Notes under the pieces: model-generated
What the model saw: the letters and a program-made list of their open reading frames with translations, nothing else
Told to the model about the DNA's origin: nothing
Database searches by the model: none
Shown: positions 1 through 64,000 of the stretch, in pieces
Position numbering within the stretch: the first letter of the stretch is position 1
Layout: each line of letters begins with the position of its first letter
Position numbers and translations under genes: made by a program
Source of the DNA: Deltaproteobacteria bacterium
GTDB taxonomy: Bacteria; Desulfobacterota; Desulfobulbia; Desulfobulbales; Desulfurivibrionaceae
NCBI GenBank assembly: GCA_013349285.1
Contig: DUZU01000003.1
Location: 1-64,000 of the forward strand
Length of the DNA stretch: 64,000 bases
Reading direction: 5' to 3'

Positions 1-53
1 ACCTATACGCTGTTACCTTTATGATCTTGTCTCGGGGGGGAGGGGGACTGAAA

Positions 54-893
54 ATGAACACAACGCCACTGCATCTCGTCCTGTCCCTCCTGCTGCTAAC
101 TTTAACGCCTGTCACCAGCGCCGCCGACACCCTTAACCTGTGGGTCCATCCCTTTCTGCCGGCAACGGAACTTGTGAAAAAATTCAAGCCCCTGGCCGAC
201 TACCTCAGCCACGAGTGTGGGCAACACATACAGGTAAAAATCTCAAAAAGCTACAATTCCCATATCACGGGAGCCGGTAAAGATGAAATGGACATCGCCT
301 ACCTCGGCCCGGCCCCCTATGTTAAAGTAACAAGCACCTATGGCAAAAAAAGACTGCTGGCCCGCCTGGAAGTTAACTACAAGCCGTTTTTCCATGGCCT
401 GATCATCACCCGGCAGGACTCCCCGCTCAATAACTTGCAAGATCTGCACGGCAAAAATTTTGCCTTTGGCGACCCGGATTCCACCATGAGCTTTCTGGTG
501 CCCAGCTTCATGTTATCCCAAAACGGGGTTGAGATAAAAGATTTGAACAGCCACGACTTTCTCGGCTCCCACCACAACGTGGTTCTTTCCGTGCTTGGCG
601 GCTACTATGATGCCGGCGCCATCAAGGAAGAAGTTTATATGGAATACCAGGAGCGCGGCATAAAAATCCTGGCCAAGAGTCCAGCCATTGCCGAACATCT
701 CTTTGTGGCGGGCAACAAGCTCCCCGACGCCACGGTTGATAAGTTGCGCCGGGCAATGCTCAACCTTAAAGACCACAACATTCTATCCTCAATCAAAAAA
801 ACAGTGACGGGACTCGCGCCGGTTACCGATGGGGATTATGAGGAGTTACGCCGCATCCTTCACAACTCGAGCAGCGCGGAGGCAAAGCAATAG
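54..893 (+). CDS. PhnD-like phosphate/phosphonate-type periplasmic substrate-binding protein
   Basis: Signal peptide (MNTTPLHLVLSLLLLTLTPVTSAA); 'MDIAYLGPAPYV', 'FAFGDPDSTMSFLVP', 'VLGGYYDAGAIKEEVY' typical of the PhnD/TAXI-like fold. ATG at 54 preferred over the ORF-track start at 21. Confidence 0.85.
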   Translation: MNTTPLHLVLSLLLLTLTPVTSAADTLNLWVHPFLPATELVKKFKPLADYLSHECGQHIQVKISKSYNSHITGAGKDEMDIAYLGPAPYVKVTSTYGKKRLLARLEVNYKPFFHGLIITRQDSPLNNLQDLHGKNFAFGDPDSTMSFLVPSFMLSQNGVEIKDLNSHDFLGSHHNVVLSVLGGYYDAGAIKEEVYMEYQERGIKILAKSPAIAEHLFVAGNKLPDATVDKLRRAMLNLKDHNILSSIKKTVTGLAPVTDGDYEELRRILHNSSSAEAKQ

Positions 894-922
894 ACCTGAC
901 GAGCCCAACCAAATACGGCCAG

Positions 923-3088
923 GTGATTTCGGCTTTTCTCCTTGTCCTGATTATATTTCTGGTTTCCCTTGACATCGTCATCGTCTCGAGGGAACGCTCG
1001 TCCCTTTACTTTGAAGCAGACCAGCAGTCCCAAAACGAGCTTTCCCTGATCGGAACCTTTGTCACCGAACCGATGCTGCGTCACGAATTCGCCACGGTTG
1101 AACAATTCATGCTGCAATGGGGCGACAAAAACCCCAATGTCGTCCGCATCCGCGCTTTATCCCCAGCCGGGCTGCTGTTCGCCGAATACCAAAGCCACCC
1201 CCAGCGGGCGGACGAATTTCTTACGGCAAAACGCTCTATTTATTTTGCCGACCAGCACCTGCTCGACCTGGAACTCACCAAAGACCTCTCCCCCTTAACC
1301 ACCCGCCTGGCGGATTTTCGGCAGGCCCTTTTTATCCGCTCGTTGATTGCCACCATGGTTATCGGCACCATTCTATGGTTCATCTTCAAACTCTTGGCCC
1401 TGCGCCCCCTGGAGCAGGAAATCATAAAAAGGACACAAGCCGAAGACGATCTGCAGAAGGCCCATAACCACCTGGAAGCAAGAGTGGAAACAAGAACGGC
1501 GGAACTTTCCCGGGCTCTCAAAAATCTTAATATGGAGATGCATGAACGCAACCTGGCGGAACAAGCCTTGGCCGCCGAGAAAGAGCGCCTCTCCATAACC
1601 CTGCGCAGCATTGGCGACGGGGTCATCACCACCGACACCGACTACAAGGTGCTCACCATCAACAAGGTCGCCGAACGGCTTACCGGGTGGAACCAAGAGG
1701 CGGCGACCGGCAAACCGGTGGATACGGTTTGCCAGATCATCGACCAGCAGAACAACAGCCCCTGCGATAATCCGGTAAAAAAAGCCATCGCCACCGGCAT
1801 GATTATCGACACGGAAAAAGACACCATCCTGATCGCCAATGACGGCAGCCAAAAGAAGATTGCTCAAAGCGCCGCCCCCATCTGCAACGAAAAGAGCCGG
1901 ATTATCGGGGCGGTCCTCGTTTTTCGCGATGTAACGGAAAAAAGCAAACTGGAAGAAGAACTGTTAAAGGCCAAAAAAATCGAATCGATCGGCGTACTCG
2001 CCGGCGGCATCGCCCATGATTTCAACAACATCCTCACCGCCATCATGGGCAACATCAGCCTGGCGACCAGGCTCGCCGACCGGAATAATCAAATCTACGA
2101 TCTACTTACGGCAGCCGGCAAAGCCGGGGTGCGGGCCAAGGATCTCATCCAGCAGCTGCTCACCTTTTCCAAGGGCGGGGATCCAGTCAAAAAAATCGCC
2201 TCCATCACCGAGATCATTAGCGATTCAGCCGATTTCATTCTGCACGGCAGCAATGCCCGATGTGAATATCATTTCCAGGATGATCTCTGGCCCCTTGAAA
2301 TAGACAAAGGCCAGATCAGCCAAGTCATCCAGAATATTATCCTCAATGCCAACCAGGCCATGCCCAAAGGCGGCAACATCAAGATAAGCTGTGAAAATTA
2401 CCACCACACCCAGGGGGACGCCCTGCCCCTGCTCCACGACAAATATGTGCGCATCAAGATCAGCGACCAGGGCGTAGGCATTCCGAAAGAACTGCTTGAT
2501 AAAATTTTCGATCCCTACTTTACCACCAAAGAGAAAGGCGATGGACTGGGGTTGGCCATTACCCATTCGATTGTAAACAAGCATGGGGGGCATATCATGG
2601 TTGATTCGCAGCCCGGCCAGGGGACGACCTTCACCATTTATCTTGCCGCCTCAGGGGAAAAAATCAAAGCTGCGCCGCTGGTTGTCAACCTGCCGCAAAG
2701 CAAGGGTCAAGAAAAAATCCTGGTCATGGATGACGAGGCCATTGTAAGAGATGTCGCCCATGATATTCTCGATTTCCTCGGCTACCAGGTGGAATTCGCC
2801 AACGACGGGCAAGAAGCCTTGGAACTTTACCGGGGCAGTCTGGAGAAAGGGACGCCCTTTGACATCGTTATTATGGATCTGACGATCCCCGGTGGCATGG
2901 GCGGCAAGGAAACGATGGAAAAACTGCTCAAAATCGACCCGCAGGTAAAGGCCATCGTGACCAGCGGCTATTCCAACGACCCCATCATGGCCAACTACAA
3001 AGATTACGGATTCAAGGGGGTGCTCAACAAGCCCTTCCAGGTTAAGGATCTTGGCGATGAAATCCACCAGATCCTTAACAGGCCATAA
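923..3088 (+). CDS. Membrane PAS hybrid sensor histidine kinase with C-terminal receiver
   Basis: N-terminal TM helices, PAS, H-box 'GGIAHDFNNILTAIMGN', N/G boxes 'DQGVGIP'/'GDGLGLAI', receiver 'ILVMDDEAIVRD...IVIMDLTIPGGMGG'. GTG start at 923. Confidence 0.92.
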   Translation: MISAFLLVLIIFLVSLDIVIVSRERSSLYFEADQQSQNELSLIGTFVTEPMLRHEFATVEQFMLQWGDKNPNVVRIRALSPAGLLFAEYQSHPQRADEFLTAKRSIYFADQHLLDLELTKDLSPLTTRLADFRQALFIRSLIATMVIGTILWFIFKLLALRPLEQEIIKRTQAEDDLQKAHNHLEARVETRTAELSRALKNLNMEMHERNLAEQALAAEKERLSITLRSIGDGVITTDTDYKVLTINKVAERLTGWNQEAATGKPVDTVCQIIDQQNNSPCDNPVKKAIATGMIIDTEKDTILIANDGSQKKIAQSAAPICNEKSRIIGAVLVFRDVTEKSKLEEELLKAKKIESIGVLAGGIAHDFNNILTAIMGNISLATRLADRNNQIYDLLTAAGKAGVRAKDLIQQLLTFSKGGDPVKKIASITEIISDSADFILHGSNARCEYHFQDDLWPLEIDKGQISQVIQNIILNANQAMPKGGNIKISCENYHHTQGDALPLLHDKYVRIKISDQGVGIPKELLDKIFDPYFTTKEKGDGLGLAITHSIVNKHGGHIMVDSQPGQGTTFTIYLAASGEKIKAAPLVVNLPQSKGQEKILVMDDEAIVRDVAHDILDFLGYQVEFANDGQEALELYRGSLEKGTPFDIVIMDLTIPGGMGGKETMEKLLKIDPQVKAIVTSGYSNDPIMANYKDYGFKGVLNKPFQVKDLGDEIHQILNRP

Positions 3089-3208
3089 GTGAAAAACCTC
3101 CGCCGCCCCTCCCAGCCAAACAGAAAATGGGATTAAACCTCCCCCCTCAACTCGGCGCGGATTGCAACCAACCAAGCGGCAGGCTTAACAAAAAATACCC
3201 TTCACCAG

Positions 3209-4750
3209 TTATTGCCTGGGCACCAGCAACACCAACACTTCAAGATTTGCCGAACCGGGAAACATGTCCAGGGGGACAATCCGGCTCACCTTGAAACCGT
3301 TGGCCTGCCATTCCTTCAAAGAAGCTGGAATCTGATCGACTCCGCAAAAGATGTGCAGAATTTTTTTGGGGCGACGCTTGCAGATCGCCTTGATCACGCC
3401 CGGCATCGGCCCCTGTCGGGGTGGATCCAGCAATACGGCTTCCGGACCGGAAGCGGCCGGGATCCCCTTTTCAAAAAGACTTCTGGTTATCCGCCGGGCA
3501 AGAAATTTGGCCGCCCCGCCCCGCTCTTTATTCAACTGAGTATTGGCAACGGCCGACCGGATGGAGGGACCCTCGGCATCAATGGCCAACACCTGTTTGT
3601 AGTCCTGGGCCAAAAAATGACTAAAAAGACCGTAACCGCAATAAAGGTCGAGCAGTTGCTCCTTTTTGTCCGGCGCCAGGAGCAGCCGGGCCTGGGTCAG
3701 CATCTCCTCCACCATTGATTCGTTGACCTGGGAAAAAGAGGTAGGATGAAAAAGATAACGGCAACCGCCGTGGCTCACCGCCAGCTGATCGGGCCCGAAA
3801 AGTTTTTTAAAGCTGGTCCCTTCCGACGGCCGCCGGCTCTCCAGGTAATAATCAGACTTGCTGGGATCAAGATAGGCAGAGGCGGCGACAATGGGCTCCG
3901 CCAATTTCTGCAGATGGACGGCCAGCATCTTCAACTTGCGCACCAGGGGGCCGTTCATCATGTCAACGTTGAAGATGACCGCCATCTCCTCGTAGCTGCC
4001 GCGGATAATGAGATAATTCAGATGGCCGGCTATCAGCCGGTAGGTGCCCTCACTTAATTTCTTCTGCAGAAAACGATAGATCCGCTCATGCTCGACCGGT
4101 TCAAGGGGCGAGGCCAGAAAAGATTTTTTATGCTCGGGCCGCCCCCATTTACTGTGGTCGCCGAAGAGCAGGTAAAGGGTGGAACCTTGCAAAAAACCGC
4201 GCCGCTTCGAGGTGGTCCGATAGCCTCGGGGCCGGGGCGAGGCAACGATAGACTCAGGGCTGCCGGCCAGCCTATGCTTGTTCCAATATGCGGCCAAGCC
4301 CTCGTTTTTTATGGCAAGTTCGGCGCCGTAATCAAGATGAGCAAGGGGCGAACTATGGAGAATATCTTCGGAAATCACCTCGGGTGCAGGCGGCACAAGG
4401 GGCAGCAGCAGCCCGGCAAAAGAGACCCCGGCCGCGGAAGTTCCCCCCTTGGCCGGCAGCCGTTTGTTATTGCCGGCAAGCCTTGGCTCTTTTGACGCCG
4501 CATCCGAAGCCTTGGCAGGCGGCCGCCCGCCATCGGCCTCCGGCCGCTTACCTTTAGCGGCGGGGCGCCGGCCTTTCGGGGCAAAGCGCTGCGCTTTGCC
4601 ATCATCGGTTCGCTCAACTTTGGCAGAGGGCCGCTTGCTTTGCACCTTGGGCCGCTTGCCCTTGCCATGGGGCCGGGCACCTTTAGCCCCCGACTGTTCA
4701 AGGATTGGTTCGGAAAATTTAGTTTTTTGCTGCTTAGTTTTTGCCGCCAA
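3209..4750 (-). CDS. RlmD/TrmA-like SAM-dependent RNA methyltransferase with long basic N-terminal extension
   Basis: 'LLDLYCGYGLFSHFLAQ' SAM motif, 'LLDPPRQGP', 'KILHIFCGVDQIPASL'; about 100-residue Lys/Arg/Pro-rich N terminus. Confidence 0.8.
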   Translation of the reverse strand: MAAKTKQQKTKFSEPILEQSGAKGARPHGKGKRPKVQSKRPSAKVERTDDGKAQRFAPKGRRPAAKGKRPEADGGRPPAKASDAASKEPRLAGNNKRLPAKGGTSAAGVSFAGLLLPLVPPAPEVISEDILHSSPLAHLDYGAELAIKNEGLAAYWNKHRLAGSPESIVASPRPRGYRTTSKRRGFLQGSTLYLLFGDHSKWGRPEHKKSFLASPLEPVEHERIYRFLQKKLSEGTYRLIAGHLNYLIIRGSYEEMAVIFNVDMMNGPLVRKLKMLAVHLQKLAEPIVAASAYLDPSKSDYYLESRRPSEGTSFKKLFGPDQLAVSHGGCRYLFHPTSFSQVNESMVEEMLTQARLLLAPDKKEQLLDLYCGYGLFSHFLAQDYKQVLAIDAEGPSIRSAVANTQLNKERGGAAKFLARRITRSLFEKGIPAASGPEAVLLDPPRQGPMPGVIKAICKRRPKKILHIFCGVDQIPASLKEWQANGFKVSRIVPLDMFPGSANLEVLVLLVPRQ

Positions 4751-5433
4751 GATATCACCAAGAAAGATTTAAACAATTTTCGCCCGAAAACAAATCCGGC
4801 CGGCAAACGCAAGAAGCGTTGCAGACGGACCACCCGCCCTGCCTATTGGGCGCAACGGCGAACAGTTAGCTTAAAATAACAAACTATACACCGCCCGAAT
4901 ACGCTTATATAGAAAAATCATAAAAAAAACCTCGAACTCGAAGGAACAACCGAGATTAAAGGGAGCCGATAAGCCTTTGTCCTTACCAATCGCCGCAAAT
5001 ACTTAGCGAACAGACAGAGACTCTTCGCAACTCGCACCAATCGCCTCCGGGATGCGCCTAATATTGCCGGAAGACAATTAAATCTTGAAGGAAAGAGGCA
5101 GGGGCAGACATAATAGGCCGGGACCTCTTTATACATTTCGACATTTTTTTTCGATGATCAACAAAGATGGATAGCCCGGACGCAATAGCGTCTTTGCATA
5201 TAGCATAAAACAAGATTTTGCTCCCGTTAATTCTCCAAAGTCGATTTCCGGTTCATCTTGCCCCTGCTTGCCAATACGGATCACCTGCTTGCGGAACTTG
5301 CTGACAAAATGTGATTTTTGCGTTATATACACTGTTCCCCGTTGATCAAACCAGAAGACATCCAGCCGCGGACTAAATTTCCCACGGCAACCGGCGGGGC
5401 ATTTCCCTTATCTATTCATTAAAAGGCAGAAAA

Positions 5434-7020
5434 TTGAGCAGTCAACTTCAAAAAGAAATCGCACGCCGCCGGACCTTCGGCATCATCAGCCATCCCGATG
5501 CGGGCAAGACCACCCTTACCGAAAAACTGCTGCTCTTCGGCGGCGCCATCCAGATGGCCGGCGCGGTCAAATCCCGCAAAACAGCCCAGCACGCAACCAG
5601 TGACTGGATGGCCATCGAGAAGGAACGCGGCATCTCGGTTACCTCCTCGGTAATGAAGTTCAATTATCGGGATTTTGAGATCAACCTGCTGGACACCCCC
5701 GGCCATCAAGATTTTTCCGAGGACACCTACCGGGTGCTGACCGCGGTGGACAGCGCCCTGATGGTAATCGACAACGCCAAGGGCGTCGAATCCCAGACCG
5801 AAAAACTGATGGAGGTCTGCCGGATGCGCAATACCCCGGTTATCACCTTTATCAACAAACTCGACCGAGAGGGCAGAGAGCCGCTGGATATCCTGGCCGA
5901 AATCGAAGAAAAACTGCAGATCGAATGCACCCCGCTCTCCTGGCCCATCGGCATGGGTAAAGGCTTTAAAGGGGTTTATGATATCTACCGCAAACAGCTG
6001 CAGCTTTTTACCCCGGGCAAAGACACCCGTCCCAAGGACGGCATCGTCATCAAGGGCCTGGACGATCCATTGCTGGACAAGCTGCTCGGCACGGACGCCG
6101 ACAAGCTGAGAGAGGATATCGAGCTGCTGGAAGGGGCGGCCAACCCCTTTGACCACCAGGAGTATCTCAAGGCCAGCCAGAGCCCGGTATTTTTCGGCAG
6201 CGCCGTCAACAACTTCGGGGTCAAGGAAATGCTGGACGCCTTTGTCGAGCTGGCCCCGGCCCCCGGCCCCCGGCCGACCATCGACCGGGATATTTTGCCG
6301 GACGAAGAAACCTTTTCCGGCTTCACCTTTAAAATCCAGGCCAACATGAATCCGGCCCACCGGGATCGAATCGCTTTTTTCCGGATCTGCTCCGGCAAAT
6401 TCACCCGGGGGATGAAGGTGCGCCACCACCGCATCGGCAAAGAGGTTTCCCTGGCCAATGCCACTATTTTCATGGCCCAGGACCGCAGCAACGTGGAAGA
6501 GGCGTATCCCGGCGACATCATCGGCATCCACAACCACGGCACGATCAAGATCGGCGATACCTTCAGCGACAAAGAGCCCCTCAAGTTCACCGGCATTCCC
6601 AACTTTGCCCCGGAACATTTCCGCCGGGTTCTGCTTAAAAACCCGCTCAAAACCAAGCAGCTCAACAAGGGGCTGATGCAGCTTGCCGAAGAAGGCGCGG
6701 TGCAGCTGTTCCGGCCGCTGATGGGCAGCGATTATATCCTGGGCGCGGTGGGAGTTTTGCAGTTTGAGGTGACCATGGCCCGCCTCAAGGCGGAATACGG
6801 CGTTGAGGCGATCTACGAAGCGGTCAACTATGCCACGGCCCGCTGGATTTCCTGCAGCGACCGCAAAAAACTGGAAGAGTTCAAGAGCAAGAAACAGTCC
6901 AACCTCGCCCTTGACGGCGAAGGCCACCTCTCTTTTCTGGCGGACAGCGAGTGGCGCCTGGCCCGGACCGTGGAACTGTTCCCGGACATCACCTTCCATA
7001 AAACCAGGGAATACAGTTAA
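5434..7020 (+). CDS. prfC: Peptide chain release factor 3
   Basis: G1 '[16 protein letters not shown]', '[23 protein letters not shown]', '[16 protein letters not shown]', '[10 protein letters not shown]'; 528 aa; TTG start. Confidence 0.96.
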
Positions 7021-7182
7021 TTTTCTTTTCTGCGCAGCCCAAAATTTCAGCCGTAAAAACGGCTAACGTCAAAGGCGACTTGCTTGAGATTGTTTTTGGT
7101 GGCCGGCCCGCCATTATTCGCGGCGCATGCAGCGCCCACGAAACTATCATCAACCCGGCGATAACTCAGGGACAACCGGGTT

Positions 7183-9738
7183 TTATTCCGGCAAATCAAG
7201 GGTTGCCTGCGGGGTAAGCAGTTCGGTTATCACCTCAATCATGGCCTCCAACTCCACCGGCTTAAAAAGCAACCGGCTGACCCCGGCCGCAGTTGCCTTG
7301 TGCTCATCCACCATATCGCTGTAACCGGTAACCATGACCACCGGGATATCCGGCCTGATGGCCAACGCCTTTTGGGCCAGTTCCAAGCCAGTCATCCCGG
7401 GCATGGTCTGATCCGTAATAATAAGATCGAACTTGGCCGGCGCCGCGGCAAAGGCGGCCAAGGCCTGGGTACTGTCAAGAAACCCGGCAACCGAGCAACC
7501 AATCGATTTAAGGATATTTTCCGCCAGGGAAACGTTTAACCCCACATCATCGACGATCAATACCCGTTTGCCGAGATCAGGTAAGACCTTGGTCTCTTCA
7601 TTTTCCGGATCGACAACCACCTCACCGTCAACCACCGGAAAAAACAAGGTGAAGATCGAGCCTTGCCCCGTCCTGCTTTCAACAAACACCGCCCCGCCAT
7701 GACTCCTCATAATCCCATGAACCACGGCCAGACCCAATCCGGTGCCCTCCCCGATTTTCTTGGTGGTGAAATAAGGCTCAAAGATCCGTTCCATCGTCGC
7801 CGGGTCCATACCACACCCGTTGTCGCTTACGGTAAGCCGCGCATAATCGCCAACGGCCAGCTCCGGAACCTGAGCCATCAGGGTCGAATCAACATGCAGC
7901 TCATCGAGTTTTACCGAAAGCACGCCCCCTGACTCCCGCATGGCATGATAGGCGTTGGTGCCCAGATTCATCACAACCTGCGAGATCTGGGTGGCATCCG
8001 ACAACACCGGCCGGCAATGCATATCCAGATCAACCTGCAACTCAATCGTCGTCGGCAAAGTGCTTCGCAACAACTTTAACACTTCCTTGATCATATATTG
8101 TAGACACAGGGGCTTGCGCACCTCCTCCGTCGGTCTGCTGAAGGAGAGAATCTGCTGAATGAGATCGGCGGCGCCCTTGCCGGCTTTTTCAATGGCCAGG
8201 GCAAACTCGTACTGCTTGCTGTCCTGGGTAAAAGATCGCCGCAACAGTCCGCCATAACCTATGATCGCATTAAGCATGTTATTAAAATCATGGGCGATTC
8301 CGCCGGCCAGAGTGCCGATGGCCTCCAGTTTCTGGGCCTGGCGAAGCTGGGCTTCGAGCCTTGCTTTTTCTGCCTCGGCCTCTACCCGCTGCGAGATATC
8401 AAGAAAACTTTCCAACAGACATTTACGGCCATTGAGCACAAACTCGACCACCGACTTGACGATAGGCAAGTTCTTGCCGGCTGAAGTCAACAGGTATCGC
8501 TCTGAATTATCAACCTCTTGGCCGTGATCCAGGACCGGACAATTGTTTTTCTCGGCTGGACAAATAAAGAGATGACAATGCTTATTGATCATTTCCGCAA
8601 CGGAACGCCCGACCAACCGGGAGGCGGCCATATTGGCATCGACGATCCGGCGGCTTTCCTGATCAACGATCACGATGCCGGTCTGCACCGTATCAAAGAT
8701 GGCCTGCAATCGTTTTTCACTGGCCCGCAACGCTTCAACCGCGCTCTTATGCCGGGCCTTGGTGCGCAAAGCCATGATTCCGTATGCCAGATCCTGGGCA
8801 AGCTCGGACAGCAGCTCAACCTCGTCATCGGCAAAGGCGTTGTCAATATTCGCATAGATATTCAACGCGCCGAAAACACCATCCTCCGCACCCAACGGGA
8901 CCGCGATGGATGAACGATAGCCGTATTGTATCGCAGCCTTACGCCACGGCTCATATGAAGGAAGGGACTCGCTGTTATTGTTGATCGCGATCCGCCCGCT
9001 GCGAATGGCAAGGCCGGTCGGCCCTCTGCCGCATTGATCATCCGCCCAACTCACCCTGAGCCCCTTAAGATAATCGGTGTCCTTGCCGGCCTTCGCGGCG
9101 ATCCGGACGGTTTTTCTCTTATTAGGCTGAGCATACCCGACCCAGGCCAACGAATAACCACCGACCTCCACCAGAATTTGGCAGATTTTCTCGATGAGGT
9201 TTTGTTCGGTTTTCAAGCGGACCATGGCCTGATTACACAGACTCAGGGTTTTATAGGCCCGGGTTGCCTTACGTACCTTCTCATCGGCAATCTTTTGGTC
9301 AGTGATATCGGAAACCAGGGCATCATACTCGACAAGATTGCCGGCCTGGTCAAAGCTTGGCACCGAGGTATTCCTGACCCAGCGCACCGAGCCGTTTTTA
9401 TGAATAATCCGGTGCTCGAAAGCTGGAATGGCGACCCCATCCATCAACCGGGCAAGATTCTCCACAACCAACGGCCGATCATCGACATGGATCATCTCAA
9501 ACCAGATAAAGGGATCTGCCATGTATTCGTCAGGGGTATATCCGGTGACGGCAAAACTGTTAACCGAGTGCAGGGTCTCCCTCGGCTTGCCGTTTTCGAT
9601 TTTCACGGTATAGGTGTAATCGGTGACCGCGGCGAGGAGTTTCTTGTAACGCTGATCATCATCTGAAACAGTTACCAGATATTGCCCCTCGGCAAAACTG
9701 TTGGCTGGATGCGGGGATGGAAAAACCGGACCACTCAT
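7183..9738 (-). CDS. PAS-GAF-PAS hybrid histidine kinase with receiver
   Basis: H-box 'GGIAHDFNNMLNAIIGYGG', 'DNGCGMD', 'GEGTGLGLAVVHG', receiver 'VLIVDDVGLNVSLAE...LIITDQTMPGMTG'; GAF segment 'SIAVPLGAEDGVFGALNIYA'. Confidence 0.93.
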   Translation of the reverse strand: MSGPVFPSPHPANSFAEGQYLVTVSDDDQRYKKLLAAVTDYTYTVKIENGKPRETLHSVNSFAVTGYTPDEYMADPFIWFEMIHVDDRPLVVENLARLMDGVAIPAFEHRIIHKNGSVRWVRNTSVPSFDQAGNLVEYDALVSDITDQKIADEKVRKATRAYKTLSLCNQAMVRLKTEQNLIEKICQILVEVGGYSLAWVGYAQPNKRKTVRIAAKAGKDTDYLKGLRVSWADDQCGRGPTGLAIRSGRIAINNNSESLPSYEPWRKAAIQYGYRSSIAVPLGAEDGVFGALNIYANIDNAFADDEVELLSELAQDLAYGIMALRTKARHKSAVEALRASEKRLQAIFDTVQTGIVIVDQESRRIVDANMAASRLVGRSVAEMINKHCHLFICPAEKNNCPVLDHGQEVDNSERYLLTSAGKNLPIVKSVVEFVLNGRKCLLESFLDISQRVEAEAEKARLEAQLRQAQKLEAIGTLAGGIAHDFNNMLNAIIGYGGLLRRSFTQDSKQYEFALAIEKAGKGAADLIQQILSFSRPTEEVRKPLCLQYMIKEVLKLLRSTLPTTIELQVDLDMHCRPVLSDATQISQVVMNLGTNAYHAMRESGGVLSVKLDELHVDSTLMAQVPELAVGDYARLTVSDNGCGMDPATMERIFEPYFTTKKIGEGTGLGLAVVHGIMRSHGGAVFVESRTGQGSIFTLFFPVVDGEVVVDPENEETKVLPDLGKRVLIVDDVGLNVSLAENILKSIGCSVAGFLDSTQALAAFAAAPAKFDLIITDQTMPGMTGLELAQKALAIRPDIPVVMVTGYSDMVDEHKATAAGVSRLLFKPVELEAMIEVITELLTPQATLDLPE

Positions 9739-9793
9739 TTAATAAACCTCATAATCTGGCTGTCTCGCTAACAACACCTTCCCCCCCCAAAAC

Positions 9794-10156
9794 TCAGACC
9801 GTCAGCCACTTATTAATACGGCTGACCAACTTCTGAACATGACAGGTTTTGGAGATGAAGTCGTCGACGCCACGATGAAAGCCGTGTCCGACTATGGAGT
9901 CAAAGGGATGGCCGGAATAGATAATTACCTTAACGCCGGGCCGGATGGCCTTAAAGGCCTGCAAGGCCGTAACGCCGTCAGGATCGGATTCGCTGATATC
10001 ACAAAGGACCAAATCGAAATCATTGCCAAGAAAAGAAGAGATGGCCTTGCAGCCGCTTTCCGCTGCAGTTACCTCATAACCTTGTTTTTCAAAAAAATAA
10101 GCCGTCTTTTTTATGGTCAGGGGATCATCATCAAAAACCATTATTTGTTTGCGCAT
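9794..10156 (-). CDS. Single-domain response regulator
   Basis: 'IMVFDDDPLTIKKT', 'LVLCDISESDPDGV', 'VIIYSGHPF', 'FISKTC'; 120 aa. Confidence 0.85.
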   Translation of the reverse strand: MRKQIMVFDDDPLTIKKTAYFFEKQGYEVTAAESGCKAISSFLGNDFDLVLCDISESDPDGVTALQAFKAIRPGVKVIIYSGHPFDSIVGHGFHRGVDDFISKTCHVQKLVSRINKWLTV

Positions 10157-10291
10157 AATCAGTCACCTATCCCCCTCCAAAAGATAGATAAGAGCAAAAG
10201 CCCCGCCTACTCAGCTCAAGACCTTCGCCCCAAGACTTATCTGTCCCCTCCTTTCTTTGAAAAAAATTCCCATAACCGATGAAACGCTGTT

Positions 10292-10849
10292 TCAATCCCA
10301 ATTACTTACATGCATGGCAGCACCATGCATGGCAACACTCAAGGAGTATCTGGTTCCCCAGCCGAACGCACTGTGTACAGAGAGATTTCCATCCAACAAC
10401 CTGGCCAGCTCCCGCACGTAGAACAGTTCCGACTTTTTTTCTCTCTGGTCGACATAATCACCATGCTGCCTGCTCGGAATAAAAATTTCGTCAAGCTCTT
10501 CCGGCAACATCCCGATGCTGGTGTCGGTAACGGTAATATTAAGCACGCATCCGCCCTCGACATCATGGCCGCCAGGGGCCACCCGAATGGTAACGCCGCC
10601 GACATCCAGAGAACTAAGGCTGTGATTAACAAGGCCCAGCACAATTTTTTTCAGGATGGCCGGATCTCCGCTTAAATGGCGCGGCGTGTCCTGGGAGACG
10701 GAAATATCACCATAAAATTGTCTGGCCTGGACCATGGACCCGACATCAATGGCGATTTCCGCCATCAACCGACGCAGGTCAAAATTGGTGACCTTTACCC
10801 CTTGTGAGACAACTCCCAAAGACGCTTTTTTCTGCTCTGTAAGTCTCAT
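10292..10849 (-). CDS. Histidine-kinase-like ATPase domain protein lacking a recognisable H-box
   Basis: 'ILKKIVLGLVNHSLSSL', degenerate G1 'TVTDTSIGMLPEEL', C-terminal 'VRELARLLDGNLSVHSAFGWGTRYSLSV'; no HxxRxP or HDFNN motif. Confidence 0.65.
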   Translation of the reverse strand: MRLTEQKKASLGVVSQGVKVTNFDLRRLMAEIAIDVGSMVQARQFYGDISVSQDTPRHLSGDPAILKKIVLGLVNHSLSSLDVGGVTIRVAPGGHDVEGGCVLNITVTDTSIGMLPEELDEIFIPSRQHGDYVDQREKKSELFYVRELARLLDGNLSVHSAFGWGTRYSLSVAMHGAAMHVSNWD

Positions 10850-11037
10850 GGGACCCTCCGTTAACTGAACCTGACAGTTTCCCCCTCATGTCAGCACCGC
10901 AAACCGCTCAGCCCATGATTAAAAAATTAATATAACCTGGTTCGTTTTCTTGCCTTAAAGATGGATAACAAAATTATGATGGCAGGATTACCTGCAAAGG
11001 AAAAGCGGTATATTTGGGTATGTTATGGGTATAAAAA

Positions 11038-12066
11038 CTATCCATTATGGCAGGAAAGCAGGTAGGTTCTAAGGTTAACTTTTTTGTTGGCGATACCACA
11101 TTTTTTACGAATATTTTTCCGATGAATTTCGATGGTGCCGGAAGCAAGATTAACCAGTTCGGCGATCTCTTTTGAACTCTTGCCCTCCTTTACCAAATTG
11201 GCCACCTGCAGCTCTGCCGGAGTAAGAGATAGTTCCATGGCAAAGAGAGTGCGGCTGAAAGGAGAAACAATCTCACTGAGGTTAGCGGCCAGAAGCTGCA
11301 GAATAGCGCTCTGACCATCATTAAGGCCGCTTTTCCGCAATTTGTGCAGAGATGGTTCGATAAGCTGTTTTACCTGGGAGACGATCTGATTCTGCACCTC
11401 CCTCTTCTCTTCCTCCTGCTTCCTCAGCAACACCTTCAAAACCACATTGATCTCTTCGAGATTGGCCTTTTCCTTGGCCAACAGAACTTCGCTGGCCCGC
11501 AACGCCTCTTCGGCCTGCCTGCGCTCCTCGATCTGCCAGGTAAGCTTCCGATTGGCTTCGACAAGTTCGGCATGGGTTTTCTCAAGAGCCGCCTCGGCCT
11601 GTTTCCGTTCGGAAATATCCCGATGGATCCCGACAAAGCCGAAAACCGCACCATCGGCGCCCACCACCCTGGTCCCCAAGGTCTCGGCCGAAAAGACGGA
11701 CCCATCCTTGCGGCGGTAACGCATCTCAAAAACCTCGCCCACGTCGTTGGCGGCATCAATCCGGTAACGGCTTAGCCCCTGGGCCTCATAATCTTTCTTA
11801 TCGGCATAGAGTTGACAGGCGTCTTTCCCCAATAACTCATCGGCGGTATATCCCCACAGTTTGGTCACCGCCGGGTTGATCAACACAATCCGGCGATGTT
11901 TATCTACACAGATGACCGCATCGGAGATCGAATTAAAAATAGCTTCAAAATGAGCCTGCGCCACTGAATCGCGGGAGGCAAACGGAGCAAACCAATCCCG
12001 GCCCGACTCTGTCGGACCGGCTGAATCACCCGGAACTTCGCTGGAATAAACCTGGGTCATAACCAA
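11038..12066 (-). CDS. PAS-domain LuxR-type HTH regulator
   Basis: PAS 'ISDAVICVDKHRRIVLINPAV...GYTADELLGKD'; C-terminal 'LTPAELQVANLVKEGKSSKEIAELVNLASGTIEIHRKNIRKKCGI'. Confidence 0.9.
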   Translation of the reverse strand: MVMTQVYSSEVPGDSAGPTESGRDWFAPFASRDSVAQAHFEAIFNSISDAVICVDKHRRIVLINPAVTKLWGYTADELLGKDACQLYADKKDYEAQGLSRYRIDAANDVGEVFEMRYRRKDGSVFSAETLGTRVVGADGAVFGFVGIHRDISERKQAEAALEKTHAELVEANRKLTWQIEERRQAEEALRASEVLLAKEKANLEEINVVLKVLLRKQEEEKREVQNQIVSQVKQLIEPSLHKLRKSGLNDGQSAILQLLAANLSEIVSPFSRTLFAMELSLTPAELQVANLVKEGKSSKEIAELVNLASGTIEIHRKNIRKKCGIANKKVNLRTYLLSCHNG

Positions 12067-12379
12067 TTATCCACAATCCTCATAACAACATTATCGGGGA
12101 TCAACACGGGATACGGCGCAACTTTCATCGCACATTTTAGATTATCAGAAGAAAGCCGCCATTACAAAGAGATAATAAAAAAACATTCCGACAGCCTCCC
12201 CAACTAGCAGCACCCAGCCGCGCAGAACGACTCCACCATCATTTTATGACCATGAATCGGACAGATTAAAACTATGCCGCAGGCGGCCCCCTGTGATATA
12301 AATAAAATCAATCCGCGACATTAGACTCACATTGTTCAACAGCCAACCCCGTTGCTCGCTTGCTTGCCGGAGGCATTTT

Positions 12380-13195
12380 ATGACCGACTTCTTCCTACAA
12401 TCCAGCCCGATCATCCAGGCCTTGATCGCCACCACTTTCACCTGGCTCGTGACTGCGGCCGGCGCCTCGCTTGTTTTCACGACCAAAACCGTCAATCAAA
12501 AATTTATGGATGCCATGCTGGGCTTTGCCGCCGGGGTGATGATCGCGGCAAGCTTCTGGTCCCTGCTCGCCCCAGGCATCGACATGGCGGAACAGATGGG
12601 CCTTACCCCCTGGCTGACCGCGGCGATCGGCTTTATGGGCGGTGGAATCTTCATGCGGGTGATCGACAATTACCTGCCCCATCTGCACCCCGGCCTGGCG
12701 ATCAACAAAAGTGAAGGGGTCAAGACCGGTTGGCAACGCAGCACCTTACTGGTGCTCGCCATCACTCTCCATAATATTCCCGAAGGGTTGGCCGTGGGGG
12801 TAGCCTTCGGCGCGGTGGCGGCGGACTTGCCTTCCGCCACCATGGGCGGCGCCATCGCCCTGGCCCTGGGCATCGGCCTGCAGAATTTCCCGGAAGGAAC
12901 CGCGGTGGCCCTCCCCCTGCGCCGGGAAGGGATGAACCGCCGACAATGCTTTGCCCTGGGTCAGGCCTCGGGCATGGTTGAACCCTTAGCCGGGGTGGCC
13001 GGTGCATATTTCGTCTTATCCATGCAGTCAATCCTGCCCTACGCCCTATGTTTTGCGGCAGGAGCAATGATTTTCGTGGTCATCGAAGAACTGATTCCGG
13101 AATCCCAGCAGAATCAGAAGAATATCGATCTGGTAACCATGGCAACCCTGGCCGGTTTTACGGTAATGATGATTCTGGACGTGGCGTTGGCTTAA
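12380..13195 (+). CDS. ZIP-family metal transporter
   Basis: 'ALAITLHNIPEGLAVGVAFG', 'ALGIGLQNFPEGTAVALPLR', 'IEELIPES'; GGAGG before ATG at 12380. Confidence 0.93.
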   Translation: MTDFFLQSSPIIQALIATTFTWLVTAAGASLVFTTKTVNQKFMDAMLGFAAGVMIAASFWSLLAPGIDMAEQMGLTPWLTAAIGFMGGGIFMRVIDNYLPHLHPGLAINKSEGVKTGWQRSTLLVLAITLHNIPEGLAVGVAFGAVAADLPSATMGGAIALALGIGLQNFPEGTAVALPLRREGMNRRQCFALGQASGMVEPLAGVAGAYFVLSMQSILPYALCFAAGAMIFVVIEELIPESQQNQKNIDLVTMATLAGFTVMMILDVALA

Positions 13196-13198
13196 AAT

Positions 13199-16100
13199 TC
13201 AAGTCAACAATGGCTGAAGAGCTTCGCCAAGAGCGTCAACCTTCTTCTTCAGTACCACGGCAACATCCTGGTCACCGGCCCTGACCTGAAGCTTCTCTAA
13301 CCCCTCGGCCATGGTGGCCAACTGATCCAGACCCATAACCCGAAGAGAGCCTTTGATAGTATGCGCCGCGATGCTCACCGCGGTCATATCCCCAACCTCA
13401 AGGGCCTCTCTGCCGACGATCAATTGTTCGGCCAAAGATTGCTTGGCCACTAAAATCAACTTGTCTATTTTCTCATCATCCATCTTATATCGGTTACGGA
13501 TAAAGCCCCGGATACACTCATAATCAACAGTTGCGCAACCTGAAAAATTTTGGTCGGAGTATACGCCCCTGCTTTTTGCTGCGGCCTGATCTTCCGCCCG
13601 GACATATTCCGCCAACAGTTTAAAGACCTGTTCTGGATAAAACGGCTTTGAGATATAGTCATTCATGCCGACCGCAACACATTTATCCCGGTCACCACTC
13701 ATGGCATGTGCCGTCATGGCGATTATCGGAACATGATCATACTTTTTCTCCTGGCGAATCATTCTGGTCGCCTCGAAACCATCCATCTCCGGCATCTGCA
13801 CATCCATGAACACCAGATCAAAACTTTCGTTCATCTTCTCCAAGGCTTCCCGTCCATCATTGGCCACCTCGACGGCAACGCCACCGTCTTCCAGCACCTC
13901 CTTGGCCAACATCTGGTTAAACGGATTATCCTCAACCAAAAGCACCCGACACCCCTTAAATAACACCGGAGGTTTTTCAGCCTCCTCGGCCGCCTCTTTC
14001 GCGCCGCCCGACTCCGGGTTCAACACCGATCTGATATTATCGAACAAAATCGCCTGATTCACCGGCTTATGCAAGAAGGCGCTCACCCCAACCTGTCGAG
14101 CCCGATACTCTTCAAACTCTTTGCCGAAACCGGTCAAAATTATAATCGGGGTATCGGCCAGCGCCAGGTCGGCTTTTATCTTTTGGGTGGTACAGATGCC
14201 GTCATGCTCCGGCATCAACAGATCCAGAATCACCAGATCATAAAAAACAGACTGGGCGGCCCTTTCCTGCAACAACTTCAACGCCTCACTGGGCAGAGTT
14301 ACCGAATCCACCTCGAAACCGCTTAACTCCAACATCTCCTGCAGCAGGTTCACCAGGGCGATATCATCATCCACCACCAGTACTTTTTTCCCTGAAAACT
14401 CCCCGGTTCGAGAGTAATAATTCTCCATGGGCTGAGCCCCGAAGGGAACGATAAATGAAAAAACACTGCCCTTGCCCGGCCTGCTTTCAACTTTAATATC
14501 ATCCCCCCCCATCATCCCGACCAACTTCCGGCAGATGGAAAGGCCGAGCCCTGTCCCGCCATAGGCCCTGGTTATGGAATCATCAGCTTGAATAAAGGGG
14601 CTGAAAATATTTTCTATCTTATCCTGCTTGATCCCGATCCCGGTATCACTCACGGCAAATTGCAGCATAACCCGGCCCGAGGATTTGCCCTGATTGGTTA
14701 TATCCAGAGAAACCTCGCCCTGCTCGGTAAACTTAATCGCATTGCTGAGCAGGTTGGTGAGGATCTGCCCGAGACGGAGCGGATCGCCGGTTAACCGATC
14801 CGGCACGTCGCTCAAGGAATCAACGGCTAAATGCAAACCCTTCTCCTTGGCCTTGACCTTGAACATATCCACAATATTAGAGAGGATGTCATGCAGACTG
14901 AAATCAATCTCTTCGATAATCAGCTTGTTGGATTCGATTTTTGAAAAATCAAGAATATCGTTGATAAGCGCGAGCAACGAATTACTCGAAGCCTTAACAA
15001 CCTCCAGATACTCCTTGACCTTGGGCGAAATCGCCCGCTGCAGCGCCAGGCTGGTCATGCCGATGATCGCATTCATCGGGGTTCTGATCTCGTGACTCAT
15101 GTTGGCCAAAAAGGCGCTCTTTGCCCGATTGGCCGACTCGGCCGCCTCTTTGGCGAACTGAAGGTCCTCGGCGGCCTGCTTTGCCAAGCTCACATCATGA
15201 AAGGTCTGCATGGCCCCGATGATCCTGCCGTCGAGATTAAACAACGGCGCGGCCGAATAAAAAAGCCACCTCCCTTTTTCGCCAAAATCCGGGAAAAATA
15301 ACTCCCCTTCATAAACTCCTTCCTGAATCGTGGATTTAAGCAGATCCCAGCCACAGACCGCACGGATGGCCTCATCATCAAGGCTATCCAGCAGACAATC
15401 AGCCAGGGTAAGCTTGCTTTCGGCGTAAAATGCCTGCCATTGATTTCTGGTGCCGATCATCTCGGCGGCCGCAAGACCTGTCAACTTTTCACAAGCCTTG
15501 TTCCAGAAGATGACGGAATGATTGTTGTCGATCACAAAGGTGGGAATGGAACTTCCCTCGACTATCTGGGACAGTTTTTTCTCATTTTCCCGCAGAGATC
15601 TTTCAAGCAGGGCACGTTCGTTGATCTCGGCAAGAAGCTCGCCATGTTCTCGGGCAAGGGTTAATTCGATCTTTTGCAACAAAAACCACAACAGGACGAA
15701 CAAAACCCCGCCGACCAGGATCGCACTCACCATGTTACGCACAAACAGCGTCCGCATGGTTGCCAGTTTGCCCGTAATATTGTGCAGAACAACGATTTCC
15801 CCCAATTCCTGACCGGCGACATCCTTTAACGGGAGAAAACTTCCCCGATAGAACTGATCCTCCAGGGGCAGGTCAAAGAAAAACAACTTATGGGCATTAA
15901 TGTCGTACTGATGACTATGGCCCATGAGTTGCTTTAATATTTGGCCAGGAACCCCGGCCAGGGAATAATCGAAAACTACATAATCATCAAAAGCATCCCA
16001 ATCCCCGGAACGGCCCAACATGGCCAAACCTTCTTCCCACTTGGCTTGATCCAGAAATTTTTTATTGATGGCAAACAAAACTTCGGCGCCCAGGGCTGTT

Positions 16101-16660
16101 TTAAGTTTCGGACAGAGATAGTCCAACTCCTCGCCCAACTCCAGATAACCTGCCAACCGACCATTTATCAGCCAGGGCACCACCACTCGCAGGGTAAAGG
16201 TGCCGAAGGGCCCGAGCTCCATGCCATAAGAAGTTTTTTGCCCGGCCGCTGCCTCCTGCATCGTATAGCGGTCGATCTCATCGCCAAAGCGGGGGGGATT
16301 ATGGACCCGTAAAAAATTAACGCTGTCCAGGTCATGGAAATAAAAATGGGTGACCCGGAATTTTTCCTTGATTCCATTAAAGATCGGAGTGCTGTGGCGC
16401 AACAGCGCTTGCCGGTCCCGGGCCAGCCAGGCCGCCTGCAACGCTTTATCCTCCTCCAAAAAGTGGATAAGCCCGACCAGCACCCGGCTTTCTTTTTCCA
16501 GCTCCCGCTGAAAGATCTGCTCCACCCCCTTGACCCGGGCCAGAACCTCTTCATCCAATATTTTTCCTAAACCATGCTGGCTAATAACAAGAGAGACGAC
16601 CAGCAACATGGCCAAAGCTATGACCAGTGAGATAAGTATCGGTTTTTTTACTGATTTCAT
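13199..16660 (-). CDS. BarA-like hybrid histidine kinase (sensor-PAS-HisKA-HATPase-REC-REC-HPt)
   Basis: 'FLANMSHEIRTPMNAIIGM', 'GTGLGLSICRKLV', receivers 'VLVVDDDIALVNLL' and 'VLLVEDNPFNQMLAKEVL...DLVFMDVQMPEMDGFEATR', C-terminal HPt 'VSIAAHTIKGSLRVMG'. Confidence 0.94.
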   Translation of the reverse strand: MKSVKKPILISLVIALAMLLVVSLVISQHGLGKILDEEVLARVKGVEQIFQRELEKESRVLVGLIHFLEEDKALQAAWLARDRQALLRHSTPIFNGIKEKFRVTHFYFHDLDSVNFLRVHNPPRFGDEIDRYTMQEAAAGQKTSYGMELGPFGTFTLRVVVPWLINGRLAGYLELGEELDYLCPKLKTALGAEVLFAINKKFLDQAKWEEGLAMLGRSGDWDAFDDYVVFDYSLAGVPGQILKQLMGHSHQYDINAHKLFFFDLPLEDQFYRGSFLPLKDVAGQELGEIVVLHNITGKLATMRTLFVRNMVSAILVGGVLFVLLWFLLQKIELTLAREHGELLAEINERALLERSLRENEKKLSQIVEGSSIPTFVIDNNHSVIFWNKACEKLTGLAAAEMIGTRNQWQAFYAESKLTLADCLLDSLDDEAIRAVCGWDLLKSTIQEGVYEGELFFPDFGEKGRWLFYSAAPLFNLDGRIIGAMQTFHDVSLAKQAAEDLQFAKEAAESANRAKSAFLANMSHEIRTPMNAIIGMTSLALQRAISPKVKEYLEVVKASSNSLLALINDILDFSKIESNKLIIEEIDFSLHDILSNIVDMFKVKAKEKGLHLAVDSLSDVPDRLTGDPLRLGQILTNLLSNAIKFTEQGEVSLDITNQGKSSGRVMLQFAVSDTGIGIKQDKIENIFSPFIQADDSITRAYGGTGLGLSICRKLVGMMGGDDIKVESRPGKGSVFSFIVPFGAQPMENYYSRTGEFSGKKVLVVDDDIALVNLLQEMLELSGFEVDSVTLPSEALKLLQERAAQSVFYDLVILDLLMPEHDGICTTQKIKADLALADTPIIILTGFGKEFEEYRARQVGVSAFLHKPVNQAILFDNIRSVLNPESGGAKEAAEEAEKPPVLFKGCRVLLVEDNPFNQMLAKEVLEDGGVAVEVANDGREALEKMNESFDLVFMDVQMPEMDGFEATRMIRQEKKYDHVPIIAMTAHAMSGDRDKCVAVGMNDYISKPFYPEQVFKLLAEYVRAEDQAAAKSRGVYSDQNFSGCATVDYECIRGFIRNRYKMDDEKIDKLILVAKQSLAEQLIVGREALEVGDMTAVSIAAHTIKGSLRVMGLDQLATMAEGLEKLQVRAGDQDVAVVLKKKVDALGEALQPLLT

Positions 16661-16954
16661 ATTGATAACAGCTTAGGCCTTACATATTGTAAAAGGGAGC
16701 GACATTGTCAGCCGTCGATAATTTCAGATAAAGAACATGCTTACAAGAGACATCAATCTCGGCATTATACCTAATCATTACATTGAGAATATCACATCGG
16801 CTCATCTTTCCAAAAGCGAAACTTGACCAATTACTATTAAAAAAAACTCGGCGGCAAATCTAGTTGAGTTCCGCCGGGGCCGCACACTGTACGCAGCCAA
16901 ACTCAAGCTTGATGTTTCATTTTTTTTCCGGTTGACAGTCAATAAAAAAACATA

Positions 16955-16988
16955 CAAAAAAAGCCCCGAAACCAAAAGGTCCCGAGGC
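16955..16988 (-). terminator. Intrinsic terminator downstream of the TusA-family gene
   Basis: Minus strand reads GCCTCGGGACC-TTTT-GGTTTCGGGGC-TTTTTTT: GC-rich hairpin plus U-tract. Confidence 0.8.
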
Positions 16989-17022
16989 GCCATAGACTTG
17001 TCAGAGCAAAACGGATTAACGA

Positions 17023-17265
17023 CTAGCCCTTTTTTATGTAAAACCTGAAAAAACCTGCATCTTCCTTGTCACCGAGAAAGGTATGCCCGGCTCGCTGACA
17101 CCATCCCGGCAAATCGTTTTTCGAGCCGGGGTCTGTTCCTAAAATTTCCAGAATCTGGCCCGAGTTGATCGACTCTATCGCTTTCTTGGTTCGCAACAGG
17201 GGCATGGGACAACTCAAGCCTTTAGCATCGAGGGTTTGATCCGGTTTTATGTTGTCTAACTCCAT
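17023..17265 (-). CDS. TusA-family sulfurtransferase
   Basis: 'DQTLDAKGLSCPMPLLRTKKAI' CPxP motif; start trimmed to MELDN with AAAGGAGGA upstream. Confidence 0.9.
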   Translation of the reverse strand: MELDNIKPDQTLDAKGLSCPMPLLRTKKAIESINSGQILEILGTDPGSKNDLPGWCQRAGHTFLGDKEDAGFFRFYIKKG

Positions 17266-17347
17266 TGGGCTCCTCCTTTTTTTTTGCAGGGTGAACAAGA
17301 GTCGGGCTTAAAATACTACAATGAAAAAAACTCCCACTCCAAAATCA

Positions 17348-17950
17348 TTACTTTAGCGAATCATTATCCTTCAACCCCGGATAAAGCCTGTTAACGCAAT
17401 CGGGACAGATACTGTGGGTAAATTCCGCCTCGGAATGATCGCGAATATATTCTTCAATCTGGCTCCAGTAGCCCTGGTCATCCCTGATTTTTTTACAGGA
17501 AGAGCAGATCGGGAGAAAACCGCTGAGAATTTTCACCTCGGCCTGGGCCTTTTGCAACTCTTGGGTGCGTTCCCGGACCATCGCTTCCAGTTGTTCCCGG
17601 TGCCGTTGAATCTCAATATGCACCTTGCGTGAGCGATTAAAATAGATACTGAAGGCAAAAATCACGATAAAGGTCGCGGTATTTATCGCCCCGCTAAAAG
17701 GGGCCAAGGCCTGCCAGACCGAAGTCATCCCCTCCATCAGCATAGCCTGTTTGACCAGATGCCCCACGGAACGGGAAAAGGCAAACATCACAAAAGACAA
17801 GGTCATGAGAAACAAATAAAAGCGGAAGGTATCATCGGCTTTTTTCCGCATCCACCTGAAGGCATACTGACTGCACTTAAGGGCGAGCAGAACAATAAGA
17901 ACGGAACCCAAGATATCAATCCATACCACCGGCTGCCAGCTGACTATCAT
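17348..17950 (-). CDS. Membrane protein with C-terminal double-CxxC cytosolic domain
   Basis: TM segments, coiled coil, then 'FLPICSSCKKIRDDQGYWSQIEEYIRDHSEAEFTHSICPDCVNRLYP'. ATGA overlap with the upstream gene supports the start at 17950. Confidence 0.7.
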   Translation of the reverse strand: MIVSWQPVVWIDILGSVLIVLLALKCSQYAFRWMRKKADDTFRFYLFLMTLSFVMFAFSRSVGHLVKQAMLMEGMTSVWQALAPFSGAINTATFIVIFAFSIYFNRSRKVHIEIQRHREQLEAMVRERTQELQKAQAEVKILSGFLPICSSCKKIRDDQGYWSQIEEYIRDHSEAEFTHSICPDCVNRLYPGLKDNDSLK

Positions 17951-18414
17951 TTGTTGGCCTCCCATCGACGCAAGGCGAGCAACAAGAACAAAAAGGCCGG
18001 AACAAGGAGAAGATGATCAAGACGGGTCAAATAAAAGAATAGATCAAAAGTGTTGGCAAGATGATAACCCGAGACATTACCATCCACCTTGACGAATTTA
18101 TGGTCGACGACAAACTCACGCAGCAGGTGGCCGACAAAGGTCTGCAAATTCCAGCCCAACAGCAACCAGAGGAAAATCTTGAATTCCTTCCAGCCGGGCT
18201 CGACCAAGTTATGGTGGCGGATCCGGACCAGAATCGTGATCATGGCTACAACAAAAAGAATATGCCCGATCTGATGCGAGACCAACCCCTCGGCGCCGCC
18301 GTGCGACTGAACCGCCCATATCGGGGAAGGGATAACCAATAGCAAGCCGACCAGCCAGACAACCGCAACAAAAACCCTTCTTAACGGCATAACCTGCATT
18401 TTATGTTTCAACAT
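17947..18414 (-). CDS. Polytopic membrane protein of unknown function
   Basis: ORF with several hydrophobic segments ('IGHILFVVAMITILVRI', 'IFLWLLLGWNLQTFVGHLL'); overlaps the next gene at ATGA. Confidence 0.65.
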   Translation of the reverse strand: MLKHKMQVMPLRRVFVAVVWLVGLLLVIPSPIWAVQSHGGAEGLVSHQIGHILFVVAMITILVRIRHHNLVEPGWKEFKIFLWLLLGWNLQTFVGHLLREFVVDHKFVKVDGNVSGYHLANTFDLFFYLTRLDHLLLVPAFLFLLLALRRWEANK

Positions 18415-18485
18415 AAAACCCCTCTAACCATCATAGCCTTTATCATACCAGAAAAACAGTCCGCCTTCCTAGCTAAATCATGATT

Positions 18486-19703
18486 TTAAGACCTGTTCCA
18501 GCCAACCGCCCCCATACGATCCCGACTGAGCACAATAAAAATTATGCTTACGGCGACAAACAGCATGACAAACAGACCGCTCCCCACAAATGACGCCCCA
18601 TAACCCCACTGCCCATTGAGCACCCCGGCAAAGACTGCGGCCATAAAGGTCGCAAGGGTGCGGACCCCATAGACCAACCCGGAGTTTCCCCCCAAACGCT
18701 GGGCAGGGAAAAGCAGCGCCACCAACACGCCCAGCTCCAGCAAAGCCACCGCATCGCCCAAGGTATGCAACAGGCGGATAATAAGCAGGCTCCAAAAATC
18801 AAAGGCCCAGGCGGTCATAACCTGAAAAAAACCGGAAACGCCGAGGCCGACCAGAAAGAAAAGAAACACCGACTGCCGCTTATCGTGGAGCCGCCCGATA
18901 AAGGGTACCGTCAAGGCCATCCACAACCCCAGCCCGGCAAAAACCAGGCCGATCATCCGGGGGGCAAAGCCAAGCTTTTCTTGGAGCAGCAAGGAAAACG
19001 AGGTCTGCTCAACCCCAAAATGGGTGCCCAACACAAAAACACAGGCAATGAGCAACAGCGGCTTAAAACCAGCCACGTCTTCCCCATATTTTTTAAAAGA
19101 AAAAACAATGGGCTCATAATCATCCAAAAAAAAGGCCAGGCCAAAGATCAGCAGCGTTCCAAGCAAAGCCAAACCAAAAAGCAGAGACGGCCGTTGCTCG
19201 ACCACCAGGCCGCCGACCAAGGGCCCCAGCCCGAAACCAAGATAGGTGCTCAGTTGATAAAAAGCCACCCGCCGCCCCCGTTCGATGTTACCGAAATGCT
19301 TGAGATAAAGCGACTCACTAACCACAATGAGCGCGGCGCTGCCCACCCCGCCCAGAAAAAGAACGGGCAACAACAACCCAAAGGTACGCACCTTGAGCAG
19401 GGCCGCAAAATATATCCCGTACAGCAGCGCCCCCGACATCATGGTTCTTTTCGGAGAAAAGAAATCGGAAAAAAGGCCCAGAGGCAACATCAACGCCATG
19501 GAAGAAAGGGCGAAAAAGCCGATCACCGAGCCCACCTGCAGATCGCTGACCCCATAGCCCTTGAGCACCACCGGCAGATAGGCCAACACCATCCAATGGA
19601 CAAAATAGAGTAAAAAACGAATAGCGACGGAAAGCAGAATCTGTCTGTTCAGATACCCGCCGGACGAAAAGGAACCCGCCGTATCTTGATCTTTTAATAT
19701 CAT
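18486..19703 (-). CDS. MFS transporter
   Basis: About 12 hydrophobic segments; 'GLFSDFFSPKRTMMSGALLYG'. Start placed at MILKDQDT after a GGA-type RBS. Confidence 0.8.
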   Translation of the reverse strand: MILKDQDTAGSFSSGGYLNRQILLSVAIRFLLYFVHWMVLAYLPVVLKGYGVSDLQVGSVIGFFALSSMALMLPLGLFSDFFSPKRTMMSGALLYGIYFAALLKVRTFGLLLPVLFLGGVGSAALIVVSESLYLKHFGNIERGRRVAFYQLSTYLGFGLGPLVGGLVVEQRPSLLFGLALLGTLLIFGLAFFLDDYEPIVFSFKKYGEDVAGFKPLLLIACVFVLGTHFGVEQTSFSLLLQEKLGFAPRMIGLVFAGLGLWMALTVPFIGRLHDKRQSVFLFFLVGLGVSGFFQVMTAWAFDFWSLLIIRLLHTLGDAVALLELGVLVALLFPAQRLGGNSGLVYGVRTLATFMAAVFAGVLNGQWGYGASFVGSGLFVMLFVAVSIIFIVLSRDRMGAVGWNRS

Positions 19704-19836
19704 TAAAAATCCTAAAAAGAGAAGGATGACAAAAAACTTTATAAACAGAAAAAATATCCCGCGGCCGCCGGCCTTTTGATACAATAACAAAGAGTTCGCT
19801 GAATAATTCCGTCAACTTGCCGAGGAGGATCCGCTG

Positions 19837-20268
19837 ATGCCCACCGCCGATATTGTTAAAACCTCGATCTGCCTGGCCACCCTCCTGCTCCAGGCCGCCT
19901 GTTCATCATCTCCCCAAGGTCCCAACCTCAAGGCCGGCCAATGGGAAATCAGCAGCAGGGTCGAGATGAGCAATATGCCTTTTCAGATCCCCCCCGTCAC
20001 CTACAGCCAATGCCTGACCGAAGACGACTTCATCCCCAAACCCCAAGAAACCGACTCCGGCACCCCATGCGATATCAGCCAAAGCGAGGTTATCGGCGAT
20101 ACCGTCACCTGGACCCTAACCTGCTCCTCGCCCCAGGGCAAAAGCATCAGCAAGGGCTCCATCACCTACCATGGCGACAGCTTTGCCGGCCGGCTCACGG
20201 TACAGGGGCCGGGCATGCCGAACATGACCCAGATCATGCAGGGCAGGCGCACCGGAGCCTGCAAATGA
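19837..20268 (+). CDS. DUF3617-type secreted/lipoprotein
   Basis: Lipobox-like 'LLLQAACSSS'; 'LKAGQWEISSRVEMSNMPFQIPPVTYSQCLTEDDFIP'. Confidence 0.75.
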   Translation: MPTADIVKTSICLATLLLQAACSSSPQGPNLKAGQWEISSRVEMSNMPFQIPPVTYSQCLTEDDFIPKPQETDSGTPCDISQSEVIGDTVTWTLTCSSPQGKSISKGSITYHGDSFAGRLTVQGPGMPNMTQIMQGRRTGACK

Positions 20269-20402
20269 CAACTTGATCCCTATGAAATAATTTGATTATC
20301 AACGGGAAGAAGTTATACACTAATTTTCTACATTGACAAGACTCCATTAACACAACAGGCCGACAGAAACCTATCCGACCATTGTCCAGGGAGAGCAGAG
20401 GC

Positions 20403-21884
20403 ATGAAAAAATTATTTGCATCGTTATTTATTCTCATCATGCTGGCCGGAGCCGGGTATGGCGGCGGCGCATATTGGCTGGGCATGCAAACCGAAGCCCG
20501 TTTCAAAAACATGATCGGAGCGCTCCCCCAGTCCCCCTACTTCAGCATCACCATCCCCACCTACCAACGGGGAATCTTCAAATCACACGCCGTAACCGCG
20601 ATCAAATTCAACCTGCCCCGCCAAAACAACAATAATGATGCCGCGCCGATCCCCGCCGCGCTCCGCCTGAACCTGAGCCACAATATCTGGCACGGGCCGC
20701 TGCCCTATGAACAGATGCCGGACGGCACATTTCACCTGACCCCGATGCTGTCCTTTTTCGAAACAACCGTGACCATCCCCGACAACGCCCTCCCCAATAT
20801 CCCGGAGTTGCTCGAGATCGCCAAACTACTCACCTTCACCGACTATACCACCATCAACCTTGACGGCAGCGGGACCAGCGCCTCGACCATGGCGGCCTGG
20901 CAAAAACAGATCGGCAAGGACGACCACCGGGTCGATATTGATTGGCAGGGACTCGCCAGCCACACAAGCTTTACCGCCGACCTTAAAGGAATCCATGGCG
21001 CCACCTCCATGCCGGGACTGGCCATCACCGGCGGCCAGGGCATGTTGATTTTCGACAAGCTTGCCGTAACAATGGATACCGACCCCGGGCAAACCGGATT
21101 TTCAGTGGGCGACGCCAAGATCAGCCTGGCCAAGCTGGCCTTTGCCGACGAATCAAAGGGCAAGGACACCCAGTTTGAAATGAGCGGCTTGACCGCCACC
21201 AGCAACACCCGAGAAAACGGGGCATTCCTCAACCACAGCCAGACCGCCCGCATCAATCAAGTATTATTCAACCACATGAAACACGGGCCGTTCATCTATG
21301 AATTCGAGCTCCGCAACCTCGACGCCGCAACCCTGCGGAAACTTTTAGAAAAAACAGAAATGATGCAGCTGCAGGTCATGAACAACCCCGGCCAGGGGGC
21401 GGACCCGCAACTACTCGGTGAAATAGTACAGCTGATCCCGGGCCTCATCAAACAGGGGTTGGAACTGGAGCTGAAAAAACTCTCCATCGACACCCGGGAC
21501 GGCAACTTCAGCGCCAGACTTAAATTACGGATCACCGGCGATACCGCGGCCGCCATGGCCAACCCCATCCTGCTGCTCTCCGCCGTTGAGATCGAGGCGG
21601 AAGCTTCCGCCTCCGAATACCTGCTCACCAAGACGATAAAGGGGGTCACCCGCAGCGCCATCCGCAAAAAAAATAAGGCAACCGGCAAGATGATCAACAA
21701 TCTAGAGCTAGATCGGCAGGCGAGCCGGGAATGCCGCGCCCAACTGGAAGCCCTGCAAAATCGAGGCATCATCGCCCGCGATCAGGACCGCTTCAAGGCG
21801 ACCGCCACCTACCACGACGGCATCATCAAAATCAACGAAGTGGATTTCCCGCTGCAGAACCTGCTGCAGCTGGCCACTCAATAA
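20403..21884 (+). CDS. DUF945 (YdgA-like) family protein
   Basis: N-terminal signal anchor, 'GMQTEARFKNMIGALPQSPYFSITIPTYQRGIFKSHAVT', long repetitive beta-rich body. Confidence 0.7.
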   Translation: MKKLFASLFILIMLAGAGYGGGAYWLGMQTEARFKNMIGALPQSPYFSITIPTYQRGIFKSHAVTAIKFNLPRQNNNNDAAPIPAALRLNLSHNIWHGPLPYEQMPDGTFHLTPMLSFFETTVTIPDNALPNIPELLEIAKLLTFTDYTTINLDGSGTSASTMAAWQKQIGKDDHRVDIDWQGLASHTSFTADLKGIHGATSMPGLAITGGQGMLIFDKLAVTMDTDPGQTGFSVGDAKISLAKLAFADESKGKDTQFEMSGLTATSNTRENGAFLNHSQTARINQVLFNHMKHGPFIYEFELRNLDAATLRKLLEKTEMMQLQVMNNPGQGADPQLLGEIVQLIPGLIKQGLELELKKLSIDTRDGNFSARLKLRITGDTAAAMANPILLLSAVEIEAEASASEYLLTKTIKGVTRSAIRKKNKATGKMINNLELDRQASRECRAQLEALQNRGIIARDQDRFKATATYHDGIIKINEVDFPLQNLLQLATQ

Positions 21885-21889
21885 TAGGC

Positions 21890-23995
21890 TCAGGCCAGCC
21901 CCCGCTCATAATTAAAGGCGGTGGTCTCCGGCAACGGCTTATCAGTCTCGAGGGCGGTCAACACCTGGCTGCCCTTGGCCGTCAACCCGCCGCAATGGCT
22001 CAGATCAACAACCACTGCCCCGCAGCCGTAAGCCTGTAATTTGCCGAGACGGCCAAGCAGGGAAAAATCATGCTCGGCCCGGACCTCGGTCAGGCCGTTT
22101 ACCGACTGCAACCGATAGCCATCCTGGCGATCCGAACGCAGGATGCTGCCGGGCCGCACCCCCCGCACCGGAATCCGGGAAAGAAACAATAACAGAGAGC
22201 TGTACACCGTGACCGCCAGCGGCAACCTCGGCGCGACCCCCAGCAAATCCCTTATATTTATCCGATCATCCTCAATATTTGCGGTAAGCTCGGCAAGGCC
22301 CAGCTCCTGCCAGGCGAGGGCGGCCTGGCTGTTCATGGCATAACAGCGGAACCCGCCCAGCAGGCTGAGACCGGCCAATCCGTCAAAAAGCGGCAGATGG
22401 CCAAGGTTATTGAGGCGAAAAGAGGTGAAACCCTGGCGGACCAGCATCTGGATAACCCCGCGATAATCAAGCCACTCCCCTCCGAACAGCATAGGGGGCA
22501 GCTCCCAGACACAACGTTGTTTATGGGCGGCAAAGAGGCGGCCGAATTTTTTCATGGCCTCAATATTTTTCGGATTAAGGGGGAGGACCAGACGATCCAC
22601 CCGGCTGTTGTCAAGCAAGGCCAAATCACCCGCATCCCGGCCAATCACGGTGAGCGCCGGCCGCTCCACGGCTTGGCCCGGGCCGATCATTGGCAGGGCC
22701 GCCAGGGCCGGGGCCGCATTTTTTACCCGAGCCTGGCGCCTCTCGGCCATCAAATCCTGGGGGAGATCCACCTCGGCAAGCTTTTCGGCGCAGGCCTCGC
22801 CGCTCAGGGTAAAGGCGATCTTGCCGCCGACCTTGAAGACCTTGTCACCCCGGCGGACGCCGCCCTTGGCCGGCAACCCGACCTTGACAAAATCATCGGG
22901 CCGCACCGCTTTCACCTTTTTTTGCTCAAGAAACAACTCCCGCACCGTAAAACCGATACCGGCCTGATCATTCTGGGGCTGCACCCGCAAACGGTCCCCC
23001 ACATGCAGCCGTTCGCCGGTTTTAAAACCGAAGAGGCCGCCGCCCAGGGAAACCACCTCGCCCAGCAAGTTGCCGATGGTGCCGTGCTGGGCGGAATCTG
23101 CAATATTGGTGGGCACATTGCCGGTCAAAAAACCCCGGGTCGGCTGCCGGCCGAAGGAGAGCGCCAGCTGCTCCCCGGCCGCGGCCAGGGCCTTGCCCCG
23201 CTCCCGCTCCGGCGCGTCAAGGATCAGGCGATAGGCGGCCACCACCCGCGCCACATACTCGGCGCTCTTCATCCTGCCCTCGATCTTGAGGCTGACCACC
23301 CCGGCCTCAACCAGTTTCGGCACAAATTCCAGGGCGGAGAAATCACTGGTGGAAAAATAGTAGCCGGGCTGATTGCCGCTTAGAAACTTCCGGCGGCAGG
23401 GCTGGGCGCAACGGCCGCGATTGCCGCTCTGCCCGGAGAGGGCCGAGGAGAAAAGACATTGGCCGGAGATGGAAAAACACAACGCGCCATGGACAAAATG
23501 TTCAAGCTCGATGGCGGACTGTTTTCTGATCTCCCGGATCTCCGCCAGGGAAAGCTCCCGGGCGAGCACGGCCCGGCTGAACCCCATTTTCTCAAGCATC
23601 TTAACCCCGACCCCGTTGTGCACCGTCATCTGGGTGGAAGCGTGCAGGGGGAGCTGCGGAAAATATTTTTTCGCCAGCCGCCACACCCCGAGATCCTGAA
23701 TAATGATCCCGTCCGCCTTGATGGCGGCAAGTGCGGCCAGGATATCGATCAGCTTCGGCAACTCCTTTTCCTTGATCAAGGTATTAAGGGTGACATAAAG
23801 CTGCCGCTGGTGCCCATGGGCATAGGCAACCATCCGCTCCACCTCGTCCAGGCTGAAATTTTTCGCGCGGGCCCTGGCCGAAAAATCTTTTAAGCCGCAA
23901 TAAACCGCATCGGCCCCGTTTTCCATGGCCGCGAAAAAGACCTCAAGACTGCCCACCGGGGCCAACAGTTCTGTTCGATTAGCTTTATTCTGCAT
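21890..23995 (-). CDS. U32 family peptidase
   Basis: 'ELLAPVGSLEVFFAAMENGADAVYCGLKDFSARARAKNFS', 'HGALCFSISGQCLFSSALSGQSGNRGRCAQPCRR', 'LKIEGRMKSAEYVA'. Confidence 0.94.
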   Translation of the reverse strand: MQNKANRTELLAPVGSLEVFFAAMENGADAVYCGLKDFSARARAKNFSLDEVERMVAYAHGHQRQLYVTLNTLIKEKELPKLIDILAALAAIKADGIIIQDLGVWRLAKKYFPQLPLHASTQMTVHNGVGVKMLEKMGFSRAVLARELSLAEIREIRKQSAIELEHFVHGALCFSISGQCLFSSALSGQSGNRGRCAQPCRRKFLSGNQPGYYFSTSDFSALEFVPKLVEAGVVSLKIEGRMKSAEYVARVVAAYRLILDAPERERGKALAAAGEQLALSFGRQPTRGFLTGNVPTNIADSAQHGTIGNLLGEVVSLGGGLFGFKTGERLHVGDRLRVQPQNDQAGIGFTVRELFLEQKKVKAVRPDDFVKVGLPAKGGVRRGDKVFKVGGKIAFTLSGEACAEKLAEVDLPQDLMAERRQARVKNAAPALAALPMIGPGQAVERPALTVIGRDAGDLALLDNSRVDRLVLPLNPKNIEAMKKFGRLFAAHKQRCVWELPPMLFGGEWLDYRGVIQMLVRQGFTSFRLNNLGHLPLFDGLAGLSLLGGFRCYAMNSQAALAWQELGLAELTANIEDDRINIRDLLGVAPRLPLAVTVYSSLLLFLSRIPVRGVRPGSILRSDRQDGYRLQSVNGLTEVRAEHDFSLLGRLGKLQAYGCGAVVVDLSHCGGLTAKGSQVLTALETDKPLPETTAFNYERGLA

Positions 23996-24252
23996 AAAAT
24001 TGGTTATCCGAAATCAAAAAAACAACAAGCAGGCCCACAGCGCGGCAACATCAGGCCTGCGATTATTTACTACGCGAAATCAGCCAATTAGCCCAACCAC
24101 ATCTACCGACTCGCCCACCGGATGTCCCCCGACATCCCCCGATGTCCACTGACAGACGCCCTCTTCACCACTTAATATCATTTACAAGAGCAAAGAGCTG
24201 CAGGCAACAAAACAGCGCAAACTAACATTAAGCAAATGCAAGGAGGAAGATC

Positions 24253-24684
24253 ATGAAAAAAACACTGTTTGCCATCACCATCGGTTGCGCCACCGCCTTA
24301 ACCACCATGCTGACGGCCCCCACCAGCGCCGGGGCCGCGGGCTTGACCGCACCGACCCAACAGATCACGATTCAGGGCAAAAAGCCGGCCCGTTTCAACC
24401 ATGGCACCCATACCGCCTTGGGCCTTGAATGCGGCGCCTGCCATCACGACCAGGAGCATCAGCCCCGCAACGCCGAGGCCATTGGCGCCATGGCCCCGGA
24501 GCAACTCAAATGCGCCGGCTGCCACAATAAAGATTTTAAAAACAGCAAGCTGCAGAAACCGAGCCAGATTTTCCACGCCAAGTGCAAGGAATGCCATAAC
24601 GCAGGCTACAACGACAAAAAAGGGCCGACCAAGTGCGCGGGCTGCCACCTCGCCAAGGGCAAACAGGCCATCGAAGGCTGCTAA
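24253..24684 (+). CDS. Periplasmic tetraheme cytochrome c (c3-like)
   Basis: Signal peptide; four CxxCH motifs (CGACH, CAGCH, CKECH, CAGCH); 'FNHGTHTALGLECGACHHD'; RBS AGGAGG. Confidence 0.93.
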   Translation: MKKTLFAITIGCATALTTMLTAPTSAGAAGLTAPTQQITIQGKKPARFNHGTHTALGLECGACHHDQEHQPRNAEAIGAMAPEQLKCAGCHNKDFKNSKLQKPSQIFHAKCKECHNAGYNDKKGPTKCAGCHLAKGKQAIEGC

Positions 24685-24701
24685 CCTCCCCTTGCGCCGC
24701 C

Positions 24702-25244
24702 TCAGGTACCAACGGCAACTCTTGCCCGCCGTAAAATGGGCAAGAGTTGCTGTTCCAACAGATACTGCTGGCGCAACAGGGAAGCGCCGCTCTTTTCCAG
24801 CTCGGCCAGCGGCCCGCCAAAACAGGCCTCTCTGATCCGGCGACAGTTGTAATTAAGACAAAACATCGGCTTAAAAAGCAAAATACATCCCCGCGCCCCG
24901 ATAAAACAACACTCAACCCCATCGGCGTGTTGCGGCGCCACCTCAATCCCGGCGGCCAGGTTGAGCACCAGCTGGACCACGTCGTTTTCCCCGGCCATGA
25001 AAGCGCTGCAACAACCGCCGCCATTGTTGCCGGCGCAGGCGGCACAGAGCTTCCCCAGCTGCAGCGCGGCCATTACCTTAACCAGTTGCGCCTGCAACTG
25101 GTTAAGCTTGCTGAATTCAGTGGCGAAGTTAGGGTCCAGGGCCAACTCTTCCCGGATTTGCCCATAGATACGCCCAGCCATGGCGATCTTGTCATGAATT
25201 GTGCCGCCGTAGAGATCATCAAAAAAAGAAGGTAGGGTCATCAT
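24702..25244 (-). CDS. Cysteine-rich protein of unknown function
   Basis: 180 aa; cysteine pattern 'LCAACAGNNGGGCC...ECCFIGARGCILLFKPMFCLNYNCRRIREAC'. Confidence 0.65.
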   Translation of the reverse strand: MMTLPSFFDDLYGGTIHDKIAMAGRIYGQIREELALDPNFATEFSKLNQLQAQLVKVMAALQLGKLCAACAGNNGGGCCSAFMAGENDVVQLVLNLAAGIEVAPQHADGVECCFIGARGCILLFKPMFCLNYNCRRIREACFGGPLAELEKSGASLLRQQYLLEQQLLPILRRARVAVGT

Positions 25245-25318
25245 GGCACCTGAGGCGGAGCCAGTGCCGCCACTGCGGCTGTCCCCTGATCATTATCGAG
25301 AATAAAAATTGTGGATGA

Positions 25319-25855
25319 CTATCTTTTGCCGCGCCGTTTAGCCCTGACCTTTTCCAGACAGTCCGGACAGATGCCGTGGGAGAATTTCGCGTCGGTCCGT
25401 TGGGAAATATAGGTTTCAATATCTTTCCAGTCCGCCGGGTCGGCACGATCGGCGCTCTGTTGCCTTACCTTCTTGCACTCCATGCAGATCGGCACCAGTC
25501 CCTGAATGGTCTGCTGGATCTCGTCGATCATCCGGGCGTGGAGGCCGATGCCCAACGAGACGAAAATCGCCCCGAGCAAAAAAATCAGGCTCACCGCAAA
25601 AACGCCGACACTGGCCTGGCCGAGGAGCACATTATAGGCCACGCCGACATAGCCCACCGAAAAGAAAACCATCAATAAGCGATTAACATGCAGCGACCAG
25701 ACCACGTAACGCTTGCTGCGCTCGGCAATAAGCGGGGTAGCCCGAAAAAGCCCCTGCATCTTAAGGATACTGACGCCGATAATAACCGCCCCGGCAAAAA
25801 TCAGCAGCACACCCAGCTGGGCATGCCACTCCAGAGTCTGCCAACCCATAACCAA
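25319..25855 (-). CDS. Membrane protein with C-terminal double-CxxC domain (paralog of 17348-17950)
   Basis: TM segments then 'LVPICMECKKVRQQSADRADPADWKDIETYISQRTDAKFSHGICPDCLEKV'. Confidence 0.7.
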   Translation of the reverse strand: MVMGWQTLEWHAQLGVLLIFAGAVIIGVSILKMQGLFRATPLIAERSKRYVVWSLHVNRLLMVFFSVGYVGVAYNVLLGQASVGVFAVSLIFLLGAIFVSLGIGLHARMIDEIQQTIQGLVPICMECKKVRQQSADRADPADWKDIETYISQRTDAKFSHGICPDCLEKVRAKRRGKR

Positions 25856-25879
25856 CCTCTTCCCATAAAATATTACCCC

Positions 25880-26428
25880 CTACCAACTAAGGGGCTTGAC
25901 CAGAATATCCTTGACCTGCAGCGCGAAAAGCTTGTTGGACGATTGCGGGGCGATGAGGGCCACGGTATCGGCGCCCCGGCCGGTACCGGCCACGGTCAAC
26001 ACATCGTCCGGGGTAATCAGGCCGCTGTCCGCCGCCATCATCGCGATCTCGACGCAAACCTTGACCCCCTGCCCGAACAGACGCAGGGTATTGGCCACCA
26101 GATCCTGCTGGGAATATTCCTGCTTGGCGCGGATGGCGGTGCCGATGTTGCGAAAGGGCATGGTACCGGTATGCACCTTTGCCCCCAGGGACTCGAGCGC
26201 CGACCTGGTTTCCGGGGACATTTCCACCTGGCCCGGCTCCTTAAAGCCAACGTTATGGGTGACCACCACCAGCCGCACATCTTTGCCCTGCAGCAGCCTG
26301 GCCGCGGCAAGGCCGGTATCGCCATGGGTTGACGCCACTACCACCTGCTTGAGCTGATAACGATCCAAGCCCTCCATCATCACGGCCAGGGCCTGTTCGG
26401 TGTTAATTTTCCCAGGTTTTTCAAACAT
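25880..26428 (-). CDS. Stand-alone pyruvate kinase alpha/beta (C-terminal) domain-like protein
   Basis: 'VVVASTHGDTGLAAARLLQGKDVRLVVVTHNVGFKEPGQVEM', 'GRGADTVALIAPQSS'. Start trimmed to MFEKPGK. Confidence 0.75.
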   Translation of the reverse strand: MFEKPGKINTEQALAVMMEGLDRYQLKQVVVASTHGDTGLAAARLLQGKDVRLVVVTHNVGFKEPGQVEMSPETRSALESLGAKVHTGTMPFRNIGTAIRAKQEYSQQDLVANTLRLFGQGVKVCVEIAMMAADSGLITPDDVLTVAGTGRGADTVALIAPQSSNKLFALQVKDILVKPLSW

Positions 26429-26654
26429 ATCCCTACCCCCCAATCGCACCTGACAACCGCATACATTCAAGCTTGGTATTATATCATGTAATAAATAAAC
26501 GCGCCGTAGCCATTAACATAAAAAATACTCCCCCGCCAAAACCGACTAAAGCCTGAGCAATGACGACTTGCGCTTTCCCCGCTCTTTTGGCATCATAAAG
26601 ATCTCAAGCCTACGACCTTTATAAAAAATCATCCATCACGGTGCAGAATATCCC

Positions 26655-27497
26655 ATGGCAACCCTTGACCGAAACTCACAACTTTGCCCCAACTGCCGCA
26701 AACTGATAAGCCGCGACGAACCGCATTGCCCCTACTGCAAGCTCAAGGCCCCTGGTTCCTGGTGGAAAAACAACCTGATGATCGGCAACCTTCATGATCC
26801 CGACCAGGTGATCAAATTGATCATCGGCGTAAACATTGTCATGTTCATCCTCACCCTGCTGCTCAATCCCCGGGGCACCCAAATGGCCATCGACCCCTTC
26901 AGCTTCCTCTCCCCCGACAACCGGAGCCTGCTGCTGATCGGCGCCACCGGCACCATTCCCATCGACAGCCTGGGCCGCTGGTGGTCGCTGATTTCCGCCA
27001 ATTTTCTCCACGGCAGCCTGCTCCATATCATCTTCAACATGATCGCCCTGCGCCAAATCGCGCCCCTGGTGATTGCCGAATACGGCATGCCCAGGATGTT
27101 CACCATCTACCTGGTCGGCGGCATGGGCGGTTTTCTGCTCTCCTATCTGGCCGGGGTTCGATTCACCATCGGCGCCTCCGCCTCGGTCTGCGCCCTGATC
27201 GGCGCCGCCCTCTACTACGGCAAAAGCCGCGGCGGCCACTACGGCGAAATGATCTTTAAACAGATCGGCGGCTGGGCCATCGGCCTGTTTGTCTTTGGAA
27301 TGCTGGTGCCGGGCATCAACAACTGGGGCCATGGCGGCGGCATGGCGGCAGGGGCGCTCATCGGCCTGCTCATGGGCTACAAGGAGCGCAGCCGAGAAAA
27401 ACTCAACCATAAAATCATCGGGGCGATCTGCGTCGCTGCATCCGCCATCACCCTCGTCCTGGCCACCGGCACCGCCTTTTATTATCGTTTTTTTTAA
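26655..27497 (+). CDS. Rhomboid-family intramembrane serine protease with N-terminal zinc ribbon
   Basis: 'CPNCRKLISRDEPHCPYCK', 'LHGSLLHIIFNMIALRQIAPLV', 'IGASASVCALIGA', 'NNWGHGGGMAAGALIG'. Confidence 0.9.
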   Translation: MATLDRNSQLCPNCRKLISRDEPHCPYCKLKAPGSWWKNNLMIGNLHDPDQVIKLIIGVNIVMFILTLLLNPRGTQMAIDPFSFLSPDNRSLLLIGATGTIPIDSLGRWWSLISANFLHGSLLHIIFNMIALRQIAPLVIAEYGMPRMFTIYLVGGMGGFLLSYLAGVRFTIGASASVCALIGAALYYGKSRGGHYGEMIFKQIGGWAIGLFVFGMLVPGINNWGHGGGMAAGALIGLLMGYKERSREKLNHKIIGAICVAASAITLVLATGTAFYYRFF

Positions 27498-27628
27498 ACA
27501 GCCACCCCGGCCATTTCCCCGGCATCCCAACTACGCTTTCCCACGCCTTTTTTCTATGATTTGACAAAAAATCAGCCTTATGCCTATGATGGTTAAGGGG
27601 ATCGCCTTCATCGTGGGATAAATGACCA

Positions 27629-28309
27629 ATGCAATCTTTTTTGCTCGAAAATATCGAAGCTTTTTTCAACCTGTTGATGGCGGGATTATTCCTCTATTGG
27701 TACTGCAACGATAACTATGAAAAACTGCACAAAAATAAATGGGTGCTGACCGGCTTCATCCTCTGGACCACCTTGGCCGGCAACTCCTTCTACGGCTCCC
27801 AGCTAAAGGCGAAAAATTACCAAATCCCCAACATTGAGGAAACCGAGACAAGTTTTGCCGGCAAAGGGCAGTTCACCTGGGATGACACCATCCATAAATC
27901 CCGCGACGGCTATGCCATCTTGATTCCCAAGGGCTTTACCTATGTGCCGGAGAACCATGGCCCCATCTCCCTGATCGCCAAACGGCAATCCTCCCGCGAC
28001 ACCCAATACTCCATCACTGTCTCCAGAATTCAAGCAACCGGTTATCTGCAAAACACCGTAAAACAAGTCGCCGAGAACCTAAAAACAAAACACCACCAAT
28101 TTACCCATCACATCTCCGGCCGGGATTGCGACCTTAAACTCACCTATACCTTCGAGGACCTCAACGGCCAAAACAATGGGGTGATGCGATTTCTCAAAAA
28201 AGGTGATTTTCTATATAACGTCTCGGCAATTGCCAAAACTTTTAGAAAAGGCGATAATGCCGAACTCATTGAACTCGAACAGATCGCCGACTCCTTGGTC
28301 GTCCTGTAA
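27629..28309 (+). CDS. Membrane-anchored protein of unknown function
   Basis: N-terminal TM helix(es) followed by about 150 aa soluble region; no family recognised. Confidence 0.6.
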   Translation: MQSFLLENIEAFFNLLMAGLFLYWYCNDNYEKLHKNKWVLTGFILWTTLAGNSFYGSQLKAKNYQIPNIEETETSFAGKGQFTWDDTIHKSRDGYAILIPKGFTYVPENHGPISLIAKRQSSRDTQYSITVSRIQATGYLQNTVKQVAENLKTKHHQFTHHISGRDCDLKLTYTFEDLNGQNNGVMRFLKKGDFLYNVSAIAKTFRKGDNAELIELEQIADSLVVL

Positions 28310-28606
28310 CAAGCGTGCCCATTTTCAGGTAAGCCCACCAGATGATCATCGCCGCGAGGCTTACCATCTCTCCCCCTCCCACTCGTGACAAGATCGATTA
28401 ACAAGGCGACCTGCCGTGGCCTTGCCCAATCCCGAAAAATGACCCTGTTTTCGATCTCCCCTCAATCAAATCCGCCCCTCCATTTTTTTTCAGCCCCAAC
28501 CGATATCAACCCAAGGCTTTTGTCAGGAAGCTCTTGCCTATAAAAACTTCGGGGTAAATTGCTAACATCCTTCATAGATTTATAGTAAAATAATAAAGAT
28601 AAGGGC

Positions 28607-28674
28607 GGCGCCGGGACCGCATCGGTAGATGACGAACCTCCCCCTGCGGCCCGGAGCCAATCAACATTTTTTTT
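28607..28674 (+). ncRNA. Terminator-like hairpin with C-rich loop upstream of the hybrid kinase (leader element or small RNA 3' end)
   Basis: GGC-g-CCGGG-a-CCGCA / TGCGG-CCCGG-a-GCC stem (13 bp), 23-nt loop ending ACCTCCCCC, then T8 at 28667-28674. Confidence 0.4.
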
Positions 28675-28696
28675 ACGATAATCTTTTCTCTCAAAG

Positions 28697-31600
28697 GTGT
28701 TGCCCGTGCAACCAGCTAAACCCAGACATGATTATCTTTCCGGCCTCCGCAAGAAATTTTTCTTCTGGTTTCTGACCCTTTCCCTGATTCCCCTCAGCCT
28801 GGTCAGCACCATCAGTTATCTATCATCCAAAGACACCCTGATCGTCGACGCGACAAAACATCTTTCCGCCGCCATGGAACTCAAAAAAGAGTTTATCGAG
28901 GCTTTTTTCGCCGAACGAATAAGCGATTTGGAGCTTCAGGCCCAGCTCGCCACCAACACCGACCTGCTTTCCAAATTAATAACGCTTCACAACTCCCTTG
29001 CCCTCACTGGTAAAAATTTTGTTCAGCACCCGCGCTGGCAGGCCTTGACCGACCCCTTTCAGGCCGACATTCAAAAATTCACCTCGCTGTACGGCTATCA
29101 CGATTTTTTATTGCTGGACCCGGCAGGCAATATCCTATACAGCGTCATGGCCGGCGATGATCTGGGCCGTAATATTTTTTCCGGGCAATTTGCCGGCAAC
29201 CTTTTCAGTCATGCCTGTCGCCAAGCCCTGCAATCAGGGGAAATCATCTTCTCGGATCTGGAACATTTCGATAGCTCCGGAGATGAGCTGGACAGTTTTA
29301 TCGTCAAAACCATCAAGGACAAACATGGCAAAACCCTGGGGCTGATCGCTCTACAAATCCCCATGGAACAAATTGATCAACTCATGCAGAATCGGGTCGG
29401 CATGGGCCGGACCGGCGAAACCTTTCTCATCGGCAACGACCTGATCATGCGCTCTGACTCCTGGAAAGAAAACGGCGGCACCGCCCTTAAAACCAGGGTG
29501 GAGACGGATCTGGTCAACAGCTGGCTGCACCAACACGGCTCAGTTGAAAGCGACACAAAAGACCATTCTCACCATGCGGCAATCCAATATCCCAATCACC
29601 GGGGGATCAAGGTCTTCGGCGTAATTGAAGAACTGACAACCCTTGAAAAATTCGATATCCACTGGGCGGTGGTGGCGGAGGTGACGGCGGAGGAAACCCT
29701 GGCTCTGGTTAACCGGCTTCGCTTGATTACGATCCTGCTTTTGGCCGGAACCGCAATCTGTGTCGGGCTGGCCTCGATCTTCATCGCCGGAGGGATAGTG
29801 GCCCCGATCAAAGATCTTACTCAATGGGCCAGGCTTATCGCCGAGGGAAATCTGACCCCCAAGGAAGGCGCCATACTCGACAACGAGATCGGCGAACTCC
29901 AATCAAGTTTTCAACAAATGGTCATCTCGGTTCAGGGCATAACCGAGGTCTGCGAATCCATCGCGATTGGCGATTTCACAAAACCGATCCCGATCAGGGG
30001 CGAAAATGACAGCCTGGGCCAGGCGGTAACCCAGATGCAAAAAAATCTGCGGGAGGTGGTCCGCCAGGCCGAGGCAATCGCCCAAGGCGATTTTTCGGTC
30101 CAGATTACCCCCTGGTCGGCGGATGACCAGTTGGGTGCCGCCCTGTTGCAGATGACCATCCAACTCCGTGACATGGAAAAGACCAATCGCGAGTCCCTGG
30201 CCAATGCCAACCGGTTGACCGAGCATCTCGACAATCTGCCGACCCCGGTTTTGTCGGTTAATAAAAATTTCAGAATAAACTACATCAACAACGCCGGAGC
30301 CGGCCTTGCCGGCATGGCCCAAAACGAATGCATCGGCAAATATTGCTACAACCTTTTCCCCAATGGCCATTGCCGAACCAAAGAATGCAGGGTGGCCATG
30401 GCCATGCGCAACAAAAGCATTGAAACTGCGGAAACCATGATTTACCAAGATGGATACAATTTGCCGATTCGCTATACCGGCTCCCCGGTTTTCAATGAGA
30501 AAGACGAGGTAGTCGGCGCCCTGGAATACCTTATCGACATCAGCGAGACGAAAACCGCTCTGCAGGCCATTGAAACAGAGAGCTGGATCCAGGCCGGGGT
30601 CGCCTTGGTCAATGACCGCTTACGCGGAGAACAGCAACTGGCCAAGCTCTGCCATAACCTGTTGAGCGCTTTGGCCCAGCGGCTGGATATCCCCATGGCG
30701 GCCATCTATGTCGCGGAAGAAGACAGCCTCAACCTTTTGGCGAGCTACTCATCCTCGGCAAACAATACCCACCGCGAACGGTTCGCGGCGGGTGAAGGTA
30801 TAATCGGCCAAGTCGCCCGGGAAAAACAACTACTGGTCATCGACGAAATTCCCAAAGAGAGTATTCGGCTGGTTTCAGGCATGCTGGAGGCTGCCCCCAG
30901 GCAACTGGTGGCATTGCCGCTTATCTTTGAAGAGCAGATCAAAGGGGTAATCGAACTGGGCGCCTTCAACCCCTTAAATGAGAAAAAATTCGCCTTTTTA
31001 GAGCGGATCGCCTCCCACATCGCCATTGCCATCAACTCCTCCCAATCCAGGGCAAAACTGACCACTCTGCTCAAAAAAACCCAACAGCAGGCGATGGAAC
31101 TCCAAAACCAGCAGGAAGAGCTGCGGGTGACCAACGAAGAACTCGAGGCCCAAACCCAGTCGCTTAAAGAGCGGGAGGCCCAGCTCCAGAGTCAGCACGA
31201 AGAACTGATGGTGGTCAATGAAGAGCTTGAGGAAAAAACCAACTCGCTGGAAGAGCAACGCCATGACATTGAGAAAAAAAACCAGGATCTGGAACACGCC
31301 CGCCTCGACCTGGAAAGAAAGGCTGAAGAGCTGACCCTGGCCAGCAAATATAAATCGGAATTTTTGGCCAACATGTCCCATGAGCTACGGACCCCGCTCA
31401 ACAGTCTGCTGCTGTTATCCAACAATCTGGCCCAGAACAAGGATGGCAATCTCAACGAAGATCAGGTTGAGTCCGCCGAAATCATGTACAACAGCGGCAA
31501 TGACCTCCTGGAATTAATCAATGAAATCCTGGACCTTTCCAAAATCGAGGCCGGCCGGGTCGAACTTAATGTCGCCGACCTCGCCCTGACGGAGTTGGCA

Positions 31601-33370
31601 GACCACCTGCGGGACAACTTCCAACCCCTCAGCACGGATAAGGGGCTTAAATTTTCGATTAACATTGATCCCCAGGCCCCGGCCACCATCCGCACCGACC
31701 GGCAACGACTGGAACAGGTTTTACGCAATTTAATATCCAATGCCGTCAAGTTTACCGACCAGGGCAAGGTGACGGTCGCCATCCGCCCCTTGACCGCGGC
31801 CGAGCAATTGCCCCCCGGTAATCCGGCAATCGGCTCGACCCTGGTTGTTGCGATCAGCGATACCGGCATCGGCATCCCGGCGGAAAAACAGAAGATCATT
31901 TTCGAGGCCTTTCATCAGGTGGACGGCTCCACTTCCAGAAAATACGGAGGCACCGGCCTTGGCCTCTCCATCTCAAAAAATCTGATTACCTTGCTGGAAG
32001 GAGAGCTTACGCTTGTCAGCACGCCCAACCAGGGCTCAACCTTTACCCTTTACCTGCCCTATGCGGTCACCGCGGCCAAGAGCTCCGGACCAGCCGCCGC
32101 GGCCTCCCCGGCGAAACCGGCCTCACCCCCTCTCGCCGTCCGCCGCCCGATGCCGCAAGCCGCCATTGCCGATGACCGGGACAACATCGGGGAAGGGGAT
32201 AAAACCCTCCTCATCATTGAAGATGATCCCAACTTTGCCAAAACCTTGGTCAAACAAGGCCATGAAAAGGGCTTCAAGTGCCTGGCCTCGCCCAATGGCC
32301 ACAATGGCCTGATCCTGGCCGAACAATTTAGACCCAGCGCCGTTATCCTCGACATCAACCTGCCGGACCTCACCGGCTGGGAAGTCCTGGACGCCCTGAA
32401 AAAAAATCCGACCCTGCGCCACATTCCGGTCCACATGATGTCGGTGGAAGAAAAAACATTAGACGCCTATAAGAAAGGGGCGGTGGGCTACCTGCATAAA
32501 CCGGTGAGCCAAAAAGATCTGCACGCGGCCTTTGATCGGCTGGAACATGTCATTGCCAAAGAAATCCGGGAGCTGCTGGTGGTGGAGGACGACATGATCC
32601 TCCGCCGGGAAATCGTCAAACTGGTGGGCAACGGCGACGTCAAAACCACCGCCTTAGCCACCGGCGCCGAAGTAATCCAGGCCCTGAAAGCATCCCGCTT
32701 CGACTGTATGATTCTCGATATCGGCCTGCCGGACATGAGCGGTTTTGAACTTCTGGACAGACTCGAACATGAACAGGATGTCGAGATCCCGCCGGTGATC
32801 ATTTACACCGGCCGGGAATTAACCCGCGAGGAGCATGAAAGTCTTTATCACTACACCGACTCGATTATCATCAAGGGGGTCAAGTCGGTGGAACGCCTCC
32901 TCGACGAGACCTCCCTCTTTCTCCATCGGGCCGTTGACCGGCTGCCGGCCGACAGTCGGAAGATGATCGCCAATCTCTATGAACAGGATGCGATGTTTGC
33001 CGACAAGAAGCTGCTGGTGGTTGACGATGATATGCGCAACGCCTTTGCCCTTTCCAAAATTCTTTCCGATAAAAAAATGGAGATCCTGATCGCCAATAAC
33101 GGCGTCAAGGCCCTGGAGATGTTGGCGGAACATCAAGATATCGATCTGGTGCTCATGGATATCATGATGCCGGAGATGGATGGCTACGAAACCATGGCCA
33201 AAATCCGGAGCCAGGAAAAGTTCTGGAATCTGCCGATCATCGCCCTTACCGCCAAGGCCATGCCCGAGGACAAGGCCAAGTGTCTGGCCGCCGGCGCCAA
33301 CGATTATCTGGCCAAACCGGTTGAAGAAGCCCGGCTGCTGTCCATGATGCGGATCTGGTTATACCGTTAA
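28697..33370 (+). CDS. Giant hybrid histidine kinase (Cache-like sensor, HAMP, PAS, GAF, coiled coil, HisKA, HATPase, three receivers)
   Basis: 'FLANMSHELRTPLNSLLLLSNNLAQN', 'GGTGLGLSISKNLI', three receivers (LLIIEDDPNFAK, LLVVEDDMILRRE, LLVVDDDMRNAFA). Start may be GTG 28697 or GTG 28706. Confidence 0.94.
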   Translation: MLPVQPAKPRHDYLSGLRKKFFFWFLTLSLIPLSLVSTISYLSSKDTLIVDATKHLSAAMELKKEFIEAFFAERISDLELQAQLATNTDLLSKLITLHNSLALTGKNFVQHPRWQALTDPFQADIQKFTSLYGYHDFLLLDPAGNILYSVMAGDDLGRNIFSGQFAGNLFSHACRQALQSGEIIFSDLEHFDSSGDELDSFIVKTIKDKHGKTLGLIALQIPMEQIDQLMQNRVGMGRTGETFLIGNDLIMRSDSWKENGGTALKTRVETDLVNSWLHQHGSVESDTKDHSHHAAIQYPNHRGIKVFGVIEELTTLEKFDIHWAVVAEVTAEETLALVNRLRLITILLLAGTAICVGLASIFIAGGIVAPIKDLTQWARLIAEGNLTPKEGAILDNEIGELQSSFQQMVISVQGITEVCESIAIGDFTKPIPIRGENDSLGQAVTQMQKNLREVVRQAEAIAQGDFSVQITPWSADDQLGAALLQMTIQLRDMEKTNRESLANANRLTEHLDNLPTPVLSVNKNFRINYINNAGAGLAGMAQNECIGKYCYNLFPNGHCRTKECRVAMAMRNKSIETAETMIYQDGYNLPIRYTGSPVFNEKDEVVGALEYLIDISETKTALQAIETESWIQAGVALVNDRLRGEQQLAKLCHNLLSALAQRLDIPMAAIYVAEEDSLNLLASYSSSANNTHRERFAAGEGIIGQVAREKQLLVIDEIPKESIRLVSGMLEAAPRQLVALPLIFEEQIKGVIELGAFNPLNEKKFAFLERIASHIAIAINSSQSRAKLTTLLKKTQQQAMELQNQQEELRVTNEELEAQTQSLKEREAQLQSQHEELMVVNEELEEKTNSLEEQRHDIEKKNQDLEHARLDLERKAEELTLASKYKSEFLANMSHELRTPLNSLLLLSNNLAQNKDGNLNEDQVESAEIMYNSGNDLLELINEILDLSKIEAGRVELNVADLALTELADHLRDNFQPLSTDKGLKFSINIDPQAPATIRTDRQRLEQVLRNLISNAVKFTDQGKVTVAIRPLTAAEQLPPGNPAIGSTLVVAISDTGIGIPAEKQKIIFEAFHQVDGSTSRKYGGTGLGLSISKNLITLLEGELTLVSTPNQGSTFTLYLPYAVTAAKSSGPAAAASPAKPASPPLAVRRPMPQAAIADDRDNIGEGDKTLLIIEDDPNFAKTLVKQGHEKGFKCLASPNGHNGLILAEQFRPSAVILDINLPDLTGWEVLDALKKNPTLRHIPVHMMSVEEKTLDAYKKGAVGYLHKPVSQKDLHAAFDRLEHVIAKEIRELLVVEDDMILRREIVKLVGNGDVKTTALATGAEVIQALKASRFDCMILDIGLPDMSGFELLDRLEHEQDVEIPPVIIYTGRELTREEHESLYHYTDSIIIKGVKSVERLLDETSLFLHRAVDRLPADSRKMIANLYEQDAMFADKKLLVVDDDMRNAFALSKILSDKKMEILIANNGVKALEMLAEHQDIDLVLMDIMMPEMDGYETMAKIRSQEKFWNLPIIALTAKAMPEDKAKCLAAGANDYLAKPVEEARLLSMMRIWLYR

Positions 33371-33387
33371 CCAAAAGGACTCGTCTT

Positions 33388-34239
33388 TTGAGAGATACCA
33401 ATATTGAGGACATCGAGCTCGAACTGCTGCTGGAAGGTATTTTCCAGCGCTACGGCTATGATTTTCGCCACTATTCGCGGGCCTCGATCAAGCGACGGGT
33501 CAAGCACTTCATGGCAAAATCAGGCCAGGGCAAAATTTCAGAGGTGACCACCCTTGCCCTCCACGATTCTAATTTTTTCCAACAGCTGGTCGAGGATTTC
33601 TCGGTGCCGGTCACCGAGATGTTCCGGGATCCCGATGTTTATCAAGCCTTGCGGGAAAAGGTTCTTCCGAGGCTGGCGACCTATCCTTTTATCAAAATCT
33701 GGCATGCCGGTTGCGCCAGCGGCGAGGAGGTTTATTCCCTGGCGATTTTGTTGAAGGAGGAGGGGCTCTATGAGCGGACCACCATCTATGCCACCGATTT
33801 TAACGAGATCGTCCTGGCCAAAGCCAAACAGGGCATCTACCCCCTGGCCGACGTGAAAAGAAATATTGAAAATTACCGGCGGGCGGGGGGCAAAGGCTCC
33901 TTGGCGGAATACTTTGACGCCCTTTACGATTCGATCATCATGAGCAAAACCATTAAAAAAAATATCACCTTTGCCCGGCACAACCTGGCCATCGACCAGG
34001 TGTTCGGCGAGATGAACCTCATCCTCTGCCGAAATGTGCTGATCTATTTCGACAAAATGCTTCAGGAGCGAGTTCTGCACCTGTTTAACGACAGCATTAT
34101 CCGGGGGGGCTTCCTCTGCCTGGGCAAAAAGGAATCTCTCCAATTCTTTGAGATCTACGAGCATTACAAAGATATTGATAGCTCAAGTAAGATTTATCAA
34201 AAAAAGCAGCGCGAACAACCAGGGTCAGCGCCGCTGTAA
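33388..34239 (+). CDS. cheR: CheR-type protein-glutamate O-methyltransferase
   Basis: 'VPVTEMFRDPDVYQALREKVLP', 'IWHAGCASGEEVYSLAILL', 'NLILCRNVLIYFDKMLQ'. TTG start. Confidence 0.93.
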   Translation: MRDTNIEDIELELLLEGIFQRYGYDFRHYSRASIKRRVKHFMAKSGQGKISEVTTLALHDSNFFQQLVEDFSVPVTEMFRDPDVYQALREKVLPRLATYPFIKIWHAGCASGEEVYSLAILLKEEGLYERTTIYATDFNEIVLAKAKQGIYPLADVKRNIENYRRAGGKGSLAEYFDALYDSIIMSKTIKKNITFARHNLAIDQVFGEMNLILCRNVLIYFDKMLQERVLHLFNDSIIRGGFLCLGKKESLQFFEIYEHYKDIDSSSKIYQKKQREQPGSAPL

Positions 34240-34311
34240 CAGATTATGCGGCTGTGATTAATTATAAAACAACTGCCCATAACGGGCCGAGACCGGTACA
34301 GATAACAAATT

Positions 34312-35877
<1,566 letters not shown>

Positions 35878-35896
35878 CACGAGCCCGGCTGAACCG

Positions 35897-36481
35897 ATGA
35901 ACGATTTCGTAAAATATCAAGCAATCGCCATAGGCGCGTCCGCCGGCGGCCTGGCCGCCCTGGCGGAAATCTTTGCGGCCTTGCCCGAAAATTTCCCCCT
36001 GCCCATCCTGGTTGCCCAACATCTGCACTTCAATCAGGATGATGGTTATTTAAAATACTTTGCCAACCGCACGCTGCTGCCGGTAAAGGACGCGGACGAC
36101 AAAGAGCGGATCAAGCGGGGCCATATCTACTTTGCCCCTCCCAACTATCATCTCCTCGTGGAAAAAGATCAAACTCTGTCGTTGTCCGTTGATCCCCGGG
36201 TAAAATATTCCCGGCCGTCCATCGATGTGCTGTTTGAAAGTGCCGCCGATATTTTTTCATCGCTGCTGATCGGCATCGTCCTGACCGGGGCTAACGATGA
36301 CGGGGCCATGGGCCTAAAGGCCATCAAAGAGCGCGGCGGCCTCGCCATTGTCCAGGCGCCGGCCACCGCAGAGGTTGACTGCATGCCCCGGTCCGCCATC
36401 GCCACGGGGGCGGTTGACCATATTCTGCCCCTAACCGAGATCGGCCCCTTTTTATGCGCATTGGTTACCCCCAAGGACTAA
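35897..36481 (+). CDS. cheB: CheB-type methylesterase catalytic domain without receiver
   Basis: 'AIAIGASAGGLAALAEIFAALP', 'ILVAQHLHF', 'GHIYFAPPNYHLLVE', 'VLTGANDDGAMGLKAIKERGGLAIVQAPATAEVDCMPRSAI'; 194 aa. Confidence 0.92.
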   Translation: MNDFVKYQAIAIGASAGGLAALAEIFAALPENFPLPILVAQHLHFNQDDGYLKYFANRTLLPVKDADDKERIKRGHIYFAPPNYHLLVEKDQTLSLSVDPRVKYSRPSIDVLFESAADIFSSLLIGIVLTGANDDGAMGLKAIKERGGLAIVQAPATAEVDCMPRSAIATGAVDHILPLTEIGPFLCALVTPKD

Positions 36482-36775
36482 GACGCCAGCTGCCCCGGCC
36501 GCGGGTCTGACGAGAGGGCATCACTGAGGATAATTTCCCCCTTTTTTTAATCTTATTCCGGCTAAAGCCGCTCCCGCCGGACTTTACATTAGCTGGCCGC
36601 AGATGAGCGGCAGTCAACTTTTAAAAAATATTAGCGCTGGAAAGTTCAATCTGCAGTACCCTGTCTCGGCCAAATCAGCTTCAACCCGCAAAACAGGGGC
36701 GGATAACTTATCGCAGAAAAAATTTTCTGTTGATCCACTCTTAACAAATTCGCAAGTTCGCAGACTAAGGAGAAT

Positions 36776-37099
36776 ATTATATCATCCGAGATATGTAAAA
36801 AATGCGGGGAATGCTGTAAAAATTATCCCTTTATCGAATTAACCGCCGGTGAAATCAAGTTGCTGGAACTGGCAACAGGACTACCTTTTAAGATGTTTAC
36901 AAACTCAAACGGCAAAAAAGTGGCCGGATATTTTTTGCAATTTCAAAAAAACGGCGCATGTTTTTTCTTAACCGATCATAATGACGGCTATTCATGTCGC
37001 GTATATGAAGCAAGGCCGGGAATCTGTAAAAAATATCCATCCCAAGCCAAAGAGAAAAAATCCTGTGATGCCAACCGGGCGCAATTTATTGCGGGCTGA
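36776..37099 (+). CDS. YkgJ-family cysteine-cluster protein with apparent non-canonical start
   Basis: Frame extends upstream of the ORF-track start: 'SSEICKKCGECCKNYPFIELTAGEIKLLELATGLPFKMF...CRVYEARPGICKKYP'. AAGGAG at 36767-36772 precedes ATT (36776) / ATA (36779); in-frame stop at 36731 and no ATG/GTG/TTG between. Confidence 0.7.
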   Translation: MISSEICKKCGECCKNYPFIELTAGEIKLLELATGLPFKMFTNSNGKKVAGYFLQFQKNGACFFLTDHNDGYSCRVYEARPGICKKYPSQAKEKKSCDANRAQFIAG

Positions 37100-37120
37100 T
37101 AACATAGAAAGGACCTCCCC

Positions 37121-38698
37121 TTGGATCTGATAATCAGCAACCTGCAAATCCCCATTGAACAAGACAGGCTGGATCAATACCTCCTTGCCGCCGCCCAAAA
37201 GATGGAGACAGACCCGAGCAAGATCTCCATCGCCAAGATCATCAGCAAAGCACTGGACCTTAAAAACCAGGAACAATTTTACTACAAAATCACCCTGGTG
37301 GTCACCGTGGCCGACAGCTTCCGCAACCGGCAAAAATACCAGGTTTACGAGCAAGCGCCACCCAACAGCCTTACCGCTACGCCGGCCAAGCAAAGGCCGA
37401 TCATTGTCGGCTTCGGCCCGGCCGGCCTGTTTGCCGCCCTTGAACTTATTGATGCCGGGCTTAAGCCCATCATCTTTGAGCGGGGGAAAAAGATTGAAGA
37501 ACGCACGGTTGACGTAGAAAGGTTTATCAAGGAAAGAGATCTGAACCCGGAATCAAATATCCAGTTCGGTGAAGGCGGGGCCGGTTCATACTCGGACGGC
37601 AAGCTTTTTTCCCGGCGCAACAGCAATACCGGCTATGTGAACCGGGTGCTGCAAACCTTTATCAAATTCGGGGCGCCGCCGGAAATCGAATACATCGGCA
37701 AGCCCCACCTGGGCACCGATGTGCTCTGCACCATCGTCCGCAACATGAGGCTCTACATCTTGGCGCGGGGCGGCGAGATAAACTACAACGCCAAGATGAC
37801 CGATCTGCTGATCGCCGACAGCAGGGCCGTCGGCATTGTCATCAATGGCGAGCAGGAATATCTCGCATCGATGATCTATATCGCCCTGGGCCATTCGGCG
37901 CGGGACACCTTTGCGATGCTCCATGCCAAGGGGGTGGCCATCGAGCAGCGGCCGATCTCGGTGGGGGTGCGCATCGAGCATCCGGCCACCACGATCAACC
38001 TGATGCGCTATGGCAAAAAATACGTGGATTATCCAGGGTTGGGCGCAGCCACCTACTCGCTGAACCACACCAACCGCCAGATCAAACGTGGGGTTTACAC
38101 CTTCTGCATGTGCCCGGGCGGCGAGGTGGTCAATGCCTCCTCCGAGCCCGGCCATCTGGTCTTAAACGGGATGAGCTACTCCCAGCGGTCATCCCCCTTT
38201 TCCAATGCGGCGCTAGCGGTAACCTGCCGGGGCGATGACTATGATTCCCTCAGCCCCCTGGCCGGCATCGAGTTCCAGAAAGAGATCGAGCAAAAGGCCT
38301 TTCAGGCGGGGGGCGGCAACTGGCAGGTGCCGGCCCAGAACCTGATGGATTTTTTAGGCGAAAAAAATTGCGCGGCTCTGCCGGAAAACTCCTATCAGAT
38401 GGGGGTGCACCCGGCGGATATCAAGGATATCTTCCCTGAATTTGTGATCGACGAGCTGGTGGCCGCCTTTAATAAATGGAAAGATGAGGTGCCGTTGTTT
38501 ATCTCCAACCAGGCGATCCTGCTCGGCCCGGAAACGAGAACCTCCTCCCCGCTCCGCATCATCCGCAATGAAAGGTATGAATCGATAAACATCAAAGGCT
38601 TGTATCCCATCGGCGAAGGTTCGGGCTATACCGGCGGCATAACCAGTTCGGCCGCGGACGCGCTCAAGGCGGTCGCAACCCACCTGCGGCGAGAATAG
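37121..38698 (+). CDS. FAD-dependent dehydrogenase/oxidoreductase (YhfW/GltD-like uncharacterised family)
   Basis: 'PIIVGFGPAGLFAALELIDAGLKPIIFERGKKIEERTVDVERF', 'NIQFGEGGAGSYSDGKLFSR', 'YTFCMCPGGEVVNASSEPG', 'PIGEGSGYTGGITSSAADALKA'. Confidence 0.9.
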   Translation: MDLIISNLQIPIEQDRLDQYLLAAAQKMETDPSKISIAKIISKALDLKNQEQFYYKITLVVTVADSFRNRQKYQVYEQAPPNSLTATPAKQRPIIVGFGPAGLFAALELIDAGLKPIIFERGKKIEERTVDVERFIKERDLNPESNIQFGEGGAGSYSDGKLFSRRNSNTGYVNRVLQTFIKFGAPPEIEYIGKPHLGTDVLCTIVRNMRLYILARGGEINYNAKMTDLLIADSRAVGIVINGEQEYLASMIYIALGHSARDTFAMLHAKGVAIEQRPISVGVRIEHPATTINLMRYGKKYVDYPGLGAATYSLNHTNRQIKRGVYTFCMCPGGEVVNASSEPGHLVLNGMSYSQRSSPFSNAALAVTCRGDDYDSLSPLAGIEFQKEIEQKAFQAGGGNWQVPAQNLMDFLGEKNCAALPENSYQMGVHPADIKDIFPEFVIDELVAAFNKWKDEVPLFISNQAILLGPETRTSSPLRIIRNERYESINIKGLYPIGEGSGYTGGITSSAADALKAVATHLRRE

Positions 38699-38784
38699 CC
38701 CGGCCCGGCTCCGGCCCGAAATGAGTCGCCAAAACACCTAACCTTCATCAACCTTACCCCGATTCCATCTAACCCAGATTAAGG

Positions 38785-38812
38785 TTGACGATTACCTGTC
38801 GCTAAATATGAT
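38785..38812 (+). promoter_or_regulatory. Sigma70-like promoter within a repeated region
   Basis: TTGACG-N16-TATGAT; similar sequence at 42735-42763. Confidence 0.5.
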
Positions 38813-39026
38813 ATTTTTCAATGCAATATATTGACAGGATTTCTCTCCAGATTTTCCCGGACCAGCCGATATGCAGAAGGAGGCCCATTACTTTTAACGG
38901 TTGCCTCTTTATTGTTATTGCGCCTGGTTTTAGTTTTGGGGGAGGGTCAGCCTGAAGAGCTAACAAAAAAACGCCTTACCTAACCGCCCTCAAAACCACG
39001 TAAATCCAAGACGTTAAGACGAGCCA

Positions 39027-39076
39027 GAAGATATTACAACAATTATTCCGCCCCACGTTATTGTTGAAATATCTTC
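39027..39076. repeat. Inverted repeat / stem-loop, 17-bp arms (one mismatch), 16-nt loop
   Basis: GAAGATATTACAACAAT ... ATTGTTGAAATATCTTC. Confidence 0.8.
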
Positions 39077-39253
39077 ACCGGCGGAGTATAGGCAATACGC
39101 AAACGCAAATTTTGCATTTGGTAATTATATGGTTCAGAACCGGCCAAGAGTTAACCTTGCCCTCCGGCAAGCATTGACGAAACACCCCTCGGAAAACCAG
39201 GGGCAATCACCCCTGCCCTTTTTCATTGTCTTTTCTTCATTTACGGACCAGGC

Positions 39254-40207
39254 ATGAGCAAAAACGATAACAACCCGAGCAAGGACGAGTTCCCCTGCCA
39301 ACGCCAGGATCAAGCCACCCCTGGCCGTCCGCCGGTTACACCTGAAAATACCACCGCACCAACCCCGGCGGAAGCAGAAGCAAACCGCGAGCCTGAAATT
39401 GACGCCGCCGGTTCTGATTTGCCGTTTACGCCAACCTGCCCCTCGATCTACGATGAACACCTGACCGACAACTTCCAGCGTTCGCGTATGCCACGCGCCC
39501 CCCATTGGACCGTGGCCTGGTCCGACCTGATGATGACGATGTTCATCTTATTCGTTGTTCTCTATGTTTATCAGTCGGCCCAACGAGAGGTGACTTTTCT
39601 GGGGGGCCAGGGGATCGATAGCGAAATGGGATCCTCCCGGGGCAGCGGCGATCTGGGCAGTGGGTTCCTTGGCAAGGGCGGCGGCAGCTTTGCCCAGGAT
39701 GCCGGCGCCAATCCGTCGATTGCCAAGGTTTACGATCTGGGCAAGCTGGCCATGCAGGAAGACTTCGCAGAGGTTGCCTCGATTGATCTCGTTGCGGACA
39801 AAGCGGTACGGATCATACTGACCGGCGACCTGCTTTTCAACCTGGGCAAGGCCGACCTGAAACCAACCGCGAAAAAATCTCTGCAAAAAATCGCCACCCT
39901 GTTACGGCAGAACCCTTATCCGATTACGGTGGTCGGCCACACCGACAACACCCCCATTCACACCGATGAATTCCCCACCAACTGGGAGCTGTCGGTGATC
40001 AGGGCCACGGTGGTGACCCGCTATCTTACCGAGCAAATGCAGTTACCGGCTTCACGGTTCACCATCAGCGGCAGGGCCTTTCTCGAACCGGTGCGCCCCA
40101 ACAATTCAGCGGCCGACAAAGCAGCCAATCGAAGGGTGGAAATCATCATCAGCAAAGAACCCCTGCCGGCTTTGTCCGACGGCATCTTTATAAAACAACA
40201 AGGATAA
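39254..40207 (+). CDS. motB: MotB/OmpA-family motor protein
   Basis: 'PHWTVAWSDLMMTMFILFVVLYVYQS' MotB plug/TM with Asp; OmpA domain 'ITVVGHTDNTPIHTDEFPTNWELSVIRATVVTRYL'. Confidence 0.85.
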   Translation: MSKNDNNPSKDEFPCQRQDQATPGRPPVTPENTTAPTPAEAEANREPEIDAAGSDLPFTPTCPSIYDEHLTDNFQRSRMPRAPHWTVAWSDLMMTMFILFVVLYVYQSAQREVTFLGGQGIDSEMGSSRGSGDLGSGFLGKGGGSFAQDAGANPSIAKVYDLGKLAMQEDFAEVASIDLVADKAVRIILTGDLLFNLGKADLKPTAKKSLQKIATLLRQNPYPITVVGHTDNTPIHTDEFPTNWELSVIRATVVTRYLTEQMQLPASRFTISGRAFLEPVRPNNSAADKAANRRVEIIISKEPLPALSDGIFIKQQG

Positions 40208-40213
40208 TCGCCC

Positions 40214-41122
40214 ATGAAACCAAAAACCTCTGCCGGTCTGCTCATCTGTGTCATCATATTCTTATTGGGATTTTCACTGCACGGCAACATCGGCATGTAC
40301 TTCAACCTCGCCGGCCTGCTGATCGTGGTGGGCGGAACCGCCGGGGCGACCATGATCGGTTATCCCCTTGAACGACTGCTGATTGTCTACAAGGTGCTCA
40401 CCACCACCTACCGCTCCTCGGTCAAATCCCCAGAGGACATTGTCGAAATCCTGGTGGACCTCTCGGTCAAGTCACGCTACAAGGGCATCCTCTCCCTGCA
40501 GGAAGACGGTGAAGAAACATCCATTCTCTTCCTGCGCCGGGCGTTGGGGTTTCTGGTGGACGGGTTACCGGCCGCGCATATCCGCGACATCCTCAATACC
40601 GAGATGTATTTCTTTAAAATGAGGCGCGAGGAGTCGGAACGGGTACTGCGCACCATCGCCCATATGCTGCCTTCTTTCGGCCTAATCGGCAGCGTTGTCG
40701 GCTTGATCGGCATGCTGGCCGGAGTCGGCAACACGACCACCATCCTGGCCACGGTGCCCATCGCCCTCACCTCGACCCTGTACGGGGTGGTTTTCTCCAA
40801 TTTCTTTTTTATGCCCTTTGCCACCCTGATCCGCGAGCGGACCGAACAGGAACTCATCCTTAAAAAGATCATTATGGAAGGGATCCTGGCCATCGAGCAG
40901 GAGGCGGACCCCCGCTATATTGAGAGGCGCCTAAAAGCCTTTCTCACCCCGTCATCCCGCCAGATCCAGCTCATCTCGCTGAAACGGATCCAAGAACGCT
41001 TCAAGATCAAACCGAGCTCGGAAAACTTTGCGCCGAGACCGACCCCGGCTGATTACGACGACAGGGCAATGGTCCCCAACCTGGGGGCCTTGATGACCAA
41101 TCCATCCGAACCCCGGCATTAA
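40214..41122 (+). CDS. motA: MotA/TolQ/ExbB-family proton channel protein
   Basis: 'TSAGLLICVIIFLLGFSLHGNIGMYFNLAGLLIVVGGTAGATMIGYP', 'LPSFGLIGSVVGLIGMLAGVGNTTTILATVPIALTSTLYGVVFSNFFFMPFA'. Confidence 0.88.
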   Translation: MKPKTSAGLLICVIIFLLGFSLHGNIGMYFNLAGLLIVVGGTAGATMIGYPLERLLIVYKVLTTTYRSSVKSPEDIVEILVDLSVKSRYKGILSLQEDGEETSILFLRRALGFLVDGLPAAHIRDILNTEMYFFKMRREESERVLRTIAHMLPSFGLIGSVVGLIGMLAGVGNTTTILATVPIALTSTLYGVVFSNFFFMPFATLIRERTEQELILKKIIMEGILAIEQEADPRYIERRLKAFLTPSSRQIQLISLKRIQERFKIKPSSENFAPRPTPADYDDRAMVPNLGALMTNPSEPRH

Positions 41123-41180
41123 TATCGACCCGGGGCCAACCCACCCCTCAACCCAGAGATAGTTTGCTTGGGGGGCGGGC

Positions 41181-41720
41181 CTAAATTTTCATCATCGGCA
41201 AGGGACTAAAGGGATGTCGCCTCATCCGTTGCAGCGTAAGTTCGCCCAGCCGCTTATGAAATCCATTGTTTGGAAAAAAAGTAAGCACATTGCGCACAAA
41301 GGTCTGTTGCAACTTAAACTTCAATACCCCCATCGAGATATCAACCCAGTCGGCTTTCCGAAAAGGCTCAACCAGCCAATCAGAATTTTTTGGGTATGCT
41401 GTAAGCTTGTGATGGTTATCAATCATGGCTTCAATTTCCGCTACCATTTCCGGACGACCGGAGCGCATTAGATATTCACGGGCAAGATTTTTTGACGGCT
41501 CAAGATAATCGAATGACCTTGCCGTCCAGATACCTAAATCATGGAATGCCGCGGAAATGCCGATTTTTTCTTCATTTATTCGCTTCGCGCCCGACAAGCC
41601 ATAACAAAAATTATATACCCGATAGCAATGATTGCGGTACGCGATGTAGTCAGCTCCCAGGTCAGATCGCCAATCATCGAGAATATGGTCAATAACGGGA
41701 ATGTGCGCTTGTAGTTTCAT
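41181..41720 (-). CDS. HD-domain phosphohydrolase-like protein
   Basis: 'YRNHCYRVYNFCYGL...ISAAFHDLGIWTA...MIDNHHKLT'. Confidence 0.75.
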   Translation of the reverse strand: MKLQAHIPVIDHILDDWRSDLGADYIAYRNHCYRVYNFCYGLSGAKRINEEKIGISAAFHDLGIWTARSFDYLEPSKNLAREYLMRSGRPEMVAEIEAMIDNHHKLTAYPKNSDWLVEPFRKADWVDISMGVLKFKLQQTFVRNVLTFFPNNGFHKRLGELTLQRMRRHPFSPLPMMKI

Positions 41721-41916
41721 GCCCTTCCCTCGGCCAGAGTTGTTGCTACGCGGAACCGGCTAATATTTTCTATAACCACAATCCGCATAGTACAATTTGG
41801 CTTAGTTTTGTATAATCGGAAAAAAGATTATTAAGATCTTAACATAAAAGATATCCGGGAAATACCAACCCCAAAGTCAATCAAATTAAAGGTCAGGGCA
41901 AGTAAAGGAGCAAGAA

Positions 41917-42654
41917 ATGTTTGAATGGATTTTCAGCACCGAGGCATGGCTGGCGCTGGCGACCTTAACCGCGCTGGAGATAGTGCTTGGCATCGATAAT
42001 ATTATTTTCATCTCCATCCTGGTCGGTCGCCTGCCTGATCAGCAAAGAAACTTTGCCCGCACCATAGGCCTCCTGCTCGCCATGGCCTCACGCCTTGTCC
42101 TGCTTTTCTCGATCGTCTGGGTGGTCAGCCTGCAAGACCCCTGGTTTTCCGTCCTGGCCATCGCCATTTCCGGCAAAGACCTCATCCTCATCGGCGGCGG
42201 ACTTTTCTTGCTGGCCAAGGCGACCCACGAGATCCACGCCAGCCTGGAAGGCGCTGAAGAAACAACCATCTCCCAGGCCACCATGAACCTGGGCGCGGTG
42301 CTCTTTCAGATCACGGTTCTCGATATAGTCTTCTCCCTGGACTCGGTGATCACCGCAGTCGGCCTGGCCCAGCATATTTCAATAATGGCCATCGCCATTA
42401 TCGTTTCGGTGATGATCATGTTATTTGCCGCCAAATCCATCTCACTCTTTGTCGACGACCACCCCACCATCAAAATGCTGGCCCTCTCCTTCTTGATCAT
42501 GGTTGGCTTCACCCTGATTGCCGAAGGCTTTGATGTGCATGTCCCCAAAGGCTACATCTACTTCTCCATGCTCTTTTCCGTTTCCGTCGAAATGCTCAAT
42601 TTGCGTATGAGGAAGAAAGAAATGGCAAAAGTTGTTTTGCATAAAAAAATGTAA
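41917..42654 (+). CDS. TerC-family membrane protein
   Basis: 'LATLTALEIVLGIDNIIFISILVGRLP', 'DIVFSLDSVITAVGLAQH', 'VDDHPTIKMLALSFLIMVGFTLIAEGFDVHVPKGYIYFSM'; RBS AAAGGAG. Confidence 0.94.
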   Translation: MFEWIFSTEAWLALATLTALEIVLGIDNIIFISILVGRLPDQQRNFARTIGLLLAMASRLVLLFSIVWVVSLQDPWFSVLAIAISGKDLILIGGGLFLLAKATHEIHASLEGAEETTISQATMNLGAVLFQITVLDIVFSLDSVITAVGLAQHISIMAIAIIVSVMIMLFAAKSISLFVDDHPTIKMLALSFLIMVGFTLIAEGFDVHVPKGYIYFSMLFSVSVEMLNLRMRKKEMAKVVLHKKM

Positions 42655-42734
42655 AGTCACCCCAGGGATAATGCTAAGAACAACTCTGCCCCGGGCTTTG
42701 CCCTGCCCCAAACCACAGGTCTATTGATTTCAAG

Positions 42735-42763
42735 TTGACGATTATCCTTAAGCCCAATATGAT
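42735..42763 (+). promoter_or_regulatory. Sigma70-like promoter of the REC-HK gene
   Basis: TTGACG-N17-TATGAT upstream of the 42901 ATG. Confidence 0.55.
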
Positions 42764-42898
42764 GGTTACTTAAGCAATAAGTTGATAGGAAGATTCTCCC
42801 GATTTGCAGGGAAATATTCCTCACGTTCAATATTTCACAATAAATTGAGTGTTGAGCTTTATCGACTAATTAAAAGTCAAGCCCGGGTTGGTATTTCC

Positions 42899-44107
42899 AT
42901 GCATAGTACAACTAATCCAAATAAAATAATATTACTTGTCGATGATGATCAATATCAACTTAACTCAATAGAAAGAATTTTCCTGGATAATGATATCGAA
43001 ATTATTAAGGCAACCAATGCAAAAGAAGCTTTTTCGTTAGTTAAACTTAATCAAGTTGATTTGATACTGCTTGATATTATGATGCCTGAAATTGATGGAT
43101 TCCAGGTCTGTCAGGCGCTGAAAATTGACCCCGAGACCGAAGATATACCTATTATATTCCTTACGGCCAAAGATGATGAAGATATAATTGTGAAGGGATT
43201 TGAGCTTGGCGCACAGGATTATGTGATCAAGCCCTTTAATTCACATGAATTGTTGGCTCGGGCAAAAACTCATATTGAACTAAAAGAAAAAAGTGAGGAG
43301 TTGGGAAAAATAACCCAGGTCCTTGAGGAAAGAGTTGCCGAAAGAACAGCACAGCTGGTTGAGGCAAATAACAGGTTGTTGCATTTAGGAAAAGCAAAAA
43401 GCGACTTTATTTCCCTGATTAGCCATGAATTGCGCACTCCACTAAACGCAATGACAATGCTTATTAATTCTTTAAACGATACTGTCCACACAGAAAAGCA
43501 GGCACAGTACGTTAAATATTTACAGAATTCCCTGGATAGACTTGTTCATTTTTCTGATTCGGCAATTTTGATAACATCCCTTACTGCTGATATAGACAGT
43601 GCAATAACTTATGCGCCGATATTAACCAAGAAACTTATTATCGAATGTTTTGAAAAAATAAAAAAAAGATCAGAAAGTAAAGGCATTCAGCTGGTTAGTG
43701 AACTTCAGTCAGATGAGTTACAGATCGTAGGCGATGCATCACTAATCAAAAGATGTCTATTGATTATACTTGAAAATGCAATAACATATTCTCCCCAAAA
43801 TGGTCGTGTCGTTGTCCAAGCCAAATCTGAAGATAACAATTTACTATTGCAGGTTAATGATAGCGGCCCCGGATTTTCACAAGAATCGCTTGACATGTTG
43901 TTTGATTTTTTCACAATAGACGACATTATGCATCATTCCGAAGGACTGGGCTTAGGCCTTGCCGCAGCGAAGTTAATCATGGATGCTCATTTCGGTACAA
44001 TTGAAGTTGAAAATATAAATAATAAAGGCGCTTCCGTGAAACTTTTTTTCCCAAACAAGGTAGGCTCCCAAGAACTGCTTAATTGTATTAATTCAGATCC
44101 GACCTGA
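42899..44107 (+). CDS. Response regulator-histidine kinase (REC-coiled coil-HisKA-HATPase)
   Basis: 'IILLVDDDQYQLNSIERIFL', 'LILLDIMMPEIDGFQVCQAL', 'SLISHELRTPLNAMTMLI', 'EGLGLGLAAAKLI'. Likely start at MHSTTNPN rather than 42782. Confidence 0.88.
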   Translation: MHSTTNPNKIILLVDDDQYQLNSIERIFLDNDIEIIKATNAKEAFSLVKLNQVDLILLDIMMPEIDGFQVCQALKIDPETEDIPIIFLTAKDDEDIIVKGFELGAQDYVIKPFNSHELLARAKTHIELKEKSEELGKITQVLEERVAERTAQLVEANNRLLHLGKAKSDFISLISHELRTPLNAMTMLINSLNDTVHTEKQAQYVKYLQNSLDRLVHFSDSAILITSLTADIDSAITYAPILTKKLIIECFEKIKKRSESKGIQLVSELQSDELQIVGDASLIKRCLLIILENAITYSPQNGRVVVQAKSEDNNLLLQVNDSGPGFSQESLDMLFDFFTIDDIMHHSEGLGLGLAAAKLIMDAHFGTIEVENINNKGASVKLFFPNKVGSQELLNCINSDPT

Positions 44108-44287
44108 CCTTTTGAACTTTGACGGCAAGGACGGTTTTAACCATAGGCGGCCAAACCAGCTCGACCGCCGCTGCGATCAGGGCCGTGAAAATTCTCCGGG
44201 GACAACCATGGGGGGGTAATGAAGCGCCAATGAAGAATCACCAGCAAGCTGATCCCCCATTGGCACACTTACCATTATCTTCCCGGA

Positions 44288-44446
44288 TTAATCAGCCTTC
44301 CAGAAATCATCTTTCTCTGCCCCGCATTTGGGACAGGCCCAGTCCGCGGCGACATCTTCCCACTTGGTTCCCGGCGCTACGCCGTGCTCATAATCTCCCT
44401 CTTCCGGATCATAGACATAGCCACAGGGGCATTCCCATTTTTCCAT
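44288..44446 (-). CDS. Rubredoxin (52 aa, absent from the ORF track)
   Basis: Manual translation: [56 protein letters not shown]...CPKCG; RBS AGGAGAG upstream. Confidence 0.95.
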
Positions 44447-44485
44447 TGCTCTCTCCTGGTCTGCGGTAAAAATTAAACTTATTGG

Positions 44486-44812
44486 TTAATCCATGTTTTC
44501 CATGACCTTGCCGCAACAGGTGGGCAGCCCCTCACCCTTGGCCACTTTCATGTATTTATTGCAGGTCGCGCAGTAATAGGTGGCATCCGCCGCCGCGGTT
44601 TGTTCAACCCGCTGGGTCACCCCGCCGGCCACCCCTTCGATCACAAAGCGGGCCAGCTTGTTTTTGCCGGGAATAAACTCGCCGATCGGCGACAACCGCT
44701 TGTTATCGTTGAGGCAATCCACCATGATCCGCCACAGGGTTTCAAGATCATGGGTTTCGCCCGGATTTTCAGGCATAACTTCTACAACATTCTTATCGAT
44801 TGTAATTTTCAT
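44486..44812 (-). CDS. Protein with C-terminal desulforedoxin-like metal site
   Basis: C terminus 'YYCATCNKYMKVAKGEGLPTCCGKVMENMD' (CxxC-x14-CC), resembling desulforedoxin; N-terminal about 75 aa not recognised. Confidence 0.75.
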   Translation of the reverse strand: MKITIDKNVVEVMPENPGETHDLETLWRIMVDCLNDNKRLSPIGEFIPGKNKLARFVIEGVAGGVTQRVEQTAAADATYYCATCNKYMKVAKGEGLPTCCGKVMENMD

Positions 44813-44839
44813 GGTTTCCCTCGCTGTAAAGTTAAAGAA

Positions 44840-44879
44840 TTGTTAGTAATGATACTAATTACTAACAATAAAATGTCAA
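44840..44879 (-). promoter_or_regulatory. Promoter with overlapping palindromic operator for the redox operon
   Basis: Minus strand TTGACA-N16-TAGTAT; perfect inverted repeat TTGTTAGTAAT-N7-ATTACTAACAA covers spacer and -10. Confidence 0.65.
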
Positions 44880-45063
44880 CTTATTTTGTAACACAAAAAC
44901 ATATCTGACCACCAAAATTCATATGGAGTTAGTTGGCACTTCCCAAAAAATCTACCTACAAAAATCCAACAACAATTACAGCTAATTTTTCCATCGAAAT
45001 CAAATCATAAGCCAGGTGATAAAACTCATGACGCCCATTCTTGAGTGGCCATTTCACAACCTT

Positions 45064-45105
45064 AAAAAAAAATCCGGCAACTGAAAGTTTCTCAGCTGCC
45101 GGATA
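45064..45105 (-). terminator. Intrinsic terminator after the tandem small-protein genes
   Basis: Minus strand: ATCCGGCAGCTGAGAAACTTTCAGTTGCCGGATTTTTTTTT; GC-rich stem followed by U-tract. Confidence 0.85.
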
Positions 45106-45184
45106 GTTGTAAAAATCACTGCTTAACGTGGGGGCCGAACCCACTGACCTTAAGGTCCTTGCTGGCGGGGCGGATGGAGCTGGA

Positions 45185-45400
45185 TTACATGCCGCTCATA
45201 GCTTGGAACCAACTGGTGACCAGGCCTAAGGGTCCACCGGCGGCAATAATCCCGGAAACAAGGCAGCTTACCGACCAGGCGCCAACCAGGCCGGCGGTCA
45301 TTGCGGCGACCCCAACTACTGTTCCCTGCATGATATCGGTTCCGATTCCGTCTGTTACGATTGCATTTGCGAGTTGTTTTGTTTTAGCGGTATTTTTCAT
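45185..45400 (-). CDS. Small hydrophobic protein, paralog 2 (unknown function)
   Basis: 71 aa MKNTAKTKQLANAIVTDGIGTDIMQGTVVGVAAMTAGLVGAWSVSCLVSGIIAAGGPLGLVTSWFQAMSGM; RBS AAGGGG; shares motifs with the upstream ORF. Confidence 0.8.
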   Translation of the reverse strand: MKNTAKTKQLANAIVTDGIGTDIMQGTVVGVAAMTAGLVGAWSVSCLVSGIIAAGGPLGLVTSWFQAMSGM

Positions 45401-45456
45401 GTTCGGCCCCTTCTTGTTATAAATGTGTGGTTATAAAGTTAGTTGATAAAAATTTG

Positions 45457-45666
45457 TTATACACCGGTAACCGCGGAGATAAAGCCCTTAACCAAGCCCA
45501 GCGGGCCGGCAACGGCGGCGGCGGAAGCAAGACAGGAAATAGCCCAGATACCGATAACCGCGGAAGCTGCACCCATGATTGCTACGCTACCTTTGGTGAG
45601 GGCGTCGATGCCGGCTACGGAGTTAACGGTTTCGTTGGTGGTGGTTTTGGTGGCGGTAGTATTCAT
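45457..45666 (-). CDS. Small hydrophobic protein, paralog 1 (unknown function)
   Basis: 69 aa MNTTATKTTTNETVNSVAGIDALTKGSVAIMGAASAVIGIWAISCLASAAAVAGPLGLVKGFISAVTGV; start chosen after the TGAGG RBS. Confidence 0.8.
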   Translation of the reverse strand: MNTTATKTTTNETVNSVAGIDALTKGSVAIMGAASAVIGIWAISCLASAAAVAGPLGLVKGFISAVTGV

Positions 45667-45736
45667 GGTTGGCCTCATTATTTTTTTTAAGATATTTTTA
45701 TTTAACGATTGTTGTGCTGCTTTGATCTTATGCTAT

Positions 45737-45752
45737 TGCCAAAACCGTGCCA
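45737..45752 (-). promoter_or_regulatory. Sigma54 (RpoN) -24/-12 promoter
   Basis: Minus strand TGGCACGGTTTTGGCA against consensus TGGCACGN4TTGCA; GG/GC spacing intact, one mismatch. Confidence 0.65.
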
Positions 45753-45807
45753 ACATAAAATTATACAATAAAATCAGACAGTTGACCATTTAGATGGTGA
45801 TTGAATT

Positions 45808-45820
45808 TGTCACAGTGACA
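45808..45820. promoter_or_regulatory. Palindrome, candidate enhancer-binding-protein site
   Basis: TGTCACAGTGACA perfect palindrome about 55-70 bp upstream of the -24 element; additional TGTCA half-site at 45829-45833. Confidence 0.45.
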
Positions 45821-45948
45821 CGTTTTTTTGTCATTTTGGCAAAAGGTTATCGGGCCTTTGGGCCCAATCGAGTAATGCAAAGGGGTAAGCCCCTTGCCCG
45901 ATACGCCGCCGTTTTTACCAAGGGGTGGATACGAGGATCTTTACCTGC

Positions 45949-48123
45949 TCAAAATGCCATGCCGATACTGAAATGCACGGCATAGCTTCTTTCGTCCCGC
46001 TCCTCATCCGGCCGGGGATTTAGGGCAAAATCCAGTCTGGCCGGACCAATGGGCAACAGATATTGCAGGCCGAATCCTACTCCGAACCGCATATCCCGGA
46101 AGAAATTCTGGAGGGTTTTATCCACAAGCTCCTGGCGGCCATCAAGCAACAGGGCCGGGATCTCCTCCCGCTCCCGGTTCGGACTGACGTTGCCCATATC
46201 GCAGAAGAGCGATCCGGCAAAATTGCGCCAGATTTTCATCCGCAGCTCCAGGTTGACGGTATTGAAGCCCGTCCCCCCGAGAGGTTCACCGTCTGCATCC
46301 ATAGGGCCCAGCTTGGCCTCGCGAAAACTTCGAATTGAACTCTCGCCGCCGTTGAAAAACCGTTCGCTGATGGGGATGCCGTTCTGCTCCAACACCGGCA
46401 GCAGCAGGCCACAGTTATAGCGGCCGGCCAACACCAGCCGTTCGCTGAGGGCGTGGAAATATCTCACCCCAAAGTTAAGCCGCAAAAAATCAAGGTTTCC
46501 CCCCAGCTTTCGGCCGGCAAACTCCGCAGTCACAAAACTCCGATACCCCTTAGTGGCGAAGAACAGGTCATTTCTGGTATCCCGGGCCACCTGCAGATTG
46601 ATGGACGCCTTATTGTATGACGCTTCCTGCAGGTGCTGGTTTTGTTCGGGATCAATATCGGTGATATCGTTTTGGGAGAACTCATAGCCCCCTTTAAGGG
46701 AGACATTTTTCGGCAGCGGCAGCGAGAGATAAAAAGCGGCCCCGGTATTTTCGATCGTATAAACCGGCTGTTCCCGGTAACGATGATGAAGCGGCATATC
46801 GGCAGTCAGCCGGCGGTTGAGAAACCAGGGATCGGTATAGCCGGTTTCCAGAGAATAGCCCTTGGTGGAAACCGCCCCGTCGACCCGGGCAATTCGGCCC
46901 ATCCCGAAAAGGTTTTGGTTCTTGAAACCGGCCTGCATCCGGAAAAATTCGTAGGAGCCCCAGCCCGGCTCAAGGTAATATTCGCGAGACGGCGCTTCCG
47001 CGACCTCCACCGCAAAGGCCCTGTTTTCTTCGGGCTGATCCGGCAAAAAGTCCATTGCGACTTTAGTAAAAAGCCCGGTCGCATACAGGTCGGAGAAACT
47101 TTCCTCCACCAGATCACTTTGATAAATATCCCCTTGGGCGAAATGCAATCGCCGGTGGATGAACTCATCCCTGGTGCGCTCATTGCCGTAAAAGACAATC
47201 TCCCCGAACCGTACCAGCGGGCCGCGCAAGACGACAACAACCAGGGCCACGGTCGAAGAGGACTCCTCTTTCCTGGTCTCCACCGCAATCCTCACATCCG
47301 GATAACCACGGCTGGTAAAAAATTCGCGGACCTCACTGCTGATAAACAGCTTGCGCCGGGGACCGAAGGATGAGCCGATAAAAGGTCGGGTCGCATCCTG
47401 CAGTTGGGGCAGAACGTCCTCCCCCACCTCCCCGGCAAAGGTTATGGTCCCGATCGAGTAACGGGTTCCTTCACTGACAGTGATCCGCAGTTCCTTGGTC
47501 GCAGGGCTATAGGCATGGGGCGACACCTCCACATCCAGATAGCCCTCTGCCCGATAAAAATTTCTGATCCCCTTTTCCAATGCCTGAAAATCAGAGACCA
47601 CATAGGAAAATTCGCCACCTTTCCGGATAGCCTGCCCGATGCCTTTTTCCAGGCTAAAGAGCTGGTCCGCGGCAAAAGAGCTGTTGCCCTTAAGAAGAAC
47701 CGCCTGCACCAACGACTGTTGCCCCTCGATAATGATAAAGCGAACGATCCCCCCGGCGGCCGGCGGGTCGATGCGATAGCCGACCTGGACCTGGGTAAAC
47801 CCGGCCTGCCGGTATCTGAGCTCCATCTGAAAGGCGGCGTCATCCACCGCGATCCCCTGAAAGCCTTCCTGGCCCAACTCATCCCACTCGATACATGCCC
47901 GCAGCTCTTCCTCGCTGAGAAAGGCATTGCCCTCAAAGACGATCTGATATGGGGCGCCGCCGGTCTTTTCCCGGGCAGGTCCCCGCCAGAAAGGAAGGCC
48001 GGGCAATTCCAGGGCCAGGCCCGCTTGCGCCCCCATCCCGAAAAAAAAGACGCCCAGCAGCAGAAGAACCGCCCCCTCCCTGAATGAAACTCTATTAAAA
48101 TACTTCCAGCCGGATCTTATCAT
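45949..48123 (-). CDS. BamA/TamA-family outer membrane protein (POTRA + beta-barrel)
   Basis: POTRA-like repeats ('FVIIEGQQSLVQAVLLKGNSSF', 'EIVFYGNERTRDEFIHRRL'), barrel motifs 'RFFNGGESSIRSF', C-terminal 'AVHFSIGMAF'. Confidence 0.92.
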   Translation of the reverse strand: MIRSGWKYFNRVSFREGAVLLLLGVFFFGMGAQAGLALELPGLPFWRGPAREKTGGAPYQIVFEGNAFLSEEELRACIEWDELGQEGFQGIAVDDAAFQMELRYRQAGFTQVQVGYRIDPPAAGGIVRFIIIEGQQSLVQAVLLKGNSSFAADQLFSLEKGIGQAIRKGGEFSYVVSDFQALEKGIRNFYRAEGYLDVEVSPHAYSPATKELRITVSEGTRYSIGTITFAGEVGEDVLPQLQDATRPFIGSSFGPRRKLFISSEVREFFTSRGYPDVRIAVETRKEESSSTVALVVVVLRGPLVRFGEIVFYGNERTRDEFIHRRLHFAQGDIYQSDLVEESFSDLYATGLFTKVAMDFLPDQPEENRAFAVEVAEAPSREYYLEPGWGSYEFFRMQAGFKNQNLFGMGRIARVDGAVSTKGYSLETGYTDPWFLNRRLTADMPLHHRYREQPVYTIENTGAAFYLSLPLPKNVSLKGGYEFSQNDITDIDPEQNQHLQEASYNKASINLQVARDTRNDLFFATKGYRSFVTAEFAGRKLGGNLDFLRLNFGVRYFHALSERLVLAGRYNCGLLLPVLEQNGIPISERFFNGGESSIRSFREAKLGPMDADGEPLGGTGFNTVNLELRMKIWRNFAGSLFCDMGNVSPNREREEIPALLLDGRQELVDKTLQNFFRDMRFGVGFGLQYLLPIGPARLDFALNPRPDEERDERSYAVHFSIGMAF

Positions 48124-48138
48124 TGTGGCTACAGCCCC

Positions 48139-51100
48139 TTATTGAAAACGAAAAACCAGCCTTATCCCGGCATTATAATTATCCCAGACATCCCTTTCCG
48201 CGGTCAAAAAAACCTCATCCTGCAAACGCAAAATGTTTTCACCCAGGGTAAACTTTGCCTCAATGGTTTCATCGCCTTTTTTGGTGATGTTTTTGCCGAT
48301 ATCAAGCTGCAGCCTGTCCAAAAAATAATCCTGGGCAGCAAGGTCGTCACTGCCGAACCATTCCCGGAAAACTTCCTTGCCGACATAGACGACCAGGGCT
48401 GACATGTTTGCCGTCCTGTCCTGCCGGCCTGCCCCTCCGCTGGGCGGGCGACCGGTCAGCAGCAGATAAAGCAAATCCTCCCGGGGCAGGGGGGGCATGG
48501 ATGACAGGTTGATGATCGGTTCATCATAGGGCCCCTGCACCATCACCGAAATATCATAGCCGCCGATCCGGGCGCTACCGGTCAGTTCAAGGCGCGGCCG
48601 ATCGGGATAAAGTTCAAGAAAATGGATTATGCCGGAGTTAACAACCAGCTTGCCGGCCGGCAAAAAAATCGTGACCTCATTGACATAAATTTTACCGGTG
48701 ACAATCGGCAGCTCCCCGGTGCCGCCGATTTTTAGTTCTGGCCGGAACCGGCCCTTGAAGAGATTGGAGGTTACCACGATCTCCTCCTTGGCGGTAACGG
48801 CAACATCAAACCCGGTACTGTGCAGCGGTTCGTCCTGAAAGGAAATCATCTCCGGCCGGCCGTCGGCACCCAGCCCCTGCAAACCGGCAAAAAGCGAGGA
48901 CAACAAGCCGATATTCTTTGAAATCTTGGTGTCGGTCAATTCGATTTTGCCGACAATCCGACCCTGACCCGCCGCATAGGAGAGATCCAGGCCGGCATCG
49001 GCCCGAACCTTGATCCCTTCGGCCCGATACAAAAGCAAATCCGATCCGGCCAGAGTCAGGTTGCCGCTGATGGCCCCATCCGGAGTGCGGGCGGCCATGC
49101 CTTGCCCATGCACGGGCGCCCCCCCGACCAGGCCGCGGAACGAATTAAGCTTGAAGGTCTGATTATCAAGCGAGGCGGCAGCTTCTATATTCTTGATGGC
49201 AGGGATATTCATGCTGTGCCGCAAGCCGCCTTCTTTCATGATGAACTCCGCCCGGATCACCGGTTTTTGCGGGGTCCCTCTCACCAAAAATTCTCCGGCC
49301 AGGATCCCGGAGGCCCCCCTGACCTCCGGATATTGCTTGGCAAACCAACCGAGGTCATGCAGGGTAAAGGTGCCGGCCAGATCAAGCTTGCCATCAAGGT
49401 TACGAAGATCCTGCCAGGCCTTGCGGCTAAAAATTTCGCCGGGCAGCGCCCCGTGCGCATCCAGTGACAACAATTCGGAATGAAGAAAAAGCCGTTCCGC
49501 CAGCACCAGATCCTTGGCCAACTGAAAATCCGCATCAATTGACAAGGGCCGCGACGGCAGCCAGGCGGAAAACCCGGCCGGCACCAGATGTTGCGCCTTT
49601 ACTGTTATATGCCCGGCGGGCGCCCGCCACGAACCGTCAAGACTGATCTCCGCCCGGATCGGGCCACTCTCTTGAATGACTCCCGGCACAAGCTGCGCCA
49701 ACACCCAGGGCTCTTCGAGATTTATAGCGGCCCGGAGATTGAGCCCCTCTGCCTCCGGCAAAGAGATGGCGCCATCCTTAAAGGCAACCGGGATATTGCC
49801 CTGCAGGCGAACAAGATCCCTCCCCTTTTGCGAAAAGCTAACCCCGGCAATCTTCAATCGATTTTCGGCATAGGAGAAATCATAGGTGCAGTCCAGGGCA
49901 ATGGCCGCATCCTCCCCGGCCAACCCCCTCACCGCACCGGCGGCCGTAAACGACGGCGAGGTCAGGGGGCCCAAAAAATCGATCCTGGCCTTGGCCTGCT
50001 GAAAATTTACCCTGCGCGGCAAATACTCCGCAATAAGAGCGGCGCCTCCGGGACCGCTGTCCACCTTTATTTTCAGGTCGGCTGCGCCGGTAGACAGCTT
50101 GCCCTGGATGGCAATGGTCAGATCCTTGCCGGCCAAGACCAAATCGTGGTCGACCGCAACTTCATTACCCTGCACCAAAAAACGGGCCGGGCTTTGCAGC
50201 GCCAATAGATGTTTTTTATAGCCAACGGTCAGCTCCTTGACCAAGATAGTGCTTGCCGCGCGCCCCCCCTTCTCGCGCCAGGCCATCCCCCCGGACCCGG
50301 CCAGAGAGTACCCTTGGTCGTGCTTTGCCTGAAAGCTGGTCACCTCCAGGTTGTGCTTGTCGATCTTGGCCTCGACGGCAAACCGTGAAAACCGTTGTCC
50401 ACCCACAAGCAGGTCTTGGCCGGTGGCCCTGAAGGCGGCCCGCACCTCGGCAAGAGGCCCGGCCAGCTCCCCCTCGGCCGCAACCCGGCCCTTAACCGCC
50501 ATTGCCCCGCCCTGGTCCGCCGGCGGCAGATAGCGGGAGATATCCTGCACCGATGCCGTAAAATGGCCCTTCAGCAATTCTTCTTTATTAAGATGATAGA
50601 CCCCCGTTAGATGCAAGTTGTCCGGCCCCTGTTCAGCGGTAAAGCTCTCCAGGTGAATAAGTTGCTCCCGATAGGTTCCCCGAGCCTGATAATGCTGGAC
50701 CGCAACCCCCTGAATCACGCCCTTCTTGCCGACCATCTTGAAATCAACCACCGGAGCCAGCAGGGTGCCGCCATACCGCCCCGAGGCCTCCAGCGGTCCG
50801 GACAAGGAAGGACTGCCTTCAAAAAAGGTCAACCGACTTGCATCCGCAAGAGCAACCGCCCAAAGGCCCTGCAGAGCAGACTGATAATACGCCTCGGCAT
50901 CCAACAAATCGGCGGGCAGCTGATAGGCGACATCGCGCAAAGAGATGGAATTCCCTGCCCCGGCCAGCCGGGCTTTTGTTAAAGCCAGCCGCCCCCCCTG
51001 CTTGAATTCGCCCTGCACCTCAAGCTGATCCAAGGCAAAATGATCGAGAAATCCGGTGACCGCCATCGGCAGAACGTTGAAATAGGGACGCAAGGATGAA

Positions 51101-52269
51101 GCATGGAGAGATAGCTCTCCCCGGCTGTGCCGAAGCTGGTCGGCAGGGGTGCCCTCCATTATTTTTTGCAAAGAGATGGCGCAATTAGAGAGTTGCAGGT
51201 TCAGATCCTTATTGACCAGGGCCAACTGTTTGATCATAAGCGTAGTGCCGTCGGCCCTTGCTGCAAAACGCGCCGAGTCAAGGGGCAGATCAAAGATGAC
51301 GCCATGATCAATGGCCAGCTCGAGATTACCGGCAATAGCCAACCCCTGTTCAGCAAAAGAGAGTTTCAGGTTGCCCTGAGCCCGGAGATTGCCCTTGGGG
51401 GAGCCGACCGGTTGCCCGACGCCCAAGGGCATTAACTCCGGCGCAAACTTTTCGCTGTTAAAGGCCAATTCAAGCTCTGAATCCGCCATGGCGCCCGAGA
51501 TCTGCAGCTTCTGCTCGAACCAGGTAATCAGCGCCTCGCCTTTAAGCCGGCCCGGCTCTACCTCGGCAAGGGTGACGCGCCGCGCCACCTCCCGATTGCC
51601 GCAACGAAGAGAGGTCAACTCCAGCCGCTGCCGGCCATATAAAAATTCGCCGGCCAACTGCCGGAATTTTTGTTGTTGGCCGCCAACACCAACCTGTACT
51701 TCTTCGAGTTGAACCGCTGCCCGCAGCTTATTTTCAGCATGAGGAGCAAAAGATGCCGTCTGGATCGCCAACCCCTTAAGCAGGGCCGTGGCCTTACCCT
51801 GCCGGATCTGGAGCAGACCATCACTGAGGATAACCTCCGGCAAGGGCACCGAGATGACCGGCAAAGCCGGCACCTTCCCCGGCCCGGCAGCTTGCCGGGC
51901 AGCAACGAGGAAGATTGCACAGGAGGGATGATCGAGCTCGAGCTTGACTTGCTCAACAAAGGGACGCCAGCCCTTTGTCAAAAGAGCGGGCTGCAAAGAG
52001 GATCTGACCGTCGGCAGCGTGGCCTGCAGGCGGCCGCCATCGTCAAATCGGTAGTCAGCAGTCAGGTTGGTCAGGGTTATTGAGGTCAGCGAAACGAGGG
52101 CGACCGACTGAACGTTTAGAACAAGCCCGGGCAGGGCTTCATGCAATTTCGGGAAAAGATACCTTTGGCAGGCAAAGGTCAGCAATGGCCCCCGAAAGAA
52201 GCCGGCAAGCAGCAGTACACCCAAAAAACAGGTTGCGACCGATGTAAATATGACCTTCTTTTTTTTCAT
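48139..52269 (-). CDS. TamB-like translocation/assembly protein (AsmA/DUF490 superfamily)
   Basis: 1376 aa, N-terminal TM, beta-rich body, C terminus 'LELTGSARIGGYDISVMVQGPYDEPIINLSSMPPLPREDLLYLLLTGRPP'. Confidence 0.9.
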   Translation of the reverse strand: MKKKKVIFTSVATCFLGVLLLAGFFRGPLLTFACQRYLFPKLHEALPGLVLNVQSVALVSLTSITLTNLTADYRFDDGGRLQATLPTVRSSLQPALLTKGWRPFVEQVKLELDHPSCAIFLVAARQAAGPGKVPALPVISVPLPEVILSDGLLQIRQGKATALLKGLAIQTASFAPHAENKLRAAVQLEEVQVGVGGQQQKFRQLAGEFLYGRQRLELTSLRCGNREVARRVTLAEVEPGRLKGEALITWFEQKLQISGAMADSELELAFNSEKFAPELMPLGVGQPVGSPKGNLRAQGNLKLSFAEQGLAIAGNLELAIDHGVIFDLPLDSARFAARADGTTLMIKQLALVNKDLNLQLSNCAISLQKIMEGTPADQLRHSRGELSLHASSLRPYFNVLPMAVTGFLDHFALDQLEVQGEFKQGGRLALTKARLAGAGNSISLRDVAYQLPADLLDAEAYYQSALQGLWAVALADASRLTFFEGSPSLSGPLEASGRYGGTLLAPVVDFKMVGKKGVIQGVAVQHYQARGTYREQLIHLESFTAEQGPDNLHLTGVYHLNKEELLKGHFTASVQDISRYLPPADQGGAMAVKGRVAAEGELAGPLAEVRAAFRATGQDLLVGGQRFSRFAVEAKIDKHNLEVTSFQAKHDQGYSLAGSGGMAWREKGGRAASTILVKELTVGYKKHLLALQSPARFLVQGNEVAVDHDLVLAGKDLTIAIQGKLSTGAADLKIKVDSGPGGAALIAEYLPRRVNFQQAKARIDFLGPLTSPSFTAAGAVRGLAGEDAAIALDCTYDFSYAENRLKIAGVSFSQKGRDLVRLQGNIPVAFKDGAISLPEAEGLNLRAAINLEEPWVLAQLVPGVIQESGPIRAEISLDGSWRAPAGHITVKAQHLVPAGFSAWLPSRPLSIDADFQLAKDLVLAERLFLHSELLSLDAHGALPGEIFSRKAWQDLRNLDGKLDLAGTFTLHDLGWFAKQYPEVRGASGILAGEFLVRGTPQKPVIRAEFIMKEGGLRHSMNIPAIKNIEAAASLDNQTFKLNSFRGLVGGAPVHGQGMAARTPDGAISGNLTLAGSDLLLYRAEGIKVRADAGLDLSYAAGQGRIVGKIELTDTKISKNIGLLSSLFAGLQGLGADGRPEMISFQDEPLHSTGFDVAVTAKEEIVVTSNLFKGRFRPELKIGGTGELPIVTGKIYVNEVTIFLPAGKLVVNSGIIHFLELYPDRPRLELTGSARIGGYDISVMVQGPYDEPIINLSSMPPLPREDLLYLLLTGRPPSGGAGRQDRTANMSALVVYVGKEVFREWFGSDDLAAQDYFLDRLQLDIGKNITKKGDETIEAKFTLGENILRLQDEVFLTAERDVWDNYNAGIRLVFRFQ

Positions 52270-52605
52270 AACGCATCAGATATAATTATACCATTTGCCG
52301 ATCAACAACGCTTTGGACAAATTAAGCCCGGAATTTTTTCTAACCAAGGCGCTGATAACTCATTGAATTACTAATTAGTGATCAAACCAAGCACCACCCC
52401 TTTCGTCCCTCCCGCCTTTATTCATTATCACTCATTCCACCCGCCAGGCCGCAATAATAAAAACGAAATTCTCAAGAAACAATTTGATATAATAAACTTA
52501 TCCCCACTATTATTAACGAATAGGACTCGTACCCGATAACCGTCTCCATTTCTTTCGGAAAAAAGATTTTCCCAGCACCTTGCAATCCCCGACAGGAGAA
52601 ATTTT

Positions 52606-54198
52606 ATGGCAACCGAGGCATCTGCTTTAACCCAATTCAGCCGCGGTAAACGCTTTCAGGTTTTGGCCGGCGCGCTGCTGGTACAGCTTATTCTGGGCAC
52701 GGTTTACGGCTACAGCATTTTCTGGGAACCCCTGACCGCCAACATCTTCCCCCCCGTGATCACCGAGGCCCAGAAAATTACCCAGCTTGCGGCGGGCACC
52801 TTTGATGAGACGGCCATGGTGGTGGTCGATAATGGGGCGGCCAAGGTGGAGATTGCCAAACAGCAGGGCATCCTCAAGTATGCCTTTTCGATTTGCATCT
52901 TAAGCTTTGCCGCGGTCATGGTCATTGCCGGGCGAGTGCAGGACGTCAAGGGCCCCCGGCTGCCGGCGATCATCGGCGGGCTGATGATCGGCATCGGCTT
53001 CATCTACGCGGGGCTGATGACCAATGCCATTGTCTTTTATCTGGCCCACGCCCTGTTCGCCGGGGTGGTGACCGTTATTATCCTCATGGTGTTCCACGCC
53101 TTTTTCGGTCATCTGGAGAAGGAATCAACCATTATCCAGTATGCCCCCATGGGCATCATGACCACCTGCATGGTGGCCGGGGTGATGATGGGCAACCAGT
53201 ATGTCGGCAAGCTTGCGGAGATGGACCGCCTCCTCCTGCTCTGGGGCACCATCGGGTTCATGGCCGGGGCCGGTACCGGCTTTGCCTATGTCTGCCCGAT
53301 TGCCGCCTTGGTGAAATGGTTTCCCGACCATAAGGGCCTGGTCAGCGGCATTGCCGTGGCCGGTTTCGGCATGGGCGCCTATCTCTTCAGCCAAAAATGG
53401 GGGGCCCTGGGCTTTATCAGCAAACAGGGCATTTTTCCTTTTTTTATCATGCATGGAATTATCTGCATCATTGTCATCACCGCCGGCGCCCTCATGCTGA
53501 GCAACCCGCCTTCCGTCGCCCCGGTAAAAGGCAAAGCAATCCTGGCCGATTCCACCTGGCAGCAGACCCTGAAAGACCCGGCCTTCTATCTGCTCTGGCT
53601 GATGTTTTTCAGCGGGGCAATGGCCGGGCTGATGGTCATCGGCATTATTAAGGTCTTTGCCGGCGAACAGTTGCTGGCCGCGGCCCGAGAGGCGGGCCGG
53701 ACCTTAACCGCCGAGCAGTCCAGCGCCCTGATACTGAAAGGAGCTGCCGCCGTCGGGCTGCTCGCCATCTTCAACGCCATCGGCCGGATCGTCTGGGGCT
53801 TTGTCTCGGACAAGATCGGCCGCACCTCGACCTTTGTCGCCATGTTTATACTCCAGGCCGGGGTCATGTTCTTTTTGGCCGGGATGAAAACGGAAGCGGC
53901 GCTGAGTATCGGCGCCTCCATGGTCGGCTTTAACTTCGGGGGCAACTTCGCCCTCTTTCCCTCGGCCACCGCCGATCTTTTCGGGGCCAAAAACCTGGGC
54001 GCCAACTATGGCTGGGTCTTCACCTCCTACGGGATCGCCGGAGTGGTGGGGATTGCGGCCGGCAACTTTGCCAAGGTCGCCACCGGCAGTTACGCGGCGG
54101 CATTCTCCATGGCGGCGGCCCTCTGCCTGCTCTCGGCGGGTCTGGCCATTGTCTTACAGATTTTGCGTAAAAACAAAGCACGGCTCAGTGCCCCATAA
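52606..54198 (+). CDS. OFA-family (oxalate/formate antiporter-like) MFS transporter
   Basis: 'GALLVQLILGTVYGYSIFWEPL', 'GTGFAYVCPIAALVKWFPDHKGLVSGIAVAGFGMGAYLF', 'GRIVWGFVSDKIGR', 'NLGANYGWVFTSYGIAGVVG'. Confidence 0.92.
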   Translation: MATEASALTQFSRGKRFQVLAGALLVQLILGTVYGYSIFWEPLTANIFPPVITEAQKITQLAAGTFDETAMVVVDNGAAKVEIAKQQGILKYAFSICILSFAAVMVIAGRVQDVKGPRLPAIIGGLMIGIGFIYAGLMTNAIVFYLAHALFAGVVTVIILMVFHAFFGHLEKESTIIQYAPMGIMTTCMVAGVMMGNQYVGKLAEMDRLLLLWGTIGFMAGAGTGFAYVCPIAALVKWFPDHKGLVSGIAVAGFGMGAYLFSQKWGALGFISKQGIFPFFIMHGIICIIVITAGALMLSNPPSVAPVKGKAILADSTWQQTLKDPAFYLLWLMFFSGAMAGLMVIGIIKVFAGEQLLAAAREAGRTLTAEQSSALILKGAAAVGLLAIFNAIGRIVWGFVSDKIGRTSTFVAMFILQAGVMFFLAGMKTEAALSIGASMVGFNFGGNFALFPSATADLFGAKNLGANYGWVFTSYGIAGVVGIAAGNFAKVATGSYAAAFSMAAALCLLSAGLAIVLQILRKNKARLSAP

Positions 54199-54443
54199 TT
54201 ACCCATGGCCGGCCTGTTAATCAGCGGCTTTTTTAACGGCGCAAAAACATCCTTGTAAATAAATGCAGCGCCGAGATACAATGAACAATCCTCCCGGATT
54301 CAGGCCGCACAACAAGATTATACCCGCGCCAACAGGCGCACTCGGGCCATAAGGTTTTTTTGCAATTTCATTATGACGTTGACCGGAACTTAACCAGGTT
54401 GCCAAATTGGCGGCATGCCCGCCGCAGACAATGGAGAGCCCCG

Positions 54444-55508
54444 ATGCCTATCCCCACCGAACCAATCGGCAGTGTGCCCCGGTCGCCTGAACTACAAAAA
54501 GCGATGCAAGATTTTGCCGAAGGATCGATTTCCGCAGGCGAGATGGATTTCTACCTTGACGAGGCGGTCCGGGAAACCATTGAGCAATTCGAGGCCACCG
54601 GCTCCCCGGTAATCACGGACGGCGAACAGGCCAAGCCCAGCTTTGCCACCTACCCGCTGGCCAACCTGGACAATCTGGCCCCCAACGGGGTGATCATCCC
54701 CTTTAAGGACGGGCACATCCGCCAGCTGCCGCAGCTGACTTCCGGCCCCTTCCGCTACGGCGTTTACGCCGGCTCCTATCTTGAGCGGGCGAAAAAATAC
54801 GCTTCCAAGCCGCTTAAACAGGCGGTTATTTCCGCATCGGCCATCTCCCTGCTTTATCCAACTACGCCGATTGCGGGTTATTCCCAGGCCCAGTTTATCG
54901 ACGACCTGATCCGGCAGGCGGTAAGCGACATCCGCAGTTGTTTCGACAACGGCGCCCATTGCGTGCAGATTGATTTCACCGAAGGGCGGCTGGCGGTCAA
55001 GCTCGACCCGTCCAAGGGCCTGTTGCAGCAGTTCATCGACCTCAACAACCAGGTGCTCTCCCACTTTACTCCGGCTCAGCGGCAACGGATCGGAGTGCAT
55101 ACCTGCCCCGGCGGCGACCAGGACTCAACCCACAGCGCGGATGTGGCCTATGACGAACTGATCCCCCTGCTGCTGACCCTGGACGTGGGCAATTTTTATA
55201 TGCAGATGGCCAGTGAAGCCGACCCGGAGAAGGCCTTGCGGGTGATCGGCGAACATCTCAAACCGCAGCAACGGGTCTATATCGGAGTAATTGATGTGAT
55301 CAACGAGGACGTGGAATCGGCCGAAACGGTCCGCAACCGGATCATGACCGCCGCCGAGTTCATCCCGGTCGCCCAGCTGGGCACCACCGATGATTGCGGC
55401 TTTTCGCCTTTCAGCGACGACACCGCCACCGCCCGCAATATCGCCTTTGCCAAGATCTCGGCCCGGATTCGCGGCACCGAGATGGCCGCGGCCCAGCTTG
55501 GCGTTTGA
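54444..55508 (+). CDS. MetE C-terminal-like (cobalamin-independent methionine synthase II) family protein
   Basis: 'PTEPIGSVPRSPELQKAM', 'CVQIDFTEGRLAVKLDPS', 'GVHTCPGGDQDSTHSADVAY', 'QLGTTDDCGFSPFSDD'. Start at MPIPTEP. Confidence 0.85.
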   Translation: MPIPTEPIGSVPRSPELQKAMQDFAEGSISAGEMDFYLDEAVRETIEQFEATGSPVITDGEQAKPSFATYPLANLDNLAPNGVIIPFKDGHIRQLPQLTSGPFRYGVYAGSYLERAKKYASKPLKQAVISASAISLLYPTTPIAGYSQAQFIDDLIRQAVSDIRSCFDNGAHCVQIDFTEGRLAVKLDPSKGLLQQFIDLNNQVLSHFTPAQRQRIGVHTCPGGDQDSTHSADVAYDELIPLLLTLDVGNFYMQMASEADPEKALRVIGEHLKPQQRVYIGVIDVINEDVESAETVRNRIMTAAEFIPVAQLGTTDDCGFSPFSDDTATARNIAFAKISARIRGTEMAAAQLGV

Positions 55509-55745
55509 GGCCGCTAGCCGCCTCGGCCTCGCACGCCTCGACAACCGGCACCTCACGCTGCGGGGTGGCTCGTTACGCCCCCACTGCAGCAAGGGGTCTC
55601 TGCCGACCTCCTGATTAGTCACCCCGCCTGATCCATCATTTTTTTTGGCATTTATTAATAACAATGATAAGTAAACAATTTGAACAAAAATAAGAGATCC
55701 GCTAGGATTTCAAAAGAATATTAAATTATAGAGACCAAGATAATC

Positions 55746-56630
55746 ATGAACGACTTCTTAAGCCATTTTGCCAATCTCTACACCAAACCTCTGTTCAGAA
55801 TCTCCGGAACAGAGGTAACCATGTTATCGCTGCTTGTTTTTGTTTTAATCATCATCTTCTCGATCACGGCCTCCTTTATTTTACAACGGGGGCTGAAAAA
55901 GGCTCTGACCCATAGATTCGTCAAAAGAGAAGGAACCCTGGCCGCCCTACTCCGCCTTTTGCACTACTTTATTCTGATCATTGGTTTCAGTATCGCCCTG
56001 CAGACCATCGGCATCAACATCAGTGCTTTTTTTGCCGCCGGCGCGGTCTTTGCCATTGCCATCGGCTTTGCGATGCAGAATGTGGTCCAGAACTTTGTCT
56101 CCGGCGTCCTTTTGCTCCTGGAAAGAAGCATAAAGCCCGGCGATATTCTGGAGGTTGAAGGCACGGTGGTAAAGGTTATCGACATGGGGATCAGAACCAC
56201 GGTGGTGAGAACCTGGAAAGAGGAAGAGCTGATCATGCCCAACTCTATTTTTTCCCAAGCCACGGTAAAGAACTATACCCTGCGCGACAATGAGTTTCGC
56301 CTGGGGGTGGAGGTTGGCGTTTCCTATGATTCCGATCTGAAAAAAGTAATGGACGTGCTCATGCAAACCGCGGAAAAGGTGCCGTGGCGCCTACCCGAGC
56401 CGCCGCCCAGAGTCATGCTCCAGGGCTTCGGCAGCTCCTCGGTTGATTTCGGGGTATATGTAAACATCGATGACCCCTGGAAACAACGGGTGTACATGTC
56501 GGAGTTACGCAAGGATATCTGGTTTGCCTTTAAGGAGGCCAAGATCACGATTGCCTTTCCCCAATTGGATATCCATCTCGACCAGCCGGTGACTGAAGCA
56601 CTTACCAATAACTTGCGAAAAGTTATATAG
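55746..56630 (+). CDS. MscS-family mechanosensitive channel
   Basis: 'ISAFFAAGAVFAIAIGFAMQNVVQNFVSGVLLLLERSIKPGDILEVEGTVVKVIDMGIRTTVVRT', 'ELIMPNSIFSQATVKNYT'. Confidence 0.95.
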   Translation: MNDFLSHFANLYTKPLFRISGTEVTMLSLLVFVLIIIFSITASFILQRGLKKALTHRFVKREGTLAALLRLLHYFILIIGFSIALQTIGINISAFFAAGAVFAIAIGFAMQNVVQNFVSGVLLLLERSIKPGDILEVEGTVVKVIDMGIRTTVVRTWKEEELIMPNSIFSQATVKNYTLRDNEFRLGVEVGVSYDSDLKKVMDVLMQTAEKVPWRLPEPPPRVMLQGFGSSSVDFGVYVNIDDPWKQRVYMSELRKDIWFAFKEAKITIAFPQLDIHLDQPVTEALTNNLRKVI

Positions 56631-56660
56631 TAAAAAATAACTCTTATTTACGGAGATGGA

Positions 56661-57635
56661 TTGATGGATGGCAGGGCTCTGCTCCACGCATATTTAATAG
56701 ATGGTTCCGGCGGCGCCAAATCACTTAACCGCGAAGAAGTCTTCCGCTGGCAGCAGGAAGACGGGCTGCTCTGGCTCCATTTTGACTACACAGCCCCGGA
56801 AACCGCGCAATGGATCATCAATGACGAACAGATCGACGAGATATCCCGGGAATCTCTGCTCTCGGAGGAAACCCGGCCCCGGACCACGACCATCAACAAC
56901 ACCCTGCTTCTTGCCCTGCGCGGCGTAAACCTCAACCCCGGCGCCGACCCGGAGGACATGATCGCCATCCGGCTCTGGGCGGATCAGCACCGAATTGTCA
57001 CCACCGTCAAACGCAACCTGCTCTCCATCGCCGACCTCATCGATTTTTTCAAACAAGGGGTGGGGCCGACCAACAGCGCCGAATTTATCTGTGGACTTGC
57101 CGACCGGCTGACCCACCGCATGAACCAAACCATCGAAAACATTGAAGACCGGCTGGCCGACATGGAAGAAAAGGTCCTGGCCGTCGGCACCGCGCAACTG
57201 CGCCAGGAACTTTCCAGCATCAGGCGGGACTCCATCGTGCTGCGCCGATACCTCGCGCCCCAACGGGAAGCAATGATTCGCCTCTCTGCCGAAAAAATTT
57301 CCTGGCTGGGGGAAACCGAACGATTCAGACTAAAGGAAACCACCGATCAGCTGATAAGGTACATAGAAGACCTTGACTCGATAAAAGATCGGGCCACCAT
57401 CCTGCATGAAGAGCTGGTCAGCAATCTTTCCGAACAGATGAACAACCGCATGTATGTCCTGTCCCTGGCCGCGGCGGTGTTTTTACCCCTGGGCTTTTTG
57501 ACCGGGCTGTTCGGCATCAATGTCGGCGGCATTCCCGGCTCCGAAAGCAAAATGGCCTTTCCCCTCTTTGTCGCCCTGCTCTTTGGGCTGGCCATCGTTT
57601 TGATCATTTTATTCAAAAATAAGAAATGGCTGTAG
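56661..57635 (+). CDS. CorA/ZntB-family metal transporter
   Basis: C-terminal 'YVLSLAAAVFLPLGFLTGLFGINVGGIPGSES' (GxN + ZntB-like GGIPG) and two TM helices. Confidence 0.93.
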   Translation: MMDGRALLHAYLIDGSGGAKSLNREEVFRWQQEDGLLWLHFDYTAPETAQWIINDEQIDEISRESLLSEETRPRTTTINNTLLLALRGVNLNPGADPEDMIAIRLWADQHRIVTTVKRNLLSIADLIDFFKQGVGPTNSAEFICGLADRLTHRMNQTIENIEDRLADMEEKVLAVGTAQLRQELSSIRRDSIVLRRYLAPQREAMIRLSAEKISWLGETERFRLKETTDQLIRYIEDLDSIKDRATILHEELVSNLSEQMNNRMYVLSLAAAVFLPLGFLTGLFGINVGGIPGSESKMAFPLFVALLFGLAIVLIILFKNKKWL

Positions 57636-57957
57636 CCCTGAACATGTTATGCAAAACATGGTAATCTGCGTTCTGAATCAAATTGAACAAAAAACTAAAA
57701 AAAAACAAGAAATCGGCCGGCTGGTCATATAAACTGTTTTCACAACAGAACACGATTGCATTCGAGCCTCGGCTTTTTTCAGCCCAGGGCAAGTTGAACT
57801 TATGACAGCCGACAATAAAGACTGTCCATTTTATCTGGGGAAGATCACTGCATGTTATGGTCATGCGGCCCAGAGGCGTATAAAACGCCCAGATCAAAAC
57901 AGAGGTTGTTAATAACAACGCTACCATCATGATATTTTACAACAGTTAGGGCAAGCA

Positions 57958-58692
57958 ATGATAACCTCTATCATCCTGAAAAAACTCAAAGATGCTTTTA
58001 CTGATCTGCTCCCCATTATTCTGGTTATCGCTTTCTTTCAGATTATTGTGCTGAAACAGCCTTTGCCGCAAATGGGCGAAGTTCTTTTTGGGGCTCTTCT
58101 AGTGGTGGCCGGTCTCGTTCTGTTTGTGCAGGGGCTGGAAATGGGCCTGTTTCCCATAGGTGAGGCAATGGCCCATGCGCTGGCCAGGAAGGGCAGTCTC
58201 TTCTGGCTTCTCTGTTTTGCCTTTGCCCTGGGCTTCTCAACCACGGTGGCGGAGCCTGCCCTCATAGCCGTATCATCCGAAGCCGCAGAGATAGCAAGCC
58301 TGGGGGGACTTATTGACTCCAGCCAGGAATCGCTCCGGCAATACGCCTTTGGCCTTCGCATGTCTGTCGCCTTTTCCGTGGGGCTCGCCATCCTTATCGG
58401 GGTCATGCGTATCATCCGAGGTTGGCCTATTCATTATCTGATCATCGGCGGTTATATTGTTGTCATGTTGATGACTATCATTGCCCCGGAAGAGATCATT
58501 GGCATAGCCTATGACGCCGGCGGCGTCACCACCTCCACCATAACCGTGCCACTGGTGGCAGCCTTGGGAGTGGGGCTGGCCTCAAGCATTCGTGGCCGAA
58601 GTCCTCTTTTGGATGGCTTTGGCCTTATCGCCTTTGCCTCTCTGCTCCCCATGATCTTTGTCATGGGTTACGGGCTAATAATCTTCGGTTAA
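57958..58692 (+). CDS. DUF1538 membrane protein 1
   Basis: '[23 protein letters not shown]', '[49 protein letters not shown]'. Confidence 0.85.
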
Positions 58693-58694
58693 CA

Positions 58695-59504
58695 GTGGGG
58701 TCTTCTTCCGTGGAATTCATAAAGGATTTCAGCAAAATATTGCTTGCCACCTGCAGAGATGTGTTGCCCATTATTATTCTCATCACCGGCTTCCAGGTCC
58801 TGGTTTTGCGTCAGCCTATTCCTCATCTTCGTCGTCTTATTGTCGGCGGAATCTATGTAGTGCTAGGCCTTGCCCTGTTTCTGGCAGGACTTGATAAAGC
58901 GCTTTTCCCCCTGGGAAAAATCATGGCGGCCCAGCTGTCTGATCCCGCCTTTATTTATGGTGTGGGTGAAGTTGTTATGGAGGCCGACTGGCAGGCTTAT
59001 GGGTGGGTGTATCTGTTTGCGGCCATGATCGGCTTTTCCACCACCATCGCCGAACCGTCTCTCATTGCGGTGGCCTATAAGGCCCATGAGGTATCAGCCG
59101 GAACGATCAGCCAATGGGGGTTAAGAATCACTGTTGCCCTAGGAGTCGCTTTCGGCATAAGTCTTGGGACATTCCGCATTGTCACCGGCACACCACTTTA
59201 TCTCTATATTCTTGTTGGTTACCTGATCGTTATTGTTCAAACCATATTTGCACCCAAAGGTATCATTCCCTTGGCGTATGATTCCGGAGGAGTCACTACG
59301 TCAACAGTAACAGTACCGCTGGTGGCAGCGCTTGGCCTAGGGTTGTCCGCCACCGTTCCGGGAAGAAATCCCGCCCTTGACGGTTTTGGCCTGATTGCTT
59401 TTGCCAGTCTTTTTCCAATTATAACCGTTATGGGCTATGCTCAAATTATACACTGGCTTAATATACGCAAAATAAAATTCATGGAGAAAAATAATGCGCT
59501 TTAA
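58695..59504 (+). CDS. DUF1538 membrane protein 2 (paralog of 57958-58692)
   Basis: 'IGFSTTIAEPSLIAVAYKAHEVS', '[49 protein letters not shown]'; GTG start 2 nt after the previous stop. Confidence 0.85.
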   Translation: MGSSSVEFIKDFSKILLATCRDVLPIIILITGFQVLVLRQPIPHLRRLIVGGIYVVLGLALFLAGLDKALFPLGKIMAAQLSDPAFIYGVGEVVMEADWQAYGWVYLFAAMIGFSTTIAEPSLIAVAYKAHEVSAGTISQWGLRITVALGVAFGISLGTFRIVTGTPLYLYILVGYLIVIVQTIFAPKGIIPLAYDSGGVTTSTVTVPLVAALGLGLSATVPGRNPALDGFGLIAFASLFPIITVMGYAQIIHWLNIRKIKFMEKNNAL

Positions 59505-59841
59505 ACTCATTTTATCCTCGGTTAAAGCTGATATCACAGACCATATTGTTGATACGGCTAAAAAGGCAGGAGCCACCGGGGCAACAATCATCCCGGCCAG
59601 GGGTACAGGCATCCATGAAGCGAAAACATTTTTTGGCCTTTCGCTGGAAGCACAGACCGACATCATCATGCTCCTTGTCGAAGAACATCTTGTTTCCAAA
59701 ATCCTGGATACGATAAAAGAGGCGGGAGAATTCCATAAGCCCGGCACGGGCATCGCCTTTGTGGTCCCGGTAGAGCATGTTGTGGGCCTGGAAAGCCAGA
59801 TAGAAATATTTAAAGAAGAAGTTCGGGAAAGTTATTTTTAA
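59494..59841 (+). CDS. PII-family regulatory protein
   Basis: 'MRFKLILSSVKADITDHIVDTAKKAGATGATIIPARGTGIHE...LLVEEHLVSKILDTIKEAG'; 11-nt overlap with the upstream gene. Confidence 0.85.
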   Translation: MRFKLILSSVKADITDHIVDTAKKAGATGATIIPARGTGIHEAKTFFGLSLEAQTDIIMLLVEEHLVSKILDTIKEAGEFHKPGTGIAFVVPVEHVVGLESQIEIFKEEVRESYF

Positions 59842-59931
59842 GCAGTCAAATATAATAAAAGCAATTACACCCCATCCAGGGGTTCTGAACTTAGTCCCGA
59901 ATCGGGGTTATTTTTATACAGGGAGAAAATC

Positions 59932-60336
59932 ATGGAACCTGACAACAAAAGAATAATACGGGCAAGAGACGTAATGCGTAAAGGAATTGTCTCTATCGAC
60001 GGCATGGCCACCGCCAGGGAGGCTGCCGCCCAAATGCGGTCTGAAAAAAACTCATATCTTCTGGTCAAAAAACGACATGCTGACGATGCTTGGGGTATAC
60101 TGGTCGTTCAGGACTTAATTAAAGGGGTGATCATAGCAGGTCGCTCTCCATCTGAGGTTAATGTCTATGAAATCATGACGAAACCTGTTATCACCGTGCC
60201 GGCTGACATGGACATCCGCTATGTTGCCCGCCTTCTCTACCGAGCCGGCATACGAAGAGCTCCGGTCGAGGATGGAGGCGAACTTATCGGGATGATTTCT
60301 CTCTCCTCCTTGATTCTTGATAGTGAGATATTTTAG
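59932..60336 (+). CDS. CBS-domain protein
   Basis: 'ARDVMRKGIVSIDGMATAREAAAQMRSEKNSYLLV...VYEIMTKPVITVPADMDIRYVARLLYRAGIRRAPVEDGGELIGMISLSSLI'. Confidence 0.92.
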   Translation: MEPDNKRIIRARDVMRKGIVSIDGMATAREAAAQMRSEKNSYLLVKKRHADDAWGILVVQDLIKGVIIAGRSPSEVNVYEIMTKPVITVPADMDIRYVARLLYRAGIRRAPVEDGGELIGMISLSSLILDSEIF

Positions 60337-60549
60337 TACCTAAGCAGGGAGGTATGGAAAAAAATTCCAGCTCAACCGGGGGAGTCTCTGTTGGATAACA
60401 TAGTTACCCATTAACGAATAAATGGTGCCTCGACAATATGGCCATAAATTTTAGTTGAAATGCAGATGCTCCTCAACTCTCAAGGGGTACTGAAAACAAC
60501 CTAGCTCTGTTTGGTTAGGAACTTATCCTTTGTCAAAAGGAGGTTGTCA

Positions 60550-60705
60550 ATGTTACCTTTTTACTCAGCGATCAAGACGATATTGCGCCTGAAAAGAAAA
60601 TGCCCCAAATGCGGTAAGGAACAACTGGTTATACCTAGTAAAAAAAATAGCACCGTACCCTGCAAATTTTGCAAAGCAAGTATTCCTCCGCCCAAAGAGG
60701 TATAG
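60550..60705 (+). CDS. Small zinc-ribbon protein
   Basis: 51 aa MLPFYSAIKTILRLKRKCPKCGKEQLVIPSKKNSTVPCKFCKASIPPPKEV; strong AAAGGAGG RBS. Confidence 0.7.
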   Translation: MLPFYSAIKTILRLKRKCPKCGKEQLVIPSKKNSTVPCKFCKASIPPPKEV

Positions 60706-60911
60706 CAAAAGTTTGCGTTTCATTGAATATTCTGGTTTACATATAATGTCTAACCTCTATACTTATTTTTTTACAAATAATCGCCGGCATCTCCCCAACA
60801 AATGCATCTGATTAACCATGTTAACTTACGCACTTAAGGCCAGGACAAGACCGGCGCCCCGAACACATAACCCGGCGTAAGATAATTAAAACGCGACAAC
60901 AACAAAAACCC

Positions 60912-62096
60912 ATGACTAATAGCCAAGAATCATCCATATCAAGTTTTTTTAAAATGGAGTCAGCAGGCGGTATCACCCTCATGCTTGCGGCCGCTCTTGC
61001 ACTTGTGTGTGCAAATACGCCATTACAAGTTTATTACACCTTGCTTCTTGACACCCCTGTGGAAATCAGAATCGGCAGTCTGGAGATCGCTAAACCATTA
61101 CTGCTCTGGATCAACGATGGTTTAATGGCGGTATTCTTTTTTCTGGTCGGCCTCGAACTGAAACGGGAACTTATTGAAGGTGAGCTTTCGGATAAACGCA
61201 ATATTATTCTTCCCGGCGTTGGGGCGATTGGCGGCATGGCTATTCCGGCCTTGATTTATACCTTTTTTAACAGCAGCGACGCCACGGCCATGGACGGCTG
61301 GGCAATCCCCGCGGCCACCGACATTGCCTTTGCCTTGGGAGTGTTATCCCTGCTAGGCCCTAGGGTCCCAACCAGCCTGAAAATCTTCCTTACCTCGTTG
61401 GCAATCTTTGATGACATCGGGGCTATATTAATCATAGCTGTTTTCTATACCGAAAAACTTTCTCTGGCTGCGCTGATAATTGTTGCATGTTGCATCCCCA
61501 TTCTTGCCTTTTTAAACAAGCAGAATAACGGATCGAGAAGCTTATATATCATGCTCGGCGTTATAATGTGGATGGCGATGTTGAAGTCCGGCGTCCATGC
61601 GACCCTGGCCGGGGTGGTGATGGCCATGTTCATCCCGATGCAGTCAAAAACCGATGAAAATTACTCCCCGCTCAAGGATTTGGAACATGATCTCCATCCG
61701 GTGGTGGCATTTTTTATCCTGCCGATCTTCGCCTTTGCCAATGCCGGCATAAGTTTTACCGGGGTAGGCATCGACCAGATTCTTCACCACGTACCGGTCG
61801 GCATCGCCCTGGGCTTATTTTTGGGCAAGCAGGTTGGGGTTTTCGGGCTATGTTGGCTGGCCGTTAAGCTGAACCTGACCAGCCTGCCGAAAACAATGTC
61901 CTGGGGTTCGCTGTACGGCACGGCGGCGCTGTGCGGCATCGGCTTTACCATGAGTCTGTTTATCGGCTCCCTGGCCTTTGAGCAAACCCAGGTCAACCTG
62001 TTATTTGACGAACGGCTCGGAATTATTTTGGGGTCATTGGCCTCGGGGGTGGTCGGTTATCTGGTCTTACGACTCTTACCCCAACATGATGGCTGA
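60912..62096 (+). CDS. nhaA: Na+/H+ antiporter NhaA
   Basis: 'SAGGITLMLAAALALVCANTPL', 'INDGLMAVFFFLVGLELKRELIEGEL', 'AIPAATDIAFALGVLSLLG', 'DDIGAILIIAVFYT'. Confidence 0.96.
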   Translation: MTNSQESSISSFFKMESAGGITLMLAAALALVCANTPLQVYYTLLLDTPVEIRIGSLEIAKPLLLWINDGLMAVFFFLVGLELKRELIEGELSDKRNIILPGVGAIGGMAIPALIYTFFNSSDATAMDGWAIPAATDIAFALGVLSLLGPRVPTSLKIFLTSLAIFDDIGAILIIAVFYTEKLSLAALIIVACCIPILAFLNKQNNGSRSLYIMLGVIMWMAMLKSGVHATLAGVVMAMFIPMQSKTDENYSPLKDLEHDLHPVVAFFILPIFAFANAGISFTGVGIDQILHHVPVGIALGLFLGKQVGVFGLCWLAVKLNLTSLPKTMSWGSLYGTAALCGIGFTMSLFIGSLAFEQTQVNLLFDERLGIILGSLASGVVGYLVLRLLPQHDG

Positions 62097-62153
62097 GCAA
62101 AGCAAGGTTCCGACCATCCCCGCCCCGGCAACGGCACGTTGTGCACTCCACCT

Positions 62154-62187
62154 CAAAAAAAAGGGCCGTCCCAACGGGACAGCCCTT
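62154..62187 (-). terminator. Intrinsic terminator after apbE
   Basis: Minus strand AAAGGGCTGTCCC-GTTG-GGACGGCCCTTTTTTTT. Confidence 0.85.
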
Positions 62188-62216
62188 TGCACCAACAAAA
62201 ATCAGCGAGATATTGC

Positions 62217-63305
62217 TCAGCCGAATGCCTTCCAGCCCTTGGATTGCATCGTTACCCCGTTCTGTCTGACAACAAAACACTCACAATAGGGCTGGCGGTT
62301 GATGAAGCTGACCCCCTCGCTAGGCTCCATCACGAAAACGCTGGTGGCCAGGGCATCGGCATCCATGACCGAAGCGGCCTTGACCGTGACGCTGGTGGCG
62401 AGCAGCGGCGAATGCCCGGTGTGGCTATCGACGATATGGTGGAACATCCTTTCCTTATCGTAAAAGATCTCATAGTTGCCCGAAGTGGCGATGGCGCCAT
62501 TGGTCATCTTGATGACGGCCGGATACTGTTTCTGCTTGGCCGGATCCTGAATGGCCACGGTCCAGGGCTTGTTGCCGGCCGCGGCGCCATTGGTGCGGAT
62601 ATCGCCGCCCGCATTGATCAGGTGATTGGTAATCCCCTGCTGGGCCAGCAGTGAAGAGATGCGGTCAACAATAAAGCCCTTGGCAATGCCGTCGAGGGTG
62701 ATCCCCATTTCCGGCCGGGTAAAGCTGATCCGGCCGTTCTCGATCCGGATGTATTCGGAGCCGATTTTGGCCAACTCGGCCGTAATCTCGGCCTCGCTGG
62801 GTTTCAGGCCGGCGGCAAAACGTTGCTTGTAAAGATCAACCAGGGGCTTGACCGTGATGTCAAAGGCGCCGTTGGTCTGCTTATGATAATAAAGGGAGCG
62901 GGAAACCAGCTCGACAACCTCTGAGGAGTCAAACTCCAACGCCCCGTTATCGTTAAGCAGCGAGACCATGGAGGCTGCATCGTAACGGCTCAACAGGGCG
63001 GTCAGCCGGTCAATCTCGTCAAAGGCCAAGCCGATAGCCTGTTCCGCCTGATCCCGAGAAGAGTGGATGGCGGTAATCGACACATAGGTGCCCATGGCCG
63101 TTCTGGTGCGGGAAACCTTATACTCGTTCCTGCCAAAGAGAACCGCTTCGGCCTTATCAACGGAGAACAGAGCGGTAGAGGCTGCTCCAAGCCCGAGCAG
63201 GCCAGAGAGCTTCAGGAATGATCTTTTTTTCTGATCACAGGCTTCCGCCGTTTTAATCATTTTCATGGCTTTCCTCTTTTTTACTATCAATAACCACCCC
63301 GTCAA
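62217..63305 (-). CDS. apbE: FAD:protein FMN transferase (ApbE)
   Basis: 'MGTYVSITAIHSSRDQAEQAIGLAFDEIDRLTALLSRYDAASMVSLLN', 'GITLDGIAKGFIVDRI', 'NHLINAGGDIRTNG', 'HHIVDSHTGHSPL'; Tat-like signal. Confidence 0.94.
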   Translation of the reverse strand: MTGWLLIVKKRKAMKMIKTAEACDQKKRSFLKLSGLLGLGAASTALFSVDKAEAVLFGRNEYKVSRTRTAMGTYVSITAIHSSRDQAEQAIGLAFDEIDRLTALLSRYDAASMVSLLNDNGALEFDSSEVVELVSRSLYYHKQTNGAFDITVKPLVDLYKQRFAAGLKPSEAEITAELAKIGSEYIRIENGRISFTRPEMGITLDGIAKGFIVDRISSLLAQQGITNHLINAGGDIRTNGAAAGNKPWTVAIQDPAKQKQYPAVIKMTNGAIATSGNYEIFYDKERMFHHIVDSHTGHSPLLATSVTVKAASVMDADALATSVFVMEPSEGVSFINRQPYCECFVVRQNGVTMQSKGWKAFG

Positions 63306-63346
63306 CCAGGGGTCCGGTCTTCAAATTTACGGCAAATATTTGCAAA

Positions 63347-63997
63347 TCAACCCGCCATCCTCAAGCCGGCCGCCTGGCGGGCGACAAAATTTCGGCCATC
63401 ATATTTACGCATGATCTTACGGGGACATTTCTCAACACAGACCTCCTCGCAGGCGGATCCATAGGCGATACATTTCTCATGGTCGACCTTGATCAGGCCG
63501 CCCTCGTAGGCCACCGCCTCGGCCGGACATTTTTTGACGCACATCTTACACGAGATACAGCCGACCTCGCAGACCTTGGTCACATTCTTGCCGAGATCCT
63601 TGGTGCTGCAGGGCACATAGACCCGGGCCTTGAGGGTCTGCAACTCGATGACCCTCTTGGGGCAGGTCTTGACACAGGTGCCGCAACTCACGCATTTATC
63701 CGGATCGACCACTGGAAAATTCTCGACCATGGTAATCGCGTCAAAGGGACAGGCCTGGGCACACTCGCCAAGCCCGATACAGGCATACTGACAGGCGGAA
63801 GGACCGCCGAAGCCGAGATTGGCCGCGGTACAAGAGGCAAAACCGATATATTCGTGCTTGTGGCTAACCCTGCCCTCCTGGCGCGAACAGCGAACCAGGG
63901 CGATCATGTCTTCCATCGCCGCCATCTTCTTGCCGGTCAACACCGCCACTTTTTCGGCCACCGCTTCCTTGCCGGGAAAACACAGGTTCGGCGGCAC
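63347..63997 (-). CDS. rnfB: Rnf electron transport complex subunit B (N-terminal part outside the window)
   Basis: Polyferredoxin clusters 'CIGLGECAQACPF', 'CVSCGTCVKTCPK', 'CISCKMCVKKCPA', 'CVEKCPRKIM'; gene runs past the window edge. Confidence 0.88.
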   Translation of the reverse strand: MPPNLCFPGKEAVAEKVAVLTGKKMAAMEDMIALVRCSRQEGRVSHKHEYIGFASCTAANLGFGGPSACQYACIGLGECAQACPFDAITMVENFPVVDPDKCVSCGTCVKTCPKRVIELQTLKARVYVPCSTKDLGKNVTKVCEVGCISCKMCVKKCPAEAVAYEGGLIKVDHEKCIAYGSACEEVCVEKCPRKIMRKYDGRNFVARQAAGLRMAG

Positions 63998-64000
63998 ATC

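Follow-up and report, generated by a model that had tools for sequence, protein, structure and literature searches.

Two adjacent small genes in the window, i.e., the whole 64,000-nucleotide stretch of DNA analysed here, encode members of a previously unannotated family of small proteins, referred to as FAM in this study, and most probably form an operon which, together with two others, belongs to a dedicated sigma-54 regulon. The assignment of the FAM operons to such a regulon, deduced from promoter and enhancer sequences, is well supported and represents the best-supported statement of the analysis. The co-occurrence of FAM with a special clade of FtsH proteases and with quinol-linked redox genes is likewise well supported; taken jointly, the regulon and the FtsH/redox module are considered highly probable. 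The family, its promoter and enhancer, the content of the regulon and the genetic association with the FtsH clade and with NapC/NrfD redox genes are directly legible in the genomes compared, and the FAM–FtsH context suggests a membrane-stress or redox response that has not been described so far. With moderate confidence, FAM proteins are proposed to be small inner-membrane effectors with a cytosolic N terminus (N-in) that belong to a sigma-54-controlled membrane-stress/redox regulon and partner a dedicated FtsH.

The gene pair and its protein family

The original prediction described two adjacent paralogous minus-strand genes of 69 and 71 aa with good ribosome-binding sites and their own terminator, encoding membrane proteins of no recognised family, and these statements were confirmed. 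The locus comprises the following features:

45457..45666, minus strand: FAM gene A, encoding a small hydrophobic protein of 69 aa with a single transmembrane (TM) segment; open reading frame (ORF) with ribosome-binding site (RBS)
45185..45400, minus strand: FAM gene B, encoding a paralogue of A of 71 aa; ORF with RBS
45734..45753, minus strand: sigma-54 (-24/-12) promoter TTGGCACGGTTTTGGCAATA, upstream of gene A
45808..45841, no strand assigned: enhancer (upstream activating sequence) consisting of two dyads TGNCA-N3-TGNCA, 8 bp apart, with a 21 bp repeat; candidate site for an NtrC-type activator
45072..45104, minus strand: intrinsic terminator of the A-B operon, with a 15-pair stem, a loop of 3 and a T-run

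Gene A is preceded by the RBS-like sequence GAGG (45676-45673) and gene B by the purine-rich, RBS-like AGAAGGGG (45414-45407); A and B are 35% identical. For gene A and its copy on contig 18 (C18), a dN of 0.08 and a dS of 0.42 were obtained, and gene B, compared with the copies on C16, C18 and C9, gave values of 0.19-0.26 and 0.87-1.70, respectively. Within-genome paralogue comparisons of the A and B types ranged overall from 0.08 to 0.27 (dN) and from 0.42 to 1.70 (dS), with changes biased to the third codon position. Since dN is well below dS and the changes show this bias, A and B are proteins under purifying selection. Three antisense ORFs over the pair (87, 87 and 116 aa) were set aside, codon-position bias favouring the minus-strand frames. 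The only match to Rfam, an L19 leader on the opposite strand of a neighbouring gene, remained below the gathering score.

As deduced from reading of the ORFs, a BamA/TamA-like outer-membrane protein and a TamB-like protein are encoded directly upstream of the pair on the same strand (45949-52269), and small rubredoxin-like and desulfoferrodoxin-like genes are located downstream of it (44288-44812). Rubredoxin and desulfoferrodoxin genes are typical oxygen-defence genes of anaerobes. Further downstream, at a distance of approximately 1 kb from the pair, the opposite strand encodes a receiver domain fused to a histidine kinase (42782-44107).

The host genome is a 2.68-Mb draft (89% complete), in which the pair resides on contig 3 (C3). 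In total, it harbours eight FAM genes in four clusters, namely the C3 pair, a pair on C18, a triplet on C16 and a single gene on C9, and a ninth, divergent copy was detected on C26. Recurrence in relatives, suggested previously as a check, was observed: FAM was found in 41 out of 58 near relatives, with up to 11 copies per genome (Desulfobulbales), and in 20 out of 395 genomes of a phylum-wide sample, including families outside the order, where the sampled genomes are related metagenome-assembled genomes (MAGs), so that the counts are not independent and are inflated by relatedness and MAG sampling. When 85,462 species were scanned for the pattern, 44 FAM loci were recovered, whose records are delta-proteobacterial, Desulfobulbaceae-like, Thermodesulfobacteriota or taxonomically unresolved proteobacterial/bacterial MAGs, in addition to the isolate Desulfogranum marinum. 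A FAM frame is also present in a MAG labelled Desulfurivibrio sp. S2_56, belonging to the same family as the host genome. Profile searches of Pfam, NCBIfam and the PDB yielded no convincing match for FAM, and the check for a strong match to a characterised family accordingly returned none. Judged from these searches, FAM is an unnamed family confined, among the genomes scanned, to one bacterial phylum, Desulfobacterota.

The W-x2-SCL-xS...GPLGLV signature proposed for the pair does recur, but in the more general form G-x-W-[AS]-x-[AS]-C-[LF] ... G-P-[LI] ... [WYF]-x2-A-x2-G, as derived from 43 diverse members. Among these, G-x-W shows no variation at G and W, and all of them have the C-terminal GP...A..G block. 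The single Cys, originally considered invariant, is conserved in at least 90% of them, but is missing from, e.g., one member each at loci L081 and L086. The N-terminal tail has a mean length of 25 residues and contains 3.7 Lys and Arg residues compared with 1.0 in the C-terminal part (77 members), the N-terminal part being the richer one in 71 of the 77 members. This excess suggests an N-in topology in the inner membrane. An AlphaFold model of protein B, obtained with low confidence (pLDDT 64), features a helix from residue 11 to 53, a break at GGP and a second helix from 57 to 69; a Foldseek search of this model against the PDB gave no match. A FAM protein would accordingly be composed of a basic cytosolic tail of approximately 25 residues, one TM helix carrying G-x-W-x2-(S/A)-C-L and a short C-terminal helix past the GGP break.

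Sigma-54 promoter and enhancer of the FAM operons

The classification of the pair as an isolated transcription unit proved to be correct locally; however, the sigma-54 promoter, the enhancer upstream of it and the sister operons on other contigs had been missed. The promoter TTGGCACGGTTTTGGCAATA (45753-45734) achieved a score of 16.4 (maximum 20.2), a value reached by none of 20 shuffled sequences. Within 72 upstream regions of the family, 43% scored above the 95th percentile of shuffles, as opposed to 5.6% on the opposite strand, the scoring matrix being a generic sigma-54 consensus rather than one fitted to this clade. Exact matches to the promoter pattern were found in the whole host genome only upstream of three FAM operons (C3, C16 and C18). 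Sigma-70 consensus matches also exist upstream of the pair; the conserved feature is the sigma-54 element with the enhancer.

The enhancer, TGCCAAAATGACA-N8-TGTCACTGTGACA (45841-45808), is located about 55 bp further upstream than the promoter and is conserved in the C16 and C18 operons. Its pattern, TGNCA-N3-TGNCA-N8-TGNCA-N3-TGNCA, occurs at three exact sites in the host genome, each upstream of a FAM cluster, and a search allowing two mismatches added just one further site, with two mismatches. Across 116 genomes of the order, 34 exact sites were detected in 16 genomes, compared with none for the reversed-pattern control. Each of the 34 sites was checked: 31 directly precede FAM, a further one is unrelated, and the remaining two are located at contig ends, one of them with its sigma-54 element retained. 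Outside the order, too, the pattern marks FAM (L125 and L126), and all 35 deduplicated enhancer-bearing FAM clusters additionally possess a sigma-54-like element. This DNA signature retrieves the regulon from different genomes and yields very few false positives. The analysis provides a previously unannotated small-protein family with a concrete regulatory and genetic context.

In the C16 operon, the FAM triplet is followed by genes for a HAMP sensor kinase with two TM segments, for an NtrC activator (L091:5859-7208) and for an AAA/M41 protease of 870 aa. Because it is encoded in this operon behind the FAM genes, the C16 activator is the natural candidate for the enhancer, and we infer that it acts there. 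A paired-dyad enhancer upstream of a -24/-12 promoter and an NtrC/kinase pair within the regulon correspond to what is expected of an NtrC-type sigma-54 regulon. In the proposed mechanism, a disturbance of the inner membrane or of respiratory electron flow would be perceived by the membrane sensor kinase, whereupon binding of the NtrC-type activator to the double-palindrome enhancer would turn on the FAM genes.

FAM singletons located behind an endonuclease III-like gene were found to lack a sigma-54 promoter and possibly represent a differently regulated subgroup, perhaps with another role. These singletons, which also lie behind a gene for a small membrane protein of 110 aa without a Pfam match, comprise the host's own C9 copy (L093:5652-5927) and loci L057, L066, L068, L070, L071, L075, L077, L078 and L084.

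Neighbouring genes and the FAM-linked FtsH clade

Clustering of flanking proteins and Pfam scans revealed recurrent genes for a kinase, an NtrC activator, FtsH, a NapC-type cytochrome, an FeS protein and NrfD. When regions of up to 20 kb were mapped, genes were found across the phylum in the order kinase - NtrC - FAM (one to six copies) - FtsH - NapC or FeS/NrfD, and the FAM–FtsH order was seen outside the Desulfobulbales as well (L123-L126). The host's own C26 contig shows a response regulator, the divergent FAM copy, FtsH and a NapC-type cytochrome in succession. An M41 protease gene was located within 5 kb of FAM in 29 out of 64 clusters having at least 4 kb of flank on both sides, the expectation being approximately 1%, as calculated from an M41 gene density of approximately one in 0.95 Mb (62 genes, 18 genomes). 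A NapC-type cytochrome or NrfD was encoded within 8-10 kb of FAM in 29 of the 64 clusters, too. Furthermore, genomes with FAM contained on average 3.9 M41 genes (n=33) versus 1.3 in genomes without FAM (n=19; means computed by hand). Such genetic linkage and co-occurrence are what would be expected of a modulator of FtsH.

In a tree of 71 sequences, a branch with 99/99 support separated FAM-linked FtsHs from housekeeping FtsHs. Of three initially unlabelled entries in the FAM-linked clade, one has FAM upstream and two do not; these two FAM-less FtsH operons, from two genomes, contain the same redox genes. HEXXH and Walker A motifs are kept in all 48 FAM-linked proteases, and no housekeeping-type FtsH was found in the 89% complete host genome. 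No FtsH gene is located near the window pair or near several FAM singletons. For the window pair, which has no adjacent protease, any partnership with FtsH would therefore have to act in trans. Given these loci and the subgroup devoid of a sigma-54 promoter, FtsH partnership is not obligatory for every FAM.

Two M41 proteins, namely the 870-aa protein of the C16 operon (L091:3089-5701, G000:C16) and an 837-aa protein (L140:9937-12387), combine an AAA_2 domain at the N terminus with an FtsH-like AAA domain and an HEAGH-containing M41 domain, and none of their hydrophobic segments is long enough to form a TM helix. Apparently, they represent a soluble double-AAA M41 protease. Similar low-scoring M41 matches in frames of 776-878 aa were noticed in about ten relatives, two cases being located beside FAM.

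Possible roles of FAM and comparison with known systems

The biochemical role of FAM, as we infer it from gene context, would be exerted together with the dedicated FtsH paralogue. FAM proteins would most likely act as its small partners in the membrane, i.e., modulators, adaptors or short-lived substrates, and shape the set of membrane or redox proteins handled by FtsH. In E. coli, membrane substrates of FtsH usually need an extended cytosolic region, and polar intramembrane residues are recognised too (PMC13039401). The FAM tail is of suitable length, so that substrate, adaptor and modulator roles are all possible. For a direct functional partnership between FAM and FtsH, the arguments are close to evenly balanced and lean slightly to the side of doubt. 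More tentatively still, FAM may represent a new class of small TM partners of a specialised FtsH clade, both being governed by a sigma-54 two-component system of their own. Desulfobacterota would then possess an inducible, self-contained response of membrane proteolysis, and the targets of the protease in respiratory membranes would depend on how many FAM partners are present and of which type. As a secondary role, FAM proteins may pack into the membrane and stabilise it. The membrane-active or structural function suggested in the original prediction may still apply, reframed within a regulated, FtsH-linked membrane response.

Small proteins known to modulate FtsH-dependent degradation are MgtR, MgtS, SpoVM and lambda CIII. 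Like FAM, they are tiny and membrane-associated and tied to the degradation of membrane proteins, as described, e.g., for MgtR (PMC6813294). Unlike FAM, they are single, mostly shorter and not encoded beside an FtsH of their own, the likeness lying in size and in the tie to membrane-protein degradation.

The main rival to a partnership with FtsH is that FAM proteins protect or silence the membrane, a role put forward for YohP of E. coli and for the small Psp proteins; they would be abundant under stress and alter packing, fluidity or proton leak, and FtsH would be co-regulated merely to remove excess FAM along with membrane proteins that have suffered damage. The many tandem copies found in single genomes, independent operons without a protease and a Gly/Ala/Ser-rich helix of low overall charge are consistent with such a function, and E. 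coli YohP, a stress-induced small membrane protein lowering fluidity and membrane potential, provides a precedent (PMC12719787). YohP resembles FAM in having no detectable catalytic activity, but comprises 27 aa, whereas FAM proteins are about 70 aa long, occur in tandem copies and are linked to FtsH and sigma-54. Sigma-54 control is also a feature of the Psp response of enterobacteria, which is a sigma-54-dependent operon of small inner-membrane proteins responding to inner-membrane damage (PMC5596341). As in Psp, a sigma-54 promoter drives an operon of small membrane proteins; however, where Psp relies on PspF-PspA control, the FAM regulon contains a two-component kinase/NtrC pair, and the FAM module includes a dedicated FtsH clade and redox genes. 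FAM showed no Pfam match to PspA, PspB or PspC, no such homologues were found among the recurrent neighbours (kinase, NtrC, FtsH, cytochromes, FeS and NrfD), and neither a sequence relation to Psp nor a family-level match to other known small proteins was detected. Membrane protection alone would leave the dedicated FtsH clade tracking FAM unexplained, and is regarded as rather unlikely.

That FAM proteins serve as small accessory subunits of the neighbouring quinol-cytochrome complexes, whether NapC-type multiheme or FeS/NrfD, much like CydX and further small subunits of respiratory enzymes, is improbable. FAM follows NrfD directly at several loci (L050, L056, L058 and L124), but the redox genes accompany only the 29 of 64 clusters mentioned above, no such complex is encoded near the window pair, the C18 pair or the C16 triplet, FAM copy numbers are high, and the protease is the commoner immediate neighbour. 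That FAM is a bacteriocin, RiPP precursor or holin-like toxin, as had partly been suggested and as its small, Gly/Ala-rich and hydrophobic character might indicate, is very improbable, given that no maturase or other modification gene, leader peptidase, exporter or immunity gene recurs beside the family, that it is conserved in one phylum with a dedicated regulon, and that the best RiPP match, TigB (E=0.34), reached 11 bits against a curated cut-off of 70, no RiPP family being found among 43 members.

A comparable system in a sulfate reducer is DVU3303-DVU3305 of D. vulgaris, a three-component general-stress system (Rajeev et al. 2011, PMC3333781), in which a sensor kinase, a response regulator and an ATP-dependent protease are likewise tied to membrane and hypothetical genes. 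In contrast to the FAM module, its protease is a Lon-domain response regulator and its targets include UspA-type proteins; FAM-like proteins or FtsH are not described in the sections of that paper considered here. A search of literature on FtsH in connection with sigma-54, NapC, small membrane proteins or Desulfobulbaceae, with most subscription journals outside its range, retrieved no description of the system. The dedicated FtsH clade with its candidate membrane partners bears on how FtsH selects membrane substrates and on what stress-induced small membrane proteins do.

Since related cassettes are present in the named isolate Desulfogranum marinum DSM 2058 (locus L085), the idea is testable. 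In several genomes, FAM is followed by a second protein of about 100 aa, designated FAM2; its first hydrophobic segment bears a weak similarity to FAM, and a second such segment is present as well. D. marinum possesses three FAM-FAM2 cassettes in tandem (L085:4630-7857), each with its own sigma-54-like element, behind genes for FeS, NrfD and kinase-like proteins. Finally, FAM variants without the polar N-terminal tail and with a charged C-terminal tail were found at loci L052, L063, L064 and L079, where they adjoin a Zn_peptidase (PF04228) gene and genes resembling those of envelope biogenesis.
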